DNA of 48,597 bases from the NCBI GenBank assembly GCA_016939365.1, contig JAFGHD010000006.1:1-48597 (forward strand). The letters run 5' to 3'. The notes under the pieces are model-generated. The model was not told the origin of the DNA. It did not search any database and was given only the letters and a program-made list of their open reading frames with translations. This document shows positions 1 through 48,597 of this stretch, piece after piece. A program made the translations under genes and the position numbers. The stretch's first letter is position 1; every line of letters begins with the position of its first letter. The DNA comes from Bacteroidales bacterium. Its GTDB lineage: Bacteria; Bacteroidota; Bacteroidia; Bacteroidales; JAFGHD01.

Positions 1-30
1 AAACTTCTCCTCCCTTTTCTTTCCTTCGGA

Positions 31-60
31 AATAAAAAAACCAGCTGAACAGCTGGTTTT
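31..60 (-). terminator. Rho-independent terminator of ssrA
   Basis: A perfect stem AACCAGCTG/CAGCTGGTT (39-47 with 50-58, two-base loop) can be extended by A:T pairs. Read on the minus strand it is followed by a run of T (31-40). It lies about 16 bases past the tmRNA 3' end, as expected for the transcript's intrinsic terminator. Confidence 0.85.
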
Positions 61-75
61 CCCATCTCCACTTTG

Positions 76-473
76 TGGAGCTGGAGGGAGTCGAACCCTC
101 GTCCAAACAAGCAGCAGGTATGGTTTCTACATGCTTATTCTCTTATTGGTTGTCGGGTGATGAACGGGAAGAGACGCCCTCTTCATCACCTTAGCCTTTG
201 TTTCTTACCGTGCAATCAAGGCGCTTGCACGACCAGCCCGAAATTGCGATGCACCCCGTGAGTCAGGTTGGAATCAGGCAGGTCCGCCTGCGGGATGTCC
301 CGCCCTGACGATGCTGTCAGGGTAAAGCCACGATCTACTAAGCTTCGATCAGGCAGCGAGAGCGAGATTATAGTCGCCAATTGTGGTTCGGGAACAGTTG
401 TTGACGGGCCACATTCCCAGTGCCCGGCATGCTTGCATAACCACTGTCCTTGCTGTCAAAACCGGTCAGCCCC
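76..473 (-). ncRNA. ssrA: tmRNA (transfer-messenger RNA)
   Basis: Rescues stalled ribosomes by acting first as an alanyl-tRNA and then as an mRNA for a degradation tag. The minus strand starts GGGGCUG (473 downward) and ends CAGCUCC plus discriminator A at 76. These ends pair as a seven-base acceptor stem with one G:U. The T-arm reads GAGGGTTCGACTCCCTC. The 3' CCA is not encoded, because CAA follows. An open frame in the middle ends GDYNLALAA then stop, which has the usual hydrophobic LAA tail; the resume codon is inferred to be GGC. The central part (about 275-330) is rich in short palindromes expected to form pseudoknots, but part of it resembles a repeat at 39.8 kb. About 398 nt is normal for the phylum. 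The T-arm alone could be mistaken for a tRNA. Confidence 0.93.
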
Positions 474-498
474 ATGAATTGAAAGAACTTAAACGCCG

Positions 499-530
499 CA
501 AAGATACAAAAATTCTGCCAAAACGGCAAA
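499..530 (-). promoter_or_regulatory. ssrA promoter (-33 TTTG, -7 TATCTTTG)
   Basis: On the minus strand TTTG (530-527), a 20-base spacer and TATCTTTG (506-499) match the Bacteroidota sigma-ABfr consensus TTTG/TAnnTTTG. The -7 box ends 25 bases before the mature tmRNA 5' end, which implies a short 5' leader removed by RNase P. Confidence 0.75.
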
Positions 531-730
531 GAACAGGTGCGGTCTGGTGATATGAGTGCATAAATTTTTACAAAGTAACCATGATCACTAATCGGCCAAC
601 CCAAACCCGGGTCAACAGTTGGGTGACAGAATGGTTGATAAGTAACTTATTCCCACCAGGGATTGCATCCAGGCGGAAAACCCCGGCAAAACGATCACAA
701 GTCCCGTAACGACGAAATGTTGGTGTGGAT
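531..730. other. Spacer between ssrA promoter and the LVIVD gene
   Basis: About 200 bases between the ssrA promoter and the 3' end of the next minus-strand gene. An imperfect inverted repeat (CCCAA...TTGGG, about 600-625) is present but lacks a T-run, so I do not call a terminator. I see no coding signal. Confidence 0.5.
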
Positions 731-3049
731 CTAATCCCCCGTGACCACCACCTTCCGCGTCTGTACGATCTCACCAAACCGGATCCGGAGGAGATAGACG
801 CCGGGTCCGAGATCCCCGGGGTCCAGCGGGATCATGTGATGCCCGGGACCAATGGATCCTGAAGCGACAACGGATAGCAGCCGTCCTGAGATGTCGTACA
901 GCCGGAGCATCATCTCTCCCGGGCGGTCCGCCCGGAAGCTGATTTGGCCTTTGCCGGCCAGGGGATTGGGCATGACCTGCCACTCCGGACCGTTTAAACA
1001 GGCAGCTTCCTCTTCACCGGACAGGAGGTTGAACCGGTAGATGCCGAATCCCGCCGGGCCGTCGGCGACAAACACATGCCCTGCAGAGTAGGTCACGTTC
1101 ACGGCAAAGCATCCGGTCCGTTTGTAATAACCGGCAACAGATGGAGCATACGGGTCACTCACATCCACCACCGTGACACCTTCCAGGATGTAATTGGCGA
1201 CGAAGGCGAAGGGCCAGTGGAGGTCAACGGCCCAGGCGGCATCGCCCAGCGGGAAATAGCTCACCTGATAAGGATTGGACGGATCCGAGACATTCACTAT
1301 GGAAAATCCGCCTTCATTCCCGGCCACATAAGCCATCCCGTTGAAGACCTTGATGTCCCGGCCGTCGCCGTCCCAGTCCGTGAACCGGTTCAGGAAAACG
1401 GGTGCTGCGGGATCGGTGATATCGAACGTATAAATGCCACGGGTATCCTCAGCGGTGAATGGCCCATAGTCCAGGATGCAGAGGATACCATCTTCCACAT
1501 CCACGGCCTGGGCATAACAATATTCCTCGCCGGGCACGGCTCCGTTGACCCATCCCATCTCATGGGCCACCTGCACGGGAGCGGCGGGATTTTCAAAGTC
1601 GATGATCCGTATGCCGTCCCACCAGCAGGCCACCACTGCGTAATGGCCGGTAATATCCAGGTCGTTGGTCATCCAGGGGCATATGTAGTGGCTGATCTTG
1701 AACGGATGCGAAGGATCGGTGATGTCCATGAAGTTGACCCTGTTGGATGAGCCCATGCTTTCCGGGCAATACACGGCCACATCCCCCGACACCTTGACCA
1801 GGGCTCCCTGGGTTTCATCATATCCCACCTGGACGGGATGGGTCTTATCGGTGATGTCGAACACCCTGAAGCCGTTGCTGCCCAGGTAGGCATGATCACC
1901 GGATACGGCGATGTCCCATACGGATGAGGGCAGGGGACAGGTGTCGGCCTTCACCGGTTGCTGGGGATCGGTGATGTCCAGGAACAGACAGCCTTCGGTG
2001 CCTCCCGTGGAACAGGCTGCTTCGTTACTGCTGCAAATGAAGGTCTGGTATCCGGGGTAATCTCCGACATGTTCCGGAGCCGAAGGATCGCCCACATCCA
2101 CCATGTTGATCCCTCCCCCGGGGTTGGTCGTGGAATTGGCCACGCATGCCACCTGGCCGGAGAGGCTCAGGCGATAGGGAGTCCCATCCAGCGCAAGGAA
2201 TCCTGTCTGGGTGGCGGGGAGCTGGCTGAAGTCGAAGATCCGCAGGCCGAACGACGAGTTCAGGATATATGCCAGCGTACCTTTCACCTGGAGGGTGGTG
2301 GTGGGGGTGCCGATCGTAAAGGCCTGTGCGGGGCTGGTGCCGGATGAAATATCGATGGCAATGGTTCCTGAGTTGCCCGCGGCCAGGAACAGGGTATCCC
2401 CCTGGCAGAAGGAGCTCCACAGCAAAGCGGAAGTGAAGCTGAACGATCCGGCCGACCAGGGGTTTGATGGATCGCCCACGTGAAACACCTCCACACCATT
2501 GGTTACAGTGACCAGGTATGCATAATGGTGGTCATAGGTGCCGTCCCAGGTGACGAAGATACCGCCCCTCGGCAGGCCGTTGACGGGCGTGCGGCTCAGC
2601 CGCTTGGGCAAGGTCATATCTGAAAGGTCCCATATCTCCAGTCCTGAAAAATAGGCTGCGAGATACAAAAGCTTCGATTCGGGCTCGTAGTAGCATCCGT
2701 CAACCAAAGCCCTGGCACGGATCTCGGATATCTGCTCCGGCTGGTAAGGATCGGATGCATCGAAGACGAGAACCGCCGCTCCGCTGCCTACGAATACCGT
2801 ATCACCCGAAGGGCTGCAATGAATGGTATAGCTTTGACCCAGACCCCAGTTGCCGGTGAAGGTCATGTTGAGGGAGTCAAATTCCGGCAGGAGGATTCCC
2901 TTGCCGGCCGGATCGTGAGAGATCCCTTTTGAGACATCGGCTTCAGAGCCTGCAATGCATGGGCGGCTGGTGATCCTTTCTTCCTGTGCTGATGCCACCG
3001 TTATTGAAACGGTCAGGCAGAGCACGATGATGGAGCGGTGTGTTTTCAT
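731..3049 (-). CDS. LVIVD-repeat beta-propeller protein, T9SS cargo
   Basis: A 772-residue secreted protein. Residues 1-22 are a signal peptide ending in ASAQ. The body is a run of about ten LVIVD-type units with the recurring pattern (V/I)x(V/I)(V/F)D(V/I)(S/T)DPxxP, read as beta-propeller blades. The last ~80 residues have the T9SS type A sorting pattern: VMPNPLAGK, then LYDISGRLL, then GVYLLRI and a basic end. Such domains direct export across the outer membrane and cleavage by a PorU-type sortase. No catalytic motif is visible; a role in adhesion or surface binding is inference. The start is the ATG next to the signal peptide, 12 bases after the stop of the upstream response-regulator gene, so the two may share a transcript. 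Confidence 0.88.
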   Translation of the reverse strand: MKTHRSIIVLCLTVSITVASAQEERITSRPCIAGSEADVSKGISHDPAGKGILLPEFDSLNMTFTGNWGLGQSYTIHCSPSGDTVFVGSGAAVLVFDASDPYQPEQISEIRARALVDGCYYEPESKLLYLAAYFSGLEIWDLSDMTLPKRLSRTPVNGLPRGGIFVTWDGTYDHHYAYLVTVTNGVEVFHVGDPSNPWSAGSFSFTSALLWSSFCQGDTLFLAAGNSGTIAIDISSGTSPAQAFTIGTPTTTLQVKGTLAYILNSSFGLRIFDFSQLPATQTGFLALDGTPYRLSLSGQVACVANSTTNPGGGINMVDVGDPSAPEHVGDYPGYQTFICSSNEAACSTGGTEGCLFLDITDPQQPVKADTCPLPSSVWDIAVSGDHAYLGSNGFRVFDITDKTHPVQVGYDETQGALVKVSGDVAVYCPESMGSSNRVNFMDITDPSHPFKISHYICPWMTNDLDITGHYAVVACWWDGIRIIDFENPAAPVQVAHEMGWVNGAVPGEEYCYAQAVDVEDGILCILDYGPFTAEDTRGIYTFDITDPAAPVFLNRFTDWDGDGRDIKVFNGMAYVAGNEGGFSIVNVSDPSNPYQVSYFPLGDAAWAVDLHWPFAFVANYILEGVTVVDVSDPYAPSVAGYYKRTGCFAVNVTYSAGHVFVADGPAGFGIYRFNLLSGEEEAACLNGPEWQVMPNPLAGKGQISFRADRPGEMMLRLYDISGRLLSVVASGSIGPGHHMIPLDPGDLGPGVYLLRIRFGEIVQTRKVVVTGD

Positions 3050-3061
3050 GGGGATGATGAT

Positions 3062-4231
3062 TCATATATTGAGTGGCTGGGCGAACCTCTTCACATCTTC
3101 CGCCTTCACGGTTCCGTCGCACAGGATCGCCAGGCGCTCGATCACGTTCCGGAGTTCACGGATATTCCCGGTCCAGCTCATTTCCTGCAGCCTGAGGATG
3201 GCATCTTCTTCCATCTCCATGACAGGTCTTCCGTTGGCGGCGCAGACCTGGTTCATGAAATGCCTGGCCAGAAGGGGTATGTCTTCCTTCCTTTCCCGGA
3301 GTGCCGGGACATGAATGATGATCACGCTGAGACGGTGGTAGAGGTCCTCACGGAATTTTTCCCTGCGGATCTCTTCGGTCATGTTTTTGTTGGTGGCCGC
3401 TATGATCCGGACATCAACCGTGATCTCCTTCTCCCCGCCCACACGTGTAATCTTGTTCTCCTGCAGTGCCCGGAGCACCTTGGCCTGGGCCGAAAGGCTC
3501 ATGTCGCCGATCTCGTCAAGGAACAGTGTTCCGCCATGGGCCTGCTCGAAGTCGCCTTTCCTTTGCTTGATGGCCGAGGTGAACGAGCCCTTTTCATGGC
3601 CGAAGAGTTGGCTCTCGATCAACTCGGAAGGTATCGCGGCACAGTTCACCTCAACGAAAGGGGCATGTGAACGATGGCTCTGCTCATGGATCTGGCGGGC
3701 TACCAACTCCTTCCCCGTTCCGTTCTCCCCGGTGATCAGCACCCTGGCATCGGTCGGCGCCACCCGGCCGATCATATCCCTGATAAATTTCAGCGCGGAT
3801 GATTCCCCCACCATTTCCCAGTTCACGCTCACCTGTTTTCTCAGCCGCAGGGTCTCGGTGATCAGCCGGGATTTATCCATGGCATTGCGCAGGGTGACCA
3901 GCAAACGGTTCAGGTCGAGCGGCTTGGAGATATAATCGTATGCTCCTTTTTTGATCGCTTCCACCGCCGTCTCGATCGTTCCATGCCCCGAGATCATAAT
4001 GATGGGTGCCTCGGTAACGGGAATAGCCTTTTCCAGTAACTCAATGCCATCCATCTCAGGCATCTTGATATCGCACAGGATGGCATCATAAAGCCTGTTG
4101 TGGATCAGTTCCAAAGCTTCAGGGCCATTCTCCGCCTCGTCTACTTTATATTTCTCATACTCCAGTATATCCCGGAGCGTATTCCTGATGCTGCGCTCAT
4201 CATCGATCACCAGAATGGTTGCCATGGCCAT
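3062..4231 (-). CDS. Sigma-54-type response regulator lacking a DNA-binding domain
   Basis: A 389-residue NtrC-like regulator. Residues 4-118 are a receiver domain (DD at 10-11, phospho-acceptor D54 in LCDIKMPEMDG, K103). Residues ~139-365 are an AAA+ domain with Walker A GENGTGKE (168-175), Walker B GGTLFLDEIGD and the FREDLYHRL sensor/arginine-finger region. The sigma-54 contact loop, normally GAFTGA, reads GSFTSA (215-220). The protein stops ~25 residues after the AAA+ lid, with no Fis-type helix-turn-helix, and is ~70-80 residues shorter than NtrC. It may therefore work without its own DNA site or through another protein. No histidine kinase lies in the window. Start: the first ATG, with a second ATG two codons later; they cannot be separated by eye. 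Confidence 0.9.
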   Translation of the reverse strand: MAMATILVIDDERSIRNTLRDILEYEKYKVDEAENGPEALELIHNRLYDAILCDIKMPEMDGIELLEKAIPVTEAPIIMISGHGTIETAVEAIKKGAYDYISKPLDLNRLLVTLRNAMDKSRLITETLRLRKQVSVNWEMVGESSALKFIRDMIGRVAPTDARVLITGENGTGKELVARQIHEQSHRSHAPFVEVNCAAIPSELIESQLFGHEKGSFTSAIKQRKGDFEQAHGGTLFLDEIGDMSLSAQAKVLRALQENKITRVGGEKEITVDVRIIAATNKNMTEEIRREKFREDLYHRLSVIIIHVPALRERKEDIPLLARHFMNQVCAANGRPVMEMEEDAILRLQEMSWTGNIRELRNVIERLAILCDGTVKAEDVKRFAQPLNI

Positions 4232-4376
4232 TACAAGATTTATTCGGTCATCAATATCAGGTTCAGACAGTGATGTTTTCCTTCTTCCTGTGTTCCTGCC
4301 TGCTAAATTAGTGGTTAATTACGGAAACGCAGCCGCAGGAGATCCATTCTCTTCATCTGTTTTCATCTGTTTGTCA

Positions 4377-4384
4377 TATCTTTG
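4377..4384 (+). promoter_or_regulatory. -7 promoter box TATCTTTG upstream of lolD-like gene
   Basis: TATCTTTG matches TAnnTTTG exactly and lies 17 bases before the ATG at 4402. T-rich sequence precedes it, but I see no TTTG at the ideal distance, so the -33 element is weak. It would drive the ATPase gene and the repeat-protein gene together. The spacer 4232-4401 separates divergent genes. Confidence 0.6.
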
Positions 4385-4401
4385 CAGGGGAATAACGAAC
4401 C

Positions 4402-5085
4402 ATGATCAGGGCGGAAAATATACACAGGTCATTTGGTGAGCTTGAGGTGCTTAAAGGGATCGATCTGGAGATCCCGGAGGGAGAGATCGTCTCGCTGGTA
4501 GGGGCTTCAGGAGCAGGTAAAACCACACTGCTGCATATCCTCGGCACTCTGGACAAACCGGACCGGGGCCGGGTGTTTATCAACGGCGGGGATGTTTCCG
4601 CATTGGGAGAAAAAAGGCTGGCTGCTTTCAGGAACAGACACATCGGATTTATTTTTCAGTTCCATCACCTGCTGCCGGAATTCACTGCCCTTGAGAATGT
4701 TTTCATTCCCGCCCTGATCGCAGGGCAGTCGAGGTCTGTGGCTGAGAAGAGGGCAGAGGAGCTTCTGGAGATCATGGATCTGGCAGACCGGAGCCATCAT
4801 AAACCCGCAGAGCTTTCAGGGGGTGAGCAGCAAAGGGTGGCGGTGGCCCGTGCTCTGGTCAATGAACCCTCTGTCATCCTGGCCGATGAGCCTTCCGGGA
4901 ACCTGGACTCTGCCTCCGCATTGGAGCTGCATAAGCTGTTCTTCAGGCTCAGGGAGCAGTTCAGGCAAACCTATATGATCGTCACCCATAATACAGGCCT
5001 GGCCGGCATGGCCGACCGGAAGCTGACCATACGCGATGGAGTCATCGAAAAACAAGATATACTAACCGGTTCCGGTGTCCGTTAA
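4402..5085 (+). CDS. lolD: ABC transporter ATP-binding protein, LolD/MacB type
   Basis: A 227-residue cytoplasmic ATPase of the LolCDE/MacB-like group, which powers lipoprotein release from the inner membrane or related mechanotransmission. Visible motifs: Walker A GASGAGKT (~residues 34-41), Q-loop in [18 protein letters not shown], signature LSGGEQQR, Walker [13 protein letters not shown] and the H-loop in [24 protein letters not shown] is characteristic of LolD. The usual LolC/LolE permease is not adjacent; the next gene, 35 bases downstream, encodes an exported repeat protein. FtsE is the main alternative, but FtsX is absent too and the Q-loop context fits LolD better. The permease is probably elsewhere in the genome. 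Confidence 0.88.
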
Positions 5086-5120
5086 TATCCATTATATCTA
5101 ATGAAAACTCCGTTTTCCCG

Positions 5121-8100
5121 ATGAATAAAATCCCCCGTTTCTTCATTTGCCTGACTCTTTCGTTGCTTCCTGCGCTGTTATCACCGCTCAGGGCCCAGTC
5201 CAACGGCGAGGACCCTTACCACGAAACCATCGCTTCAGCGGACAAATACTTTTCTGAGCAGGATTATATCAATGCCAAGGCCTCATACGAGTATGCATCG
5301 AAACTCAGGCCTGATGAAGAATACCCGAGGGAGAGGCTGAGGGAGACCATCGGGTTGCTCCGCAGCCGGATGGTGACTGTTGAACAGTACCAGAGTGTCA
5401 TCTCCGAAGCAGATAAAGCCTTCATCTCCGGCTCCCTTGATGCAGCCGTTCGCCTTTACGCCGACGCAGGCAGTATCCTCCCCGGCGAATCCTATCCCGC
5501 TGAAAGGATCGCCGAGATCACCCGGATCAGGGAAAAGGAACAGGACGAACAGGAAGGATACCGGTCTGCCGTGGAATCCGGCGACCGGTTTTTTGAAGCC
5601 AGGGAATACAAGGCCGCGCTTGAGGAATACAGAAAGGCCAGCCTGATCTACCCCGGGGAAGCTTATCCCCTTGACCGGATCGTTCAGATTGAGGATATCA
5701 TCCTGAGACTCCGGGATGCACGGCAATCATATGATGAGTCCATTGCATCCGCTGACAGGCTATTCAACCTCAAGTATTATGCAGAGGCGAAAAAGGAATA
5801 CGAGAAAGCCCGTGAGGTGATGCCCGGGGAGTCTTACCCTGAAAGCCGGATCAGCGAGATCGGCCGGATCCTGCAGAAGAAGGATCTGTATGATGCCCTT
5901 GTGGCGGAGGGTGACGATCTGTATGTTGCACGTGCTTTCGAACAGGCCAAGGCGAAGTACCAGGAAGCCCTCAGCATCTTCCCCGATGAGTCGTATCCCG
6001 AAGGCATGATCGACAAGATCAACCAGTCTTTCCGTGAGGAACGGGACCGCGAACAGCTCTACTCGGCTGCAATAGCCGATGCAGACCGCTTTTTCAGCCA
6101 GGAGGACTATTCCAATGCACGAAAGGAATATGAAAATGCCCTTTCCATAAAACCCGGTGAATCATACCCCGCCGGAAAAATCGAAGAGATCGATGAACGG
6201 ATCGCTGCCTCCCTCAGGATGAACCAGGAATATCAGCAGGCGGTAACAAACGGAGAGGGATACTTCAGGGAAGGATCTTTGCCGCAGGCGCTGGCAGAAT
6301 TCAAAAAAGCCTCAGAACTCAAACCTTCAGAGACCTATCCGCGCGACAGGATGGAGGAGATCAGCGGTATGCTGGCCGTCGGGAAGCAGCGCCAGGATGT
6401 CTACCAGACCGCCATCTCTGAAGGGGACAGGCTTTTCAGCAGTCAGGATTATGCCGGTGCTGCACAACGTTATAACGAAGCGCTGGCCGTCTTCCCTCAG
6501 GAAAATTATCCTGCAGGGAAGATCGCTGAGATCGAAATGTTACTGAAGGCCGGCAGGGAAAACCAACAGAAGTATGAAGCACTGATCGGTGAAGCAGACA
6601 ATATGTTTAAAAAAGGGAGCTGGGAGCAGGCCAGGGAGAAATATCTGCAGGCTTCGGGCATTATACCCGGCGAGACTTACCCTGCTGAACAGATCAGCCG
6701 GATTGACCAGCTGATCATCGAGCAGCGGAACCTTGAAGAGAACCAAAAGCCTTATGAAAAAGCCATGGCGGAAGCCGAAAAGCTCATCCAGAAAGAGCTT
6801 TGGCCGGATGCCCGGATCAGGTTGGAGCAGGCCCTGACCTTCATTCCCGGCGATGCCGCTGCTGCTGCGAAGCTGGACGAGGTGGAGCGGGTCATCTCAG
6901 AGCAGCAGCTTCAGCAGGAATCGTATGATCAGATCATCGCTTATGCCGACAAGCTTTTTGCAGAGAAAAAATATGAGGAGGCCAGAATCCAGTATCAGAA
7001 AGCCCTGACCATCAAACCCGGGGAATCCCATCCTTCGGAAAGGATCAGGGAGATCAACCGGATCATCGAAAACCAGCGCCTTTCCCTGAATCTATACAAC
7101 CAGGCCATTGCAGAGGCTGACCGGTTCCTGGAACAGAAGAATTACAAAAGTGCAATACAGGCTTATCAGAATGCAGGCAACCTGATGCCGACAGAGCAAT
7201 ACCCCAGGCAGAAGATATTCGAGATCAACAAGATGATGGATGAGCAGAAGGCCCTGGATGATCAGTACAGGGCGGCTGTGGCGGATGGTGACAAGCTTTA
7301 CGGCCAGAGTTATTATGAGCAGGCCCGCTTACGCTACCAGGATGCGCTGGATCTCAAACCCGGTGAGGGCTATCCTGCCGGCAGGATCGCAGAGATCGAC
7401 GGCATCCTCACCGCCAGGGCTGAACAGGACAACGCATTCAATGGTGCCATCAGTGAAGCGGATCAGCTTTTCAATGTACAGAAATACGAGGAAGCCAGAA
7501 TGGCCTATCTGAAAGCCGGCAACCTGAAACCCGGGGAACCTTATCCCCAGGAGCGAATCCGCGAGATTGACCTTTTGATCCGTCAGCATGAAGAACGGAT
7601 GCAGTCGTTCAACAAGCTGATTGCATCCGGCGACAATGCCTTTCAGATGAAGTCATGGGAAGATGCCCGTTCCAGCTATGAAAAGGCACTTGAGTTGATC
7701 CCTGGTGAAGACTATCCCCGTCAGAAACTCCTGGAAATTGATGCGATCCTGCTCTCGGAGAAGGATGCCACCGAACAGGCCTATAATTCTGCGATCACAC
7801 AGGGGGATATTCATATGGCCAATGCGGAATATGAGCCGGCCCGGAAGCAGTACCAGGAGGCATTGAATATCAAGCCGGGGGAGAGCTATCCGAAGGAGAA
7901 AATGGCTGAGATCGACGGATTGGTAGCAGACCTGAAAACACGGCAAGCCAACTATTCGAGGATCATTGGCGATGGCGATACCCGTTTCAGGGCCCGGGAC
8001 TTTCAGGAAGCCAAAGCAAAATATTCCGAGGCAGCTGCCCTGATGCCCGGTGAGGAGTATCCCAGGTCCCGCATTGAGGAGATCAACCGGATATTCCAGG

Positions 8101-8627
8101 AGGAGCAGAAGCAGGTGCGTGGGGCGTATGACCGGGCCATCGCCGATGCAGACAAATTCTTCATGTCAGGAATATATGATCAGGCCATTGATTCATATCG
8201 CGAAGCGCAAAACATCATCCCCACCGAGACCTATCCGGCTGAGATGATCGGCAAGATATACCGGATCATGGAAGAGAATGCCGTTCGTGATCTCCTGGAC
8301 ACACCGCTGTCACTGCAGGATCTTGAAGAAAAAAGATTCCCTTTCGAGCCGGTGAGTATTGCCGACAGAAAAAGCAATTATGTGTACCTGCGGATCCGGA
8401 ACGCCGGCCAGGTTGAATTTAAGGTGCTGCTGAATTACGGACGTGACGGATCAAAGAACGGTGGTGTGATCATCAAGGTGCCTCCCGGTGAGGGAGAAAA
8501 TGAATACATTGTCCGTGTCGGGCAGCAGTACAAATGGTTCACCGAGGACAACAACTGGGTAGGTCTGATCCCGGAAGGAGGCAGTGTGGAGATTACCAAG
8601 GTGAAGATCTCGCGCAGCGGCCAATAA
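5121..8627 (+). CDS. Exported protein with 18 TPR-like tandem repeats and a C-terminal beta domain
   Basis: An 1168-residue protein. Residues 1-25 are a signal peptide (MNKIPRFFICL...SPLRAQ). Residues ~31-1054 are 18 consecutive ~57-residue units with consensus YxxAIxxADxxFxxxxYxxAxxxYxxALxIxPGExYPxxxIxEIDxxI, a two-helix TPR-like pattern plus a linking helix. Unit 10 is degenerate: its PGDAAAAAK replaces PGESYP. Residues 1055-1168 are a different, beta-rich domain with NYVYLRIRNAG, KVLLNYGRDG and YKWFTEDNNWVGLIPEGG that I cannot assign. The solenoid should be an elongated periplasmic or surface scaffold; function unknown. There is no T9SS sorting domain and no lipobox. The gene follows the LolD-like ATPase by 35 bases and is likely co-transcribed with it. 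Confidence 0.88.
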   Translation: MNKIPRFFICLTLSLLPALLSPLRAQSNGEDPYHETIASADKYFSEQDYINAKASYEYASKLRPDEEYPRERLRETIGLLRSRMVTVEQYQSVISEADKAFISGSLDAAVRLYADAGSILPGESYPAERIAEITRIREKEQDEQEGYRSAVESGDRFFEAREYKAALEEYRKASLIYPGEAYPLDRIVQIEDIILRLRDARQSYDESIASADRLFNLKYYAEAKKEYEKAREVMPGESYPESRISEIGRILQKKDLYDALVAEGDDLYVARAFEQAKAKYQEALSIFPDESYPEGMIDKINQSFREERDREQLYSAAIADADRFFSQEDYSNARKEYENALSIKPGESYPAGKIEEIDERIAASLRMNQEYQQAVTNGEGYFREGSLPQALAEFKKASELKPSETYPRDRMEEISGMLAVGKQRQDVYQTAISEGDRLFSSQDYAGAAQRYNEALAVFPQENYPAGKIAEIEMLLKAGRENQQKYEALIGEADNMFKKGSWEQAREKYLQASGIIPGETYPAEQISRIDQLIIEQRNLEENQKPYEKAMAEAEKLIQKELWPDARIRLEQALTFIPGDAAAAAKLDEVERVISEQQLQQESYDQIIAYADKLFAEKKYEEARIQYQKALTIKPGESHPSERIREINRIIENQRLSLNLYNQAIAEADRFLEQKNYKSAIQAYQNAGNLMPTEQYPRQKIFEINKMMDEQKALDDQYRAAVADGDKLYGQSYYEQARLRYQDALDLKPGEGYPAGRIAEIDGILTARAEQDNAFNGAISEADQLFNVQKYEEARMAYLKAGNLKPGEPYPQERIREIDLLIRQHEERMQSFNKLIASGDNAFQMKSWEDARSSYEKALELIPGEDYPRQKLLEIDAILLSEKDATEQAYNSAITQGDIHMANAEYEPARKQYQEALNIKPGESYPKEKMAEIDGLVADLKTRQANYSRIIGDGDTRFRARDFQEAKAKYSEAAALMPGEEYPRSRIEEINRIFQEEQKQVRGAYDRAIADADKFFMSGIYDQAIDSYREAQNIIPTETYPAEMIGKIYRIMEENAVRDLLDTPLSLQDLEEKRFPFEPVSIADRKSNYVYLRIRNAGQVEFKVLLNYGRDGSKNGGVIIKVPPGEGENEYIVRVGQQYKWFTEDNNWVGLIPEGGSVEITKVKISRSGQ
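5211..8282 (+). repeat. 18 tandem in-frame repeats of about 171 bp
   Basis: Each unit contains a PxExYP turn, for example PDEEYP, PGESYP, PSETYP, PQENYP, PTEQYP. There are 18 such turns, counting the degenerate PGDAAA at the tenth. (1054-30)/18 gives about 57 residues per unit. The DNA copies have diverged clearly, so the array is old rather than a recent slippage expansion. Confidence 0.85.
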
Positions 8628-8655
8628 GTATCTATTGATGCAGTCCCGGAAGGGA

Positions 8656-9873
8656 TTAAAGCCTTTTTCGTCCAAGATAGAGCTCCATGTCCGGCAGTTC
8701 CCTGTCCTTCCGGGTCAATCCGGCGATCATCACAATGCTGGTGACGATAATGACAAAGAAAAGAAGGCCTTCACTGATCACCCCGATACTGTATTCTTCT
8801 GGAATACTATAGAACAGCAGGATTGTGATCAGTCCACGGGGTGCCACATAGAGTTCCGGGAACAGGTTTCTGCGTAAAAAGTATTTCAGATACAGGTAGC
8901 GGATGCCGTATATCAACACTAAGATCACCATTCCGGAAGAGATGATCCGGAAATTGAGCAGAGAAGACAGGTTCAGGGAAAACCCAAATATAAAGAAAAA
9001 GAATGTCCTGATCAGGAAAGCCGATTCATATGTGATCAGCTTGAAATTTTGGATGCCGCTTTTAAGCCTTTCTGCGTTGAGAGAACGAAAGAACCGGTTC
9101 CCCGGCATAAAATCCAGATTATTCAGGATCAGTCCGAAAATGAGGATCATCAGCAGTGATGATAGGTGAAGCATTTTCCCGATGGCATAGATCATCACCA
9201 TGACAGCCATCAGAAGGAAAAATTTGACTTGTGTAGTGGTCCGGTCAATAAATAGCAGAATCAATAGTGAAAGCACGATTGAGACTGCCGTGACCATAAG
9301 AAAATCTGCCAGAAGCCATGAAACCGTAAAGGAGGAAATGGTCTCGTTGTCGCTGATGAGGTTGAAGATGAGGATACCCAGGATATCGGAGAAGATGGAT
9401 TCGTAAATAATGAATTCCTTTTTATGTTCCCTGAAGTGTCCGACGCTCGGGATGGCGATGGCGCTGCTGATCACGGCGACCGGGATGGCATTCACCAGGC
9501 AGGTATGATAGGTCAGCTGTGGGAAGATCATATGGATTCCCAGGGCGATCAGGGCAGAGGAGACGATCAGGATGATGAGTGCTGAAAAGAAGGAGCGGGT
9601 GATCATGCCTGCTTTGTCACGTCTCAGTTTCAGTTCCATCACACCTTCCAGAACGATCAGGATCAGTCCGACAATACCCAGCATCTCGAGCAGGGTCTGT
9701 GTCCCGGGGGGGCCGTCTGTCCACCGGTCCATGATGGTCCGGGCAATGATGCCGGTAGCGAGCAGCATCAGTACCGATGGGATACGGGTTCTGACGCTGA
9801 TGGCGTTGTACACATATGAGATGATCACCAGCAGACAGGTGAGAATGACAATGATATAGGGATCGCTGAACAT
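8656..9873 (-). CDS. Cation:proton antiporter (CPA1-like)
   Basis: A 405-residue integral membrane protein with about 12 hydrophobic segments, resembling the Na+/H+ exchanger domain. The segment AIPSVGHFREHKKEFIIYESIFSDILGILIF corresponds to the conserved core helix; the carboxylate pair normally read as ND appears as SD, keeping the ion-binding aspartate (shown here in parts: YESIFSD). Length fits a transporter without the cytoplasmic regulatory tail. It lies 100 bases downstream of the deoxyhypusine-synthase-like gene on the same strand and could be the last gene of the polyamine operon or have its own promoter. Substrate (Na+, K+ or another cation) cannot be read from sequence. It converges with the repeat-protein gene, 28 bases apart. 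Confidence 0.82.
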   Translation of the reverse strand: MFSDPYIIVILTCLLVIISYVYNAISVRTRIPSVLMLLATGIIARTIMDRWTDGPPGTQTLLEMLGIVGLILIVLEGVMELKLRRDKAGMITRSFFSALIILIVSSALIALGIHMIFPQLTYHTCLVNAIPVAVISSAIAIPSVGHFREHKKEFIIYESIFSDILGILIFNLISDNETISSFTVSWLLADFLMVTAVSIVLSLLILLFIDRTTTQVKFFLLMAVMVMIYAIGKMLHLSSLLMILIFGLILNNLDFMPGNRFFRSLNAERLKSGIQNFKLITYESAFLIRTFFFFIFGFSLNLSSLLNFRIISSGMVILVLIYGIRYLYLKYFLRRNLFPELYVAPRGLITILLFYSIPEEYSIGVISEGLLFFVIIVTSIVMIAGLTRKDRELPDMELYLGRKRL

Positions 9874-9972
9874 GGGTATCCGATCGGGAGTGGTAAAATT
9901 AATACAATGCAGGTGAAGGATGAATCCGTTCCCGAGGGGTCATGATGCTCCGGGTGCGGTTCATCTTCCGGT

Positions 9973-10992
9973 TTATTGTCCGAACAACCGGCTCCATCTG
10001 CGTTGCGGCCTTTCCTTCCAGATGCCGCTGTGCCAGGCATAGCTGACGATCAGGGGAAGTACGGTGGTGGCCTCTGCGAACACCATCTGTTCGAACGCGG
10101 TATCCACTTTGCCCCATGAGGAGGCTTCCTGTAGGGTAGAAGAAGAGCAGGCCCCGTCCCTGACATCGGCCACGGTGATTTGCACGGCATACCGGTGCAT
10201 GGGCACTTCCCTGCCCAGAATCTCGGCACAGACGACCGTGTCCTGTGCGAAGTTTTTCGGAACGCCGCCGCCGATCATGAGGAGGCCGCTGGTAGGAGCC
10301 TCCATCTTGATCATGGTCAGCTCCCTGAAATCCTTCACCGAATCGATGGACACATGCTTCTCGGGCCGCTCCCATTGGTGCTTTACCAGTCCGAAGCCGG
10401 CGCTGGAATCGGAAAAGGCAGGGCAAAATACGGGCACGTCATTCTCGAATGCCGCCTGGATAAGGGATTCCTTTTTCACAGCATTCCGGATGAGGAAACT
10501 GCCCAGCTCCCGGATGAATTCCCGGGATGAAAAAGGCCTCGGATCCATGCTGTCGGCCACCTTTTTGATGGTCATGTCACAGACCTGGAGCTCCTCCTCA
10601 TCAATGAAGGTATCGTATATACGGTCGATATACAGCTCTCTCAGCGTCCGGTCCGGAACATGCTGTCCGCCTTCATAGTGCCTGAAACCAAGCGCTTCGA
10701 AGAAGTCCATATCGATGATGGAGGCGCCGGTGGCCACGACCACATCCACCATACGGTAACGGATCATATCCGCATAGACCTGCATACACCCGCCTGCGCT
10801 GGAACTTCCCGCCAGGGTCAGCATGATGGTGCATTCCCTGTCGCCGAGCATCTTCATGAAGATATCAGCCGCACGGGCCGTGTCACGCGATGAGAATGAC
10901 ATCCTGCCCATGGCCTTGATGACCGGTGTGGCATCGAAAGAGGTGATGTCGATATGTTCAATGGGATTGCGCAGCAAATCTCTCTTTTTCAT
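9973..10992 (-). CDS. Deoxyhypusine-synthase-like enzyme, probable homospermidine-type synthase
   Basis: A 339-residue member of the deoxyhypusine synthase (DHS) family: NAD-dependent transfer of an aminobutyl group through an enzyme-lysine imine. The catalytic lysine is in SSWGKV (K295), equivalent to human DHS K329. AGSSSAGG and GGGVPKNF mark the NAD-binding core. From memory of the human enzyme, two spermidine-site positions differ: the histidine of KHHIANANL is Asn in PKNFAQD, and the aspartate of GSDSG is Cys (C282). Bacteria lack eIF5A, so the acceptor should be a small amine. Homospermidine from putrescine is the best guess; a diguanidino analogue from two agmatines is the alternative. 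The start overlaps the agmatinase stop in ATGA, which implies translational coupling. Confidence 0.85.
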   Translation of the reverse strand: MKKRDLLRNPIEHIDITSFDATPVIKAMGRMSFSSRDTARAADIFMKMLGDRECTIMLTLAGSSSAGGCMQVYADMIRYRMVDVVVATGASIIDMDFFEALGFRHYEGGQHVPDRTLRELYIDRIYDTFIDEEELQVCDMTIKKVADSMDPRPFSSREFIRELGSFLIRNAVKKESLIQAAFENDVPVFCPAFSDSSAGFGLVKHQWERPEKHVSIDSVKDFRELTMIKMEAPTSGLLMIGGGVPKNFAQDTVVCAEILGREVPMHRYAVQITVADVRDGACSSSTLQEASSWGKVDTAFEQMVFAEATTVLPLIVSYAWHSGIWKERPQRRWSRLFGQ

Positions 10993-11849
10993 GATTGCCG
11001 GTTTTTGGAAAATATCTGGCTCAGTGTCTGGTATATCAGTTTGGCTGCCAGGAATTCGGAGGTTTTATGTCCGGGTATGGGGCACAGTTCCACCACATCG
11101 AATCCCACGATCCGGGCAACGCTGTCCACAGCCCGGATCAGGTTCATCACCTCATGATAGTAGAGTCCGCCCGGCTCAGGTGTCCCGGTGGCCGGTACCA
11201 CAGCCGGGTCGAAAACATCCAGATCGATGGTGATGTATACATCGCCCCTGAGCATGCCTGTGACTCTGCCGATCCAGTCGGCCCCGTTACGGATCTCGTG
11301 GGCAAATATGATCCGTTCCCGGTCGGCAAAGGGCAATTCGGAACTGTCCATGCTTCGGATGCCCACCTGGATCACCGGACAGATTTCCTTTGTCCTGGCC
11401 ATGACAGAGGCATGGCTGAAGGGTGAGCCCTCATACTCCTGCCTCAGGTCGGTGTGTGCGTCGAGTTGCAGCACCGTGATATCGCCGTAATGATCCCTGT
11501 GCGCCCTGATGGCTCCGATACTGACGGTGTGGTTGCCGCCCACGGTGACCAGGAATTTGTTCATTCTCAGGAACTCAGCAGCATGCTTATATATCCTGTC
11601 AACCACCTCTTCCGGTGTACCTGCCGGGTCCACCGGATCGGAGGTATGGATGCCCAGGGTGTAGATTTCGGTGTCCGTTTCGATGTCATACAACTCCATA
11701 TTGGCGGAAGCCTCCATCAGTGCCTCAGGCCCGTTGCCGGATCCCTTTATCCAGGTGCTGGTGGCATCATATGGCACCGGCAGGATCACGATCTTTGATC
11801 CGGACAATTCCGTATGCTCTTTCGGCAGGCCGCCAAAATTCATAAGCAT
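10989..11849 (-). CDS. speB: Agmatinase (ureohydrolase)
   Basis: A 286-residue arginase/agmatinase-family hydrolase, expected to convert agmatine to putrescine and urea. Manganese ligands are visible in GGNHTVSIG (His; the usual Asp before it is Asn), QLDAHTDLR and TIDLDVFDPAVVPATGTPEPGG. The last motif fits agmatinase better than arginase. It sits between the arginine decarboxylase gene (27-base gap) and the DHS-like gene (4-base overlap), so agmatine is the expected substrate. A guanidino-homospermidine product of the DHS-like enzyme is a second possible substrate. Start: ATG at 11849 gives MLMNFGG; ATG at 11843 is an equally good alternative. Confidence 0.9.
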   Translation of the reverse strand: MLMNFGGLPKEHTELSGSKIVILPVPYDATSTWIKGSGNGPEALMEASANMELYDIETDTEIYTLGIHTSDPVDPAGTPEEVVDRIYKHAAEFLRMNKFLVTVGGNHTVSIGAIRAHRDHYGDITVLQLDAHTDLRQEYEGSPFSHASVMARTKEICPVIQVGIRSMDSSELPFADRERIIFAHEIRNGADWIGRVTGMLRGDVYITIDLDVFDPAVVPATGTPEPGGLYYHEVMNLIRAVDSVARIVGFDVVELCPIPGHKTSEFLAAKLIYQTLSQIFSKNRQS

Positions 11850-11876
11850 GGAAAATACGTTTTATATTATTGACAA

Positions 11877-12470
11877 TCAAGCCAGAACAGGGTACAGGTA
11901 ATTGGTGAAACACAATGCCACCAGCGCCGTACCATACTTCTTCCGGGGAACGAACGACTCGCTGATGAGCTCGATCCGGCCCATAGAGTACTTCTCTTCA
12001 AACCCGTTGATGTACAGTTCATTCAGACTTGCCCGTAACCGGTAATCCAGCTCTTCTTCGGAGTAGTTGCCGTAGTGCTCGCACACCAGGCCTCCGTATT
12101 TGCTCCCCGTATTTTTGTCATGCAGCCAGCCATATATGATGCCGGCGGTGCATCGCTCACCCTCGCCCCCGTTGCAAACCGACATGATGGTCTCCATGAC
12201 GGCGCCATGGACCAGGTCATTGGGTTTGTCTATCTTGTTGGCTATGGCCGGCAGGATGGAGGAATAGGTCATGATGTTGGCCATTTCGATACCGGCTGCT
12301 TTCAGTGCGAGGTGGTAGGAACCTGCATGGATGGTGATCTCGCTCTCACCTGTACCCCGGGTAACAAAGTAATCTTTTGGGATCCGGTTACCCACAATGA
12401 GCCCGCTCTGAAGGAACGTCCGCTCATTGATGTCTGAAAGTGACAAGTTGCTCGTGTTGTGTATTTTCAT
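11877..12470 (-). CDS. pdaD: Pyruvoyl-dependent arginine decarboxylase
   Basis: A 197-residue PvlArgDC, converting arginine to agmatine and CO2. The self-cleavage site is in MTYSSILPA (Ser70-Ser71), which matches the Ser-Ser-Ile-Leu-Pro of the archaeal enzyme; the second serine becomes the pyruvoyl group. The glutamate in GGEGERCTAG fits the catalytic acid. The frame is open upstream for another 79 codons, but that part is low-complexity and lysine-rich, unlike the family. The start MKIHNTS at 12470 has a good Shine-Dalgarno (AGGTGAG directly before ATG) and gives the expected length. First gene of the polyamine operon. Confidence 0.92.
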   Translation of the reverse strand: MKIHNTSNLSLSDINERTFLQSGLIVGNRIPKDYFVTRGTGESEITIHAGSYHLALKAAGIEMANIMTYSSILPAIANKIDKPNDLVHGAVMETIMSVCNGGEGERCTAGIIYGWLHDKNTGSKYGGLVCEHYGNYSEEELDYRLRASLNELYINGFEEKYSMGRIELISESFVPRKKYGTALVALCFTNYLYPVLA

Positions 12471-12526
12471 CTCACCTAAAGCATAAAATAGATTTTGGTT
12501 AAACACTATTCCCTGAAAAGGGAGGG

Positions 12527-12534
12527 CAAATATA
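12527..12534 (-). promoter_or_regulatory. -7 box TATATTTG of the polyamine operon
   Basis: The minus strand reads TATATTTG, a full match to TAnnTTTG, 57 bases before the pdaD start. No clear TTTG lies 19-21 bases further upstream. The leader contains a small CCCT/AGGG hairpin (12511-12522). Confidence 0.55.
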
Positions 12535-12916
12535 CTACTAACATGTAAACGGAATCTTTTTTTTACCTTTAAAAAAATACATTTTTTCTTGTTTTTTTTA
12601 TATTTGGTTGATAGACAGCACTTAAAATTGTCATCAGAATCCGGAAATCCGTCGACGGAGGGTACATATTCTGACTTATTTTCCGAGCAGGTAAGCAGTG
12701 GTTCCAAATTGTCAGACTGATGATTACCCGGTATTGGTCCCGTCGCCTATGTTCACCGGCGGACAGGCTATGTCCCATCCCGTGACAGGTTGACCGTGGC
12801 CGGAACCGGTATTGTTGCAGCGTAAAAGCCTTACAGCAAATATGTTATGGAAAATGGCACTATATTTAAGGAAGAAAAGAAAAATGGCCGTCTGAAAAAT
12901 CATCAAAAATCACCCT
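12535..12916. other. Divergent intergenic region without a gene
   Basis: About 380 bases between two divergent genes. The first 80 are very T/A-rich. On the plus strand TATATTTG (12599-12606) matches the -7 consensus but lies 311 bases before the next ATG. A near-match TATATTTA (12861-12868) is closer to that ATG and is the likelier promoter of the 12917 gene. No convincing short ORF or known RNA was recognised. Confidence 0.5.
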
Positions 12917-15679
12917 ATGAGAAAGACATTTACCCTTGTCACATTATTAGTTTTTGTGATCCTTTCATCACCATCCTCTCTGGAATGCCAGGAAAGAGGG
13001 TGGAAACCTGACGGACATGTCAGGAAGGGCTTATGGGAGACCCATGAGGCTTTTAACAAGTGGGCCTCAGGAAGAGATATGTTATACGAGAAGGGATATA
13101 AGCCATACAAGCGCTGGGAGTGGCAAGTCATGCCAAGGCTGTTGTCTGACGGAAGCCTGCCCGGACTGGCCATGCTTGCTGAAGCTGCAGAGCGGAATAA
13201 CCGGATGAGGATCGGGAATAAGGATTTCTCCCTGAATTCATGGGTACCTGTGGGACCGTTTGAAGTGCCACCCTCATTATCTCCCTATCCGATCCATGAT
13301 ATCGGAAGGATCAACTGTATCGCCTTCCATCCGACGGATCCGGATATTTTCTGGGTGGGTGCCCCACAGGGCGGGATCTGGAAAACAACGGACGGCGGGC
13401 AGAACTGGATGCCCCTTGGGGATCAACTTCCTGTGATGAAGATCAGCGATATCGCGGTGGATCCGGCCGATCCGGATGTGATGTATATCAGCATCTGTGA
13501 TTATGGCTATATGGCTTTTTTCATTTATTATTTCGGACGACCGACGGCATATGGCCTGGGTATATACAAGACCACTGACGGCGGGCAGACATGGGCGCCC
13601 ACCGGCCTGACATACACATTGAATGACAAGCTGTTCTCGATGTTCAGAAGGGTGTTCATTCACCCCGTCAATCACCAGTCCCTGCTGGCTGCAGGAGTGG
13701 ACGGCATATACGGGTCGGATGACGGGGGAGTGACATGGACGGAGAAGAGCGGCGTTTTTGTATGGGATATCGAGCAGGATCCTTCCGATTTCCAAACCCT
13801 GTATGCCACCACATGCGACTGGTACGGAGGCATATGCGGCGTAATGAAATCGACCGATTTCGGTGGCACCTGGCTGCCGCTGGAGACGGGCATCCCGAAG
13901 AATGACACGGTGGTACGGATCGAAGTGGCCTTGGCGCCCTCCGACCCGGATGTGGTATATGCCACATGCTCCGCTTACGATGAGGCTTTCTATGCCTTTT
14001 ACCGTTCCGTTGACGGTGGCGCCACCTGGTCAAAACAGGCCGACAGCAGTCAGCTGAACCTGTTCGGCCAGACCAACGGCGATCCGTCCAACAAGCTGGC
14101 ACAGGCAAGCTATGACCTTTGGCTGTGGGTCGATCCTTCCGATCCTGACAAGGTTTACTCCGGGGCGATGAATATCTGGGGCTCTGAAAACGGCGGCCTG
14201 TCCTGGAATATCTGCTCATTCGGGATCCACTGTTATGGCCAGAGCATCCATTTCGACCACCACTACATCCGTCGCAATCCGCTGGATAATAAGATCTATC
14301 TCACATGCGACGGCGGACTCTACCGTACCGATGAGATCGTGATGGGTAACCTTCAGCAGTTTGACAGCTGCTGGTCCATCCAGAACCTCACCACCCAGTG
14401 TTACGAGTTTCCCACCCAATGGGAGAACCTGAGCGACGGTCTGGTCATCACCGAGTTCTACAGGCTTGCATTGAGCCGGAACACTCCGGGCTATGTATTG
14501 GCAGGCAGCCAGGACAACTGCATCTATTTCAGGAACCCACAGGAGGAATGGGTGAACCTGACCTCCGGGGATGGCATGGAGTGCATGATCCATCCGGACA
14601 ACCCTGATATCATTTATGCTTCCAATCAGTTCGGATACCTGTGGCGCTCCCTCAACGGCGGGTTGAACATGGGCCTGGTGACGGGCTACCTGCTCAACCA
14701 GGAGGGGCAGGGGGCATGGGTCACCCCCTTCGTGATGGATCAGGAGCAGCCGGAGACCATCTATGCAGGCTTCCGGAACCTGTGGCGGTCGGATAACCAG
14801 GGAGCCGTCTGGAACAAGATATCGCAGTTCCCCAATATGCCGGGATCGAACCTGCCCCTGCCCGTATGGGACATCGCCCTGGCACCCGGAAATCCCGATG
14901 TGATCTATCTCAGCAAGCAGCCTTATCCTGCCGCCGGAATAGGATACCCGGGACAGATGTGGAAGACGGTGAACGGAGGGCAGGACTGGGTGAACATTAC
15001 AGGCAACCTGCCCGTGCAGAACACTTTCATTAATGACATCACCGTAGGGGAAAACCCGGAACAGGTCTATGTGGTCTGTTCGGGATGGGTCAACGGCATG
15101 AAGGTGTACCGCTCTGCAAACGGAGGGCAGGCCTGGGAGAACATCACGGGCAACCTGCCCAACATACCGGTTTCATCCATTGTGCTACAGGAAGGCAGTA
15201 CCCTCAACGACCTTTACCTGGGTACGGATATCGGGGTTTATTACCGGAACGATAACTATAACGACTGGGAGCTTTACAGCGACAATCTTCCCAATATCGT
15301 GATCAACGAGCTGGAGATCAGCTACCCGGAGAACATGATCTATGCTGCGACTTACGGCCGAGGTATCTGGAAGGCTCCCCTGATGAACCCGGTGACTTCG
15401 GTAAGCCGGAATCCGGGCCTGAAGGAGGCTGAGATGAGCATCTTCCCGAATCCGGCCAACGATCAGGCCTTTCTGGAGGTGACGGCCCGGCAGCCTGGGA
15501 TCGCTGAGGTGGAGGTGCTCGATATCCTTGGCACGGTGGTTTACCAGACCCATCTGCAATACTTCGATGGAAAAACCTCACTGAGCCTGCCAGTCCGGGA
15601 GTGGGTCTCCGGCCTCTATTTCGTTACGGTTGCCGGAAGCGGGGTCGTTCAGACCTGCCGCCTGCTGGTAAACAGGTAG
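12917..15679 (+). CDS. Sortilin/BNR-type beta-propeller protein, T9SS cargo
   Basis: A 920-residue secreted protein. Residues 1-24 form a signal peptide. The body carries about ten Asp-box motifs (SxDGGxTW type): KTTDGGQNW, KTTDGGQTW, GSDDGGVTW, KSTDFGGTW, RSVDGGATW, GSENGGLSW, RSDNQGAVW, KTVNGGQDW, RSANGGQAW. They mark sialidase/VPS10-like propeller blades. The sialidase arginine triad and acid are not evident, so hydrolase activity is doubtful. The last ~80 residues are a T9SS type A sorting domain (SIFPNPANDQAFLEV, VEVLDILGTVVY, GLYFVTVAG, basic end). A cell-surface or released binding protein is inferred. It converges with the next minus-strand T9SS gene. Confidence 0.88.
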   Translation: MRKTFTLVTLLVFVILSSPSSLECQERGWKPDGHVRKGLWETHEAFNKWASGRDMLYEKGYKPYKRWEWQVMPRLLSDGSLPGLAMLAEAAERNNRMRIGNKDFSLNSWVPVGPFEVPPSLSPYPIHDIGRINCIAFHPTDPDIFWVGAPQGGIWKTTDGGQNWMPLGDQLPVMKISDIAVDPADPDVMYISICDYGYMAFFIYYFGRPTAYGLGIYKTTDGGQTWAPTGLTYTLNDKLFSMFRRVFIHPVNHQSLLAAGVDGIYGSDDGGVTWTEKSGVFVWDIEQDPSDFQTLYATTCDWYGGICGVMKSTDFGGTWLPLETGIPKNDTVVRIEVALAPSDPDVVYATCSAYDEAFYAFYRSVDGGATWSKQADSSQLNLFGQTNGDPSNKLAQASYDLWLWVDPSDPDKVYSGAMNIWGSENGGLSWNICSFGIHCYGQSIHFDHHYIRRNPLDNKIYLTCDGGLYRTDEIVMGNLQQFDSCWSIQNLTTQCYEFPTQWENLSDGLVITEFYRLALSRNTPGYVLAGSQDNCIYFRNPQEEWVNLTSGDGMECMIHPDNPDIIYASNQFGYLWRSLNGGLNMGLVTGYLLNQEGQGAWVTPFVMDQEQPETIYAGFRNLWRSDNQGAVWNKISQFPNMPGSNLPLPVWDIALAPGNPDVIYLSKQPYPAAGIGYPGQMWKTVNGGQDWVNITGNLPVQNTFINDITVGENPEQVYVVCSGWVNGMKVYRSANGGQAWENITGNLPNIPVSSIVLQEGSTLNDLYLGTDIGVYYRNDNYNDWELYSDNLPNIVINELEISYPENMIYAATYGRGIWKAPLMNPVTSVSRNPGLKEAEMSIFPNPANDQAFLEVTARQPGIAEVEVLDILGTVVYQTHLQYFDGKTSLSLPVREWVSGLYFVTVAGSGVVQTCRLLVNR

Positions 15680-15735
15680 CCGGATATATTTCCGTTCCTC
15701 CGGGATGAATCAAAGTCATCAGGGAACATGCATTC

Positions 15736-18117
15736 CTACTTTTTCCTTACCGCTTTCACCGTTCCGGCGAGGCGGTCATCCTTAGTCAGTGTGATGATAT
15801 ATCCTCCCGGAGGGAGGGGGCTTCCATTGCTGCCGGTGCCGTCCCATACCAGCCTGCAGCGGCCTGCGGACATGCGGGCATCCGCAAGGGTCTTCACCTG
15901 CCTGCCGGCCATGTCGCTGATGGTAATCCTGACGCTGGCCGGTTCTTTGAGCACAAATACGATGAAGATGTTTTCGGTGAACGGGTTGGGATAGAGGCTG
16001 ATCTGCGGTGGTTCGGGAGCGCCGGATTCCGAATCTTCTTCTCCCGTCATACAATACTCATAGGCTCCGATGTCGATCCTTCCGTTGATGATTCTGGGGT
16101 TACCCGCCAGGTCACGGGAGGGAAGGGGGATGGTGTCCCACTGGTTGGTGACCAGGCTATAGACCGTGTCTTGCTGGATGATGTATGGCGGGATCATTCC
16201 CGGGCTGTACATGGGGACGCCTTTGTCGATGCAGGGCGAGCTACCCGAGAGGGCGTACGGGTAATCGCCGCTGCCCAGCCACTGAGGCTCCTGGTTGGTG
16301 TTGCCCGCCCCCCAGTGGAGGAAATGCATGTTCCAGGAATTGACGATGCCGTCGAATCCGCCCTGAATGTTGTTGTACCATGCGCCCAGGGTGGTGGGCT
16401 GCTGGTATGGTGAGCTGGTTCCCAGCATGATCTCGTGCGGCTCATCGTGGTACATGACCGTGTTGTACAGGTCGATCACCGGCCCATCGAAAGTGCCCAG
16501 CGCGCCCCCGTTGACAAAAAGCACCTTACAATCGCCGATGGTGCTGTTAATAATAAAGAGTCTGGCATTGTTACTTGCGTCTATCGCACAGCCACCCCCG
16601 TCACCGAAAAAAGGGTCGCCACCCAGTATGGTGCTCGTTACCTGGGTGTTGAATATGTATCCTATTTCTTTGTCAGGATTCTGGTATACCCCTCCGAAAT
16701 GATTTCCACCACCACCATGAATATATGCAGGGTCAGGAGTCAGATTATCAAAGAGACAGTTGATCACAAAGTAACGGGTATCCACAATATTGGATCCGGG
16801 TTGGCCATTCCCAATATTCAATCCCCCACCTCCAATACCATTTTCAACCCATATTCCCTTAAATAAACCATATGAATCAAGCTGTGCCTGAATGCCGTTA
16901 CCCCATCCGGTGCCATTCATGAAATGGAGGTTTTCAAATTCAATGTCGAAATTAACCCATACCTGTATGCCTGAGTTATCACCTGACAAGACCTGGTAAA
17001 CATTACCGAATCCGTTTCGCAGGGTGAGGTTGCGTACGGCATAGTTTCGGGTGTTGTTGGCGCCGTAGCCGAATTTGCTCAGGTGTTCCGCATCGAGGAT
17101 GGTATTGCTGGTATCCTGTCCGGTGAGGGACACATAGCTGCGGAAGCTCAGGGGAAACTTCTCACCGGTGAGCGACGGGCTGTACACCCCCGGCGCCAGG
17201 CGGATGGTGTTGGGATGGAGGCTGTCGGATACGGTCTTCTTGAAGGCGAAGGAGACCGACCTCAGCGGGTTGCCGGGTTCCAGGCCGCCGTTGCCGTCGT
17301 CACCCCACGGGGCCACGTAAAGGTCGGCATTCACCGCTTCGATCTTCCCATGACCGATGGTCACCTGGATGTCGTTGAGCGGATATCCGTAGCTGTCACA
17401 CGAAAAGATATAATGGACATCCGGATCAATGACTGTAAAAGTATCCAGTTGAAAACTCATCGGTCCGTCCATATATGACTTATAGATATCGCTGCCCATA
17501 CCTGCATAATTCAGGTATATCGAATTCTTGCGGATGGTGTCAAACTCCACCTCCGAATCAGCAATACATAACCCGCCGGCCAGACGAATACAATGGTTGT
17601 ACTTAATAATACATCCTGAAAGAATGACTTCGGATTGGTCCAGGTAAATGCCTCCACCGGCAGAAGCGGCCCAGTTATCCATGACGATGCAGTCTGACAC
17701 ATTCACACTGGACTTTTTAATATATATCCCACCTCCCTTGAAAGTTGCGCCGTAACCTTTTCCGTTCGTGCAGGTGAACCCGCGGATGGTGGTAAATACC
17801 TGGGGGCCGTTGTTTATTCTGACGCAGGGATTGTTGTGACCACCGTCGATGACCGTGGCGGCGACGTATGATTGATTGCCGGTGGTCAGCAGCAGGCTTG
17901 CCAGGGTGACCGGGTGTCCGGGCAGTACTATGTTCTCGTAATAGACACCGGGCCACACCAGCACCGTATCGCCGGCCGAGGAGGCGTTCAGTGCGTCCTG
18001 TATGGTGGTGAAATCCCCTGTGCCGTCCTGCCTGACGGTAATGACGGTCGCCTGCAATTCAGCAACAGTCATCGTCATGACCAGGAGCAGGATGCCTGCT
18101 GAAAGGTTCCTTTTCAT
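15736..18117 (-). CDS. Right-handed beta-helix (pectate-lyase-like) protein, T9SS cargo
   Basis: A 793-residue secreted protein with a signal peptide (residues 1-23, MKRNLSAGILLLVMTMTVAE). TVRQDGTGDFTTIQDALNAS is the classic opening of a pectin-lyase-fold domain. It is followed by GGGIYI..SDCIVMDNWA ladders and a second block beginning LYVAPWGDDGNGG, LRSVSFAFK of the DUF1565 type. ARDLAGNPRIINGRIDIGAYEY-like wording near residue 690 is the choice-of-anchor-Q motif seen in such proteins. The last ~85 residues form a T9SS/FlgD-like sorting domain (LYPNPFTENIFIVF, ISDMAGRQVKTL, GGYIITL). No lyase catalytic residues can be assigned. Base composition varies within the gene: about 16500-17030 is AT-richer than its flanks. 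Confidence 0.86.
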   Translation of the reverse strand: MKRNLSAGILLLVMTMTVAELQATVITVRQDGTGDFTTIQDALNASSAGDTVLVWPGVYYENIVLPGHPVTLASLLLTTGNQSYVAATVIDGGHNNPCVRINNGPQVFTTIRGFTCTNGKGYGATFKGGGIYIKKSSVNVSDCIVMDNWAASAGGGIYLDQSEVILSGCIIKYNHCIRLAGGLCIADSEVEFDTIRKNSIYLNYAGMGSDIYKSYMDGPMSFQLDTFTVIDPDVHYIFSCDSYGYPLNDIQVTIGHGKIEAVNADLYVAPWGDDGNGGLEPGNPLRSVSFAFKKTVSDSLHPNTIRLAPGVYSPSLTGEKFPLSFRSYVSLTGQDTSNTILDAEHLSKFGYGANNTRNYAVRNLTLRNGFGNVYQVLSGDNSGIQVWVNFDIEFENLHFMNGTGWGNGIQAQLDSYGLFKGIWVENGIGGGGLNIGNGQPGSNIVDTRYFVINCLFDNLTPDPAYIHGGGGNHFGGVYQNPDKEIGYIFNTQVTSTILGGDPFFGDGGGCAIDASNNARLFIINSTIGDCKVLFVNGGALGTFDGPVIDLYNTVMYHDEPHEIMLGTSSPYQQPTTLGAWYNNIQGGFDGIVNSWNMHFLHWGAGNTNQEPQWLGSGDYPYALSGSSPCIDKGVPMYSPGMIPPYIIQQDTVYSLVTNQWDTIPLPSRDLAGNPRIINGRIDIGAYEYCMTGEEDSESGAPEPPQISLYPNPFTENIFIVFVLKEPASVRITISDMAGRQVKTLADARMSAGRCRLVWDGTGSNGSPLPPGGYIITLTKDDRLAGTVKAVRKK

Positions 18118-18154
18118 GTCAGAGGAGTTGTTTGATCTTCATTTTCCGGGGGAT

Positions 18155-18205
18155 TTCATGCGGGGGATCCCGCGGTGTATCGCACCCCGGCATCCCCTGC
18201 ATGAA
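18155..18205. repeat. 23-bp near-perfect hairpin between two T9SS genes
   Basis: Left arm 18155-18177 and right arm 18183-18205 are reverse complements at 20 of 23 positions, with a five-base loop (tatcg). It lies in the 124-base gap between two minus-strand genes. Neither strand has a T-run after it, so it is not a classical terminator. It could be an mRNA-stabilising or attenuating hairpin, or a remnant repeat. Confidence 0.8.
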
Positions 18206-18241
18206 GCATCCCGTGAATATCATTTCATACATCATTCCGCC

Positions 18242-21200
18242 TTATTTGATGACCACGGTCTTTGCGGTCAGCGCTGTTCCCTGGCCGGTACCGAGCCTGA
18301 TGGTGTAAACCCCCGCCTGTTCCGGCTGCCACTCTGTCCGGCAGAGGCCTTCGGGGATCATCCCTTCCATCAGCACAGCCACCCTGCGTCCGTCGGGGCT
18401 GAACGCCTCCAGCATCACCTCCGATGCCCGGCTGAGGGTGAAGCTGACGGTGACCGTTCCGCCGGAAGGGCTGGGATAGCAGACGAGCCCGCCGGCATCG
18501 CCGGCGCTCCGGTCACCGGCCTCTTCCCTGAGCGACACCACGTAATGGCCTCTACCCTCGCCGGCATATATGCAGCGCTGTTCCATCCTGCCCGTGGCAG
18601 GATCATACACCCGGTATCCTGTCTTCAGTATCACCGAGGCCTTGTATCCGTTCCATGTTTCGAAGGTGACGGCCGATCCGGGAGGCACGCCCTGCAGGTA
18701 TGCGTTCACCTCCACCACGGTGTCGCCCGGCAGCCTGACGGCAGCGCCCCTGACTTCACCGCCGGCCAGCAGTGCGATCTCCTGTACCGTGGCAACGGAA
18801 TCGAACTCCACATAAAAAGGGATGTAGTCGGCATATTCATCGTAGGAATAGTATTCCGGCTGCGGCAACTCATCCCATGAGCCCGCTTCCTCGCCCCAGT
18901 TCCACTGGAAGGTGAGGATATCCTCATTATCCGTCTTCAGGATCACCAGGTCACCGTAACAGAATGGGGTGATCCGGCCGTCGGTGCGCCAGATATAGCC
19001 CTCGCCGCCCGGGTTGTCTTCCTTGATCATGGTCCAGTACTGGGTCTTGATCATCTTCAGGTGCTCATCCATCCATGCCTGTCCTCCCGGGAAGGCCTCC
19101 TGGGGATACTGCGCCTGCTCCAGGAAGTAGCCCGTCCAGTTCTCCACGCCCGGATCGAGGGTGAGGACGGTGGAGGGATGGAGCTGCGCGCCCTGCATCT
19201 TCATGAAATACGGCGAAGTGGGTTCGCCCCAGGTGACCTCGAGCTTGTATCCGTATGTACTGTACAGGTATGGTAAACCATTTTCAATCCATGGATTAGG
19301 AGGATCATATAAAATATAACTTGCGGTTGGTGGTTCAAGAAAATGCATTCTTGCATAATCCGGGGGCCAGGGCAGGATCCGTTGATCCACTGAAGCGATG
19401 GAACCCGCTGCTTCGTTGCCGAAGCGTTCCAGCCTGGGGAAGGAGAGCCAGTTCCAGCCGTTCCCGATGTGCAGTTTGTCGGTAAAACATTTCACGACAG
19501 TTGCATTGCTGAAGCTGTAATTGCCGGAGATCACTTTATTGTCATGTGTATTGAATATGAGCCTCGGGTTTTTATAGCTTGAAGGAAAATAGAACCAGGG
19601 AATAACATTCATTCTATTGCCGCTTGGTACCAGGTCTGCCTGCTCATCATACAGGCCATCAACGGTTTTAATATAGATTTCGTTATGTTCGCCTGATTCC
19701 GGGTAAACGTTGTAATAATAAACCTTATCATTCACTTGGTTATGATCAATTACTTCGCTCCGTTGGGTTTGCAAATGGATAATGTACTGGTCAGTTTTGC
19801 AATCTACTATAGATACTTGTGAATTCGTGCTTTGACCCAAATTGTTCACAATATAGAGCTTATCTTCATAAGCGCTGTATTGAGCGAACTTAGGTCGATA
19901 TCCACCAGGAGGGAATATTGGATCAAGTAACTGGTAATTGTTAGAAACATCCACTACATGGATAACTGGGTAGGTCGACCAGTAATTTAGAAGATAGATT
20001 TTTTGAGCTTTTTCAGCAAACACAATATCCGTATATCCTATTGTGGGCATAGTCACAGGAATCTCAAATGCGCCTGTAATATGGTCTATCGCCAATAATT
20101 CCGGGAATCCTCCGGAACCTGATATTGTATAGACTCTTTCGTTTATTTCATCTTTGGCAAATTCCCAAACATATGGCAAAGGAAATTGCGTTTTGGCGTA
20201 AGTATGTGCATTGATCCTGAATACATATTGAGTTGCTCCGCAGTAAATATAATCATCCCAACTCAATAGTACAAGGGGACCGTCCCCCATAGGTATCACA
20301 TCAGTCAGCGCGTTAGTTTCCGCATCAATTACCTTGATGGCATGATCTCCGAAACATGCGACAAAAACCTTATCTGCAGCTTCGTTGAATACGCACGACT
20401 TCATGTTTTTTCCAACCTGCAGGTGGGTGATGTAATCATTGGTTTCGCCATCAATGACCGTAATGCTTCCTGTATTGTATTCCGACCTCGTTTGCATGAG
20501 GAATGCCTTATTGATGTTTTTCGTTTCATCATAAGCATGGCAGCCTGCGAAACATCCTGCCCCGGTCTGGTTAACCCTATACAGGATACATCCCCGTATG
20601 AAAGTCATTATGGTTCCTTCCGCCAGATTCGATGAGATGATAAAGTCAGTGCCTTGATAGGTGAACATCGACACGTCTGTGCTTTGGCAACCCATAAGGT
20701 CACTTTCGCAGAATATGGTATTGTCATTGTTGATGGTTACAAAACGGTTGTCGGCGCCGCAAAGGATCTGGTTCATCTCCTGGTCCAGATGCAGGCTTCT
20801 TGGATCCTCGATGTTCAGAACCTGATACACCTCCCCAGAGAGAACATCGTATTCCTTTAACCATGATCCGCCTGCAAAGTACAGCCTGCCATCGTTATTG
20901 TAGAGCGCATCGGCAACATATAGCATCCCGAGTTCAAAAGAGCCGGTATAGTTTCCCGTCTGCCCGTTGAATTTGCGTACAATCGTGTGATCCATGGAAT
21001 GACCGTATACATTGTTACCGTCAGATACCAGTTTATCGAGCACATATGGTTCCGTATGTAATACACTGAGGTCTGAAATGTTTATCAGCTTAAACCCGCC
21101 GGAAGTGCTCACATACAGCACATTGCCGTCTGATTTTAGCAGTGCGTCATAGATGACGCCACTCAATGACTCTTCGTATGCCGCTGTACCATCCCACGAC

Positions 21201-21880
21201 GGATATACCTTTATTTTGCTGACACCCTCCCAATAATTAAGTATCCAGATAATGTTATGGTGGACCGGTTCATATAGCACCGATGTGGACATTAACGTAA
21301 AGACCTCATTATCGTTGTGAGTTATCAACATTTCGTTATTGACAGGATTGATCACAACGAGCTCTTTTCCATCGGTGGCACAATAGATAAAACCCTGCCA
21401 GGAGCTGAAGGCAAGTCTGCGTTCATAAGGATATAAAAATGTGCCGAGTATTTGGTTCAGTTGACCGAAATCAGAAACAGTGAATCCATCAATGACCGCG
21501 AAATCGAAAGGATCGATCACCGAAATCCTTCTGTTCCCGAAGGCATAGAGTTTATTGTTTGCAGGCACAAAGATCACATCCTTCGGCAGCGCACCGCCGT
21601 TCGGTTCCGGCAACCATAGGGTCATATCAAACACATCTGATTGAAAACCTGGCTCCTGGTATTCACCGTCCATGTGAAGGATAAAATCTGATACATCAGG
21701 CGAACCCTTGATAATGAACGCCTGCTGTGTTCCGTTGATGGTGTCGGTTACTCTGGCAATGGATTTTCCTTCGCAGTAAGGGTCGATCGTTACCGAATAA
21801 TTTCCATTCTGACCGAGTGCTGTGCTGATCATCAGGGCCATCATGAAAAAATATGCTGTAAAAAAAACATTCGTTTTCAT
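18242..21880 (-). CDS. YVTN/NHL-type beta-propeller protein, T9SS cargo
   Basis: A 1212-residue secreted protein, counting from the ATG at 21880; a TTG three codons upstream is less likely. Signal peptide residues ~1-23 end ...STALGQ. Residues ~60-780 contain YVTN-like units (RISVIDPFDFAVIDGF, GKELVVINPVNNEMLI, ADKVFVACFGDHAIKVIDAETNALTDVI), read as one or two propellers. A middle region opens GNGWNWLSFPRLERFG. A C-terminal T9SS sorting domain follows (VCYPSPSGGTVTVSF, EAFSPDGRRVAV, GVYTIRLG). The DNA encoding the N-terminal two thirds is strongly AT-rich and the C-terminal third strongly GC-rich. Function unknown. The next gene downstream is another T9SS cargo on the same strand. Confidence 0.86.
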   Translation of the reverse strand: MKTNVFFTAYFFMMALMISTALGQNGNYSVTIDPYCEGKSIARVTDTINGTQQAFIIKGSPDVSDFILHMDGEYQEPGFQSDVFDMTLWLPEPNGGALPKDVIFVPANNKLYAFGNRRISVIDPFDFAVIDGFTVSDFGQLNQILGTFLYPYERRLAFSSWQGFIYCATDGKELVVINPVNNEMLITHNDNEVFTLMSTSVLYEPVHHNIIWILNYWEGVSKIKVYPSWDGTAAYEESLSGVIYDALLKSDGNVLYVSTSGGFKLINISDLSVLHTEPYVLDKLVSDGNNVYGHSMDHTIVRKFNGQTGNYTGSFELGMLYVADALYNNDGRLYFAGGSWLKEYDVLSGEVYQVLNIEDPRSLHLDQEMNQILCGADNRFVTINNDNTIFCESDLMGCQSTDVSMFTYQGTDFIISSNLAEGTIMTFIRGCILYRVNQTGAGCFAGCHAYDETKNINKAFLMQTRSEYNTGSITVIDGETNDYITHLQVGKNMKSCVFNEAADKVFVACFGDHAIKVIDAETNALTDVIPMGDGPLVLLSWDDYIYCGATQYVFRINAHTYAKTQFPLPYVWEFAKDEINERVYTISGSGGFPELLAIDHITGAFEIPVTMPTIGYTDIVFAEKAQKIYLLNYWSTYPVIHVVDVSNNYQLLDPIFPPGGYRPKFAQYSAYEDKLYIVNNLGQSTNSQVSIVDCKTDQYIIHLQTQRSEVIDHNQVNDKVYYYNVYPESGEHNEIYIKTVDGLYDEQADLVPSGNRMNVIPWFYFPSSYKNPRLIFNTHDNKVISGNYSFSNATVVKCFTDKLHIGNGWNWLSFPRLERFGNEAAGSIASVDQRILPWPPDYARMHFLEPPTASYILYDPPNPWIENGLPYLYSTYGYKLEVTWGEPTSPYFMKMQGAQLHPSTVLTLDPGVENWTGYFLEQAQYPQEAFPGGQAWMDEHLKMIKTQYWTMIKEDNPGGEGYIWRTDGRITPFCYGDLVILKTDNEDILTFQWNWGEEAGSWDELPQPEYYSYDEYADYIPFYVEFDSVATVQEIALLAGGEVRGAAVRLPGDTVVEVNAYLQGVPPGSAVTFETWNGYKASVILKTGYRVYDPATGRMEQRCIYAGEGRGHYVVSLREEAGDRSAGDAGGLVCYPSPSGGTVTVSFTLSRASEVMLEAFSPDGRRVAVLMEGMIPEGLCRTEWQPEQAGVYTIRLGTGQGTALTAKTVVIK

Positions 21881-22269
21881 GGTTGTCAATGGATAAAGTA
21901 AAGTTAAAAGAAATTTTCATTAGAAGACTTGAAATCCACGATCATTGCCCCCGGCTGTAAATTGCATTGACCGGGGGCCTCTGCAATGAACCTGTTCTCC
22001 TCCCGCAGATCGGGAATGCCAGGCATTGCAATATTCCGCAACTGCCTGATTCTCTCTCTCTGAAAAAATTAACCAGGTAAAGGACGGGGATCATCTTTGG
22101 AAGGTCGTATAGATTCAAAATAGATAACAAATTTACAAATATATACGAATTATTCTTGTTTGTCAACCAAAATCGAATTTATACTGAGAATGAATGTCTT
22201 GTAATGAGTCCGGCGATCCATGGCCGGCCTCTTTACGGAAAGGAACTGAAGGGAGTTCAATAATGATTC
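21881..22269. other. Intergenic leader with hairpin and -7 box
   Basis: About 390 bases with no gene. On the minus strand TATATTTG (22143-22136) could start the upstream T9SS gene, leaving a leader of ~255 nt. Within this leader GCCCCCGG (21947-21954) and CCGGGGGC (21971-21978) form an eight-base perfect stem. Next to maf, GAACT/AGTTC (about 22244-22259) is a weak candidate terminator for the maf operon. Confidence 0.5.
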
Positions 22270-22866
22270 TTACTTGGCCTCAAGAAAATACTCAAGCTCA
22301 TGATACAGCCTCTGCACCGGCAGGCCGACGACGTTGAGGTAGGAGCCGCGGATCGATTCGATCCCGATCAGTCCGATCCATTCCTGGATGCCGTAGGCTC
22401 CGGCCTTGTCAAAGGGTTTGCAAGTCCGGATGTAATGATCGATCTCAGGATCGGTCAGTGTGCCGAAGGTCACTTCACTGATCACATGGAACAGTCGTTT
22501 CCGTGTCTTGCTCCGGATGCAGACACCCGTGATCACCTCGTGTGTCCTGCCCGAGAGGGTCCGGAGGATATGGCGGGCGTCCTCCTCATCAACGGGCTTG
22601 CCGATCACACGGCCATCCAGCCAGACAATGGTGTCGGCGGCGATGACGATGGTGTGAGCGGGCTGATCCTCCAGGGGAAAAGCTTCTGCCTTGATATCGC
22701 TGAGGTAGAGGGGAATCGCTTCCCTTTCCAGATGACCGGGGTAGTTTTCATCCACTCCGACAGGCTTCACTTCGAATGGGATGCCCAGCTTCTCAAGCAG
22801 GCCGATCCTCCGCGGTGATCCGGATGCCAAAACGAAACGATACGGTTGGAACAAATCCATTATCAT
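22270..22866 (-). CDS. maf: Maf-family nucleotide pyrophosphatase
   Basis: A protein of about 198 residues, hydrolysing non-canonical or pyrimidine nucleoside triphosphates (dTTP/UTP type) to monophosphates. FVLASGSPRRIGLLEKLGI is the conserved substrate-binding N-terminus; VIAADTIVWLDGRVIGKP and LSGRTHEVITGV are the other Maf blocks (quoted in parts; the key residues are SxSPRR, AADT and SGRTHEV). The frame begins at a GTG at 22869. ATG codons at 22866 and 22860 are more likely; the latter gives MDLFQPYRFVL, the usual family length. It ends the minus-strand operon, 11 bases after the UbiA-family gene. Confidence 0.92.
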   Translation of the reverse strand: MIMDLFQPYRFVLASGSPRRIGLLEKLGIPFEVKPVGVDENYPGHLEREAIPLYLSDIKAEAFPLEDQPAHTIVIAADTIVWLDGRVIGKPVDEEDARHILRTLSGRTHEVITGVCIRSKTRKRLFHVISEVTFGTLTDPEIDHYIRTCKPFDKAGAYGIQEWIGLIGIESIRGSYLNVVGLPVQRLYHELEYFLEAK

Positions 22867-22876
22867 CACAGGTCAT

Positions 22877-23860
22877 CTAAATGATACTGAACAGTTGCAT
22901 CGACAGAACGCCCGCCACCATGATCACCTTGGCAATGTTGCCGGCATAATGAAAATCATCCCGGCTTTTTGCCCTGATGATGCGGATCAACAGAAAAATG
23001 AGGAATGGCAGGATCACCAGGGTGAAATACCAGAAAAGCACCATCAGGTCATGGCCAAAAAAGTACATCAGTGCACCGGTTGCCATGAGCATGATCAGTA
23101 GGGTCATCACCACGGCCAGACAGCGGGCCGGCGTGATCCCCGAGACCACCGGCAGGGTCTGATAACCCGCTGCAGCATCCCCCCTGACATCCTCGATATC
23201 CTTTATCACCTCGCGAACCATTGAGATTATGAAAGCGAACATGGCATACCCGGAGGAGAGCATGGTCAGGTTCCTGAACCGGGGAGCCACCGAGGCGAAG
23301 AGCATGGGATCCGACCGCAGGGCGTAGAATTCGAGAACCCAGCAGATCATGATCACCATGGCGGATAGCAGCGATATCACCACATTGCCCAGCAGGTACA
23401 CTCTCTTATAGTGCGATGAATAAAACCACAGAAGGATGACGATCCCGGGGAAGATCAAACCTATGGCCAGGTCTCTGACCCGGACGGCAAGGGCTCCCCC
23501 GGCGATGATCCCGCCCAGTGAAAGCGCCAGGTACAACCACCGGGCGGCCTCAGGGGTGATGTGAATGCCTATGGTCATCCGGCCGGAACGGTTCATCCGG
23601 TCAGACGTCTGGTCGTAAAGGTCATTGATGACATATCCCCCGGCGGCGATGAGCACCGTACTCAGCACAAGCAGTGCAAACCAGCTCTCCGGGAAGGCGG
23701 GTTGCAGCCCCGAGTTACTGTAAAAGGGCATGAAGAGGCAATGCCTGACCAGGTATTGGGTCAGGATGATGATCAGCAGGTTGGGCCATCTGACCAGTCT
23801 GAAGAAGACCCCCGATGATTTCCTGATACCGGACATATTACCAGAGAAAACCGTCATCAT
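22877..23860 (-). CDS. UbiA-family prenyltransferase, geranylgeranylglycerol-phosphate type
   Basis: A 327-residue polytopic membrane prenyltransferase with about eight or nine hydrophobic segments. The first aspartate-rich motif is NDLYDQTSDRMNR (NDxxDxxxD) and the second lies in REVIKDIEDVRGD (DxxxD). In Bacteroidota this subfamily is usually annotated geranylgeranylglycerol-phosphate geranylgeranyltransferase, from similarity to the archaeal lipid enzyme; the true prenyl acceptor is unknown. The start at 23860 overlaps kdsC by 23 bases. An ATG at 23836 directly after the kdsC stop (MSGIRKSSG) is a good alternative. Confidence 0.87.
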   Translation of the reverse strand: MMTVFSGNMSGIRKSSGVFFRLVRWPNLLIIILTQYLVRHCLFMPFYSNSGLQPAFPESWFALLVLSTVLIAAGGYVINDLYDQTSDRMNRSGRMTIGIHITPEAARWLYLALSLGGIIAGGALAVRVRDLAIGLIFPGIVILLWFYSSHYKRVYLLGNVVISLLSAMVIMICWVLEFYALRSDPMLFASVAPRFRNLTMLSSGYAMFAFIISMVREVIKDIEDVRGDAAAGYQTLPVVSGITPARCLAVVMTLLIMLMATGALMYFFGHDLMVLFWYFTLVILPFLIFLLIRIIRAKSRDDFHYAGNIAKVIMVAGVLSMQLFSII

Positions 23861-24359
23861 GCATCCATTTCCCCTGGAGCTTCAGCACCTGTTCGATCAC
23901 ATCCCGGGCACAACCCCGGCCTCCCGGGAAGGGAGAGATGTACATCGAGACCGCCCTGATCTCCTCAGCGGCGTCCGCGGGGCAGCATGGGAAGCCGGCT
24001 GCCTTCATGGGCCTGTAGTCAGGAATGTCATCCCCCATGTAGAGCACATGTGCAGGATCGGCCTGAATGCGGGTGATATATTCCTGGAATACGGACAACT
24101 TATCCTCCACACCCAGGAATAGATCCCTGATCTTCAATGCTTCAATCCTCCGGGTGATCGATGGGGAGCGGCCTCCTGATATGATGGCGACATGAAGCCC
24201 CTTTTTTGCCGCCAGCTGCAGTGCATAACCGTCCCGGACATAGGCGGTCCTGAGCCCGTCACCGTCAGGGGTCAGAAGGATCGTGCCGTCGGTCAGCACG
24301 CCATCGTAATCAAAGACCATGGCGGTGATGTCGTGCATCTTTTTTCTGATATCGATCAT
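23838..24359 (-). CDS. kdsC: HAD phosphatase, KDO-8-phosphate phosphatase type
   Basis: A 173-residue capless HAD phosphatase that makes KDO for LPS core synthesis from KDO-8-phosphate. The nucleophile motif is VFDYDGVLTDG (DxD), motif II is in IISGGRS, and the late acidic motif is MGDDIPDYRPM. Length and the GDGLRTAYVRDGYAL segment fit KdsC rather than larger HADs. The start overlaps the DUF2520 gene stop in ATGA. The conserved order DUF2520-kdsC-UbiA-maf suggests one operon. Confidence 0.9.
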   Translation of the reverse strand: MIDIRKKMHDITAMVFDYDGVLTDGTILLTPDGDGLRTAYVRDGYALQLAAKKGLHVAIISGGRSPSITRRIEALKIRDLFLGVEDKLSVFQEYITRIQADPAHVLYMGDDIPDYRPMKAAGFPCCPADAAEEIRAVSMYISPFPGGRGCARDVIEQVLKLQGKWMHDDGFLW

Positions 24360-25162
24360 GGAGTGGAGTGTGTTTGTGTGATCATTTCCGAGAGGATCCT
24401 GTATATCTCCTGAAGCATGGCATCTCCCCGGAGCAGCTCGATATGTTTTTCCATGACCTGCAAATCCTGACGCAATGCCGGTCCGGTCTGGGCCTGGAAA
24501 GGGGTCATGGCCTGTACCTTGGCGGCCGTTTCACCAATGAGCGGTCTGAGCATTTCGAAGGGGAGTTGGTATCGTTCCAGGATCCTTTCCGCAACATGAA
24601 AAAGCTGGTTGGGGAAATTGCATGCAAAAACGGCAGCCAGGTGCAGAATGGCACGTTGCCGGGAATCCACATGGTAAATGATCCCTGAAACAGTGCGGGC
24701 CCACTCTTTAATTCTTTCAAGGTTTTCGGGGGTATTGGCTTCGATGCACAGCGGTACCCGGCGGAAATCGATATCCCGTTCACGTGACAGCGTTTGCAGG
24801 GGATATATCACACCATGGACGGATGAATAATGCTCCAGGATATCCATGGGTTGTGAACCTGACGTATGCACTACCAGCCGTTGGTTAAGTTTCAGCCCGG
24901 GGAAGCCCTTATTCAGTGCCTGATCTGCAACGGCTACCAGATAGAGGTCTGCATTCTCCGGGATTTCGGAGATATTTGTTCCGTGGCCGCAATCCAGCCG
25001 TTTCGCCAGCAGGGAAGATGATTCATGTGAACGGCTGTGCACATGAATGATGTGGTGCCCGGCCTGACATAGGGCAATACCCATCCGGGTGGCCACGTTG
25101 CCGGCCCCGATCAGTACGATATGCCCTGTGACAGCCAAATCATCCGGTAGGTATGGTGGCAA
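24356..25162 (-). CDS. Rossmann-fold DUF2520 protein
   Basis: A 268-residue protein with an N-terminal Rossmann domain (HIVLIGAGNVATRMG, a GxGNxA dinucleotide motif) and a helical C-terminal DUF2520 domain (about residues 150-260: RAILHLAAVFACNFPN). It resembles ketopantoate-reductase/F420-dependent reductase folds; substrate unknown. No ATG precedes the Rossmann motif in this frame. The likely start is TTG at 25162, with TTG at 25141 (giving LAVTGHIVL) as the alternative. It lies 32 bases after the PspC-gene stop and overlaps kdsC by four. Confidence 0.83.
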   Translation of the reverse strand: MPPYLPDDLAVTGHIVLIGAGNVATRMGIALCQAGHHIIHVHSRSHESSSLLAKRLDCGHGTNISEIPENADLYLVAVADQALNKGFPGLKLNQRLVVHTSGSQPMDILEHYSSVHGVIYPLQTLSRERDIDFRRVPLCIEANTPENLERIKEWARTVSGIIYHVDSRQRAILHLAAVFACNFPNQLFHVAERILERYQLPFEMLRPLIGETAAKVQAMTPFQAQTGPALRQDLQVMEKHIELLRGDAMLQEIYRILSEMITQTHSTP

Positions 25163-25194
25163 AAATAGTAAAAAGGGAGCAGCCCTCTGTTTCC

Positions 25195-25836
25195 TTAAGG
25201 ATTACCGCTCATCCGCCTGTAGGTTTTACGGGCTTCCTCCCCGAGGGAAATCAGTTTTTCCTTGAGCTGCATAAGCTCTTCGCGGATAGAATCTTCGATG
25301 TCCTTGAGTTCCGGTGCTTTGCCCTGCATTTCCTCTTTTTCCGCAGATGTGACCGCTTCCGGCAGGACGGCCCAGAGGATCAGATAGACCAGCAGGCCTG
25401 TTCCGATCAGGATGATGGTGAGCACGACAAAGCCGAGCCGGAACCAGACGGGGTCGGTGTTGAAGTGGGCTCCCAGGCCGGCACAAACACCTCCGATCAC
25501 CTTGTGTTCTCCGTCCCGGAAAATCCGGTGCTTCTGCTGTGTGCGCGCTCCCCCTGCCGTTTCACGATTGGTTCCTGCATTAAATTCGCCCGGCCGGCCC
25601 AGGATGCCGATGACCTCCCTGACATCCTCCATGTTGATCACCTGTTTATTGGCGTTGAGGCGCCCGGAGAACATCTCCGCGATCCTGCGTTCCATGTCGT
25701 CCAGTATCTCCCCGGCATCCGGAACGCCCGAAAAATGATTCTTCAGGTTCCTGATGTATGCATCCAGTTCCCGGTGAGCGTCCTCATCCATTTGGAACAC
25801 CGAGCCTCCGATATTTACTGAAATTGTTTTTTTCAT
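25195..25836 (-). CDS. PspC-domain membrane protein
   Basis: A 213-residue protein. Residues 1-100 form a small alpha/beta domain (MKKTISVNIGGSVFQMDEDAH) common to Bacteroidota PspC proteins. Residues ~103-160 are a PspC domain (GEHKVIGGVCAGLGAHFNTD) followed by one or two membrane helices (FVVLTIILIGTGLLVYLILW). The tail (EMQGKAPELKDIEDSIREEL) is a predicted coiled coil. Such proteins respond to envelope stress. Start at MKKTISV: although the frame is open further upstream, that part is the SRP RNA gene. The first coding gene of the minus operon, 31 bases after the SRP RNA. Confidence 0.88.
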   Translation of the reverse strand: MKKTISVNIGGSVFQMDEDAHRELDAYIRNLKNHFSGVPDAGEILDDMERRIAEMFSGRLNANKQVINMEDVREVIGILGRPGEFNAGTNRETAGGARTQQKHRIFRDGEHKVIGGVCAGLGAHFNTDPVWFRLGFVVLTIILIGTGLLVYLILWAVLPEAVTSAEKEEMQGKAPELKDIEDSIREELMQLKEKLISLGEEARKTYRRMSGNP

Positions 25837-25866
25837 TGTAATGCAAGGTATTGTATAATAAAAGAA

Positions 25867-25963
25867 GGGTAAGTTACTTATATCGCACCGCTTCGACTGC
25901 CTACCCTTGCTACCTTCCGGTCCTGGGGGAGTTCGGCAGGAGCTGGTCGTATAAGACTTACCC
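25867..25963 (-). ncRNA. ffs: Signal recognition particle RNA, small bacterial type (4.5S)
   Basis: The minus strand contains the SRP domain-IV core CAGGACCGGAAGGTAGCAAGG, written here as CAGGACCGGAAGG and AGCAAGG, including the GGAA tetraloop and the asymmetric loop. The ends GGGTAAGT (25874-25867 complement) and ACTTACCC (25963-25956) pair to close the hairpin, giving ~97 nt. The RNA binds Ffh and targets membrane proteins to the translocon. A -7 box lies four bases upstream. No strong terminator separates it from the PspC gene. Confidence 0.93.
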
Positions 25964-25967
25964 GCTG

Positions 25968-25975
25968 CAAAGATA
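25968..25975 (-). promoter_or_regulatory. ffs promoter -7 box TATCTTTG
   Basis: The minus strand TATCTTTG is identical to the ssrA and lolD -7 boxes and ends four bases before the inferred SRP RNA 5' end, so transcription would begin almost at the mature end. No TTTG is visible at the ideal -33 distance. Confidence 0.7.
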
Positions 25976-26013
25976 CGAAATTCAATCACAGTTCTCCACC
26001 CATTTCCCACTTT

Positions 26014-26042
26014 TTTGCATGAGCTGATTTTTAATACTTTTG
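26014..26042 (+). promoter_or_regulatory. Promoter of the DUF4199-glycosyltransferase operon
   Basis: TTTG (26014-26017), 17-base spacer, TACTTTTG (26035-26042) fit the Bacteroidota pattern, 27 bases before the ATG. The spacer is slightly short. It is divergent from the ffs promoter. Confidence 0.55.
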
Positions 26043-26069
26043 TGAACCAAACCCAATCCCCCTCAACAA

Positions 26070-26600
26070 ATGGAAACCAGGGAATATCCCATCTGGAAAC
26101 ATGCCCTGAACATCGGAATCATTACCGGTCTGGGCCTTGTGTTCTTCTCATTGCTGCTGTTCGTACTCGATTTATCGACAAACAAGATTGTGGCATATGT
26201 CGGTTATCTGATCCTTTTCGCCGGCATCACACTATCATCCCTTCAGTACAGGAATAAATGGGCAGGCGGATTCATCAGTTACGGAAGGAGTTTAAGCACC
26301 GGTTTTATGGCCGGTCTTTTTGCCTCCATTATTGCAGGTATCTATACCTACTTTTTCTTCACCTACCTCGGTCAGGGAGTCATTGAGGAGATGATGCGCG
26401 CTGCAGAGGAAAACCTGCTCGCCAGGAGCCCTGATCTGACCGATGAAGAGCTGGACATTGCGATGAACATCACCGGGCGGTTCATGAACCCTTTATGGAT
26501 GTCTGTAATGGGCTTCCTTGCCTATGCATTTTTTTCCCTGGTTTTCGCCCTGATCGTCTCTATTTTTATCAAAAAGGAGCCACAGATTACAACCTCCTGA
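26070..26600 (+). CDS. DUF4199 membrane protein
   Basis: A 176-residue integral membrane protein with four hydrophobic segments (around residues 14-34, 38-57, 77-98 and 143-165). The YRNKWAGGFISYGRSLSTGF and FTYLGQGVIEEMMR regions are typical of DUF4199, a Bacteroidota family of unknown function commonly found next to a GT2 glycosyltransferase, as here (16-base gap). A role supporting lipid-linked sugar transfer is inferred from that context only. Confidence 0.85.
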   Translation: METREYPIWKHALNIGIITGLGLVFFSLLLFVLDLSTNKIVAYVGYLILFAGITLSSLQYRNKWAGGFISYGRSLSTGFMAGLFASIIAGIYTYFFFTYLGQGVIEEMMRAAEENLLARSPDLTDEELDIAMNITGRFMNPLWMSVMGFLAYAFFSLVFALIVSIFIKKEPQITTS

Positions 26601-26616
26601 ATTCAGAACCTGCCTG

Positions 26617-27585
26617 ATGGATGTATCGGTAGTCATACCGCTTTACAACGAGCGGGAATCCCTCCCGGAGCTGACTGAGTGGATCCGGAAGGTGATGGTT
26701 GCACATTCATTTTCCTATGAGATCATTTTCGTGGATGACGGCAGCCATGACGGATCATGGGATGTGATCACATCGCTGGCGGACCGGATCCCGGAAGTTA
26801 AAGGGGTCAGGTTCCGGAGGAATTACGGCAAGTCCGCCGCATTGAACGAGGGATTCAGGTTGTCCTCCGGGGAGGTGGTCATCACCATGGATGCCGATCT
26901 GCAGGACAGCCCGGATGAAATACCCGAACTGGTCGCCATGATCCGGAAGGATGGATATGACCTGGTTTCAGGCTGGAAAAAGCAGCGGCACGACCCATTC
27001 GGGAAGACCATTCCTTCGAAATTTTTCAACCGTACCACCCGTTGGATTTCCGGTATCCGGCTGCACGATTTCAATTGCGGTCTGAAGGCCTACAGGGCCG
27101 AGGTGGTGAAAAACATCGAGGTGTACGGTGAGATGCACCGTTACATTCCTGTGATCGCCAGGTGGGCGGGATTCAGGAAGATCGGAGAAAAGGTGGTCAG
27201 GCACAGTCCCCGCAGGTACGGTACGACCAAGTTTGGTGTGGAGCGGTTCATGAAGGGATTTCTCGACCTGCTCTCGATCTCATTTATCACCCGTTTCGGC
27301 AAACGGCCCATGCACCTTTTCGGCTCCCTGGGCACCCTCATTTTTATCATTGGCCTGATCATCGGCGTCTATCTGACCGTCGAGAAGATCTTTTATATGG
27401 GTTACAAGATGACCGAGCGGCCGTTGTTTTACCTGGGCATTCTGGCGATGATCATCGGCACTCAGTTGTTCCTTACTGGTTTTCTGGCGGAGATGATATC
27501 CCGGAGTACGGCCGACCGGAATCAATATCAGGTCGAATCCACCGCAGGCTTCAAAAGGGAAGTCCGGGGTGGTCAAAGCATGTGA
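26617..27585 (+). CDS. GT2 glycosyltransferase, dolichyl-phosphate-mannose-synthase/GtrB-like
   Basis: A 322-residue enzyme. The GT-A domain (residues 1-~215) starts VSVVIPLYNERESLPEL, with FVDDGSHDGS and the metal-binding DADLQDS (92-98). YRAEVVKNIEVYGEMHRYIP and HSPRRYGTTKF are typical of GtrB/DPM1-like enzymes that charge a polyprenyl phosphate with a sugar. Two C-terminal membrane helices (about 230-290) anchor it. The likely donor is a nucleotide sugar; the identity cannot be read. Between DUF4199 and a GT4 gene (6-base gap). Confidence 0.9.
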   Translation: MDVSVVIPLYNERESLPELTEWIRKVMVAHSFSYEIIFVDDGSHDGSWDVITSLADRIPEVKGVRFRRNYGKSAALNEGFRLSSGEVVITMDADLQDSPDEIPELVAMIRKDGYDLVSGWKKQRHDPFGKTIPSKFFNRTTRWISGIRLHDFNCGLKAYRAEVVKNIEVYGEMHRYIPVIARWAGFRKIGEKVVRHSPRRYGTTKFGVERFMKGFLDLLSISFITRFGKRPMHLFGSLGTLIFIIGLIIGVYLTVEKIFYMGYKMTERPLFYLGILAMIIGTQLFLTGFLAEMISRSTADRNQYQVESTAGFKREVRGGQSM

Positions 27586-27591
27586 CAAGCA

Positions 27592-28734
27592 ATGGCAGAT
27601 ATCAGGAGCCTGGTGGTCATAGGTACCGCACACCCTCTGAGGGGCGGACTGGCGGCCTACAATGAACGCCTGGCCAGGGAATACGGCGCGCAGGGAGTTC
27701 AAACCTCCATTTATACCTTCAGCCTTCAGTATCCATCCTTTTTGTTTCCCGGCAAGACCCAGTATTCCGCCGAACCGGCCCCGGCAGACCTGGATATCCG
27801 TGTCAGGATCAATTCCATCAACCCTTTCAACTGGTTTTCAGTAGGCCGCGAGTTGAAGCGGACCGCTCCGGACCTGGTGATCATCAAGTTCTGGATGCCC
27901 TTTATGGCGCCCTGCCTGGGAACCATAGCCCGCAATCTTCGGAAAAACCGGCATTCCAGGGTGATATCCATTCTCGACAATGTAATACCCCATGAGCCGG
28001 GGCCCGGCGACCGGATGCTGGTCAGATACTGGATCAACAGTGTGGATGGTTTCATTGCCATGTCAGATTCCGTCATGCATGATCTTGAATTGTTTGACCG
28101 GAAGAAACCCAGGCTTTTCTGCCCGCATCCGCTTTATGACCATTACGGAGAGCTCCTTCCGAAGGAGCAGGCCCGCCGGATGCTGGGCCTGAGTCCTGAA
28201 GGCCGCTACATCCTTTTTTTTGGCTTTATCAGGGACTACAAGGGCCTTGATATCCTGCTGGCGGCCATGGCCAGTGAAAGACTCAGGAATATGGATGTCA
28301 GGCTTCTGGTGGCCGGCGAGTTTTACACCGACCCGGAGCCATACCGGCACATGATCCGGGAGCTGGGGCTGGAAGACCGTGTGATCATGGCCAATGACTT
28401 CATCCCGGACAGCAGGGTGGCTGAATATTTCAGTGCATGTGACCTGGTGGTGCAACCTTACAAAAGTGCTACCCAGAGTGGAGTGACGCAGATCGCATAT
28501 CATTTTGACAAGCCCATGGTGGTGACACGTGTCGGAGGCCTTCCCGAGCTCGTGCCCGACGGCAGGGTGGGATGGGTGGTGGCACCGGAGCCCGGTGAAG
28601 TGGCGGAGGCCATTGTACGGTTCTATCTTGAAGGTCATGAACAGGAGTTTATCAGCAATATGGCCGATGAAAAGAAGAAATACTCCTGGGAACGGCTCAC
28701 CGGGGCCATAGACGAGCTGCTGGCAAGCATTTAA
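27592..28734 (+). CDS. GT4-type glycosyltransferase
   Basis: A 380-residue GT-B fold enzyme. The N-terminal half has IGTAHPLRGGLAAYNERLA (glycine-rich loop, donor/acceptor side). The C-terminal half has ILFFGFIRDYKGLDILLAA, VIMANDFIPDSRVAEYFSACD and the ExxxxxQ-like VVQPYKSATQSGV nucleotide-sugar region (quoted in parts). No signal peptide. It follows the GT2 gene by six bases and is probably co-transcribed. Substrate unknown; the heptose genes downstream suggest a possible donor but prove nothing. Confidence 0.88.
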   Translation: MADIRSLVVIGTAHPLRGGLAAYNERLAREYGAQGVQTSIYTFSLQYPSFLFPGKTQYSAEPAPADLDIRVRINSINPFNWFSVGRELKRTAPDLVIIKFWMPFMAPCLGTIARNLRKNRHSRVISILDNVIPHEPGPGDRMLVRYWINSVDGFIAMSDSVMHDLELFDRKKPRLFCPHPLYDHYGELLPKEQARRMLGLSPEGRYILFFGFIRDYKGLDILLAAMASERLRNMDVRLLVAGEFYTDPEPYRHMIRELGLEDRVIMANDFIPDSRVAEYFSACDLVVQPYKSATQSGVTQIAYHFDKPMVVTRVGGLPELVPDGRVGWVVAPEPGEVAEAIVRFYLEGHEQEFISNMADEKKKYSWERLTGAIDELLASI

Positions 28735-28752
28735 TCTCCATCGCCGCCTCTT

Positions 28753-28788
28753 CCGGATTGTGCTTTTCATCCGGTTGGTTTAACTTTG
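28753..28788 (+). promoter_or_regulatory. Hairpin overlapping the hddA promoter
   Basis: CCGGAT (28753-28758) and ATCCGG (28769-28774) form a six-base stem that may end the glycosyltransferase transcript. TAACTTTG (28781-28788) is a -7 box, and the sequence 20 bases before it reads ATTG (28757-28760), so the stem overlaps the -33 position. The leader to the ATG at 28861 is ~70 nt. Confidence 0.5.
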
Positions 28789-28860
28789 CTTCCGGTGCGG
28801 TCCGGAAAGAACCATTGGAAGAAGAAGCGGTTTTTTTACCCGGTACAAAACCCTTAAGTC

Positions 28861-29883
28861 ATGATTGTCAGAAGCAAAGCCCCCCTGCGGATCGGCCTGG
28901 CCGGTGGAGGGACCGATGTGGCACCTTATTCCGACCTGTTCGGGGGAGCCATTCTCAATGCAACCATCAGCATGTTTGCGTATGCCACCATCGTGCCGAC
29001 CAGCGATGGCACCATCACACTGCATGCTGCAGACAAGGGAGAAGTGCTCCGTTTTCCAAATGACGAACCCCTCAGGCTGGACGGCCGGCTGGATCTCATC
29101 AAGGGCATTGTCAACCATATCCACGCGGCATTCGCCCCGAAGCCTTTGTCTTTTGGGCTGACCACCTTTGTGGACGCCCCTCCCGGTTCGGGGCTGGGAT
29201 CATCATCCACACTGGTAGTAGCCATTGTGGGAGCTTTCGCCGAATGGCTCCGTCTGCCTCTGGGTGAATATGACCTGGCCCATCTGGCTTATGAGATCGA
29301 GCGGATCGACCTGAAAATGGCCGGAGGAAAACAGGATCAGTATGCCGCCACTTTCGGCGGGGTGAACTTCATGGAGTTTTACAAGGAGGATAAGGTCATT
29401 GTCAATCCGCTCAGGATCAAAACGATCTACCTGAACGAACTCGCCCACAACCTCGTGCTGTACAATACGGAAACCAGCCGGCTTTCCTCTGCGATCATTG
29501 AAAGCCAATCGGAAAACATACACAGGAACAATCCGGTCACCATGGATGCCACCCACCGGTTGAAGCAGCAGGCCGTTATGATGAAGGAGGCCCTGCTGAA
29601 GGGTGAGCTGGATGCCATCGGGGAGATACTCGACTTCGGATGGAAGCACAAGAAGATGATGGCTGAAGGGATCACCAACAGCCTGATCGACGAGATCTAT
29701 GCGACCGCGAAGGAACACGGTGCGACGGGGGGTAAGATATCAGGTGCCGGGGGAGGTGGATTCATGATCTTTTACTGCCCGGGAAATACCCGGAACCGGG
29801 TGATCCAGGCGCTTGAAAGATTCGGGGGGGAGGCCAAAAGATATGAGTTCACCAACACCGGTCTGAGCGCCTGGACGGTCTGA
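28861..29883 (+). CDS. hddA: D-glycero-D-manno-heptose 7-phosphate kinase (GHMP family)
   Basis: A 340-residue GHMP kinase, phosphorylating D-glycero-D-manno-heptose 7-phosphate at C1 to the alpha-1,7-bisphosphate. APLRIGLAGGGTDVAPY is the N-terminal block, PPGSGLGSSSTLVVAI the ATP-binding motif 2 and KISGAGGGGFMIFY motif 3. FGLTTFVDAPP and KQDQYAATFGG support sugar-1-kinase HddA rather than mevalonate-pathway kinases. GmhA, HddC and GmhB are encoded 2.4-5 kb downstream on the same strand, which completes the GDP-D,D-heptose route. Fucokinase-type GHMP enzymes are the main alternative. Confidence 0.87.
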   Translation: MIVRSKAPLRIGLAGGGTDVAPYSDLFGGAILNATISMFAYATIVPTSDGTITLHAADKGEVLRFPNDEPLRLDGRLDLIKGIVNHIHAAFAPKPLSFGLTTFVDAPPGSGLGSSSTLVVAIVGAFAEWLRLPLGEYDLAHLAYEIERIDLKMAGGKQDQYAATFGGVNFMEFYKEDKVIVNPLRIKTIYLNELAHNLVLYNTETSRLSSAIIESQSENIHRNNPVTMDATHRLKQQAVMMKEALLKGELDAIGEILDFGWKHKKMMAEGITNSLIDEIYATAKEHGATGGKISGAGGGGFMIFYCPGNTRNRVIQALERFGGEAKRYEFTNTGLSAWTV

Positions 29884-29892
29884 ACTCTATTC

Positions 29893-31674
29893 ATGGACAA
29901 AGAAACCCTGGTCGGGAAATTTCTGGTCTGGCGGGCCAAAAACATCGCCGACCGTTACTTCCTGATCCTTTTGAGTGCCTTTCTGGGTGTCCTGGCCGGG
30001 CTGGCCGCCTGGCTCCTCAAGTCTTCCGTGTTCTGGATCGAACGGGTCATGACCGCCGAATTCCGGATCCAGACACAGAATTACTGGTATGTCCTCTATC
30101 CCGGTATCGGCATTCTTCTCACGGTACTCTTCCTGAAATATGTGGTACAAGATGAAACCAAGCACGGAATCCCGAGGATTCTTTATGTGATATCCAGGCT
30201 GGGCGGCCGGATGAAGCAACACAAGATGTTCTCCTCCCTGGTGGGCAGCTCACTGACCGCAGGTTTCGGAGGATCCATCGGGCTGGAGGCCCCGATCATC
30301 TCCACCGGATCGTCCTTCGGATCCAACCTCGCGCAGTTTCTCCGTCTCAACTATAAATCGACGACCCTGCTGATCGGTTGCGGGGCTGCCGGTGCCATGG
30401 CCTCCATATTCACAACGCCCATCGCTGCAGTGATATTCAGTCTCGAGGTGCTCATGCTCGATCTGACCACCTCCTCGATCATTCCCCTCCTGATGGCTTC
30501 TGCCATGGGGGCCATCACCACAAAAATACTCCTTGCCGATGAGATACTTGTGCATTTCAGGGTGACGGAACCCCTGGCCATCGCGGACATACCCTTCTTC
30601 ATCATCCTGGGTGTTCTCACGGGACTGGTTTCACTTTATTTCAACAGGATGACACATTTTGTCACCGACCGCCTGGAATCGCTGAGAAGCATCAGGATGA
30701 GGGTGCTGACCGGTGCCATACTCCTCGGGCTGATCATCTTCCTCTTCCCACCGCTCTATGGCGAGGGGTATGATGCCATCCGCCTCATCATTGCCGGAAG
30801 GTATGCAGACCTGCTGAACAGCAGCCTCTTCTATTCCTTCAGGGACCATACCTGGATTTTTGTGGCTTTTATCCTCTTCCTGATCCTGTTCAAGGTGATC
30901 GCTACCACACTGACCACCGAATCCGGAGGAATCGGGGGAATCTTTGCACCCAGTGCCGTGACCGGAGGATTGACAGGCTTTGTATTTGCCCATTCCATCA
31001 ACCAGTCAGGGTTCACAAGGGTGCTTTCGGAAGCCAATTTCACCCTTGTGGGGATGGCAGGGGTGCTGGGTGCGGTACTGCATGCCCCGCTGACCGCCAT
31101 ATTCCTCATCGCTGAAATGACCAACGGCTATGAGCTGATGGTGCCGCTGATGATCACATCCACCATTTCATTCGTGACCATAAAGACTTTCGACCCACAT
31201 TCCATCTTCACCAAACGCCTGGCAGAGAGGGGGGAGCTGATCACACACCATAAGGATCAGGCAGTACTTACCCTGCTCAATGTCCGTGAGCTGATAGAAA
31301 CCAACATCCTGACCGTTCCGCCGGATGCCAGTCTCGGCGATCTGACCCATGTCATCGCCCGCTCGAAACGGAACCTCTTTCCAGTGGTTGATGAGAACAG
31401 CAACTTTTTCGGGCTGATCATACTTGACGACGTGAGGGAGGACATGTTCCAGACGGAGAAATACGGCCTCCCCATCATCCGTTATATGTTCCAGCCTTCC
31501 GGGGAGGAGGTGGTCTCGCCCAACGACAGCATGGAGACCATCATGGAGCGGTTCCGGCTCACGGGCAATTACAACCTGATCGTGATTGAAAACGGGAAAT
31601 ATGCCGGTTTTGTCTCGCGGGCCAATATATTCAATGCCTACCGCCAAACCCTGATTGATGTGTCTCATGAATGA
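29893..31674 (+). CDS. ClC-family chloride channel/antiporter with CBS domains
   Basis: A 593-residue membrane protein. The three ClC anion-selectivity regions are recognisable: TKHGIPRIL (GSGIP equivalent), GGSIGLEAP (GKEGP equivalent, gating glutamate E132 kept) and GGIGGIFAPS (GxFxP). About ten membrane helices span residues 20-430. Two CBS domains follow (about 455-590: NILTVPPDASLGDLTHVI and VVSPNDSMETIMERF), which usually bind adenosine nucleotides. The classic GSGIP serine is replaced (KHGIP), so transport stoichiometry cannot be predicted. It starts ten bases after hddA, which puts it in the same transcript although it has no obvious heptose role. Confidence 0.92.
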   Translation: MDKETLVGKFLVWRAKNIADRYFLILLSAFLGVLAGLAAWLLKSSVFWIERVMTAEFRIQTQNYWYVLYPGIGILLTVLFLKYVVQDETKHGIPRILYVISRLGGRMKQHKMFSSLVGSSLTAGFGGSIGLEAPIISTGSSFGSNLAQFLRLNYKSTTLLIGCGAAGAMASIFTTPIAAVIFSLEVLMLDLTTSSIIPLLMASAMGAITTKILLADEILVHFRVTEPLAIADIPFFIILGVLTGLVSLYFNRMTHFVTDRLESLRSIRMRVLTGAILLGLIIFLFPPLYGEGYDAIRLIIAGRYADLLNSSLFYSFRDHTWIFVAFILFLILFKVIATTLTTESGGIGGIFAPSAVTGGLTGFVFAHSINQSGFTRVLSEANFTLVGMAGVLGAVLHAPLTAIFLIAEMTNGYELMVPLMITSTISFVTIKTFDPHSIFTKRLAERGELITHHKDQAVLTLLNVRELIETNILTVPPDASLGDLTHVIARSKRNLFPVVDENSNFFGLIILDDVREDMFQTEKYGLPIIRYMFQPSGEEVVSPNDSMETIMERFRLTGNYNLIVIENGKYAGFVSRANIFNAYRQTLIDVSHE

Positions 31675-31684
31675 GGATGACCGG

Positions 31685-31719
31685 TTCCGGAACCCTTTTG
31701 CCGGAATCGGTTAATTTTG
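31685..31719 (+). promoter_or_regulatory. Inverted repeat and -7 box before the nitroreductase gene
   Basis: TTCCGG (31685-31690) and CCGGAA (31701-31706) form a six-base stem just after the ClC stop, followed by a short T-rich stretch. TAATTTTG (31712-31719) matches TAnnTTTG, 47 bases before the ATG. It could be a weak terminator followed by a fresh promoter. Confidence 0.45.
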
Positions 31720-31765
31720 CAGATTTGATCATATTTCAGAAATATCCGTTTCATTGATACCTGTG

Positions 31766-32311
31766 ATGAGTGCATTTCTTGATCTGGCGAAGCGAAGGTT
31801 TTCCGTTCGCAGTTACAGACCCGACCCGTTACGGAAGGAGGATCTGGATTACATCCTTGAGGCGGGGAGGGTAGCTCCCTCTGCAGCCAATTACCAGCCC
31901 TGGTTTTTTGTTGTGGTTGAGAACGGCCATCAACGTGCCCGTCTTGCAGAGGCATATCCCCGGGATTGGTTCGCTGTTGCCCCGGTTATGCTGGTGATAT
32001 GCATCGATCATGATTGCACCTGGAAACGGGGTGACGGGAAAGACCACGGAGATATGGATGCGGCGATCGCCGCCGATCATATGACCCTGGCGGCAGCGGA
32101 CATCGGCCTGGGAACATGCTGGATATGCAATTTCAACAGGGAGATGGTATCCCATATCCTCCGGCTGCCGGAAAGCATCGAACCCGTGATCATCCTCTCA
32201 CTCGGAGCACCTGACGGGGAAGGGGATCCATCCCGCCATGACACGAAGCGCAAACCTGCGGCGGAAATTCTCCGCAGGGATGATTTCAATACATCGTTCC
32301 AATTCAGTTGA
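31766..32311 (+). CDS. Nitroreductase-family flavoprotein
   Basis: A 181-residue FMN-dependent oxidoreductase of the nitroreductase fold. FLDLAKRRFSVRSYRPDPL is the N-terminal FMN-phosphate motif (RxSxR), APSAANYQPW the second FMN loop, and LAAADIGLGTCWICNF the conserved helix-turn. The ATG at 31766 starts the family; the frame continues to a TTG at 31754, which is unlikely. Substrate unknown. The stop lies three bases before gmhA, so the gene is co-transcribed with the heptose genes. Confidence 0.9.
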   Translation: MSAFLDLAKRRFSVRSYRPDPLRKEDLDYILEAGRVAPSAANYQPWFFVVVENGHQRARLAEAYPRDWFAVAPVMLVICIDHDCTWKRGDGKDHGDMDAAIAADHMTLAAADIGLGTCWICNFNREMVSHILRLPESIEPVIILSLGAPDGEGDPSRHDTKRKPAAEILRRDDFNTSFQFS

Positions 32312-32314
32312 TTT

Positions 32315-32890
32315 ATGGAAAATAGGATCAGGGAAGCCATAGAAGAGTCAATCTCTCTCAAAAAACAAATCCTGGAACATCCTTCTCTGCTTCGGACAGT
32401 GGAAAAGGTAGCGGAATCCATAACAGAGTGCTTCCGCAATGGTGGTAAGGTACTCTTCTGCGGTAACGGGGGCAGTGCCGCTGATGCCCAGCATCTGGCG
32501 GCTGAGTTTTCCGGCAGGTTCTATTTCGACAGGCCTCCCCTGTTTGCCGAAGCACTGCATGTAAACACCTCATACCTGACCGCCGTGGGAAACGATTATG
32601 GTTATGATGAAGTGTTTGCAAGGCTTGTCAGCGCAAAGGGAAGGAAGGGAGATGTGTTGGTCGCCCTCTCCACCTCAGGCAATTCCCCGAATATCCTGAA
32701 GGCGGCTGAAACAGCCGGAAAACTGGGAATGATCACAGTCGGTATCACGGGGAGTTCAGGAGGCAGGCTCGCACCCTTATGCTCCTGGCTTATCAACGTA
32801 CCGTCAGATGACACACCCCGGATCCAGGAGGCTCATATCCTGGTCGGCCATATCATCTGCGAGCTGGTGGAAAAGGAATTATTCGGCTGA
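32315..32890 (+). CDS. gmhA: Sedoheptulose-7-phosphate isomerase
   Basis: A 191-residue SIS-domain isomerase that makes D-glycero-D-manno-heptose 7-phosphate from sedoheptulose 7-phosphate. LFCGNGGSAADAQHLAAEFSGRF (key residues CGNGGSAADAQH), ALSTSGNSPNILKA and the C-terminal EAHILVGHIICELVE helix are diagnostic for GmhA. First committed step of the heptose pathway. The spacing to hddC is two bases. Confidence 0.95.
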   Translation: MENRIREAIEESISLKKQILEHPSLLRTVEKVAESITECFRNGGKVLFCGNGGSAADAQHLAAEFSGRFYFDRPPLFAEALHVNTSYLTAVGNDYGYDEVFARLVSAKGRKGDVLVALSTSGNSPNILKAAETAGKLGMITVGITGSSGGRLAPLCSWLINVPSDDTPRIQEAHILVGHIICELVEKELFG

Positions 32891-32892
32891 TC

Positions 32893-33600
32893 ATGATCCG
32901 GGAAGCAGTCATTCTCGCCGGAGGGCTCGGTACACGACTCAGGGATGCCATCGGGGATATCCCCAAACCAATGGCACCTGTGCGCGGTAAACCCTTTCTG
33001 GAATACCAGATGAAGTATCTGGCCGGCTGGGGCATCCGTCGCGTGGTGCTCTCGGTGGGGTATAAAAGGGAGATGATCCGGCATCATTTCGGCAGCAGCT
33101 TTCTCTCCATGGAGCTGGCCTATGCCGAAGAGCATGAACCCCTGGGTACAGGCGGAGGGCTCAGGAATGCTTTCCAGCAGGTGAATGAACCCCTCGTGAT
33201 CATTCTGAACGGCGATACCTTTTTCAATGTGAACCTCAGTCGCCTCCTTGATTTCCACCGGAAGTGTGAAGCGGATGCCTCCGTTGTCCTTCGCTATGTG
33301 GAGGATGCTTCCAGGTATGGCCTCGTGAGGTTTGATGACGAATACCGTATCACGGGATTCTCCGAGAAGCAGACCGTTCCTGAAGAGGGATATATCAACG
33401 GCGGTATGTACCTGATGAAACCGAACCTGATTACCAGGGCACAGCTACCCGATAAATTCTCACTTGAATGTGATTTCTTTACCCCCTTTTGTAACCGGTA
33501 CCGGTTTTACGCAATGAGGTGCTATTCTTTTTTTCTCGATATCGGTGTACCCGAAGATTACCGGAAAGCGCAGGATGAGTTTGCCAGTCTTACATTTTGA
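32893..33600 (+). CDS. hddC: D-glycero-D-manno-heptose 1-phosphate guanylyltransferase-type nucleotidyltransferase
   Basis: A 235-residue sugar-nucleotide pyrophosphorylase. AVILAGGLGTRLRDAIGD with KPMAPVRGKPF is the nucleotide-binding signature, and ILNGDTFFNV holds the metal-binding aspartate. Transfers a nucleotide to heptose 1-phosphate; the gene context (gmhA before, gmhB after) points to GDP-heptose. Mannose-1-phosphate guanylyltransferase is the alternative by sequence alone. Confidence 0.88.
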   Translation: MIREAVILAGGLGTRLRDAIGDIPKPMAPVRGKPFLEYQMKYLAGWGIRRVVLSVGYKREMIRHHFGSSFLSMELAYAEEHEPLGTGGGLRNAFQQVNEPLVIILNGDTFFNVNLSRLLDFHRKCEADASVVLRYVEDASRYGLVRFDDEYRITGFSEKQTVPEEGYINGGMYLMKPNLITRAQLPDKFSLECDFFTPFCNRYRFYAMRCYSFFLDIGVPEDYRKAQDEFASLTF

Positions 33601-34180
33601 CCATTCATGGACATTGTTCCTCGACCGGGATGGTGTCATCAACCGCCGCTTCCCGGGGGGTTATGTGACCCGATGGGAGTCCTTTGAGTTCCTTCCGGGA
33701 GTTTTGGATGCGATCGCAGGCCTGGCGGGTCTTTTCCGCCATATCGTGGTGGTGACCAACCAGCAGGGGGTAGGCAAAGGGGTGATGACGCATGCGGAAA
33801 TGGAGCGGATCCATTATCTGATGTGCCATGAGATAGAGTCCCGCGGCGGACGGATTGACCGCGTTTATTTTGCACCTCAACTGGATTCGGAAGGAAGCCC
33901 TTTCAGAAAGCCGGGACCCGGAATGGCGCTGAAAGCAAGGGAAGATTTCCCTGATATTGACTTCTCAAAATCGGTGATGGTGGGCGATACCGCGATTGAC
34001 ATTCTTTTCGGCAAACAGCTCGGGATGTTCACCGTCCTGATCGCTGACCAGGTGAAGGGATATAAAGGTGAGCAGCTTCCCGACATGGCATTCGGCAGCC
34101 TTCTTGAGTTTCAGAAACATCTGATTGTCGACGCCGGACAGAATCCACAGAGTGATCATCCACCTCATCCAGACCCGTGA
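33575..34180 (+). CDS. gmhB: Heptose 1,7-bisphosphate 7-phosphatase, HAD family
   Basis: A 201-residue HAD phosphatase. The nucleophile motif is FLDRDGVINRRFPGGYV (DxD), followed by VVTNQQGVGKG and MVGDTAIDILFG. It should remove the C7 phosphate of heptose 1,7-bisphosphate. The zinc loop of E. coli GmhB (Cys-His...Cys-x-Cys before RKP) is absent: the equivalent stretch reads FAPQLDSEGSPFRKPGPGM. The start is ATG 33575 (MSLPVLHFDH), overlapping hddC by 26 bases. An ATG at 33545 would add ten unrelated residues. Confidence 0.88.
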   Translation: MSLPVLHFDHSWTLFLDRDGVINRRFPGGYVTRWESFEFLPGVLDAIAGLAGLFRHIVVVTNQQGVGKGVMTHAEMERIHYLMCHEIESRGGRIDRVYFAPQLDSEGSPFRKPGPGMALKAREDFPDIDFSKSVMVGDTAIDILFGKQLGMFTVLIADQVKGYKGEQLPDMAFGSLLEFQKHLIVDAGQNPQSDHPPHPDP

Positions 34181-35658
34181 CACCCCTGCTCATCCTGTTG
34201 ACCTTTCTGTGCTACACCGCCCTTCTTTTCGTGGTGGCTGCCATTACCTCACGGAAAGCGGGTAATCTCGCCTTTTTCCTGGGAAACCGCCAATCCCCGT
34301 GGTTTGTGGTGGCCTACGGCATGATCGGCGCTTCCTTGTCGGGAGTAACCTTCATTTCGATCCCCGGTTGGGTCGGGGATACCCAGTTCTCATATATGAT
34401 GGTCGTGGCAGGGTACCTCATCGGGTACTTCTTGATCGCCACGGTTTTGCTCCCTCTCTATTACCGGTTGCAACTGACTTCGATCTACACATACCTTGGA
34501 CAACGTCTGGGAAGATGGTCATATCATACCGGTTCCTTTTATTTTCTTCTGTCCAGGAGTATCGGTGCGGCATTCAGGATGTATCTCGTTGTGAATGTGT
34601 TGCAGATATTTGTTTTTGATGGGTGGGGGATATCTTTCTGGCTGACGGCTATGCTGTTTATCGTGCTGATCATGCTGTATACTTTCAGGGGAGGGATCAG
34701 GACCATTGTCTGGACGGATACCCTGCAAACGACCTTCATGCTGGCTGCCGTGGTAATCACGGTATTCCTGATGATCCGGGAAATGGACAGCAGCCTGGGC
34801 CGGACCATCACTGATGTGATGGAAAGCGGGTATTCGAAAATCCTTTTCCTCACGGAATGGCGCGATGAGAGGTATTTTCTGAAACAGTTCCTCAGCGGCG
34901 CCTTCATTGCCATTGTCATGACCGGCCTGGATCAGGACATGATGCAGAAGAACCTGAGCTGCAGGAGTCTGAAAGATGCCCGGAAAAATGTGATCACACT
35001 GAGCTGGATACTGGTCCCGGTCAACCTGCTGTTCCTTTCGCTCGGAGCGGTATTATACCTGTATGCGCGGTCATCAGGCATTGATCTCCCGGCCATGACC
35101 GATGACCTGTTTCCGATGATCTCGCTGAAATACCTGGGAGCGTTTCCCGGAGTGGTGTTCATCATCGGACTGATCGCTGCCGCCTACTCAAGCGCCGACA
35201 GTGCCCTCACGGCGCTCACCACCTCTTTTTCGATCGACATCCTGGGCCTGGACCGGAGGAACCTTCCGGAACGGACCAGCATCCGGTACCGTTATCTGGT
35301 TCATGTGGGCATGGCACTCCTGCTGCTGCTGATCATGATCCTTTTCAGGATGGTGAATGACCAGGCGGTCATCGCTGGGCTGTTCACCATAGCCGGGTAT
35401 ACTTACGGACCGCTTCTCGGTCTTTTCACCTTCGGCATCTTCACCCGCTACAGGGTCAGGGACCGCTTTGTACCCTTGGCGGCCGTCGCAGCGCCGGTGA
35501 TGTGCCTCATTCTCGACCGGTTTTCAGAGGTGTTGTTCAACGGATACCGGTTCGGGTTTGAATTGCTCATCGTCAACGGTGCGATCACTTTTCTGCTGTT
35601 GTATCTTTTGCGTGATGGAAAATCAAGATCCACCGAAAGGCTCAACGGCACCATGTGA
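34177..35658 (+). CDS. Sodium:solute symporter (SSS family)
   Basis: A 493-residue membrane protein with about 13 helices. FLGNRQSPWFVVAYGMIGASLSGVTFISIPG (key GASLSG...SIPG) and LIAAAYSSADSALTALTTSFSID are the SSS family signatures around the sodium site. Substrate unknown; relatives take sugars, sialic acid, proline or myo-inositol. The start is GTG at 34177, overlapping the gmhB stop in GTGA, which shows translational coupling. Last gene of the heptose operon. Confidence 0.9.
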   Translation: MTPLLILLTFLCYTALLFVVAAITSRKAGNLAFFLGNRQSPWFVVAYGMIGASLSGVTFISIPGWVGDTQFSYMMVVAGYLIGYFLIATVLLPLYYRLQLTSIYTYLGQRLGRWSYHTGSFYFLLSRSIGAAFRMYLVVNVLQIFVFDGWGISFWLTAMLFIVLIMLYTFRGGIRTIVWTDTLQTTFMLAAVVITVFLMIREMDSSLGRTITDVMESGYSKILFLTEWRDERYFLKQFLSGAFIAIVMTGLDQDMMQKNLSCRSLKDARKNVITLSWILVPVNLLFLSLGAVLYLYARSSGIDLPAMTDDLFPMISLKYLGAFPGVVFIIGLIAAAYSSADSALTALTTSFSIDILGLDRRNLPERTSIRYRYLVHVGMALLLLLIMILFRMVNDQAVIAGLFTIAGYTYGPLLGLFTFGIFTRYRVRDRFVPLAAVAAPVMCLILDRFSEVLFNGYRFGFELLIVNGAITFLLLYLLRDGKSRSTERLNGTM

Positions 35659-35684
35659 CAATCAATTCTTTGCGAAGAGATAAG

Positions 35685-35728
35685 CCCAAATCCGCCATTA
35701 GGAGTAACGACCTAATGGCGGATTTGGG
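35685..35728. repeat. Perfect 18-bp palindrome with 8-base loop
   Basis: CCCAAATCCGCCATTAGG (35685-35702) and its exact reverse complement (35711-35728) flank agtaacga. No T-run follows on either strand. The right arm contains TTTG (35723-35726), which is the -33 element of the next promoter. A similar 20-base stretch (18 of 20 identical, including CGGATTTGGGAT) occurs at 39803-39822. Confidence 0.85.
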
Positions 35729-35754
35729 ATTAAAATAAATATTGAGTATATTTG
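35723..35754 (+). promoter_or_regulatory. Promoter -33 TTTG, -7 TATATTTG
   Basis: TTTG (35723-35726), a 20-base spacer and TATATTTG (35747-35754) match the consensus completely. The ATG is 31 bases downstream. The -33 element lies inside the preceding palindrome, so a hairpin or a bound protein there could affect initiation. Confidence 0.75.
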
Positions 35755-35784
35755 ATTACCAAAACAAAACCAAACCACTGACCC

Positions 35785-37146
35785 ATGAAAACAGCATTAT
35801 TAAAAGGATTGCTTTACGGATTTCTTTTTCTCCTGTACCTGATCCCGGCCAGGACGCAGATCTTCATTGACGTGAAGGCGTACCTCGAAGGGCCTTTCGA
35901 CGGTTCATCCATGGCGACATCCCTTAACAGCCAGAGCTTTCTGCCACTGGCACAACCATACAACAGTGCCCCGTGGAACTACCAGGGCAACGAATCGGTG
36001 CCTGCCATCCCCAGTGTCGATGTGGTGGACTGGGTGCTGGTGGAATTACGCGAGACTCCAGGCAGCGCCTCAACTGCATACGAAGAGGATTCTATTGCCT
36101 CTTCTGCTGGATTTTTGCTTAAAGATGGCCACATTGTTTCCATTGACGGTATCAGTCCGTTGCAGTTCAATTGCACGGTCACAGAAAAGCTGTATGTGGT
36201 CCTTTATCACCGTAACCACCTGGCGGTGTTGTCGGGCGATGAACTGGTTTTATCAGGAGGAATATACAGTTATGATTTTACCTCAGGATCATCCCAGGCT
36301 TATGGAGGCATAACGGCGCATAAAGAATTGGTGGCAGGAGTATGGGGTATGTGTTCCGGCGATGGCAATGCTGACGGCCAGGTGAATAACCTGGACAAAA
36401 ACGATGTATGGACAATACAGGCCGGAAGCTCTGGCTACCTTGCAGGTGATTTCAGTATGAACGGCCAGGTGGACAACACAGATAAGATTGATCACTGGTC
36501 AGTCAACAGTGGCAGAAGCCAACAGGTGCCCGGAAGTTGGTCGTGTAACCAGCCCTTCGCGGTCAATCATACAGTAGGCGATGTGGCCCCTGTGAATAAA
36601 ACAGTCAGTTATGGAACAGTAGGGACCGACCTTACCGGAATCAACCTATGCTGGATCACACAGAACCTGGGTTCCGACCAACAGGCAAGTTCAGCGACCG
36701 GTGCTACCGAAGCCTCGGCCGGCTGGTACTGGCAGTTCAACAAAAAGCAGGGCTACAAGCACGACGGAACCACCCGTACTCCCAATACACCATGGATTAC
36801 AAACATCAATGAAAACAGCGATTGGCAGACTGCCCATGATCCCTGCGCGATATTGCTTGGCTCGGGATGGCGGCTGCCTGCATACACCGAATGGAACAAT
36901 GCCGACCAGAACGGAGGCTGGAACAATCTTGATGATGCTTATAACAGTGTATTGAAACTTCATGCGGCCGGGTACCTATACGTCAGCAGTGGTACGCTGT
37001 TCAACAGGGGTGTGTACGGCGATTACTGGAGCAGTACGCAATTCAGCGCCCCCGTCGGGTGGGCACTATACTTCTTAAGCAATAGCTGCAACATGAACAT
37101 CCATGATAAGCCATACGGCTTTAGCGCCCGTTGCCTGAAAGATTGA
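35785..37146 (+). CDS. Secreted protein with dockerin-like repeats and Fib_succ paralogous domain
   Basis: A 453-residue protein. Residues 1-25 form a signal peptide ending ...PARTQ. Residues ~26-190 are an undescribed beta-rich region. Residues ~195-245 hold two calcium-loop-like repeats: GDGNADGQVNNLDKND and GDFSMNGQVDNTDKID, as in Bacteroidota dockerin-like modules. Residues ~265-453 form a Fibrobacter-succinogenes major paralogous domain (INLCWITQNLG, ILLGSGWRLPAYTEW, GDYWSSTQFS, GFSARCLKD). No T9SS sorting domain is present. Function unknown. Its own promoter lies upstream; the region after the stop has no gene for 308 bases. Confidence 0.85.
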   Translation: MKTALLKGLLYGFLFLLYLIPARTQIFIDVKAYLEGPFDGSSMATSLNSQSFLPLAQPYNSAPWNYQGNESVPAIPSVDVVDWVLVELRETPGSASTAYEEDSIASSAGFLLKDGHIVSIDGISPLQFNCTVTEKLYVVLYHRNHLAVLSGDELVLSGGIYSYDFTSGSSQAYGGITAHKELVAGVWGMCSGDGNADGQVNNLDKNDVWTIQAGSSGYLAGDFSMNGQVDNTDKIDHWSVNSGRSQQVPGSWSCNQPFAVNHTVGDVAPVNKTVSYGTVGTDLTGINLCWITQNLGSDQQASSATGATEASAGWYWQFNKKQGYKHDGTTRTPNTPWITNINENSDWQTAHDPCAILLGSGWRLPAYTEWNNADQNGGWNNLDDAYNSVLKLHAAGYLYVSSGTLFNRGVYGDYWSSTQFSAPVGWALYFLSNSCNMNIHDKPYGFSARCLKD

Positions 37147-37454
37147 GCCGAAAGTGGAAAGTTCATAAAGTAGAAAGTCTATTACCGGATAAGGGTTTTG
37201 GAGGGAACGGGCTTCCTGATTTTCGCAGCTTTATATAGAGCTGGCCAGGTTATACCTTCATTTTTCCTCAAAACAGCGGAAATCTGTTTGATCTGAGATT
37301 AAAGCAAGTTCACCTTTCCTAATCCCTGACGCCTGTATTCTGATCCGCCTTCTCCCGAAGAATCGTGATTCGGCGGGTAAGCTTCTGAATTCCTACATTT
37401 GAATTCTATCCTACCTTTGCACCTTAAAATTTCACTGGAAGTTTTTATTACCAC
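37147..37454. other. Intergenic region upstream of glutamine synthetase
   Basis: 308 bases without a gene. CAGCT/AGCTG (about 37228-37245) and CCGAA/TTCGG (about 37358-37376) can form small stems. Two -7-like boxes are present: TACATTTG (37394-37401) and TACCTTTG (37412-37419). The second, 35 bases before the ATG, is the likelier glnN promoter. No TTTG lies at the ideal -33 distance. Confidence 0.5.
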
Positions 37455-39641
37455 ATGGAAAACATAAGATTCACGGCACTGGAGGTGATCCTGAAACGGC
37501 CGGAGCTGGAATTTGATCTGAAGAATGAAAGGGTTTCAGCGATTTTTGGTGAAATGACCTTTAACCGGTCGGCCATGCAGGAGTTTCTCACGGCGGATGC
37601 CTTTGCCGGCCTGATCAACGTGATCGAGAAGGGAGAGACGATCGACCGGAAGATGGCCGATCAGATCGCTGCCGGGATGAAATCATGGGCGATGAGCAAG
37701 GGTGCGACCCATTTCACCCATTGGTTCCACCCGCTGACGGGCGCTACCGCTGAGAAGCATGATGCCTTCATCATACCGGAGGAAGGAGGCAAAGCGATTG
37801 AGAACTTCAAGGGGGATGAACTTGTGCAGCAGGAGCCCGACGCCTCCAGCTTCCCCAGCGGCGGGATACGCAACACCTTCGAAGCCCGGGGATACACTGC
37901 CTGGGACCCCACATCATACGCTTTCATCATTGACCAAACATTGTGTATCCCTACCATCTTTGTATCATATACCGGGGAAGCTCTTGACTTCAAGGCCCCG
38001 TTGCTCAGGTCGCTGGCAGCCCTGGACAAGGCCGCCACGCAGGTCTGCCGCCTTTTTGACCGGGATGTGAACAAGGTGACGGCCACCCTCGGATGGGAGC
38101 AGGAATATTTCCTGGTGGACAATGCCCTATTCAAGGTCAGGCCTGACCTGATGCTCACCGGCCGGACGGTTTTCGGACACGCCTCCGCCAAGGACCAGCA
38201 ATTGTCCGATCATTATTTCGGCACCATTCCGGAGCGGGTGTATCATTTCATGAGACACTTCGAGCGGGAAGCACACCGGCTGGGGATACCCGTCAAGACC
38301 CGGCACAATGAGGTGGCACCCAACCAGTTTGAATGTGCCCCGGTTTTCCAGGAGGCCAACCTTTCGGTCGATCAGAACCAGCTTTTGATGCACCTGCTGG
38401 AGCGTATCGCACGGAAGCATCATTTCCAGGTGCTGCTGCATGAAAAGCCCTACAAGGGGGTGAACGGCTCGGGTAAGCACAACAACTGGTCGCTGATGAG
38501 CGGAAAAAGGGAGAACCTCCTGACACCCGGGAAGACACCCAAATCGAACTTCCGTTTTCTTGTTTTTCTGGTCAATGTGATCCAGGCAGTGAACCGGCAT
38601 GCGGACCTCCTTCGTGCCCATATCGCCTCGGCGGGAAACGACCACCGCCTGGGTGCCCATGAAGCACCTCCGGCCATCATTTCCGTCTTCATCGGTTCGC
38701 AGCTGACACGCACGCTCGATGAGATCGAGAAGAGGAGAAAGAAAGGACGGATGTCTCCGGAGGGCATGGAGCTCAACATCACCATACCGAAAATTCCCGA
38801 GATACTGCCCGACAACACCGACCGGAACCGGACCTCTCCTTTTGCCTTCACCGGCAACAAGTTCGAATTCAGGGCCGTAGGATCATCGGCCAACTGTGCC
38901 GGCCCGATGATCGCGCTGAATACCATCGTGGCCGATCAACTGCGGCACTTCAGGAACGAGGTGGACCAGCTCGTTGCGAAGAATGTCAAAAAGAACGAGG
39001 CGATCTTCCAGGTGATGAAGAAATACATCCGGGAATCGCACAGGATCAGGTATGAGGGGAACAATTACAGCAAGGAGTGGGAAGAGGAGGCCTCCGGAAG
39101 AGGTCTTTCCAATATACGTTCCACCCCCCAGGCCCTTTCGGCGCTTCTGAATCCTGAATCGGTGCGGCTCTTCGTGGAAAACCAGATCATGACGGAAAGG
39201 GAAATCAAGGCCAGATATGAGATACAACTGGAGAACTACACGAAGAAGATCCAGATCGAATCCCGCGTTTTGGGCGACCTGGCTACCAACCATATCATCC
39301 CTGTGGCCATCCGTTACCAGAACATGCTGATCGAGAATGTCCGCGGCCTGAAAGAGGTGCTCGACTCGAAGACTTTCGTCAAGCTCTCCAGGAATCAGAT
39401 GCAATCCATCAAGGATATCTCAGGGCATCTCGAGGAGATCAAGAACATGGTTGCCCTGATGCTCGATGAGCGTAAAGCCGCAAACCGCCTTGATGACTCG
39501 GTGAAGAAGGCAATGGCCTATAACCAGAAGGTGTTCCCCTACCTGGACAGGATCAGGTATCACATCGACAAGCTCGAGCTCATGGTGGACGATGAGCTGT
39601 GGCCGTTGCCCAAATACCGGGAGCTCCTGTTCATCAAATAA
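37455..39641 (+). CDS. glnN: Glutamine synthetase type III
   Basis: A 728-residue GSIII enzyme, forming glutamine from glutamate, ammonia and ATP. The length is typical of GSIII and about 250 residues longer than GSI. Recognisable blocks: THFTHWFHPLTGATAEKHD at the N-terminus, TLGWEQEYFLVD with the metal-binding glutamates, TRHNEVAPNQFECAPVF, GVNGSGKHNNWSL and GNKFEFRAVGSSANCAGP (quoted in parts). The C-terminal ~150 residues are helical, with the IRYHIDKLELMVDDELWPL end specific to GSIII. GSIII lacks the adenylylation tyrosine. Monocistronic, with its own promoter. Confidence 0.96.
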   Translation: MENIRFTALEVILKRPELEFDLKNERVSAIFGEMTFNRSAMQEFLTADAFAGLINVIEKGETIDRKMADQIAAGMKSWAMSKGATHFTHWFHPLTGATAEKHDAFIIPEEGGKAIENFKGDELVQQEPDASSFPSGGIRNTFEARGYTAWDPTSYAFIIDQTLCIPTIFVSYTGEALDFKAPLLRSLAALDKAATQVCRLFDRDVNKVTATLGWEQEYFLVDNALFKVRPDLMLTGRTVFGHASAKDQQLSDHYFGTIPERVYHFMRHFEREAHRLGIPVKTRHNEVAPNQFECAPVFQEANLSVDQNQLLMHLLERIARKHHFQVLLHEKPYKGVNGSGKHNNWSLMSGKRENLLTPGKTPKSNFRFLVFLVNVIQAVNRHADLLRAHIASAGNDHRLGAHEAPPAIISVFIGSQLTRTLDEIEKRRKKGRMSPEGMELNITIPKIPEILPDNTDRNRTSPFAFTGNKFEFRAVGSSANCAGPMIALNTIVADQLRHFRNEVDQLVAKNVKKNEAIFQVMKKYIRESHRIRYEGNNYSKEWEEEASGRGLSNIRSTPQALSALLNPESVRLFVENQIMTEREIKARYEIQLENYTKKIQIESRVLGDLATNHIIPVAIRYQNMLIENVRGLKEVLDSKTFVKLSRNQMQSIKDISGHLEEIKNMVALMLDERKAANRLDDSVKKAMAYNQKVFPYLDRIRYHIDKLELMVDDELWPLPKYRELLFIK

Positions 39642-39903
39642 ACCCGGATTATTCCACCTGCCTGCCTTCGCGCCGGCCCTGGATCAGGCAGACCATGCCT
39701 TCGGCAGACAGGCAGCAGGAATTCCCCGCTCAGGCCAACGCATCAGCCATTCCTGCCCGCCGACCCGCATTCCAACGGACAGGCAGACGGGATGTCGTTC
39801 TTCCTCATGACGGATTTGGGATAAAAGGCTGGGCATCGGTATCTTGCGATCCGGCATATACCTGGGTTGCCGGTATGCACCTGAGGCAGGATCAAAGTGC
39901 AGG
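39642..39903. repeat. Repeat-rich convergent spacer, REP-like
   Basis: About 260 bases with no gene. CAGGCAG or its complement occurs four times (near 39659, 39684, 39709, 39780). CAGGCAG followed by CGGGATGTC (39780-39796) also appears inside the tmRNA (275-299), with nine extra bases between the two blocks. CCTCATGACGGATTTGGGAT (39803-39822) resembles the palindrome arm at 35711-35730. It looks like degenerate dispersed repeats, not a coding region. Confidence 0.6.
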
Positions 39904-40926
39904 TCAGAATTTCAGCCCGAAACTGGCATAGACCATCGGAATGTGTCCGTCTGAATAATAACGGAAATTGAGGGATGTGGTGAACCTCGGAACGGGTTCA
40001 TAGTGAACCCCGATGATGTAATAATTGAGCCTCTCAGTGCTTTCCGGGCGCTCCATGACCAGATAATCATACCGTGCCAGCATCTCCAGAAGTTTATATA
40101 TCCTGATACCCCCATAGAGAGATATGCCGCTGTAATTGTGATCCCTCATGTAGCCCCAGTTGCTTACCCGGTTGTATTCAACGCCTGCCCGGTACTTTGC
40201 CGTCCGGTATCCGGCGAATCCCGACAGGGTGTATTTGGGTGCCGCTGCCCGGGAGGTGTCGGATGTAGGTCCATAATCGCCGTAGATTTTCAGTGTCAGC
40301 CCCTCGACCGGTGAGATCTGAATGTTGTCCGACCAGATGAATTCTCCTCCGTCGTCCTGGTATCTGAAGGGTCCCTCGCCGTTCACAACCGAGAACTGGT
40401 TCAGGATCAGATTCTTGTATTTCAGATCCAGTTGCACTCCGAAATCCGCCGGCATCCCCAGCCGGTACTTCTCCTGAAAGGTGACGTCGATATAGCGGTA
40501 TCCCCAGAAAGGATCGAGGAAAGTCAGGTACTGTGTATTCAGCAACTGACCTACCCTCAGATCGGCATACTCATTGATCTCCCAGAGGATCTCAGCCATC
40601 TTCAGATAGGCAGTGTATTTGCTTCCTTCGAAGTAATCCACGCCCAACAGGTTGCCGGCCGTATCAGTCACCTCATAGATATGGGTGGTACGGGTGACAT
40701 CATACATGATCTTTCCTGTGACCCGCCCTCCGATTTTATGCTGGTATCCGATGATACCCTGGCTGAATTCAAAAGCCTGACGGGGAGTATAGATGTCCTT
40801 CAATGAGTAACGGAATCCGGTGAATATCTGGGCGAAAACCTTCTGATCATTTGACTCTACCGGAGGCTCCTGTCCGTAAACCCATGAACAGATCAGGATT
40901 ATGGGTAGGATGACGGTCTTTTTCAT
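39904..40926 (-). CDS. Outer-membrane beta-barrel protein, porin-like
   Basis: A 340-residue protein. Residues 1-19 form a signal peptide (MKKTVILPIILICSWVYGQ). The rest alternates amphipathic strands and tight turns (AFEFSQGIIGYQHKIGG, LTLKIYGDYGPTSD, YRAGVEYNRVSNWGY) and ends in aromatic F, the usual barrel C-terminus. About 14-16 strands are plausible. It resembles Bacteroidota porins without a known substrate. The start at ATG 40926 is chosen for the signal peptide; ten more residues are open upstream. A -7 box TATTTTTG lies at 40953-40946 on the minus strand. Confidence 0.78.
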   Translation of the reverse strand: MKKTVILPIILICSWVYGQEPPVESNDQKVFAQIFTGFRYSLKDIYTPRQAFEFSQGIIGYQHKIGGRVTGKIMYDVTRTTHIYEVTDTAGNLLGVDYFEGSKYTAYLKMAEILWEINEYADLRVGQLLNTQYLTFLDPFWGYRYIDVTFQEKYRLGMPADFGVQLDLKYKNLILNQFSVVNGEGPFRYQDDGGEFIWSDNIQISPVEGLTLKIYGDYGPTSDTSRAAAPKYTLSGFAGYRTAKYRAGVEYNRVSNWGYMRDHNYSGISLYGGIRIYKLLEMLARYDYLVMERPESTERLNYYIIGVHYEPVPRFTTSLNFRYYSDGHIPMVYASFGLKF

Positions 40927-40945
40927 CAGGGAATTTGAAAAATGA

Positions 40946-40953
40946 CAAAAATA
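40946..40953 (-). promoter_or_regulatory. -7 box TATTTTTG of the porin-like gene
   Basis: The minus strand reads TATTTTTG, matching TAnnTTTG, 20 bases before the ATG. No TTTG is seen at the ideal -33 distance. Confidence 0.5.
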
Positions 40954-41072
40954 CATCAGAAAAAAATTTATTTTAGCGCACAGGAGAGAGGCACGATCCA
41001 GAAACAGGGAATTGATCCGTCCGGGAGGATGGTTGTCCTGCTTCCTGTATAAACAAACGAAAAAGGAACCAT

Positions 41073-42389
41073 ATGAAAGCTACTCCGATTGATTATGAAG
41101 TGGTAAGCCGCAAGATCAGGGAGAGCGGGCTGGCGAGTGTAGGAAAGGCCTCGATACGGGAGATCAAGAAGCTTGTGGATGGTATTGAGGCGGAGACCGG
41201 CAAGCGTTTTATCCGGATGGAGATGGGAGTTCCGGGACTGCCGCCGTTGCAGGTAGGTGTGGAGGCCGAAATTGAGGCGCTCAGGCAGGGAGTGGCTGCC
41301 ATTTACCCTGACATTCATGGGATCCCGCAACTGAAGCAGGAGATCAGCCGTTTCGTAAAACTGTTTCTTGATATCGGGGTTGAACCCACCGGCTGCATTC
41401 CCACTGTGGGTTCCATGCAGGGAAGTTTTGCAGTTTTCATTACCATTAACAGGATGGTGGAGGGCAGGGACAGGACCCTGTTCATCGATCCGGGTTTTCC
41501 GGTGCACAAGCAGCAATGCCGGGTGCTGGGACAACCGTTTGAGTCTTTCGATGTGTATGAATACCGCGGCCAAAAACTCCGGGATAAACTGGAATCCTAC
41601 CTGAAAACAGGAAGGATCTCCTCCATTCTTTATTCCAATCCCAATAATCCGTCATGGATCTGTTTTACCGAGGAGGAGTTGCAGATCATCGGCGAGCTGG
41701 CCACCCGTTATGATGTGGTGGTCCTGGAAGACCTTGCCTATATCACCATGGATTTCAGAAAAGATTACTCAGTGCCGGGTCAGCCTCCTTTCCAGCCTAC
41801 GGTGGCAAAATATACGGATAATTATATCCTGATGATATCCAGTTCGAAAGTGTTCAGTTATGCAGGGCAAAGGATCGGAATGATGGTGATATCGGATGCA
41901 TTGTTCAACCGCCAGGCTCCGGACCTGAAACGGTTCTATGTGTCCGACAGGCTGGGGTATGCGATGATCTTCGGCACCGTTTACTCCCTCAGTTCCGGAA
42001 CATGTCATTCCGCACAATATGCGCTCACCGCCATGCTGAAAGCCGTGAACGACGGGAAGGTGATTATCAATGAGGCCGTTACTGAATACGGACGCAAAGC
42101 GAAGATCATGAAGCATCTCTTCACGAACAACGGTTTCAGGATCGTCTATGACACGGATGGCGCGGAGCCGATTGCCGACGGCTTCTACTTCACATTTTCT
42201 TACCCCGGCTTTTCGGGTGAGGAGCTGCTCAATGAGCTCGTGTATTACGGAATCAGCGCGATATCCCTTGCCATTACCGGAAGCGAGCGGCTGGAAGGGA
42301 TACGTGCCTGTGTCTCACTGGTTTACAGGGAACAGTTCCCCGACTTGGAGGCACGTTTGAAGAAATTCCATGAAGACCACCCCGTATGA
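41073..42389 (+). CDS. PLP-dependent class I/II aminotransferase
   Basis: A 438-residue fold-type I aminotransferase. YSNPNNPSWICFTEEEL is the substrate/PLP-binding motif, VVLEDLAYITMDF holds the aspartate that pairs with the pyridine nitrogen, and ISSSKVFSYAGQRIG holds the Schiff-base lysine. Moves an amino group between an amino acid and a 2-oxoacid; specificity cannot be read. The first ~65 residues are family-typical for larger Bacteroidota homologues. It lies 195 bases before the 2-oxoacid:ferredoxin oxidoreductase operon, so supply of its keto acid is a reasonable inference. Confidence 0.92.
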   Translation: MKATPIDYEVVSRKIRESGLASVGKASIREIKKLVDGIEAETGKRFIRMEMGVPGLPPLQVGVEAEIEALRQGVAAIYPDIHGIPQLKQEISRFVKLFLDIGVEPTGCIPTVGSMQGSFAVFITINRMVEGRDRTLFIDPGFPVHKQQCRVLGQPFESFDVYEYRGQKLRDKLESYLKTGRISSILYSNPNNPSWICFTEEELQIIGELATRYDVVVLEDLAYITMDFRKDYSVPGQPPFQPTVAKYTDNYILMISSSKVFSYAGQRIGMMVISDALFNRQAPDLKRFYVSDRLGYAMIFGTVYSLSSGTCHSAQYALTAMLKAVNDGKVIINEAVTEYGRKAKIMKHLFTNNGFRIVYDTDGAEPIADGFYFTFSYPGFSGEELLNELVYYGISAISLAITGSERLEGIRACVSLVYREQFPDLEARLKKFHEDHPV

Positions 42390-42584
42390 GAAGAACAGGA
42401 AACCGGTCAGAGCGAAATGATATAGGAGGATAGATTGTTGATTGTCAGTTGTATGGAGGGTCCCCGGGATGGTTTGAGGCAATTGAAAATGATAAACCGG
42501 GAGCCATTTTAAAGAACTGAAAATTTTTTTTGTTTCAAATAATACTAATTTAGTCGGTTGATAATTGGTAAATCCCATTGATCT

Positions 42585-42809
42585 ATGGCAAAGGTAAAAG
42601 GAGATATCGTGGTCGAAATCGAACGGTGCAAGGGTTGTGAAGTCTGCCTGGATGCCTGTCCGACAAAAATGATCGCCATGTCACCGGATGTAAACAGCAA
42701 GGGCTATCATTACATGCATAAGATAAAGGATGATTGTATCGGATGCGCCAATTGTGCGATAGTCTGTCCGGATGGAGTCATTACCGTTTACAAGGTGAAA
42801 ATCGGTTGA
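42585..42809 (+). CDS. vorD: 2-oxoacid:ferredoxin oxidoreductase delta subunit (2x[4Fe-4S])
   Basis: A 74-residue ferredoxin with two CxxCxxCxxxCP motifs, CKGCEVCLDACP and CIGCANCAIVCP, each binding one [4Fe-4S] cluster. It carries electrons from the TPP subunit to external ferredoxin. The gene is 18 bases before the alpha-subunit gene. The symbol could equally be korD; the enzyme's keto-acid preference is not readable. Confidence 0.93.
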   Translation: MAKVKGDIVVEIERCKGCEVCLDACPTKMIAMSPDVNSKGYHYMHKIKDDCIGCANCAIVCPDGVITVYKVKIG

Positions 42810-42827
42810 TAATCAAATAATCCGAGA

Positions 42828-43913
42828 ATGAAGAAAGAGCTGAGACTGATGAAAGGGAACGAGGCGATTGCCGAAGCCGCGATCAGGGCCGGATGTGATG
42901 GATATTTCGGTTATCCCATCACACCTCAGTCTGAGGTGTTGGAATACCTGATGGCTGAAAAGCCTCATGAACGGACGGGAATGGTCGTATTGCAGGCTGA
43001 GAGCGAAGTCGCCTCCATCAACATGGTTTATGGCGGTGCCGCCTGCGGTAAAAAGGTGATGACCAGCTCCTCGAGCCCGGGGATCAGCCTGATGCAGGAA
43101 GGCCTGTCATACATAGCAGGTGCCGAGCTGCCCTGCCTGGTCGTGAATGTGGTGCGGGGCGGTCCCGGACTGGGAACCATACAGCCTTCCCAGTCCGATT
43201 ATTTTCAGGCGGTGAAAGGAGGCGGTCATGGAGACTACAAACTGATCGTACTAGCCCCCTCTTCCGTTCAGGAGATGTACGATTTTGTCGGCCTGGCATT
43301 CGAACTGGCCTTCAAATACCGGAATCCTGCAATGATCCTCTCCGACGGCGCCATCGGCCAGATGATGGAAAAAGTGGAACTGGATGATCCCAGGCCACGT
43401 TGGACCGATGAGGAAATAGTCAGGATAAGTCCATGGGCAACCACCGGAAAACCGGCCGGGCGGGAACGGAACATCATCACTTCACTTGAGCTCGACCCCG
43501 CCAAACAGGAAAAGTTAAACCTGAAGCTCCAGGAGAAGTACCGGAAACTGGAAAAGGAAGAGCAGCGGTTTGAGAAGTTCTTCTGCGATGATGCCGAATA
43601 TGCATTCATGGCATTCGGTACCAGTTCAAGGATCTGCCTGAAGGCCATTCAGCTGGCCAGGGCCAAGGGCATCCGTGTCGGGATGCTGAGACCCATCACC
43701 CTCTATCCTTTTCCGGTGGATGCCGTGAAGGAAATGGCCGGCAAGGTGCGTGGCATCCTGGTGGTGGAGATGAATGCAGGCCAGATGATCGAGGATGTCA
43801 GGATGATCGTCGAAGGGAAGGTGAAAGTCGAGCATTACGGACGTTTTGGCGGTATCATTCCCTCGCCTGAAGAGGTGGAATTGGCGTTAGAGCAAATAAT
43901 CATCGGAGGATAG
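42828..43913 (+). CDS. vorB: 2-oxoacid:ferredoxin oxidoreductase alpha subunit
   Basis: A 361-residue subunit (VorB/KorA type). MKGNEAIAEAAIRAGCDGYFGYPITPQSEV (key FxGYPITPxSE) is the family start, followed by VLQAESEVASINMVYGGA and SSSSPGISLMQEGLSYIAGAE. The C-terminal 120 residues form the domain III fold (GTSSRICLKAIQLARAKG, VVEMNAGQMIEDVRM). With beta, gamma and delta it oxidises a 2-oxoacid and CoA to acyl-CoA, CO2 and reduced ferredoxin. It is followed after four bases by the beta subunit. Confidence 0.94.
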   Translation: MKKELRLMKGNEAIAEAAIRAGCDGYFGYPITPQSEVLEYLMAEKPHERTGMVVLQAESEVASINMVYGGAACGKKVMTSSSSPGISLMQEGLSYIAGAELPCLVVNVVRGGPGLGTIQPSQSDYFQAVKGGGHGDYKLIVLAPSSVQEMYDFVGLAFELAFKYRNPAMILSDGAIGQMMEKVELDDPRPRWTDEEIVRISPWATTGKPAGRERNIITSLELDPAKQEKLNLKLQEKYRKLEKEEQRFEKFFCDDAEYAFMAFGTSSRICLKAIQLARAKGIRVGMLRPITLYPFPVDAVKEMAGKVRGILVVEMNAGQMIEDVRMIVEGKVKVEHYGRFGGIIPSPEEVELALEQIIIGG

Positions 43914-43916
43914 GAT

Positions 43917-44708
43917 ATGGAAACCGGAACTGTCAATAGCGACATCATCAGGGAAGAGAACCTGGTTTACCGGAAATCCCGTGTGCTGACGGACAACATC
44001 ATGCATTACTGTCCCGGATGCGGCCACGGTACCACCCACAGGATCATCGCCGAGGTGATCGAAGAGTTGGATATCCAGGAGGAAGTCATCGGGATTGCCC
44101 CTGTGGGTTGTTCAGTACTGGCTTATAATTACCTGGACATCGATATGCAGGAAGCCGCACATGGACGGGCTCCCGCGTTGGCCACTGCCATCAAGCGGCT
44201 CATGCCGTCGAAATATGTTTTTACATACCAGGGGGATGGCGATCTTGCAGCCATTGGAACATCCGAAACCATTCATTCAGCCAACCGCGGAGAGAATATC
44301 ACCATTGTGTTCATCAACAACGGCATCTACGGCATGACCGGCGGACAGATGGCACCCACTACACTTGAAGGCATGAAATCCTCCACAAGCCCTTATGGCA
44401 GGGAGGTGTCCCTGATGGGCCACCCTCTGAAGATCACCGATCTGGTAGCCCGACTGCCCGGCTCATATTTTGTTACACGTCAGGCCGTCCACACTCCGGC
44501 CAATGTGAGAAAAACAAAAAAAGCCATCCGGACCGCCTTTGAACTCCAGAGGGAAAAGAAAGGAATGACCTTCGTAGAGGTGCTCTCCAACTGCAATTCA
44601 GGCTGGAAAATGACCCCGGTACAGGCCAACAAATGGATGGTGGAAAATATGTTCCCCTTCTTTCCCCTGGGCGATATCAAGGTGAACGGGGAACTGGTCA
44701 GCAAGTAA
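43917..44708 (+). CDS. vorA: 2-oxoacid:ferredoxin oxidoreductase beta subunit (TPP-binding)
   Basis: A 263-residue TPP subunit (VorA/KorB type). MHYCPGCGHGTTHRI holds cluster-binding cysteines, TYQGDGDLAAIGTSE is the GDG(x)n TPP/metal motif, and FINNGIYGMTGGQMAPTT is the conserved NNxxYGMTGGQ. It sits between the alpha and gamma genes (17-base gap to gamma). Confidence 0.95.
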   Translation: METGTVNSDIIREENLVYRKSRVLTDNIMHYCPGCGHGTTHRIIAEVIEELDIQEEVIGIAPVGCSVLAYNYLDIDMQEAAHGRAPALATAIKRLMPSKYVFTYQGDGDLAAIGTSETIHSANRGENITIVFINNGIYGMTGGQMAPTTLEGMKSSTSPYGREVSLMGHPLKITDLVARLPGSYFVTRQAVHTPANVRKTKKAIRTAFELQREKKGMTFVEVLSNCNSGWKMTPVQANKWMVENMFPFFPLGDIKVNGELVSK

Positions 44709-44725
44709 TTCAAGATTTTAAGATT

Positions 44726-45283
44726 ATGACTGAAGAGATTATTATAGCAGGATTTGGCGGCCAGGGTGTGTTGTCAATGGGCAAGATACTGGCCTATTCG
44801 GGAATCATGCAGGATCAGGAGGTGAGCTGGATGCCCTCTTACGGGCCCGAGATGCGGGGAGGTACCGCCAATGTGACCGTGATCCTCAGCGATGAAAGGA
44901 TTAGCTCGCCAATACTCACCTCTTACGATACAGCCATTATCCTGAACCAGCAGTCTATGGATAAATTCGAGCCGACAGTCAAACCGGGAGGGCTGCTGCT
45001 CTATGACCCCAATGGCATCTTACGGCACCCCGAACGGAAAGACATCAACATTTACCGTATCAACGCCAATCAGGAAGCGGTACGCATCGGGCTCACCAAG
45101 ATATTCAATATGATCGTTCTGGGTGGATTCCTGAGCATCAAACCTCTTGTCAAGTTCGAAAATGTCATTCTCGGGCTTAAGAAATCCCTGCCGGACCGTT
45201 ACCACCACCTGATCCCGGATAATGAAAAAGCCATCCGGAGAGGTTTCGAAATAGTGGAACCGGTCAATGTTTTGAACAGATAG
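44726..45283 (+). CDS. vorC: 2-oxoacid:ferredoxin oxidoreductase gamma subunit
   Basis: A 185-residue gamma subunit. IIIAGFGGQGVLSMGKILAY is the diagnostic N-terminal block, followed by SWMPSYGPEMRGGTANVTVILSD (key YGPEMRGG). It completes the four-subunit enzyme. Start at ATG 44726 (MTEEIIIAG); the longer open frame upstream overlaps the beta gene and does not match the family. Confidence 0.94.
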   Translation: MTEEIIIAGFGGQGVLSMGKILAYSGIMQDQEVSWMPSYGPEMRGGTANVTVILSDERISSPILTSYDTAIILNQQSMDKFEPTVKPGGLLLYDPNGILRHPERKDINIYRINANQEAVRIGLTKIFNMIVLGGFLSIKPLVKFENVILGLKKSLPDRYHHLIPDNEKAIRRGFEIVEPVNVLNR

Positions 45284-45383
45284 TCTCAGGCAGTCATACT
45301 TCTTATAACAGATTCCACTTTTCAGGCTAACCTTTCGTCTGTTATTTACGTATAAAATATGTATCGGGTAATCTCGGAATACC

Positions 45384-45782
45384 ATGGATCTCGATTATCA
45401 ATGCCCGCATTGCAATGGATATCTGAATACTGAGGATTGCCTTGTATTCTCTGCTACTGCACAATCCGGTCTGTCGGGGCTGATTTACCTCCATCCGGAA
45501 ATTGGGAATTATACGGTCAGAAAGCACCCTTCATTTAACTACAGTGAGGGTGAAAGCCTGAAGTTTTTCTGCCCTATATGTCATGCGCCGCTTTCTTCGG
45601 GTGTTCACGAAAGGCTGGCACGGATCATCATGATTGATGAGACGGGGAAAAGATATGACATTCTTTTTTCTCAGGTGGCTGGGGAGCAGAGTACCTACAA
45701 GATCATTGGCGAAACCGTGGAGATTTTCGGTGATGATTCAGCGGAGTATCTTGATTACATCAACCTCAGTATGAATTTCTGA
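45384..45782 (+). CDS. Small zinc-ribbon protein of unknown function
   Basis: A 132-residue soluble protein with two CxxC pairs, CPHC (about residues 7-10) and CPIC (about 63-66), spaced for one zinc ribbon. The rest is a beta-rich domain with GERYDILFS-like strands. It lies 100 bases downstream of the ferredoxin oxidoreductase operon on the same strand. No function assigned; no signal peptide or membrane segment. Confidence 0.75.
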   Translation: MDLDYQCPHCNGYLNTEDCLVFSATAQSGLSGLIYLHPEIGNYTVRKHPSFNYSEGESLKFFCPICHAPLSSGVHERLARIIMIDETGKRYDILFSQVAGEQSTYKIIGETVEIFGDDSAEYLDYINLSMNF

Positions 45783-45808
45783 TATCTGTTGTCTTGATGA
45801 ATCTCCCT

Positions 45809-47515
45809 TCAGAGGGAAAGGCTGTCGGCAGACGGTTGTGGAACGGGCTGGGAATCGGTCTCCTTCCAGTACCGGACATCCATCAGATCGAGCCGTTTCT
45901 TCAGGTTGTTCCAGCGTGTTTCGAATCCTTTTGATTTTCCGGTCCAAAGTATTTCCGACAGGGCCGACATCCTCGGCAACACCATGTATTCCACATCGGC
46001 CAGACCATCCATGTAACCTGTGGGTATCCTTCCCACCCAACCCAGCGGGCGGATCTCCGGAGGGCTTACTTCTTCGGGTGCACATGCCAGAATGTCCCTG
46101 TATGTCAGCAAGCCGGGAGACGAAAGCGGTTCAGAGGGGGCTCCCTCCTGGTACATGTCAAACCTGCAGAGGGATTCCGGTGAGAGAAGGAGCCGCTCCC
46201 AGGGTCTGTCTGCATGGAAACTTTCCGGGTCGGTGATCATGATGGGATTCTCGGGTGAAAGTTCACCGCCCAGCAGGTGTTGCCCTGCGATCAGTGTCAA
46301 TCCATGTTTGGATGCTGTTTCATTGATTTTTTTTACAAAATGCTGCTTCAGGGCTTCGCGATCACTCCTGCCTGATCCCTGAAGGAGTTGCCTGCAGTTT
46401 TCGCAGGGATTCCATGACTGTTCCGGAGGGAAGCAGCCCGATATCTCGACATATCCTGAAGGGAAGACCTGTGCCAGGTATTGGAACACTGCATCCAGGA
46501 GTTGGTAGGTCTCTGTCCTGGTCACGCAGAGTGGGATCTGGGATTCAGGGGGTATTTCACCCGTGGCCACCCGGAACTCATCCGGGTAGCATGCCGTCTC
46601 CGGGTGTGATGCAAGGATGGCATTCACATCCGTGGGTAGCGGTATGACGGGTATAACCTCAATACCGAGTTGTGAGGCATAAGTGACCACCTGTCTGACA
46701 TCTTCTTCCGTATAAAATCCTCCGTATACCGGAGGTTCATTGTCCCTGGCGGGGGTTGCCCTGTTCCAGGGCTCTCCGCTCCGGTCGGGGCGCCATGCTC
46801 CTGTCTGGATGAGCTCCGGCATGCCCGGCACTTCCAGCCGCCAACCCTGGCTGGCGGATATCTGCCAATGGAACCTGTTGAATTTATGCAAGGCCAACAG
46901 ATCGAGGAAACGGATAATATGCCGTACAGGCATGAAATGACTCGCCACATCAAGGTGCATACCGCGCCATGGCACTTCCGGCCCGTCGCTGATCCGGAGC
47001 GAGGGAAGGGACACATTGACGGCCGCTCCCGTGGTATCGGCTCCCGGGTAATAATCATAGACCAGCTGGATAAGGGTCTGTATTCCCCGGTGAAGGCCTT
47101 CGGACGATCCCGCCGACAGTTGTATGTTATCGGTTCCGATGTCCAGCCGGTATGCCTCTTCCTTTTCTTTGGCGGCATCGTCCGTCACTCCAAGCACAAT
47201 CATTCTTTTTCCCTGAACGGGCGCCGCCTGAATCGCTTTGTGCAGCCTGAGCCCCGTCAGCTCAGCGATCTCATCCGAAAGGTAAGCAGCAGCCTGGCGG
47301 CTGCCCTCTAAGGTATCAGCAACTACAATTCTGGTCCTCGGTCCGATCTCGAATGTTCCGCTTTTCACCTTTGATTGTACCGGCAAAGGGATGATACCTG
47401 CACCGGCAGGTAACCGGTCACGGCATGAATTGAACAAAAATGCCAGGATAATGATTATCGGTACCACGACCGGCCGGATACGATAAATTGTTGTTATTTT
47501 TACAATGTCTGTCAT
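45809..47515 (-). CDS. GH20-family lipoprotein, catalytic residues missing
   Basis: A 568-residue protein with the GH20 beta-hexosaminidase architecture. Residues 1-31 are a lipoprotein signal (IIILAFLFNSC, lipid Cys31). Residues ~35-180 match the GH20b N-terminal domain (IIPLPVQ, YRLDIGTDNIQL). Residues ~182-530 match the TIM barrel (PWRGMHLDVASHFMP, NRFHWQIS...QGWRLEVPG, EYMVLPRMSALSEILW). The catalytic Asp-Glu of the HxGGDE motif is replaced: EISGCFPPEQSW has Cys361-Phe362. TDDQGW is SASQGW, and DMPGH reads PLPTD. It is therefore probably a pseudoenzyme or sugar-binding lipoprotein. The frame is intact, so it is not a decaying gene. Divergent from the DUF3365 gene, 43 bases apart. Confidence 0.87.
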   Translation of the reverse strand: MTDIVKITTIYRIRPVVVPIIIILAFLFNSCRDRLPAGAGIIPLPVQSKVKSGTFEIGPRTRIVVADTLEGSRQAAAYLSDEIAELTGLRLHKAIQAAPVQGKRMIVLGVTDDAAKEKEEAYRLDIGTDNIQLSAGSSEGLHRGIQTLIQLVYDYYPGADTTGAAVNVSLPSLRISDGPEVPWRGMHLDVASHFMPVRHIIRFLDLLALHKFNRFHWQISASQGWRLEVPGMPELIQTGAWRPDRSGEPWNRATPARDNEPPVYGGFYTEEDVRQVVTYASQLGIEVIPVIPLPTDVNAILASHPETACYPDEFRVATGEIPPESQIPLCVTRTETYQLLDAVFQYLAQVFPSGYVEISGCFPPEQSWNPCENCRQLLQGSGRSDREALKQHFVKKINETASKHGLTLIAGQHLLGGELSPENPIMITDPESFHADRPWERLLLSPESLCRFDMYQEGAPSEPLSSPGLLTYRDILACAPEEVSPPEIRPLGWVGRIPTGYMDGLADVEYMVLPRMSALSEILWTGKSKGFETRWNNLKKRLDLMDVRYWKETDSQPVPQPSADSLSL

Positions 47516-47558
47516 GTAAGATGATTTCTATCAGCTCATAAAAATAATATCATTTCGG

Positions 47559-48167
47559 ATGGGAAAATACAGGTTGTTCCTGATCTCTTTGCTGATCATG
47601 TGGGTTTTGTTTGCCTGCCGGCCGCCGGGATCGGTCATTACCGAGCCCACCCTGGTCGAGATTGAAAGGATTCATCCGGCCGGGAGCGAGGTGGCCCAGA
47701 TGGTGTTTCAGACCCTCAAAGGGGAGTTGCAGAAGGCCATGCAGATGGGGGGATCTGCTGGGGCTCTTGATGTGTGTCATATGAAAGCCATTCCCCTCAC
47801 GGATCAGGTCAGGGAGAAATTTCCGGAAGTAATGGAAATCAAACGCACGACATTCCTTTACCGCAACCCGGCCAATGCCCCCGGTCATGCCGACAGCCTG
47901 GCCCTGAATTATTACATGTCGGTTGAGCGGTCGGGCGGTGAATTCCCTGAACATTATGTTCAGAAAGAGCATTCGGATGAGGGAACCCTTTTTCATTACT
48001 ACCGGCCGGTACTCACTGACGGAATTTGCCTGGTGTGCCACGGTGATCCGGCCAAAATGGACACATCCGTGATCCGAATCATCCGGCGGCTTTATCCCGG
48101 CGATCAGGCCACCGGATATCAGGCCGGCGATTTCAGAGGGCTGATCCGTGTGACGATCCGTGAATAG
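47559..48167 (+). CDS. DUF3365 c-type-heme lipoprotein
   Basis: A 202-residue exported protein. The lipoprotein signal is LLIMWVLFAC (Cys20). A DUF3365 (Tll0287-like) domain covers the rest and contains one c-type heme site CLVCH (C157, C160, H161). LDVCHMKAIPLTDQV and RTTFLYRNPANAP fit the family. Periplasmic or surface heme sensor or electron carrier; exact role unknown. No cytochrome partner is visible nearby. Confidence 0.88.
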   Translation: MGKYRLFLISLLIMWVLFACRPPGSVITEPTLVEIERIHPAGSEVAQMVFQTLKGELQKAMQMGGSAGALDVCHMKAIPLTDQVREKFPEVMEIKRTTFLYRNPANAPGHADSLALNYYMSVERSGGEFPEHYVQKEHSDEGTLFHYYRPVLTDGICLVCHGDPAKMDTSVIRIIRRLYPGDQATGYQAGDFRGLIRVTIRE

Positions 48168-48172
48168 TCCGT

Positions 48173-48597
48173 CTACAGGCCATAAAAGACGGTGAAGCTG
48201 AGTACCTCGTTATACTGCCCCTTGTTCCACCGGTATGTCTGACCCCCGGAATGAGGCCTTACTGCGAGAATCGAGTTCGAATACCGTATGTTGAACCGCA
48301 ACCTTTCGACGATGTGATAGAACAGACCGAAGCTGAAGCTCAGGTCCCTGCCCTTGAACGCCGGGTATACATCTACCTGCTCAAGCCCGTTCACCTCTTC
48401 GTATTTACTGATCAGTACGCCCAGTGATAGCCCGGTCTCAAAAGTCCATCGGTTGATGTCGTATCTGTAATGAACAGGTAATTCTATGTAATTGATTCTG
48501 AGAAGATATGTCTCAAAACTCAGGCTGTCGGGGTTTTTTCTGCTGCCCTTCTGGATAAAGTCCAGCTCCATCTGGAAGGATGATCTCTCCGAGATAT
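48173..48597 (-). CDS. PorT-like outer-membrane barrel, 5' end beyond window
   Basis: The C-terminal ~141 residues of a longer protein; the frame stays open to the window edge. The segment SSFQMELDFIQKGS, LRINYIELPVHYRY and TGLSLGVLISKYEE matches the OMP_b-brl_2/PorT-like family (ELPxxYRY). It ends in VFYGL. Expected to be an eight-stranded outer-membrane barrel. The start and signal peptide are outside the window. Confidence 0.8.
   Translation of the reverse strand, partial: ISERSSFQMELDFIQKGSRKNPDSLSFETYLLRINYIELPVHYRYDINRWTFETGLSLGVLISKYEEVNGLEQVDVYPAFKGRDLSFSFGLFYHIVERLRFNIRYSNSILAVRPHSGGQTYRWNKGQYNEVLSFTVFYGL

Follow-up and report, generated by a model that had tools for sequence, protein, structure and literature searches.

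We analyzed a 48,597-nucleotide stretch of contig JAFGHD010000006.1 (assembly GCA_016939365.1, Bacteroidales bacterium), referred to as the window, and identified near its end a gene for a 568-aa GH20-like predicted lipoprotein without a catalytic site (hereafter pGH20). The coordinates given for it in the original prediction, which was made from the sequence alone, agree with the open reading frame; the strand, absent from that prediction, is minus, and the plus strand over the same interval carries many stops. The gene, its parts, and its neighbors are as follows:

45384-45782, plus strand: left neighbor, a conserved 132-aa protein, 64% identical in a same-genus genome with the same gene order
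45809-47515, minus strand: pGH20, delimited from the open reading frame, its Pfam GH20 domains, and an AlphaFold model
45938-46972, minus strand: GH20 catalytic barrel (PF00728), residues 182-526, about 196 bits in Pfam against a cut-off of 22.3
46985-47398, minus strand: GH20 domain 2 (PF02838), residues ~40-177, 69 bits in Pfam
47423-47515, minus strand: putative signal peptide and lipobox (...AFLFNS-C31), read from the translation only
47559-48167, plus strand: right neighbor, a Tll0287-like protein with CxxCH, which in relatives immediately follows the 132-aa gene

The N-terminus of pGH20 consists of a hydrophobic segment and then the lipobox-like FNS-C31, whose Cys is not followed by a strongly acidic stretch. 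From these features we infer a protein that would be exported and lipid-anchored, with the anchor facing the periplasm. GH20 domains extend across the full length (Pfam residue numbers run one below the translation numbering, the first codon having been left off), and, with the lipobox present in the translation, the earlier description as a GH20-type lipoprotein holds as a prediction. Membership in GH20 is indicated by both Pfam domains, which score above cut-off, and by the modeled (beta/alpha)8 fold with its GH20b domain, with Z 47 to 6q63. The intact GH20 paralogue encoded in the same genome (L082, 787 aa), which we used as the reference, has a C-terminal CHB_HEX_C/Fn3_assoc region that is missing from pGH20 in the Pfam comparison of the two.

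The pocket of VhGlcNAcase is composed of R274, D303, D304, H373, D437, E438, W487, W505, Y530, D532, W582, and E584 (PMC8098473), and the pGH20 counterparts are, in the same order, S192, A221, S222, D296, C361, F362, G411, T428, R451, D453, P498, and G500, so that 11 of the 12 pocket residues are replaced and D453 alone is kept. The exchanged sites, located by alignment and all on the minus strand, are:

46940-46942, minus strand: S192 for the sugar-binding Arg (VhGlcNAcase R274)
46841-46858, minus strand: SASQGW (220-225) for TDDQGW
46628-46642, minus strand: PLPTD (292-296) for EMPGH/DMPGH
46430-46447, minus strand: EISGCF (357-362) for HxGGDE, with Cys361-Phe362 in place of the catalytic Asp-Glu
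46274-46291, minus strand: IAGQHL (409-414) for IGWDEI, a pocket Trp gone
46229-46240, minus strand: MITD (426-429) for MSWR, a pocket Trp gone
46157-46165, minus strand: R451-F-D453, the pocket Tyr gone and the Asp retained
46016-46030, minus strand: RIPTG (496-500) for NVWTE, a pocket Trp and Glu gone

The second, third, and fourth of these motifs were quoted exactly in the original prediction; the losses go beyond its list and include R192S, H218Q, W411G, W428T, Y451R, W498P, and E500G. The pocket is intact in 60 aligned homologues, with the Asp-Glu pair invariant, 11 of the 12 pocket columns invariant or nearly so, and the first Asp of TDDQ always Asp or Glu. Loss in pGH20 affects 11/12 pocket positions versus 37/99 other positions conserved at ≥90% (Fisher p = 0.0004), and the protein retains 56% of conserved positions, compared with at least 82% in the homologues (median 98%). 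Conserved positions of structural type are kept, including R184-G185, D189, F215-H216-W217, G224-W225-R226, Y268-T269, P514-R515, E521, and W524. pGH20 therefore has neither the catalytic Asp-Glu of a GH20 hexosaminidase nor the subsite -1 set of Arg, Asp, His, 3 Trp, Tyr, Asp, and Glu, and is by definition a pseudoenzyme, an enzyme homologue without the conserved catalytic residues. The 37 conserved positions lost outside the pocket count against our best explanation, a retained pseudoenzyme.

The AlphaFold model of pGH20 had a pLDDT of 90.2 and a pTM of 0.90, with low confidence only in the last ~16 residues. The closest solved structure was BT0459 (6q63), a Bacteroides hexosaminidase (Z 47.0, rmsd 2.3 over 497 residues), and the best solved relatives were all GH20 hexosaminidases, with Z of 43-47. 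The 2-domain GH20 frame is thus predicted to fold normally. The input alignment was built from 61 window and locus sequences, with intact enzymes among them, so the model indicates compatibility of the sequence with the fold and not a present pocket ligand.

In the same-genus genome G001, the genes run in the order 2-oxoacid oxidoreductase gamma subunit, 132-aa protein, Tll0287-like protein, and outer-membrane protein, with ~20 bases at the site where the window has pGH20. Two further relatives, G172 and G068, have the same gene order with pGH20 absent from the site. The empty site in the 3 relatives points to a lineage-specific insertion or, less simply, to several losses. The intergenic gaps of 26 and 43 bases beside pGH20 were counted against a retained pseudoenzyme, our best explanation. 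The neighborhood, made up of a ferredoxin oxidoreductase operon, the Tll0287-like CxxCH protein, and the outer-membrane protein, shows no glycan-gene linkage. The Tll0287-like protein carries the haem-c motif CLVCH and is 45% identical to its counterpart in the same-genus genome, where its neighbors are 64-75% identical.

Location bears on whether the odd motif stems from a sequencing or assembly error, as the gene lies ~1 kb from the contig end of a draft assembly. However, the changes are spread across the whole catalytic domain, often with 2 or 3 bases altered per codon and no frameshift, and both flanks agree with the gene order of relatives; such an error is refuted in practice and is exceedingly improbable.

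The loop GAWRPDRSGEPWNRATPARDNEPPVYGGFYT of pGH20 matches the AWRVDREDEPW...YGGFYT type (AWR-DR-xxPW) of the GH20 clade of its own order, and this shared loop makes that clade the probable source of the gene. On the tree, the pGH20 branch is very long (4.9-6.4 changes per column), which leaves its placement unsure. A clade of pGH20, its own-genome paralogue, and the same-genus orthologue of that paralogue was not rejected (p-AU 0.19), a value at which duplication and transfer within the order are indistinguishable.

We searched 60 relatives, 2 genomes of the family, 393 genomes of the order and 395 of the class, genome_contigs, and viral_contigs, and found no degenerate orthologue of pGH20; the nearest matches examined elsewhere were intact enzymes at ~27-35% identity. 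A repeat search centered on another genome of the order, run without a positive control, was also empty. The orthologues with the same substitutions that the original prediction proposed to look for were thus not encountered in >750 genomes and genome_contigs, in which pGH20 is a singleton insertion and not a member of a conserved pseudoenzyme family. As the searched genomes cover roughly half of known species, with the family represented by 2 genomes, close orthologues may exist unseen. Convergent dead GH20 copies were likewise not found in the order, the 19 lower-scoring hits that were fetched all keeping Asp-Glu (as GGDE, GSDE, GCDE, or GTDE). A further GH20 match of 31 bits in the order belonged to a different kind of protein and was set aside.

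We compared pGH20 with the paralogue L082 to obtain a measure of constraint. The two diverge at 0.53 of bases, and at 0.52, 0.43, and 0.65 for codon positions 1, 2, and 3, respectively, so that conservation is highest at position 2 and lowest at position 3. In the pocket codons, 23/36 bases (0.64) differ, close to the third-position level, and a recent mutation of the active site is judged unlikely on this count. Neutral simulation from L082 to equal divergence, under a simple mutation model without indels, gave a mean of 21 stops (never fewer than 11 across 200 runs) and 19% identity, while pGH20 has 0 stops and 35% identity; at a simulated divergence of even 0.1, just 0.3% of runs were stop-free. 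Together, the diverged pocket and the absence of stops indicate that the pocket was freed long ago and the frame held since, unless the pocket was altered in an episode of positive selection, which would likewise point to a function. Because pGH20 is a singleton, selection is read here from one sequence and not from a between-species comparison.

Loss of constraint differed between the 2 domains. The N-terminal domain is 29% identical between pGH20 and the paralogue and 33% between 2 intact GH20 paralogues of one genus (L082, 1501-3090, and L005, 1501-3081; GH20b domain), whereas in the catalytic domain the corresponding values are 37% and 85%, which makes the loss specific to the catalytic domain; canonical pairs with similar N-terminal identity average 57% there. 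The N-terminal domain is saturated, so its identity gives no date for the split. Pfam scores follow the same division, with 69 bits for pGH20 versus 73 for the paralogue in PF02838 and 196 versus 415 bits in PF00728. When GH20 matches were collected from 129 genomes of the order, pGH20 again scored far below the paralogue (198 versus 418 bits).

A functionless decaying copy that is open by chance would be consistent with a singleton insertion on a very long branch, with no orthologue in the genomes searched, and with somewhat low GC3 (0.60) and CAI (0.67), which lie at the low end of the window although codon usage is inside the range of the neighbors. The missing stops, the codon-position pattern, and the high-confidence predicted fold all oppose this, and plain decay is judged quite unlikely. 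The gene is instead kept, in 1 genome, as an intact frame predicted to fold.

We therefore favor, at a probability of about 0.62, an exported, lipid-anchored GH20 pseudoenzyme surviving as a binding or scaffold protein on the periplasmic side, probably an isolated "dead enzyme" maintained for some other job. The gene is a copy related to the ordinary GH20 hexosaminidases of the order and sits as an insertion between 2 genes adjacent in relatives; the active site is erased and the C-terminal part missing, while the 2-domain frame is open. On our proposal the product would neither hydrolyse hexosaminides nor accommodate GlcNAc at the former subsite -1. It might bind or scaffold through the surface of the retained barrel, through the N-terminal domain, or through the remodelled pocket.

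The original prediction had envisaged a selected sugar-binding or regulatory pseudoenzyme. Its selected pseudoenzyme is supported by the open frame, the predicted fold, the codon-position pattern, and the ~21 stops expected; sugar binding at the old site is not, as each of the residues (Arg, Tyr, Glu, and 3 Trp) by which the -1 GlcNAc is held has been replaced. A lectin-like pseudoglycosidase still binding GlcNAc-type sugars in the old cleft, comparable to the GH18 chitinase-like lectins, would belong to a known kind of glycan-binding protein (PMC7828330), and the retained D453 corresponds to a VhGlcNAcase residue that contacts sugar O6 (PMC8098473). A retained lectin, however, would be expected to lose its catalytic pair before its sugar contacts, and we consider the proposal doubtful and on balance unlikely.

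New chemistry in the old barrel, with the pocket rebuilt around new polar residues for another substrate, is also unlikely in our assessment. It would account for the exchange of nearly all canonical pocket residues, many by multi-base changes, in a kept barrel, and for the Cys, His, and acidic residues newly present close to the former site, at the ends of strands, the candidates being Cys361, His413, Asp296, Glu357, Arg451, and Asp453; other families are known to include "pseudoenzymes" that are active, their catalytic residues having migrated (PMC10211241). Against it, no orthologue was found that would show these residues to be conserved. In a broader form, a GH20-derived lipoprotein of a single lineage may have exchanged the entire active site either for a pocket that takes a new ligand or for a new activity, possibly one based on cysteine; this is tentative and rather unlikely, and if true would represent a GH20-fold protein fully departed from hexosaminidase chemistry.

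Like the GH20 beta-N-acetylhexosaminidases BT0459 (6q63), Bt4394 (7dup), VhGlcNAcase (6ezr), and SpHex (1hp4), pGH20 has a 2-domain architecture (predicted fold Z 43-47), and like other Bacteroidota GH20 members it has a lipobox, but its catalytic Asp-Glu has been replaced, as have almost all residues of subsite -1. A glycosidase fold without catalytic residues is shared with the pseudoglycosidases, including GH18 chitinase-like lectins (YKL-39), GH1-like klotho proteins, and the GH33-like CyRPA (PMC7828330); these belong to other GH families, and the glycan-binding ones keep the sugar cleft, whereas the sugar contacts of pGH20 are gone. Secreted GH18 proteins without the catalytic Glu in Andreprevotia ripae are likewise bacterial CAZyme homologues predicted to be inactive, with the loss reported for that Glu and not, as in pGH20, for the whole pocket (PMC8802321). 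Several GH families have known pseudoglycosidases, but we found no GH20 case in the open-access literature searched on GH20 and hexosaminidase pseudoenzymes. If real, a retained GH20 pseudoenzyme would be a clean case of vanished pocket constraint with fold constraint kept, and its own genome supplies an intact paralogue for comparison. It also cautions that hexosaminidases can be overcounted when GH20 genes are annotated from Pfam alone.

Elsewhere in the window, adjoining minus-strand genes at 9973-12707 encode deoxyhypusine synthase-like, arginase-family, and pyruvoyl-dependent arginine decarboxylase proteins, an arrangement resembling a cluster for polyamine synthesis. Further, the genes at 731-3049, 12917-15679, and 18242-21889 encode large secreted proteins that carry C-terminal sorting domains of the type IX secretion system, their kinds being LVIVD repeats, sortilin-like, and one without an assigned kind.
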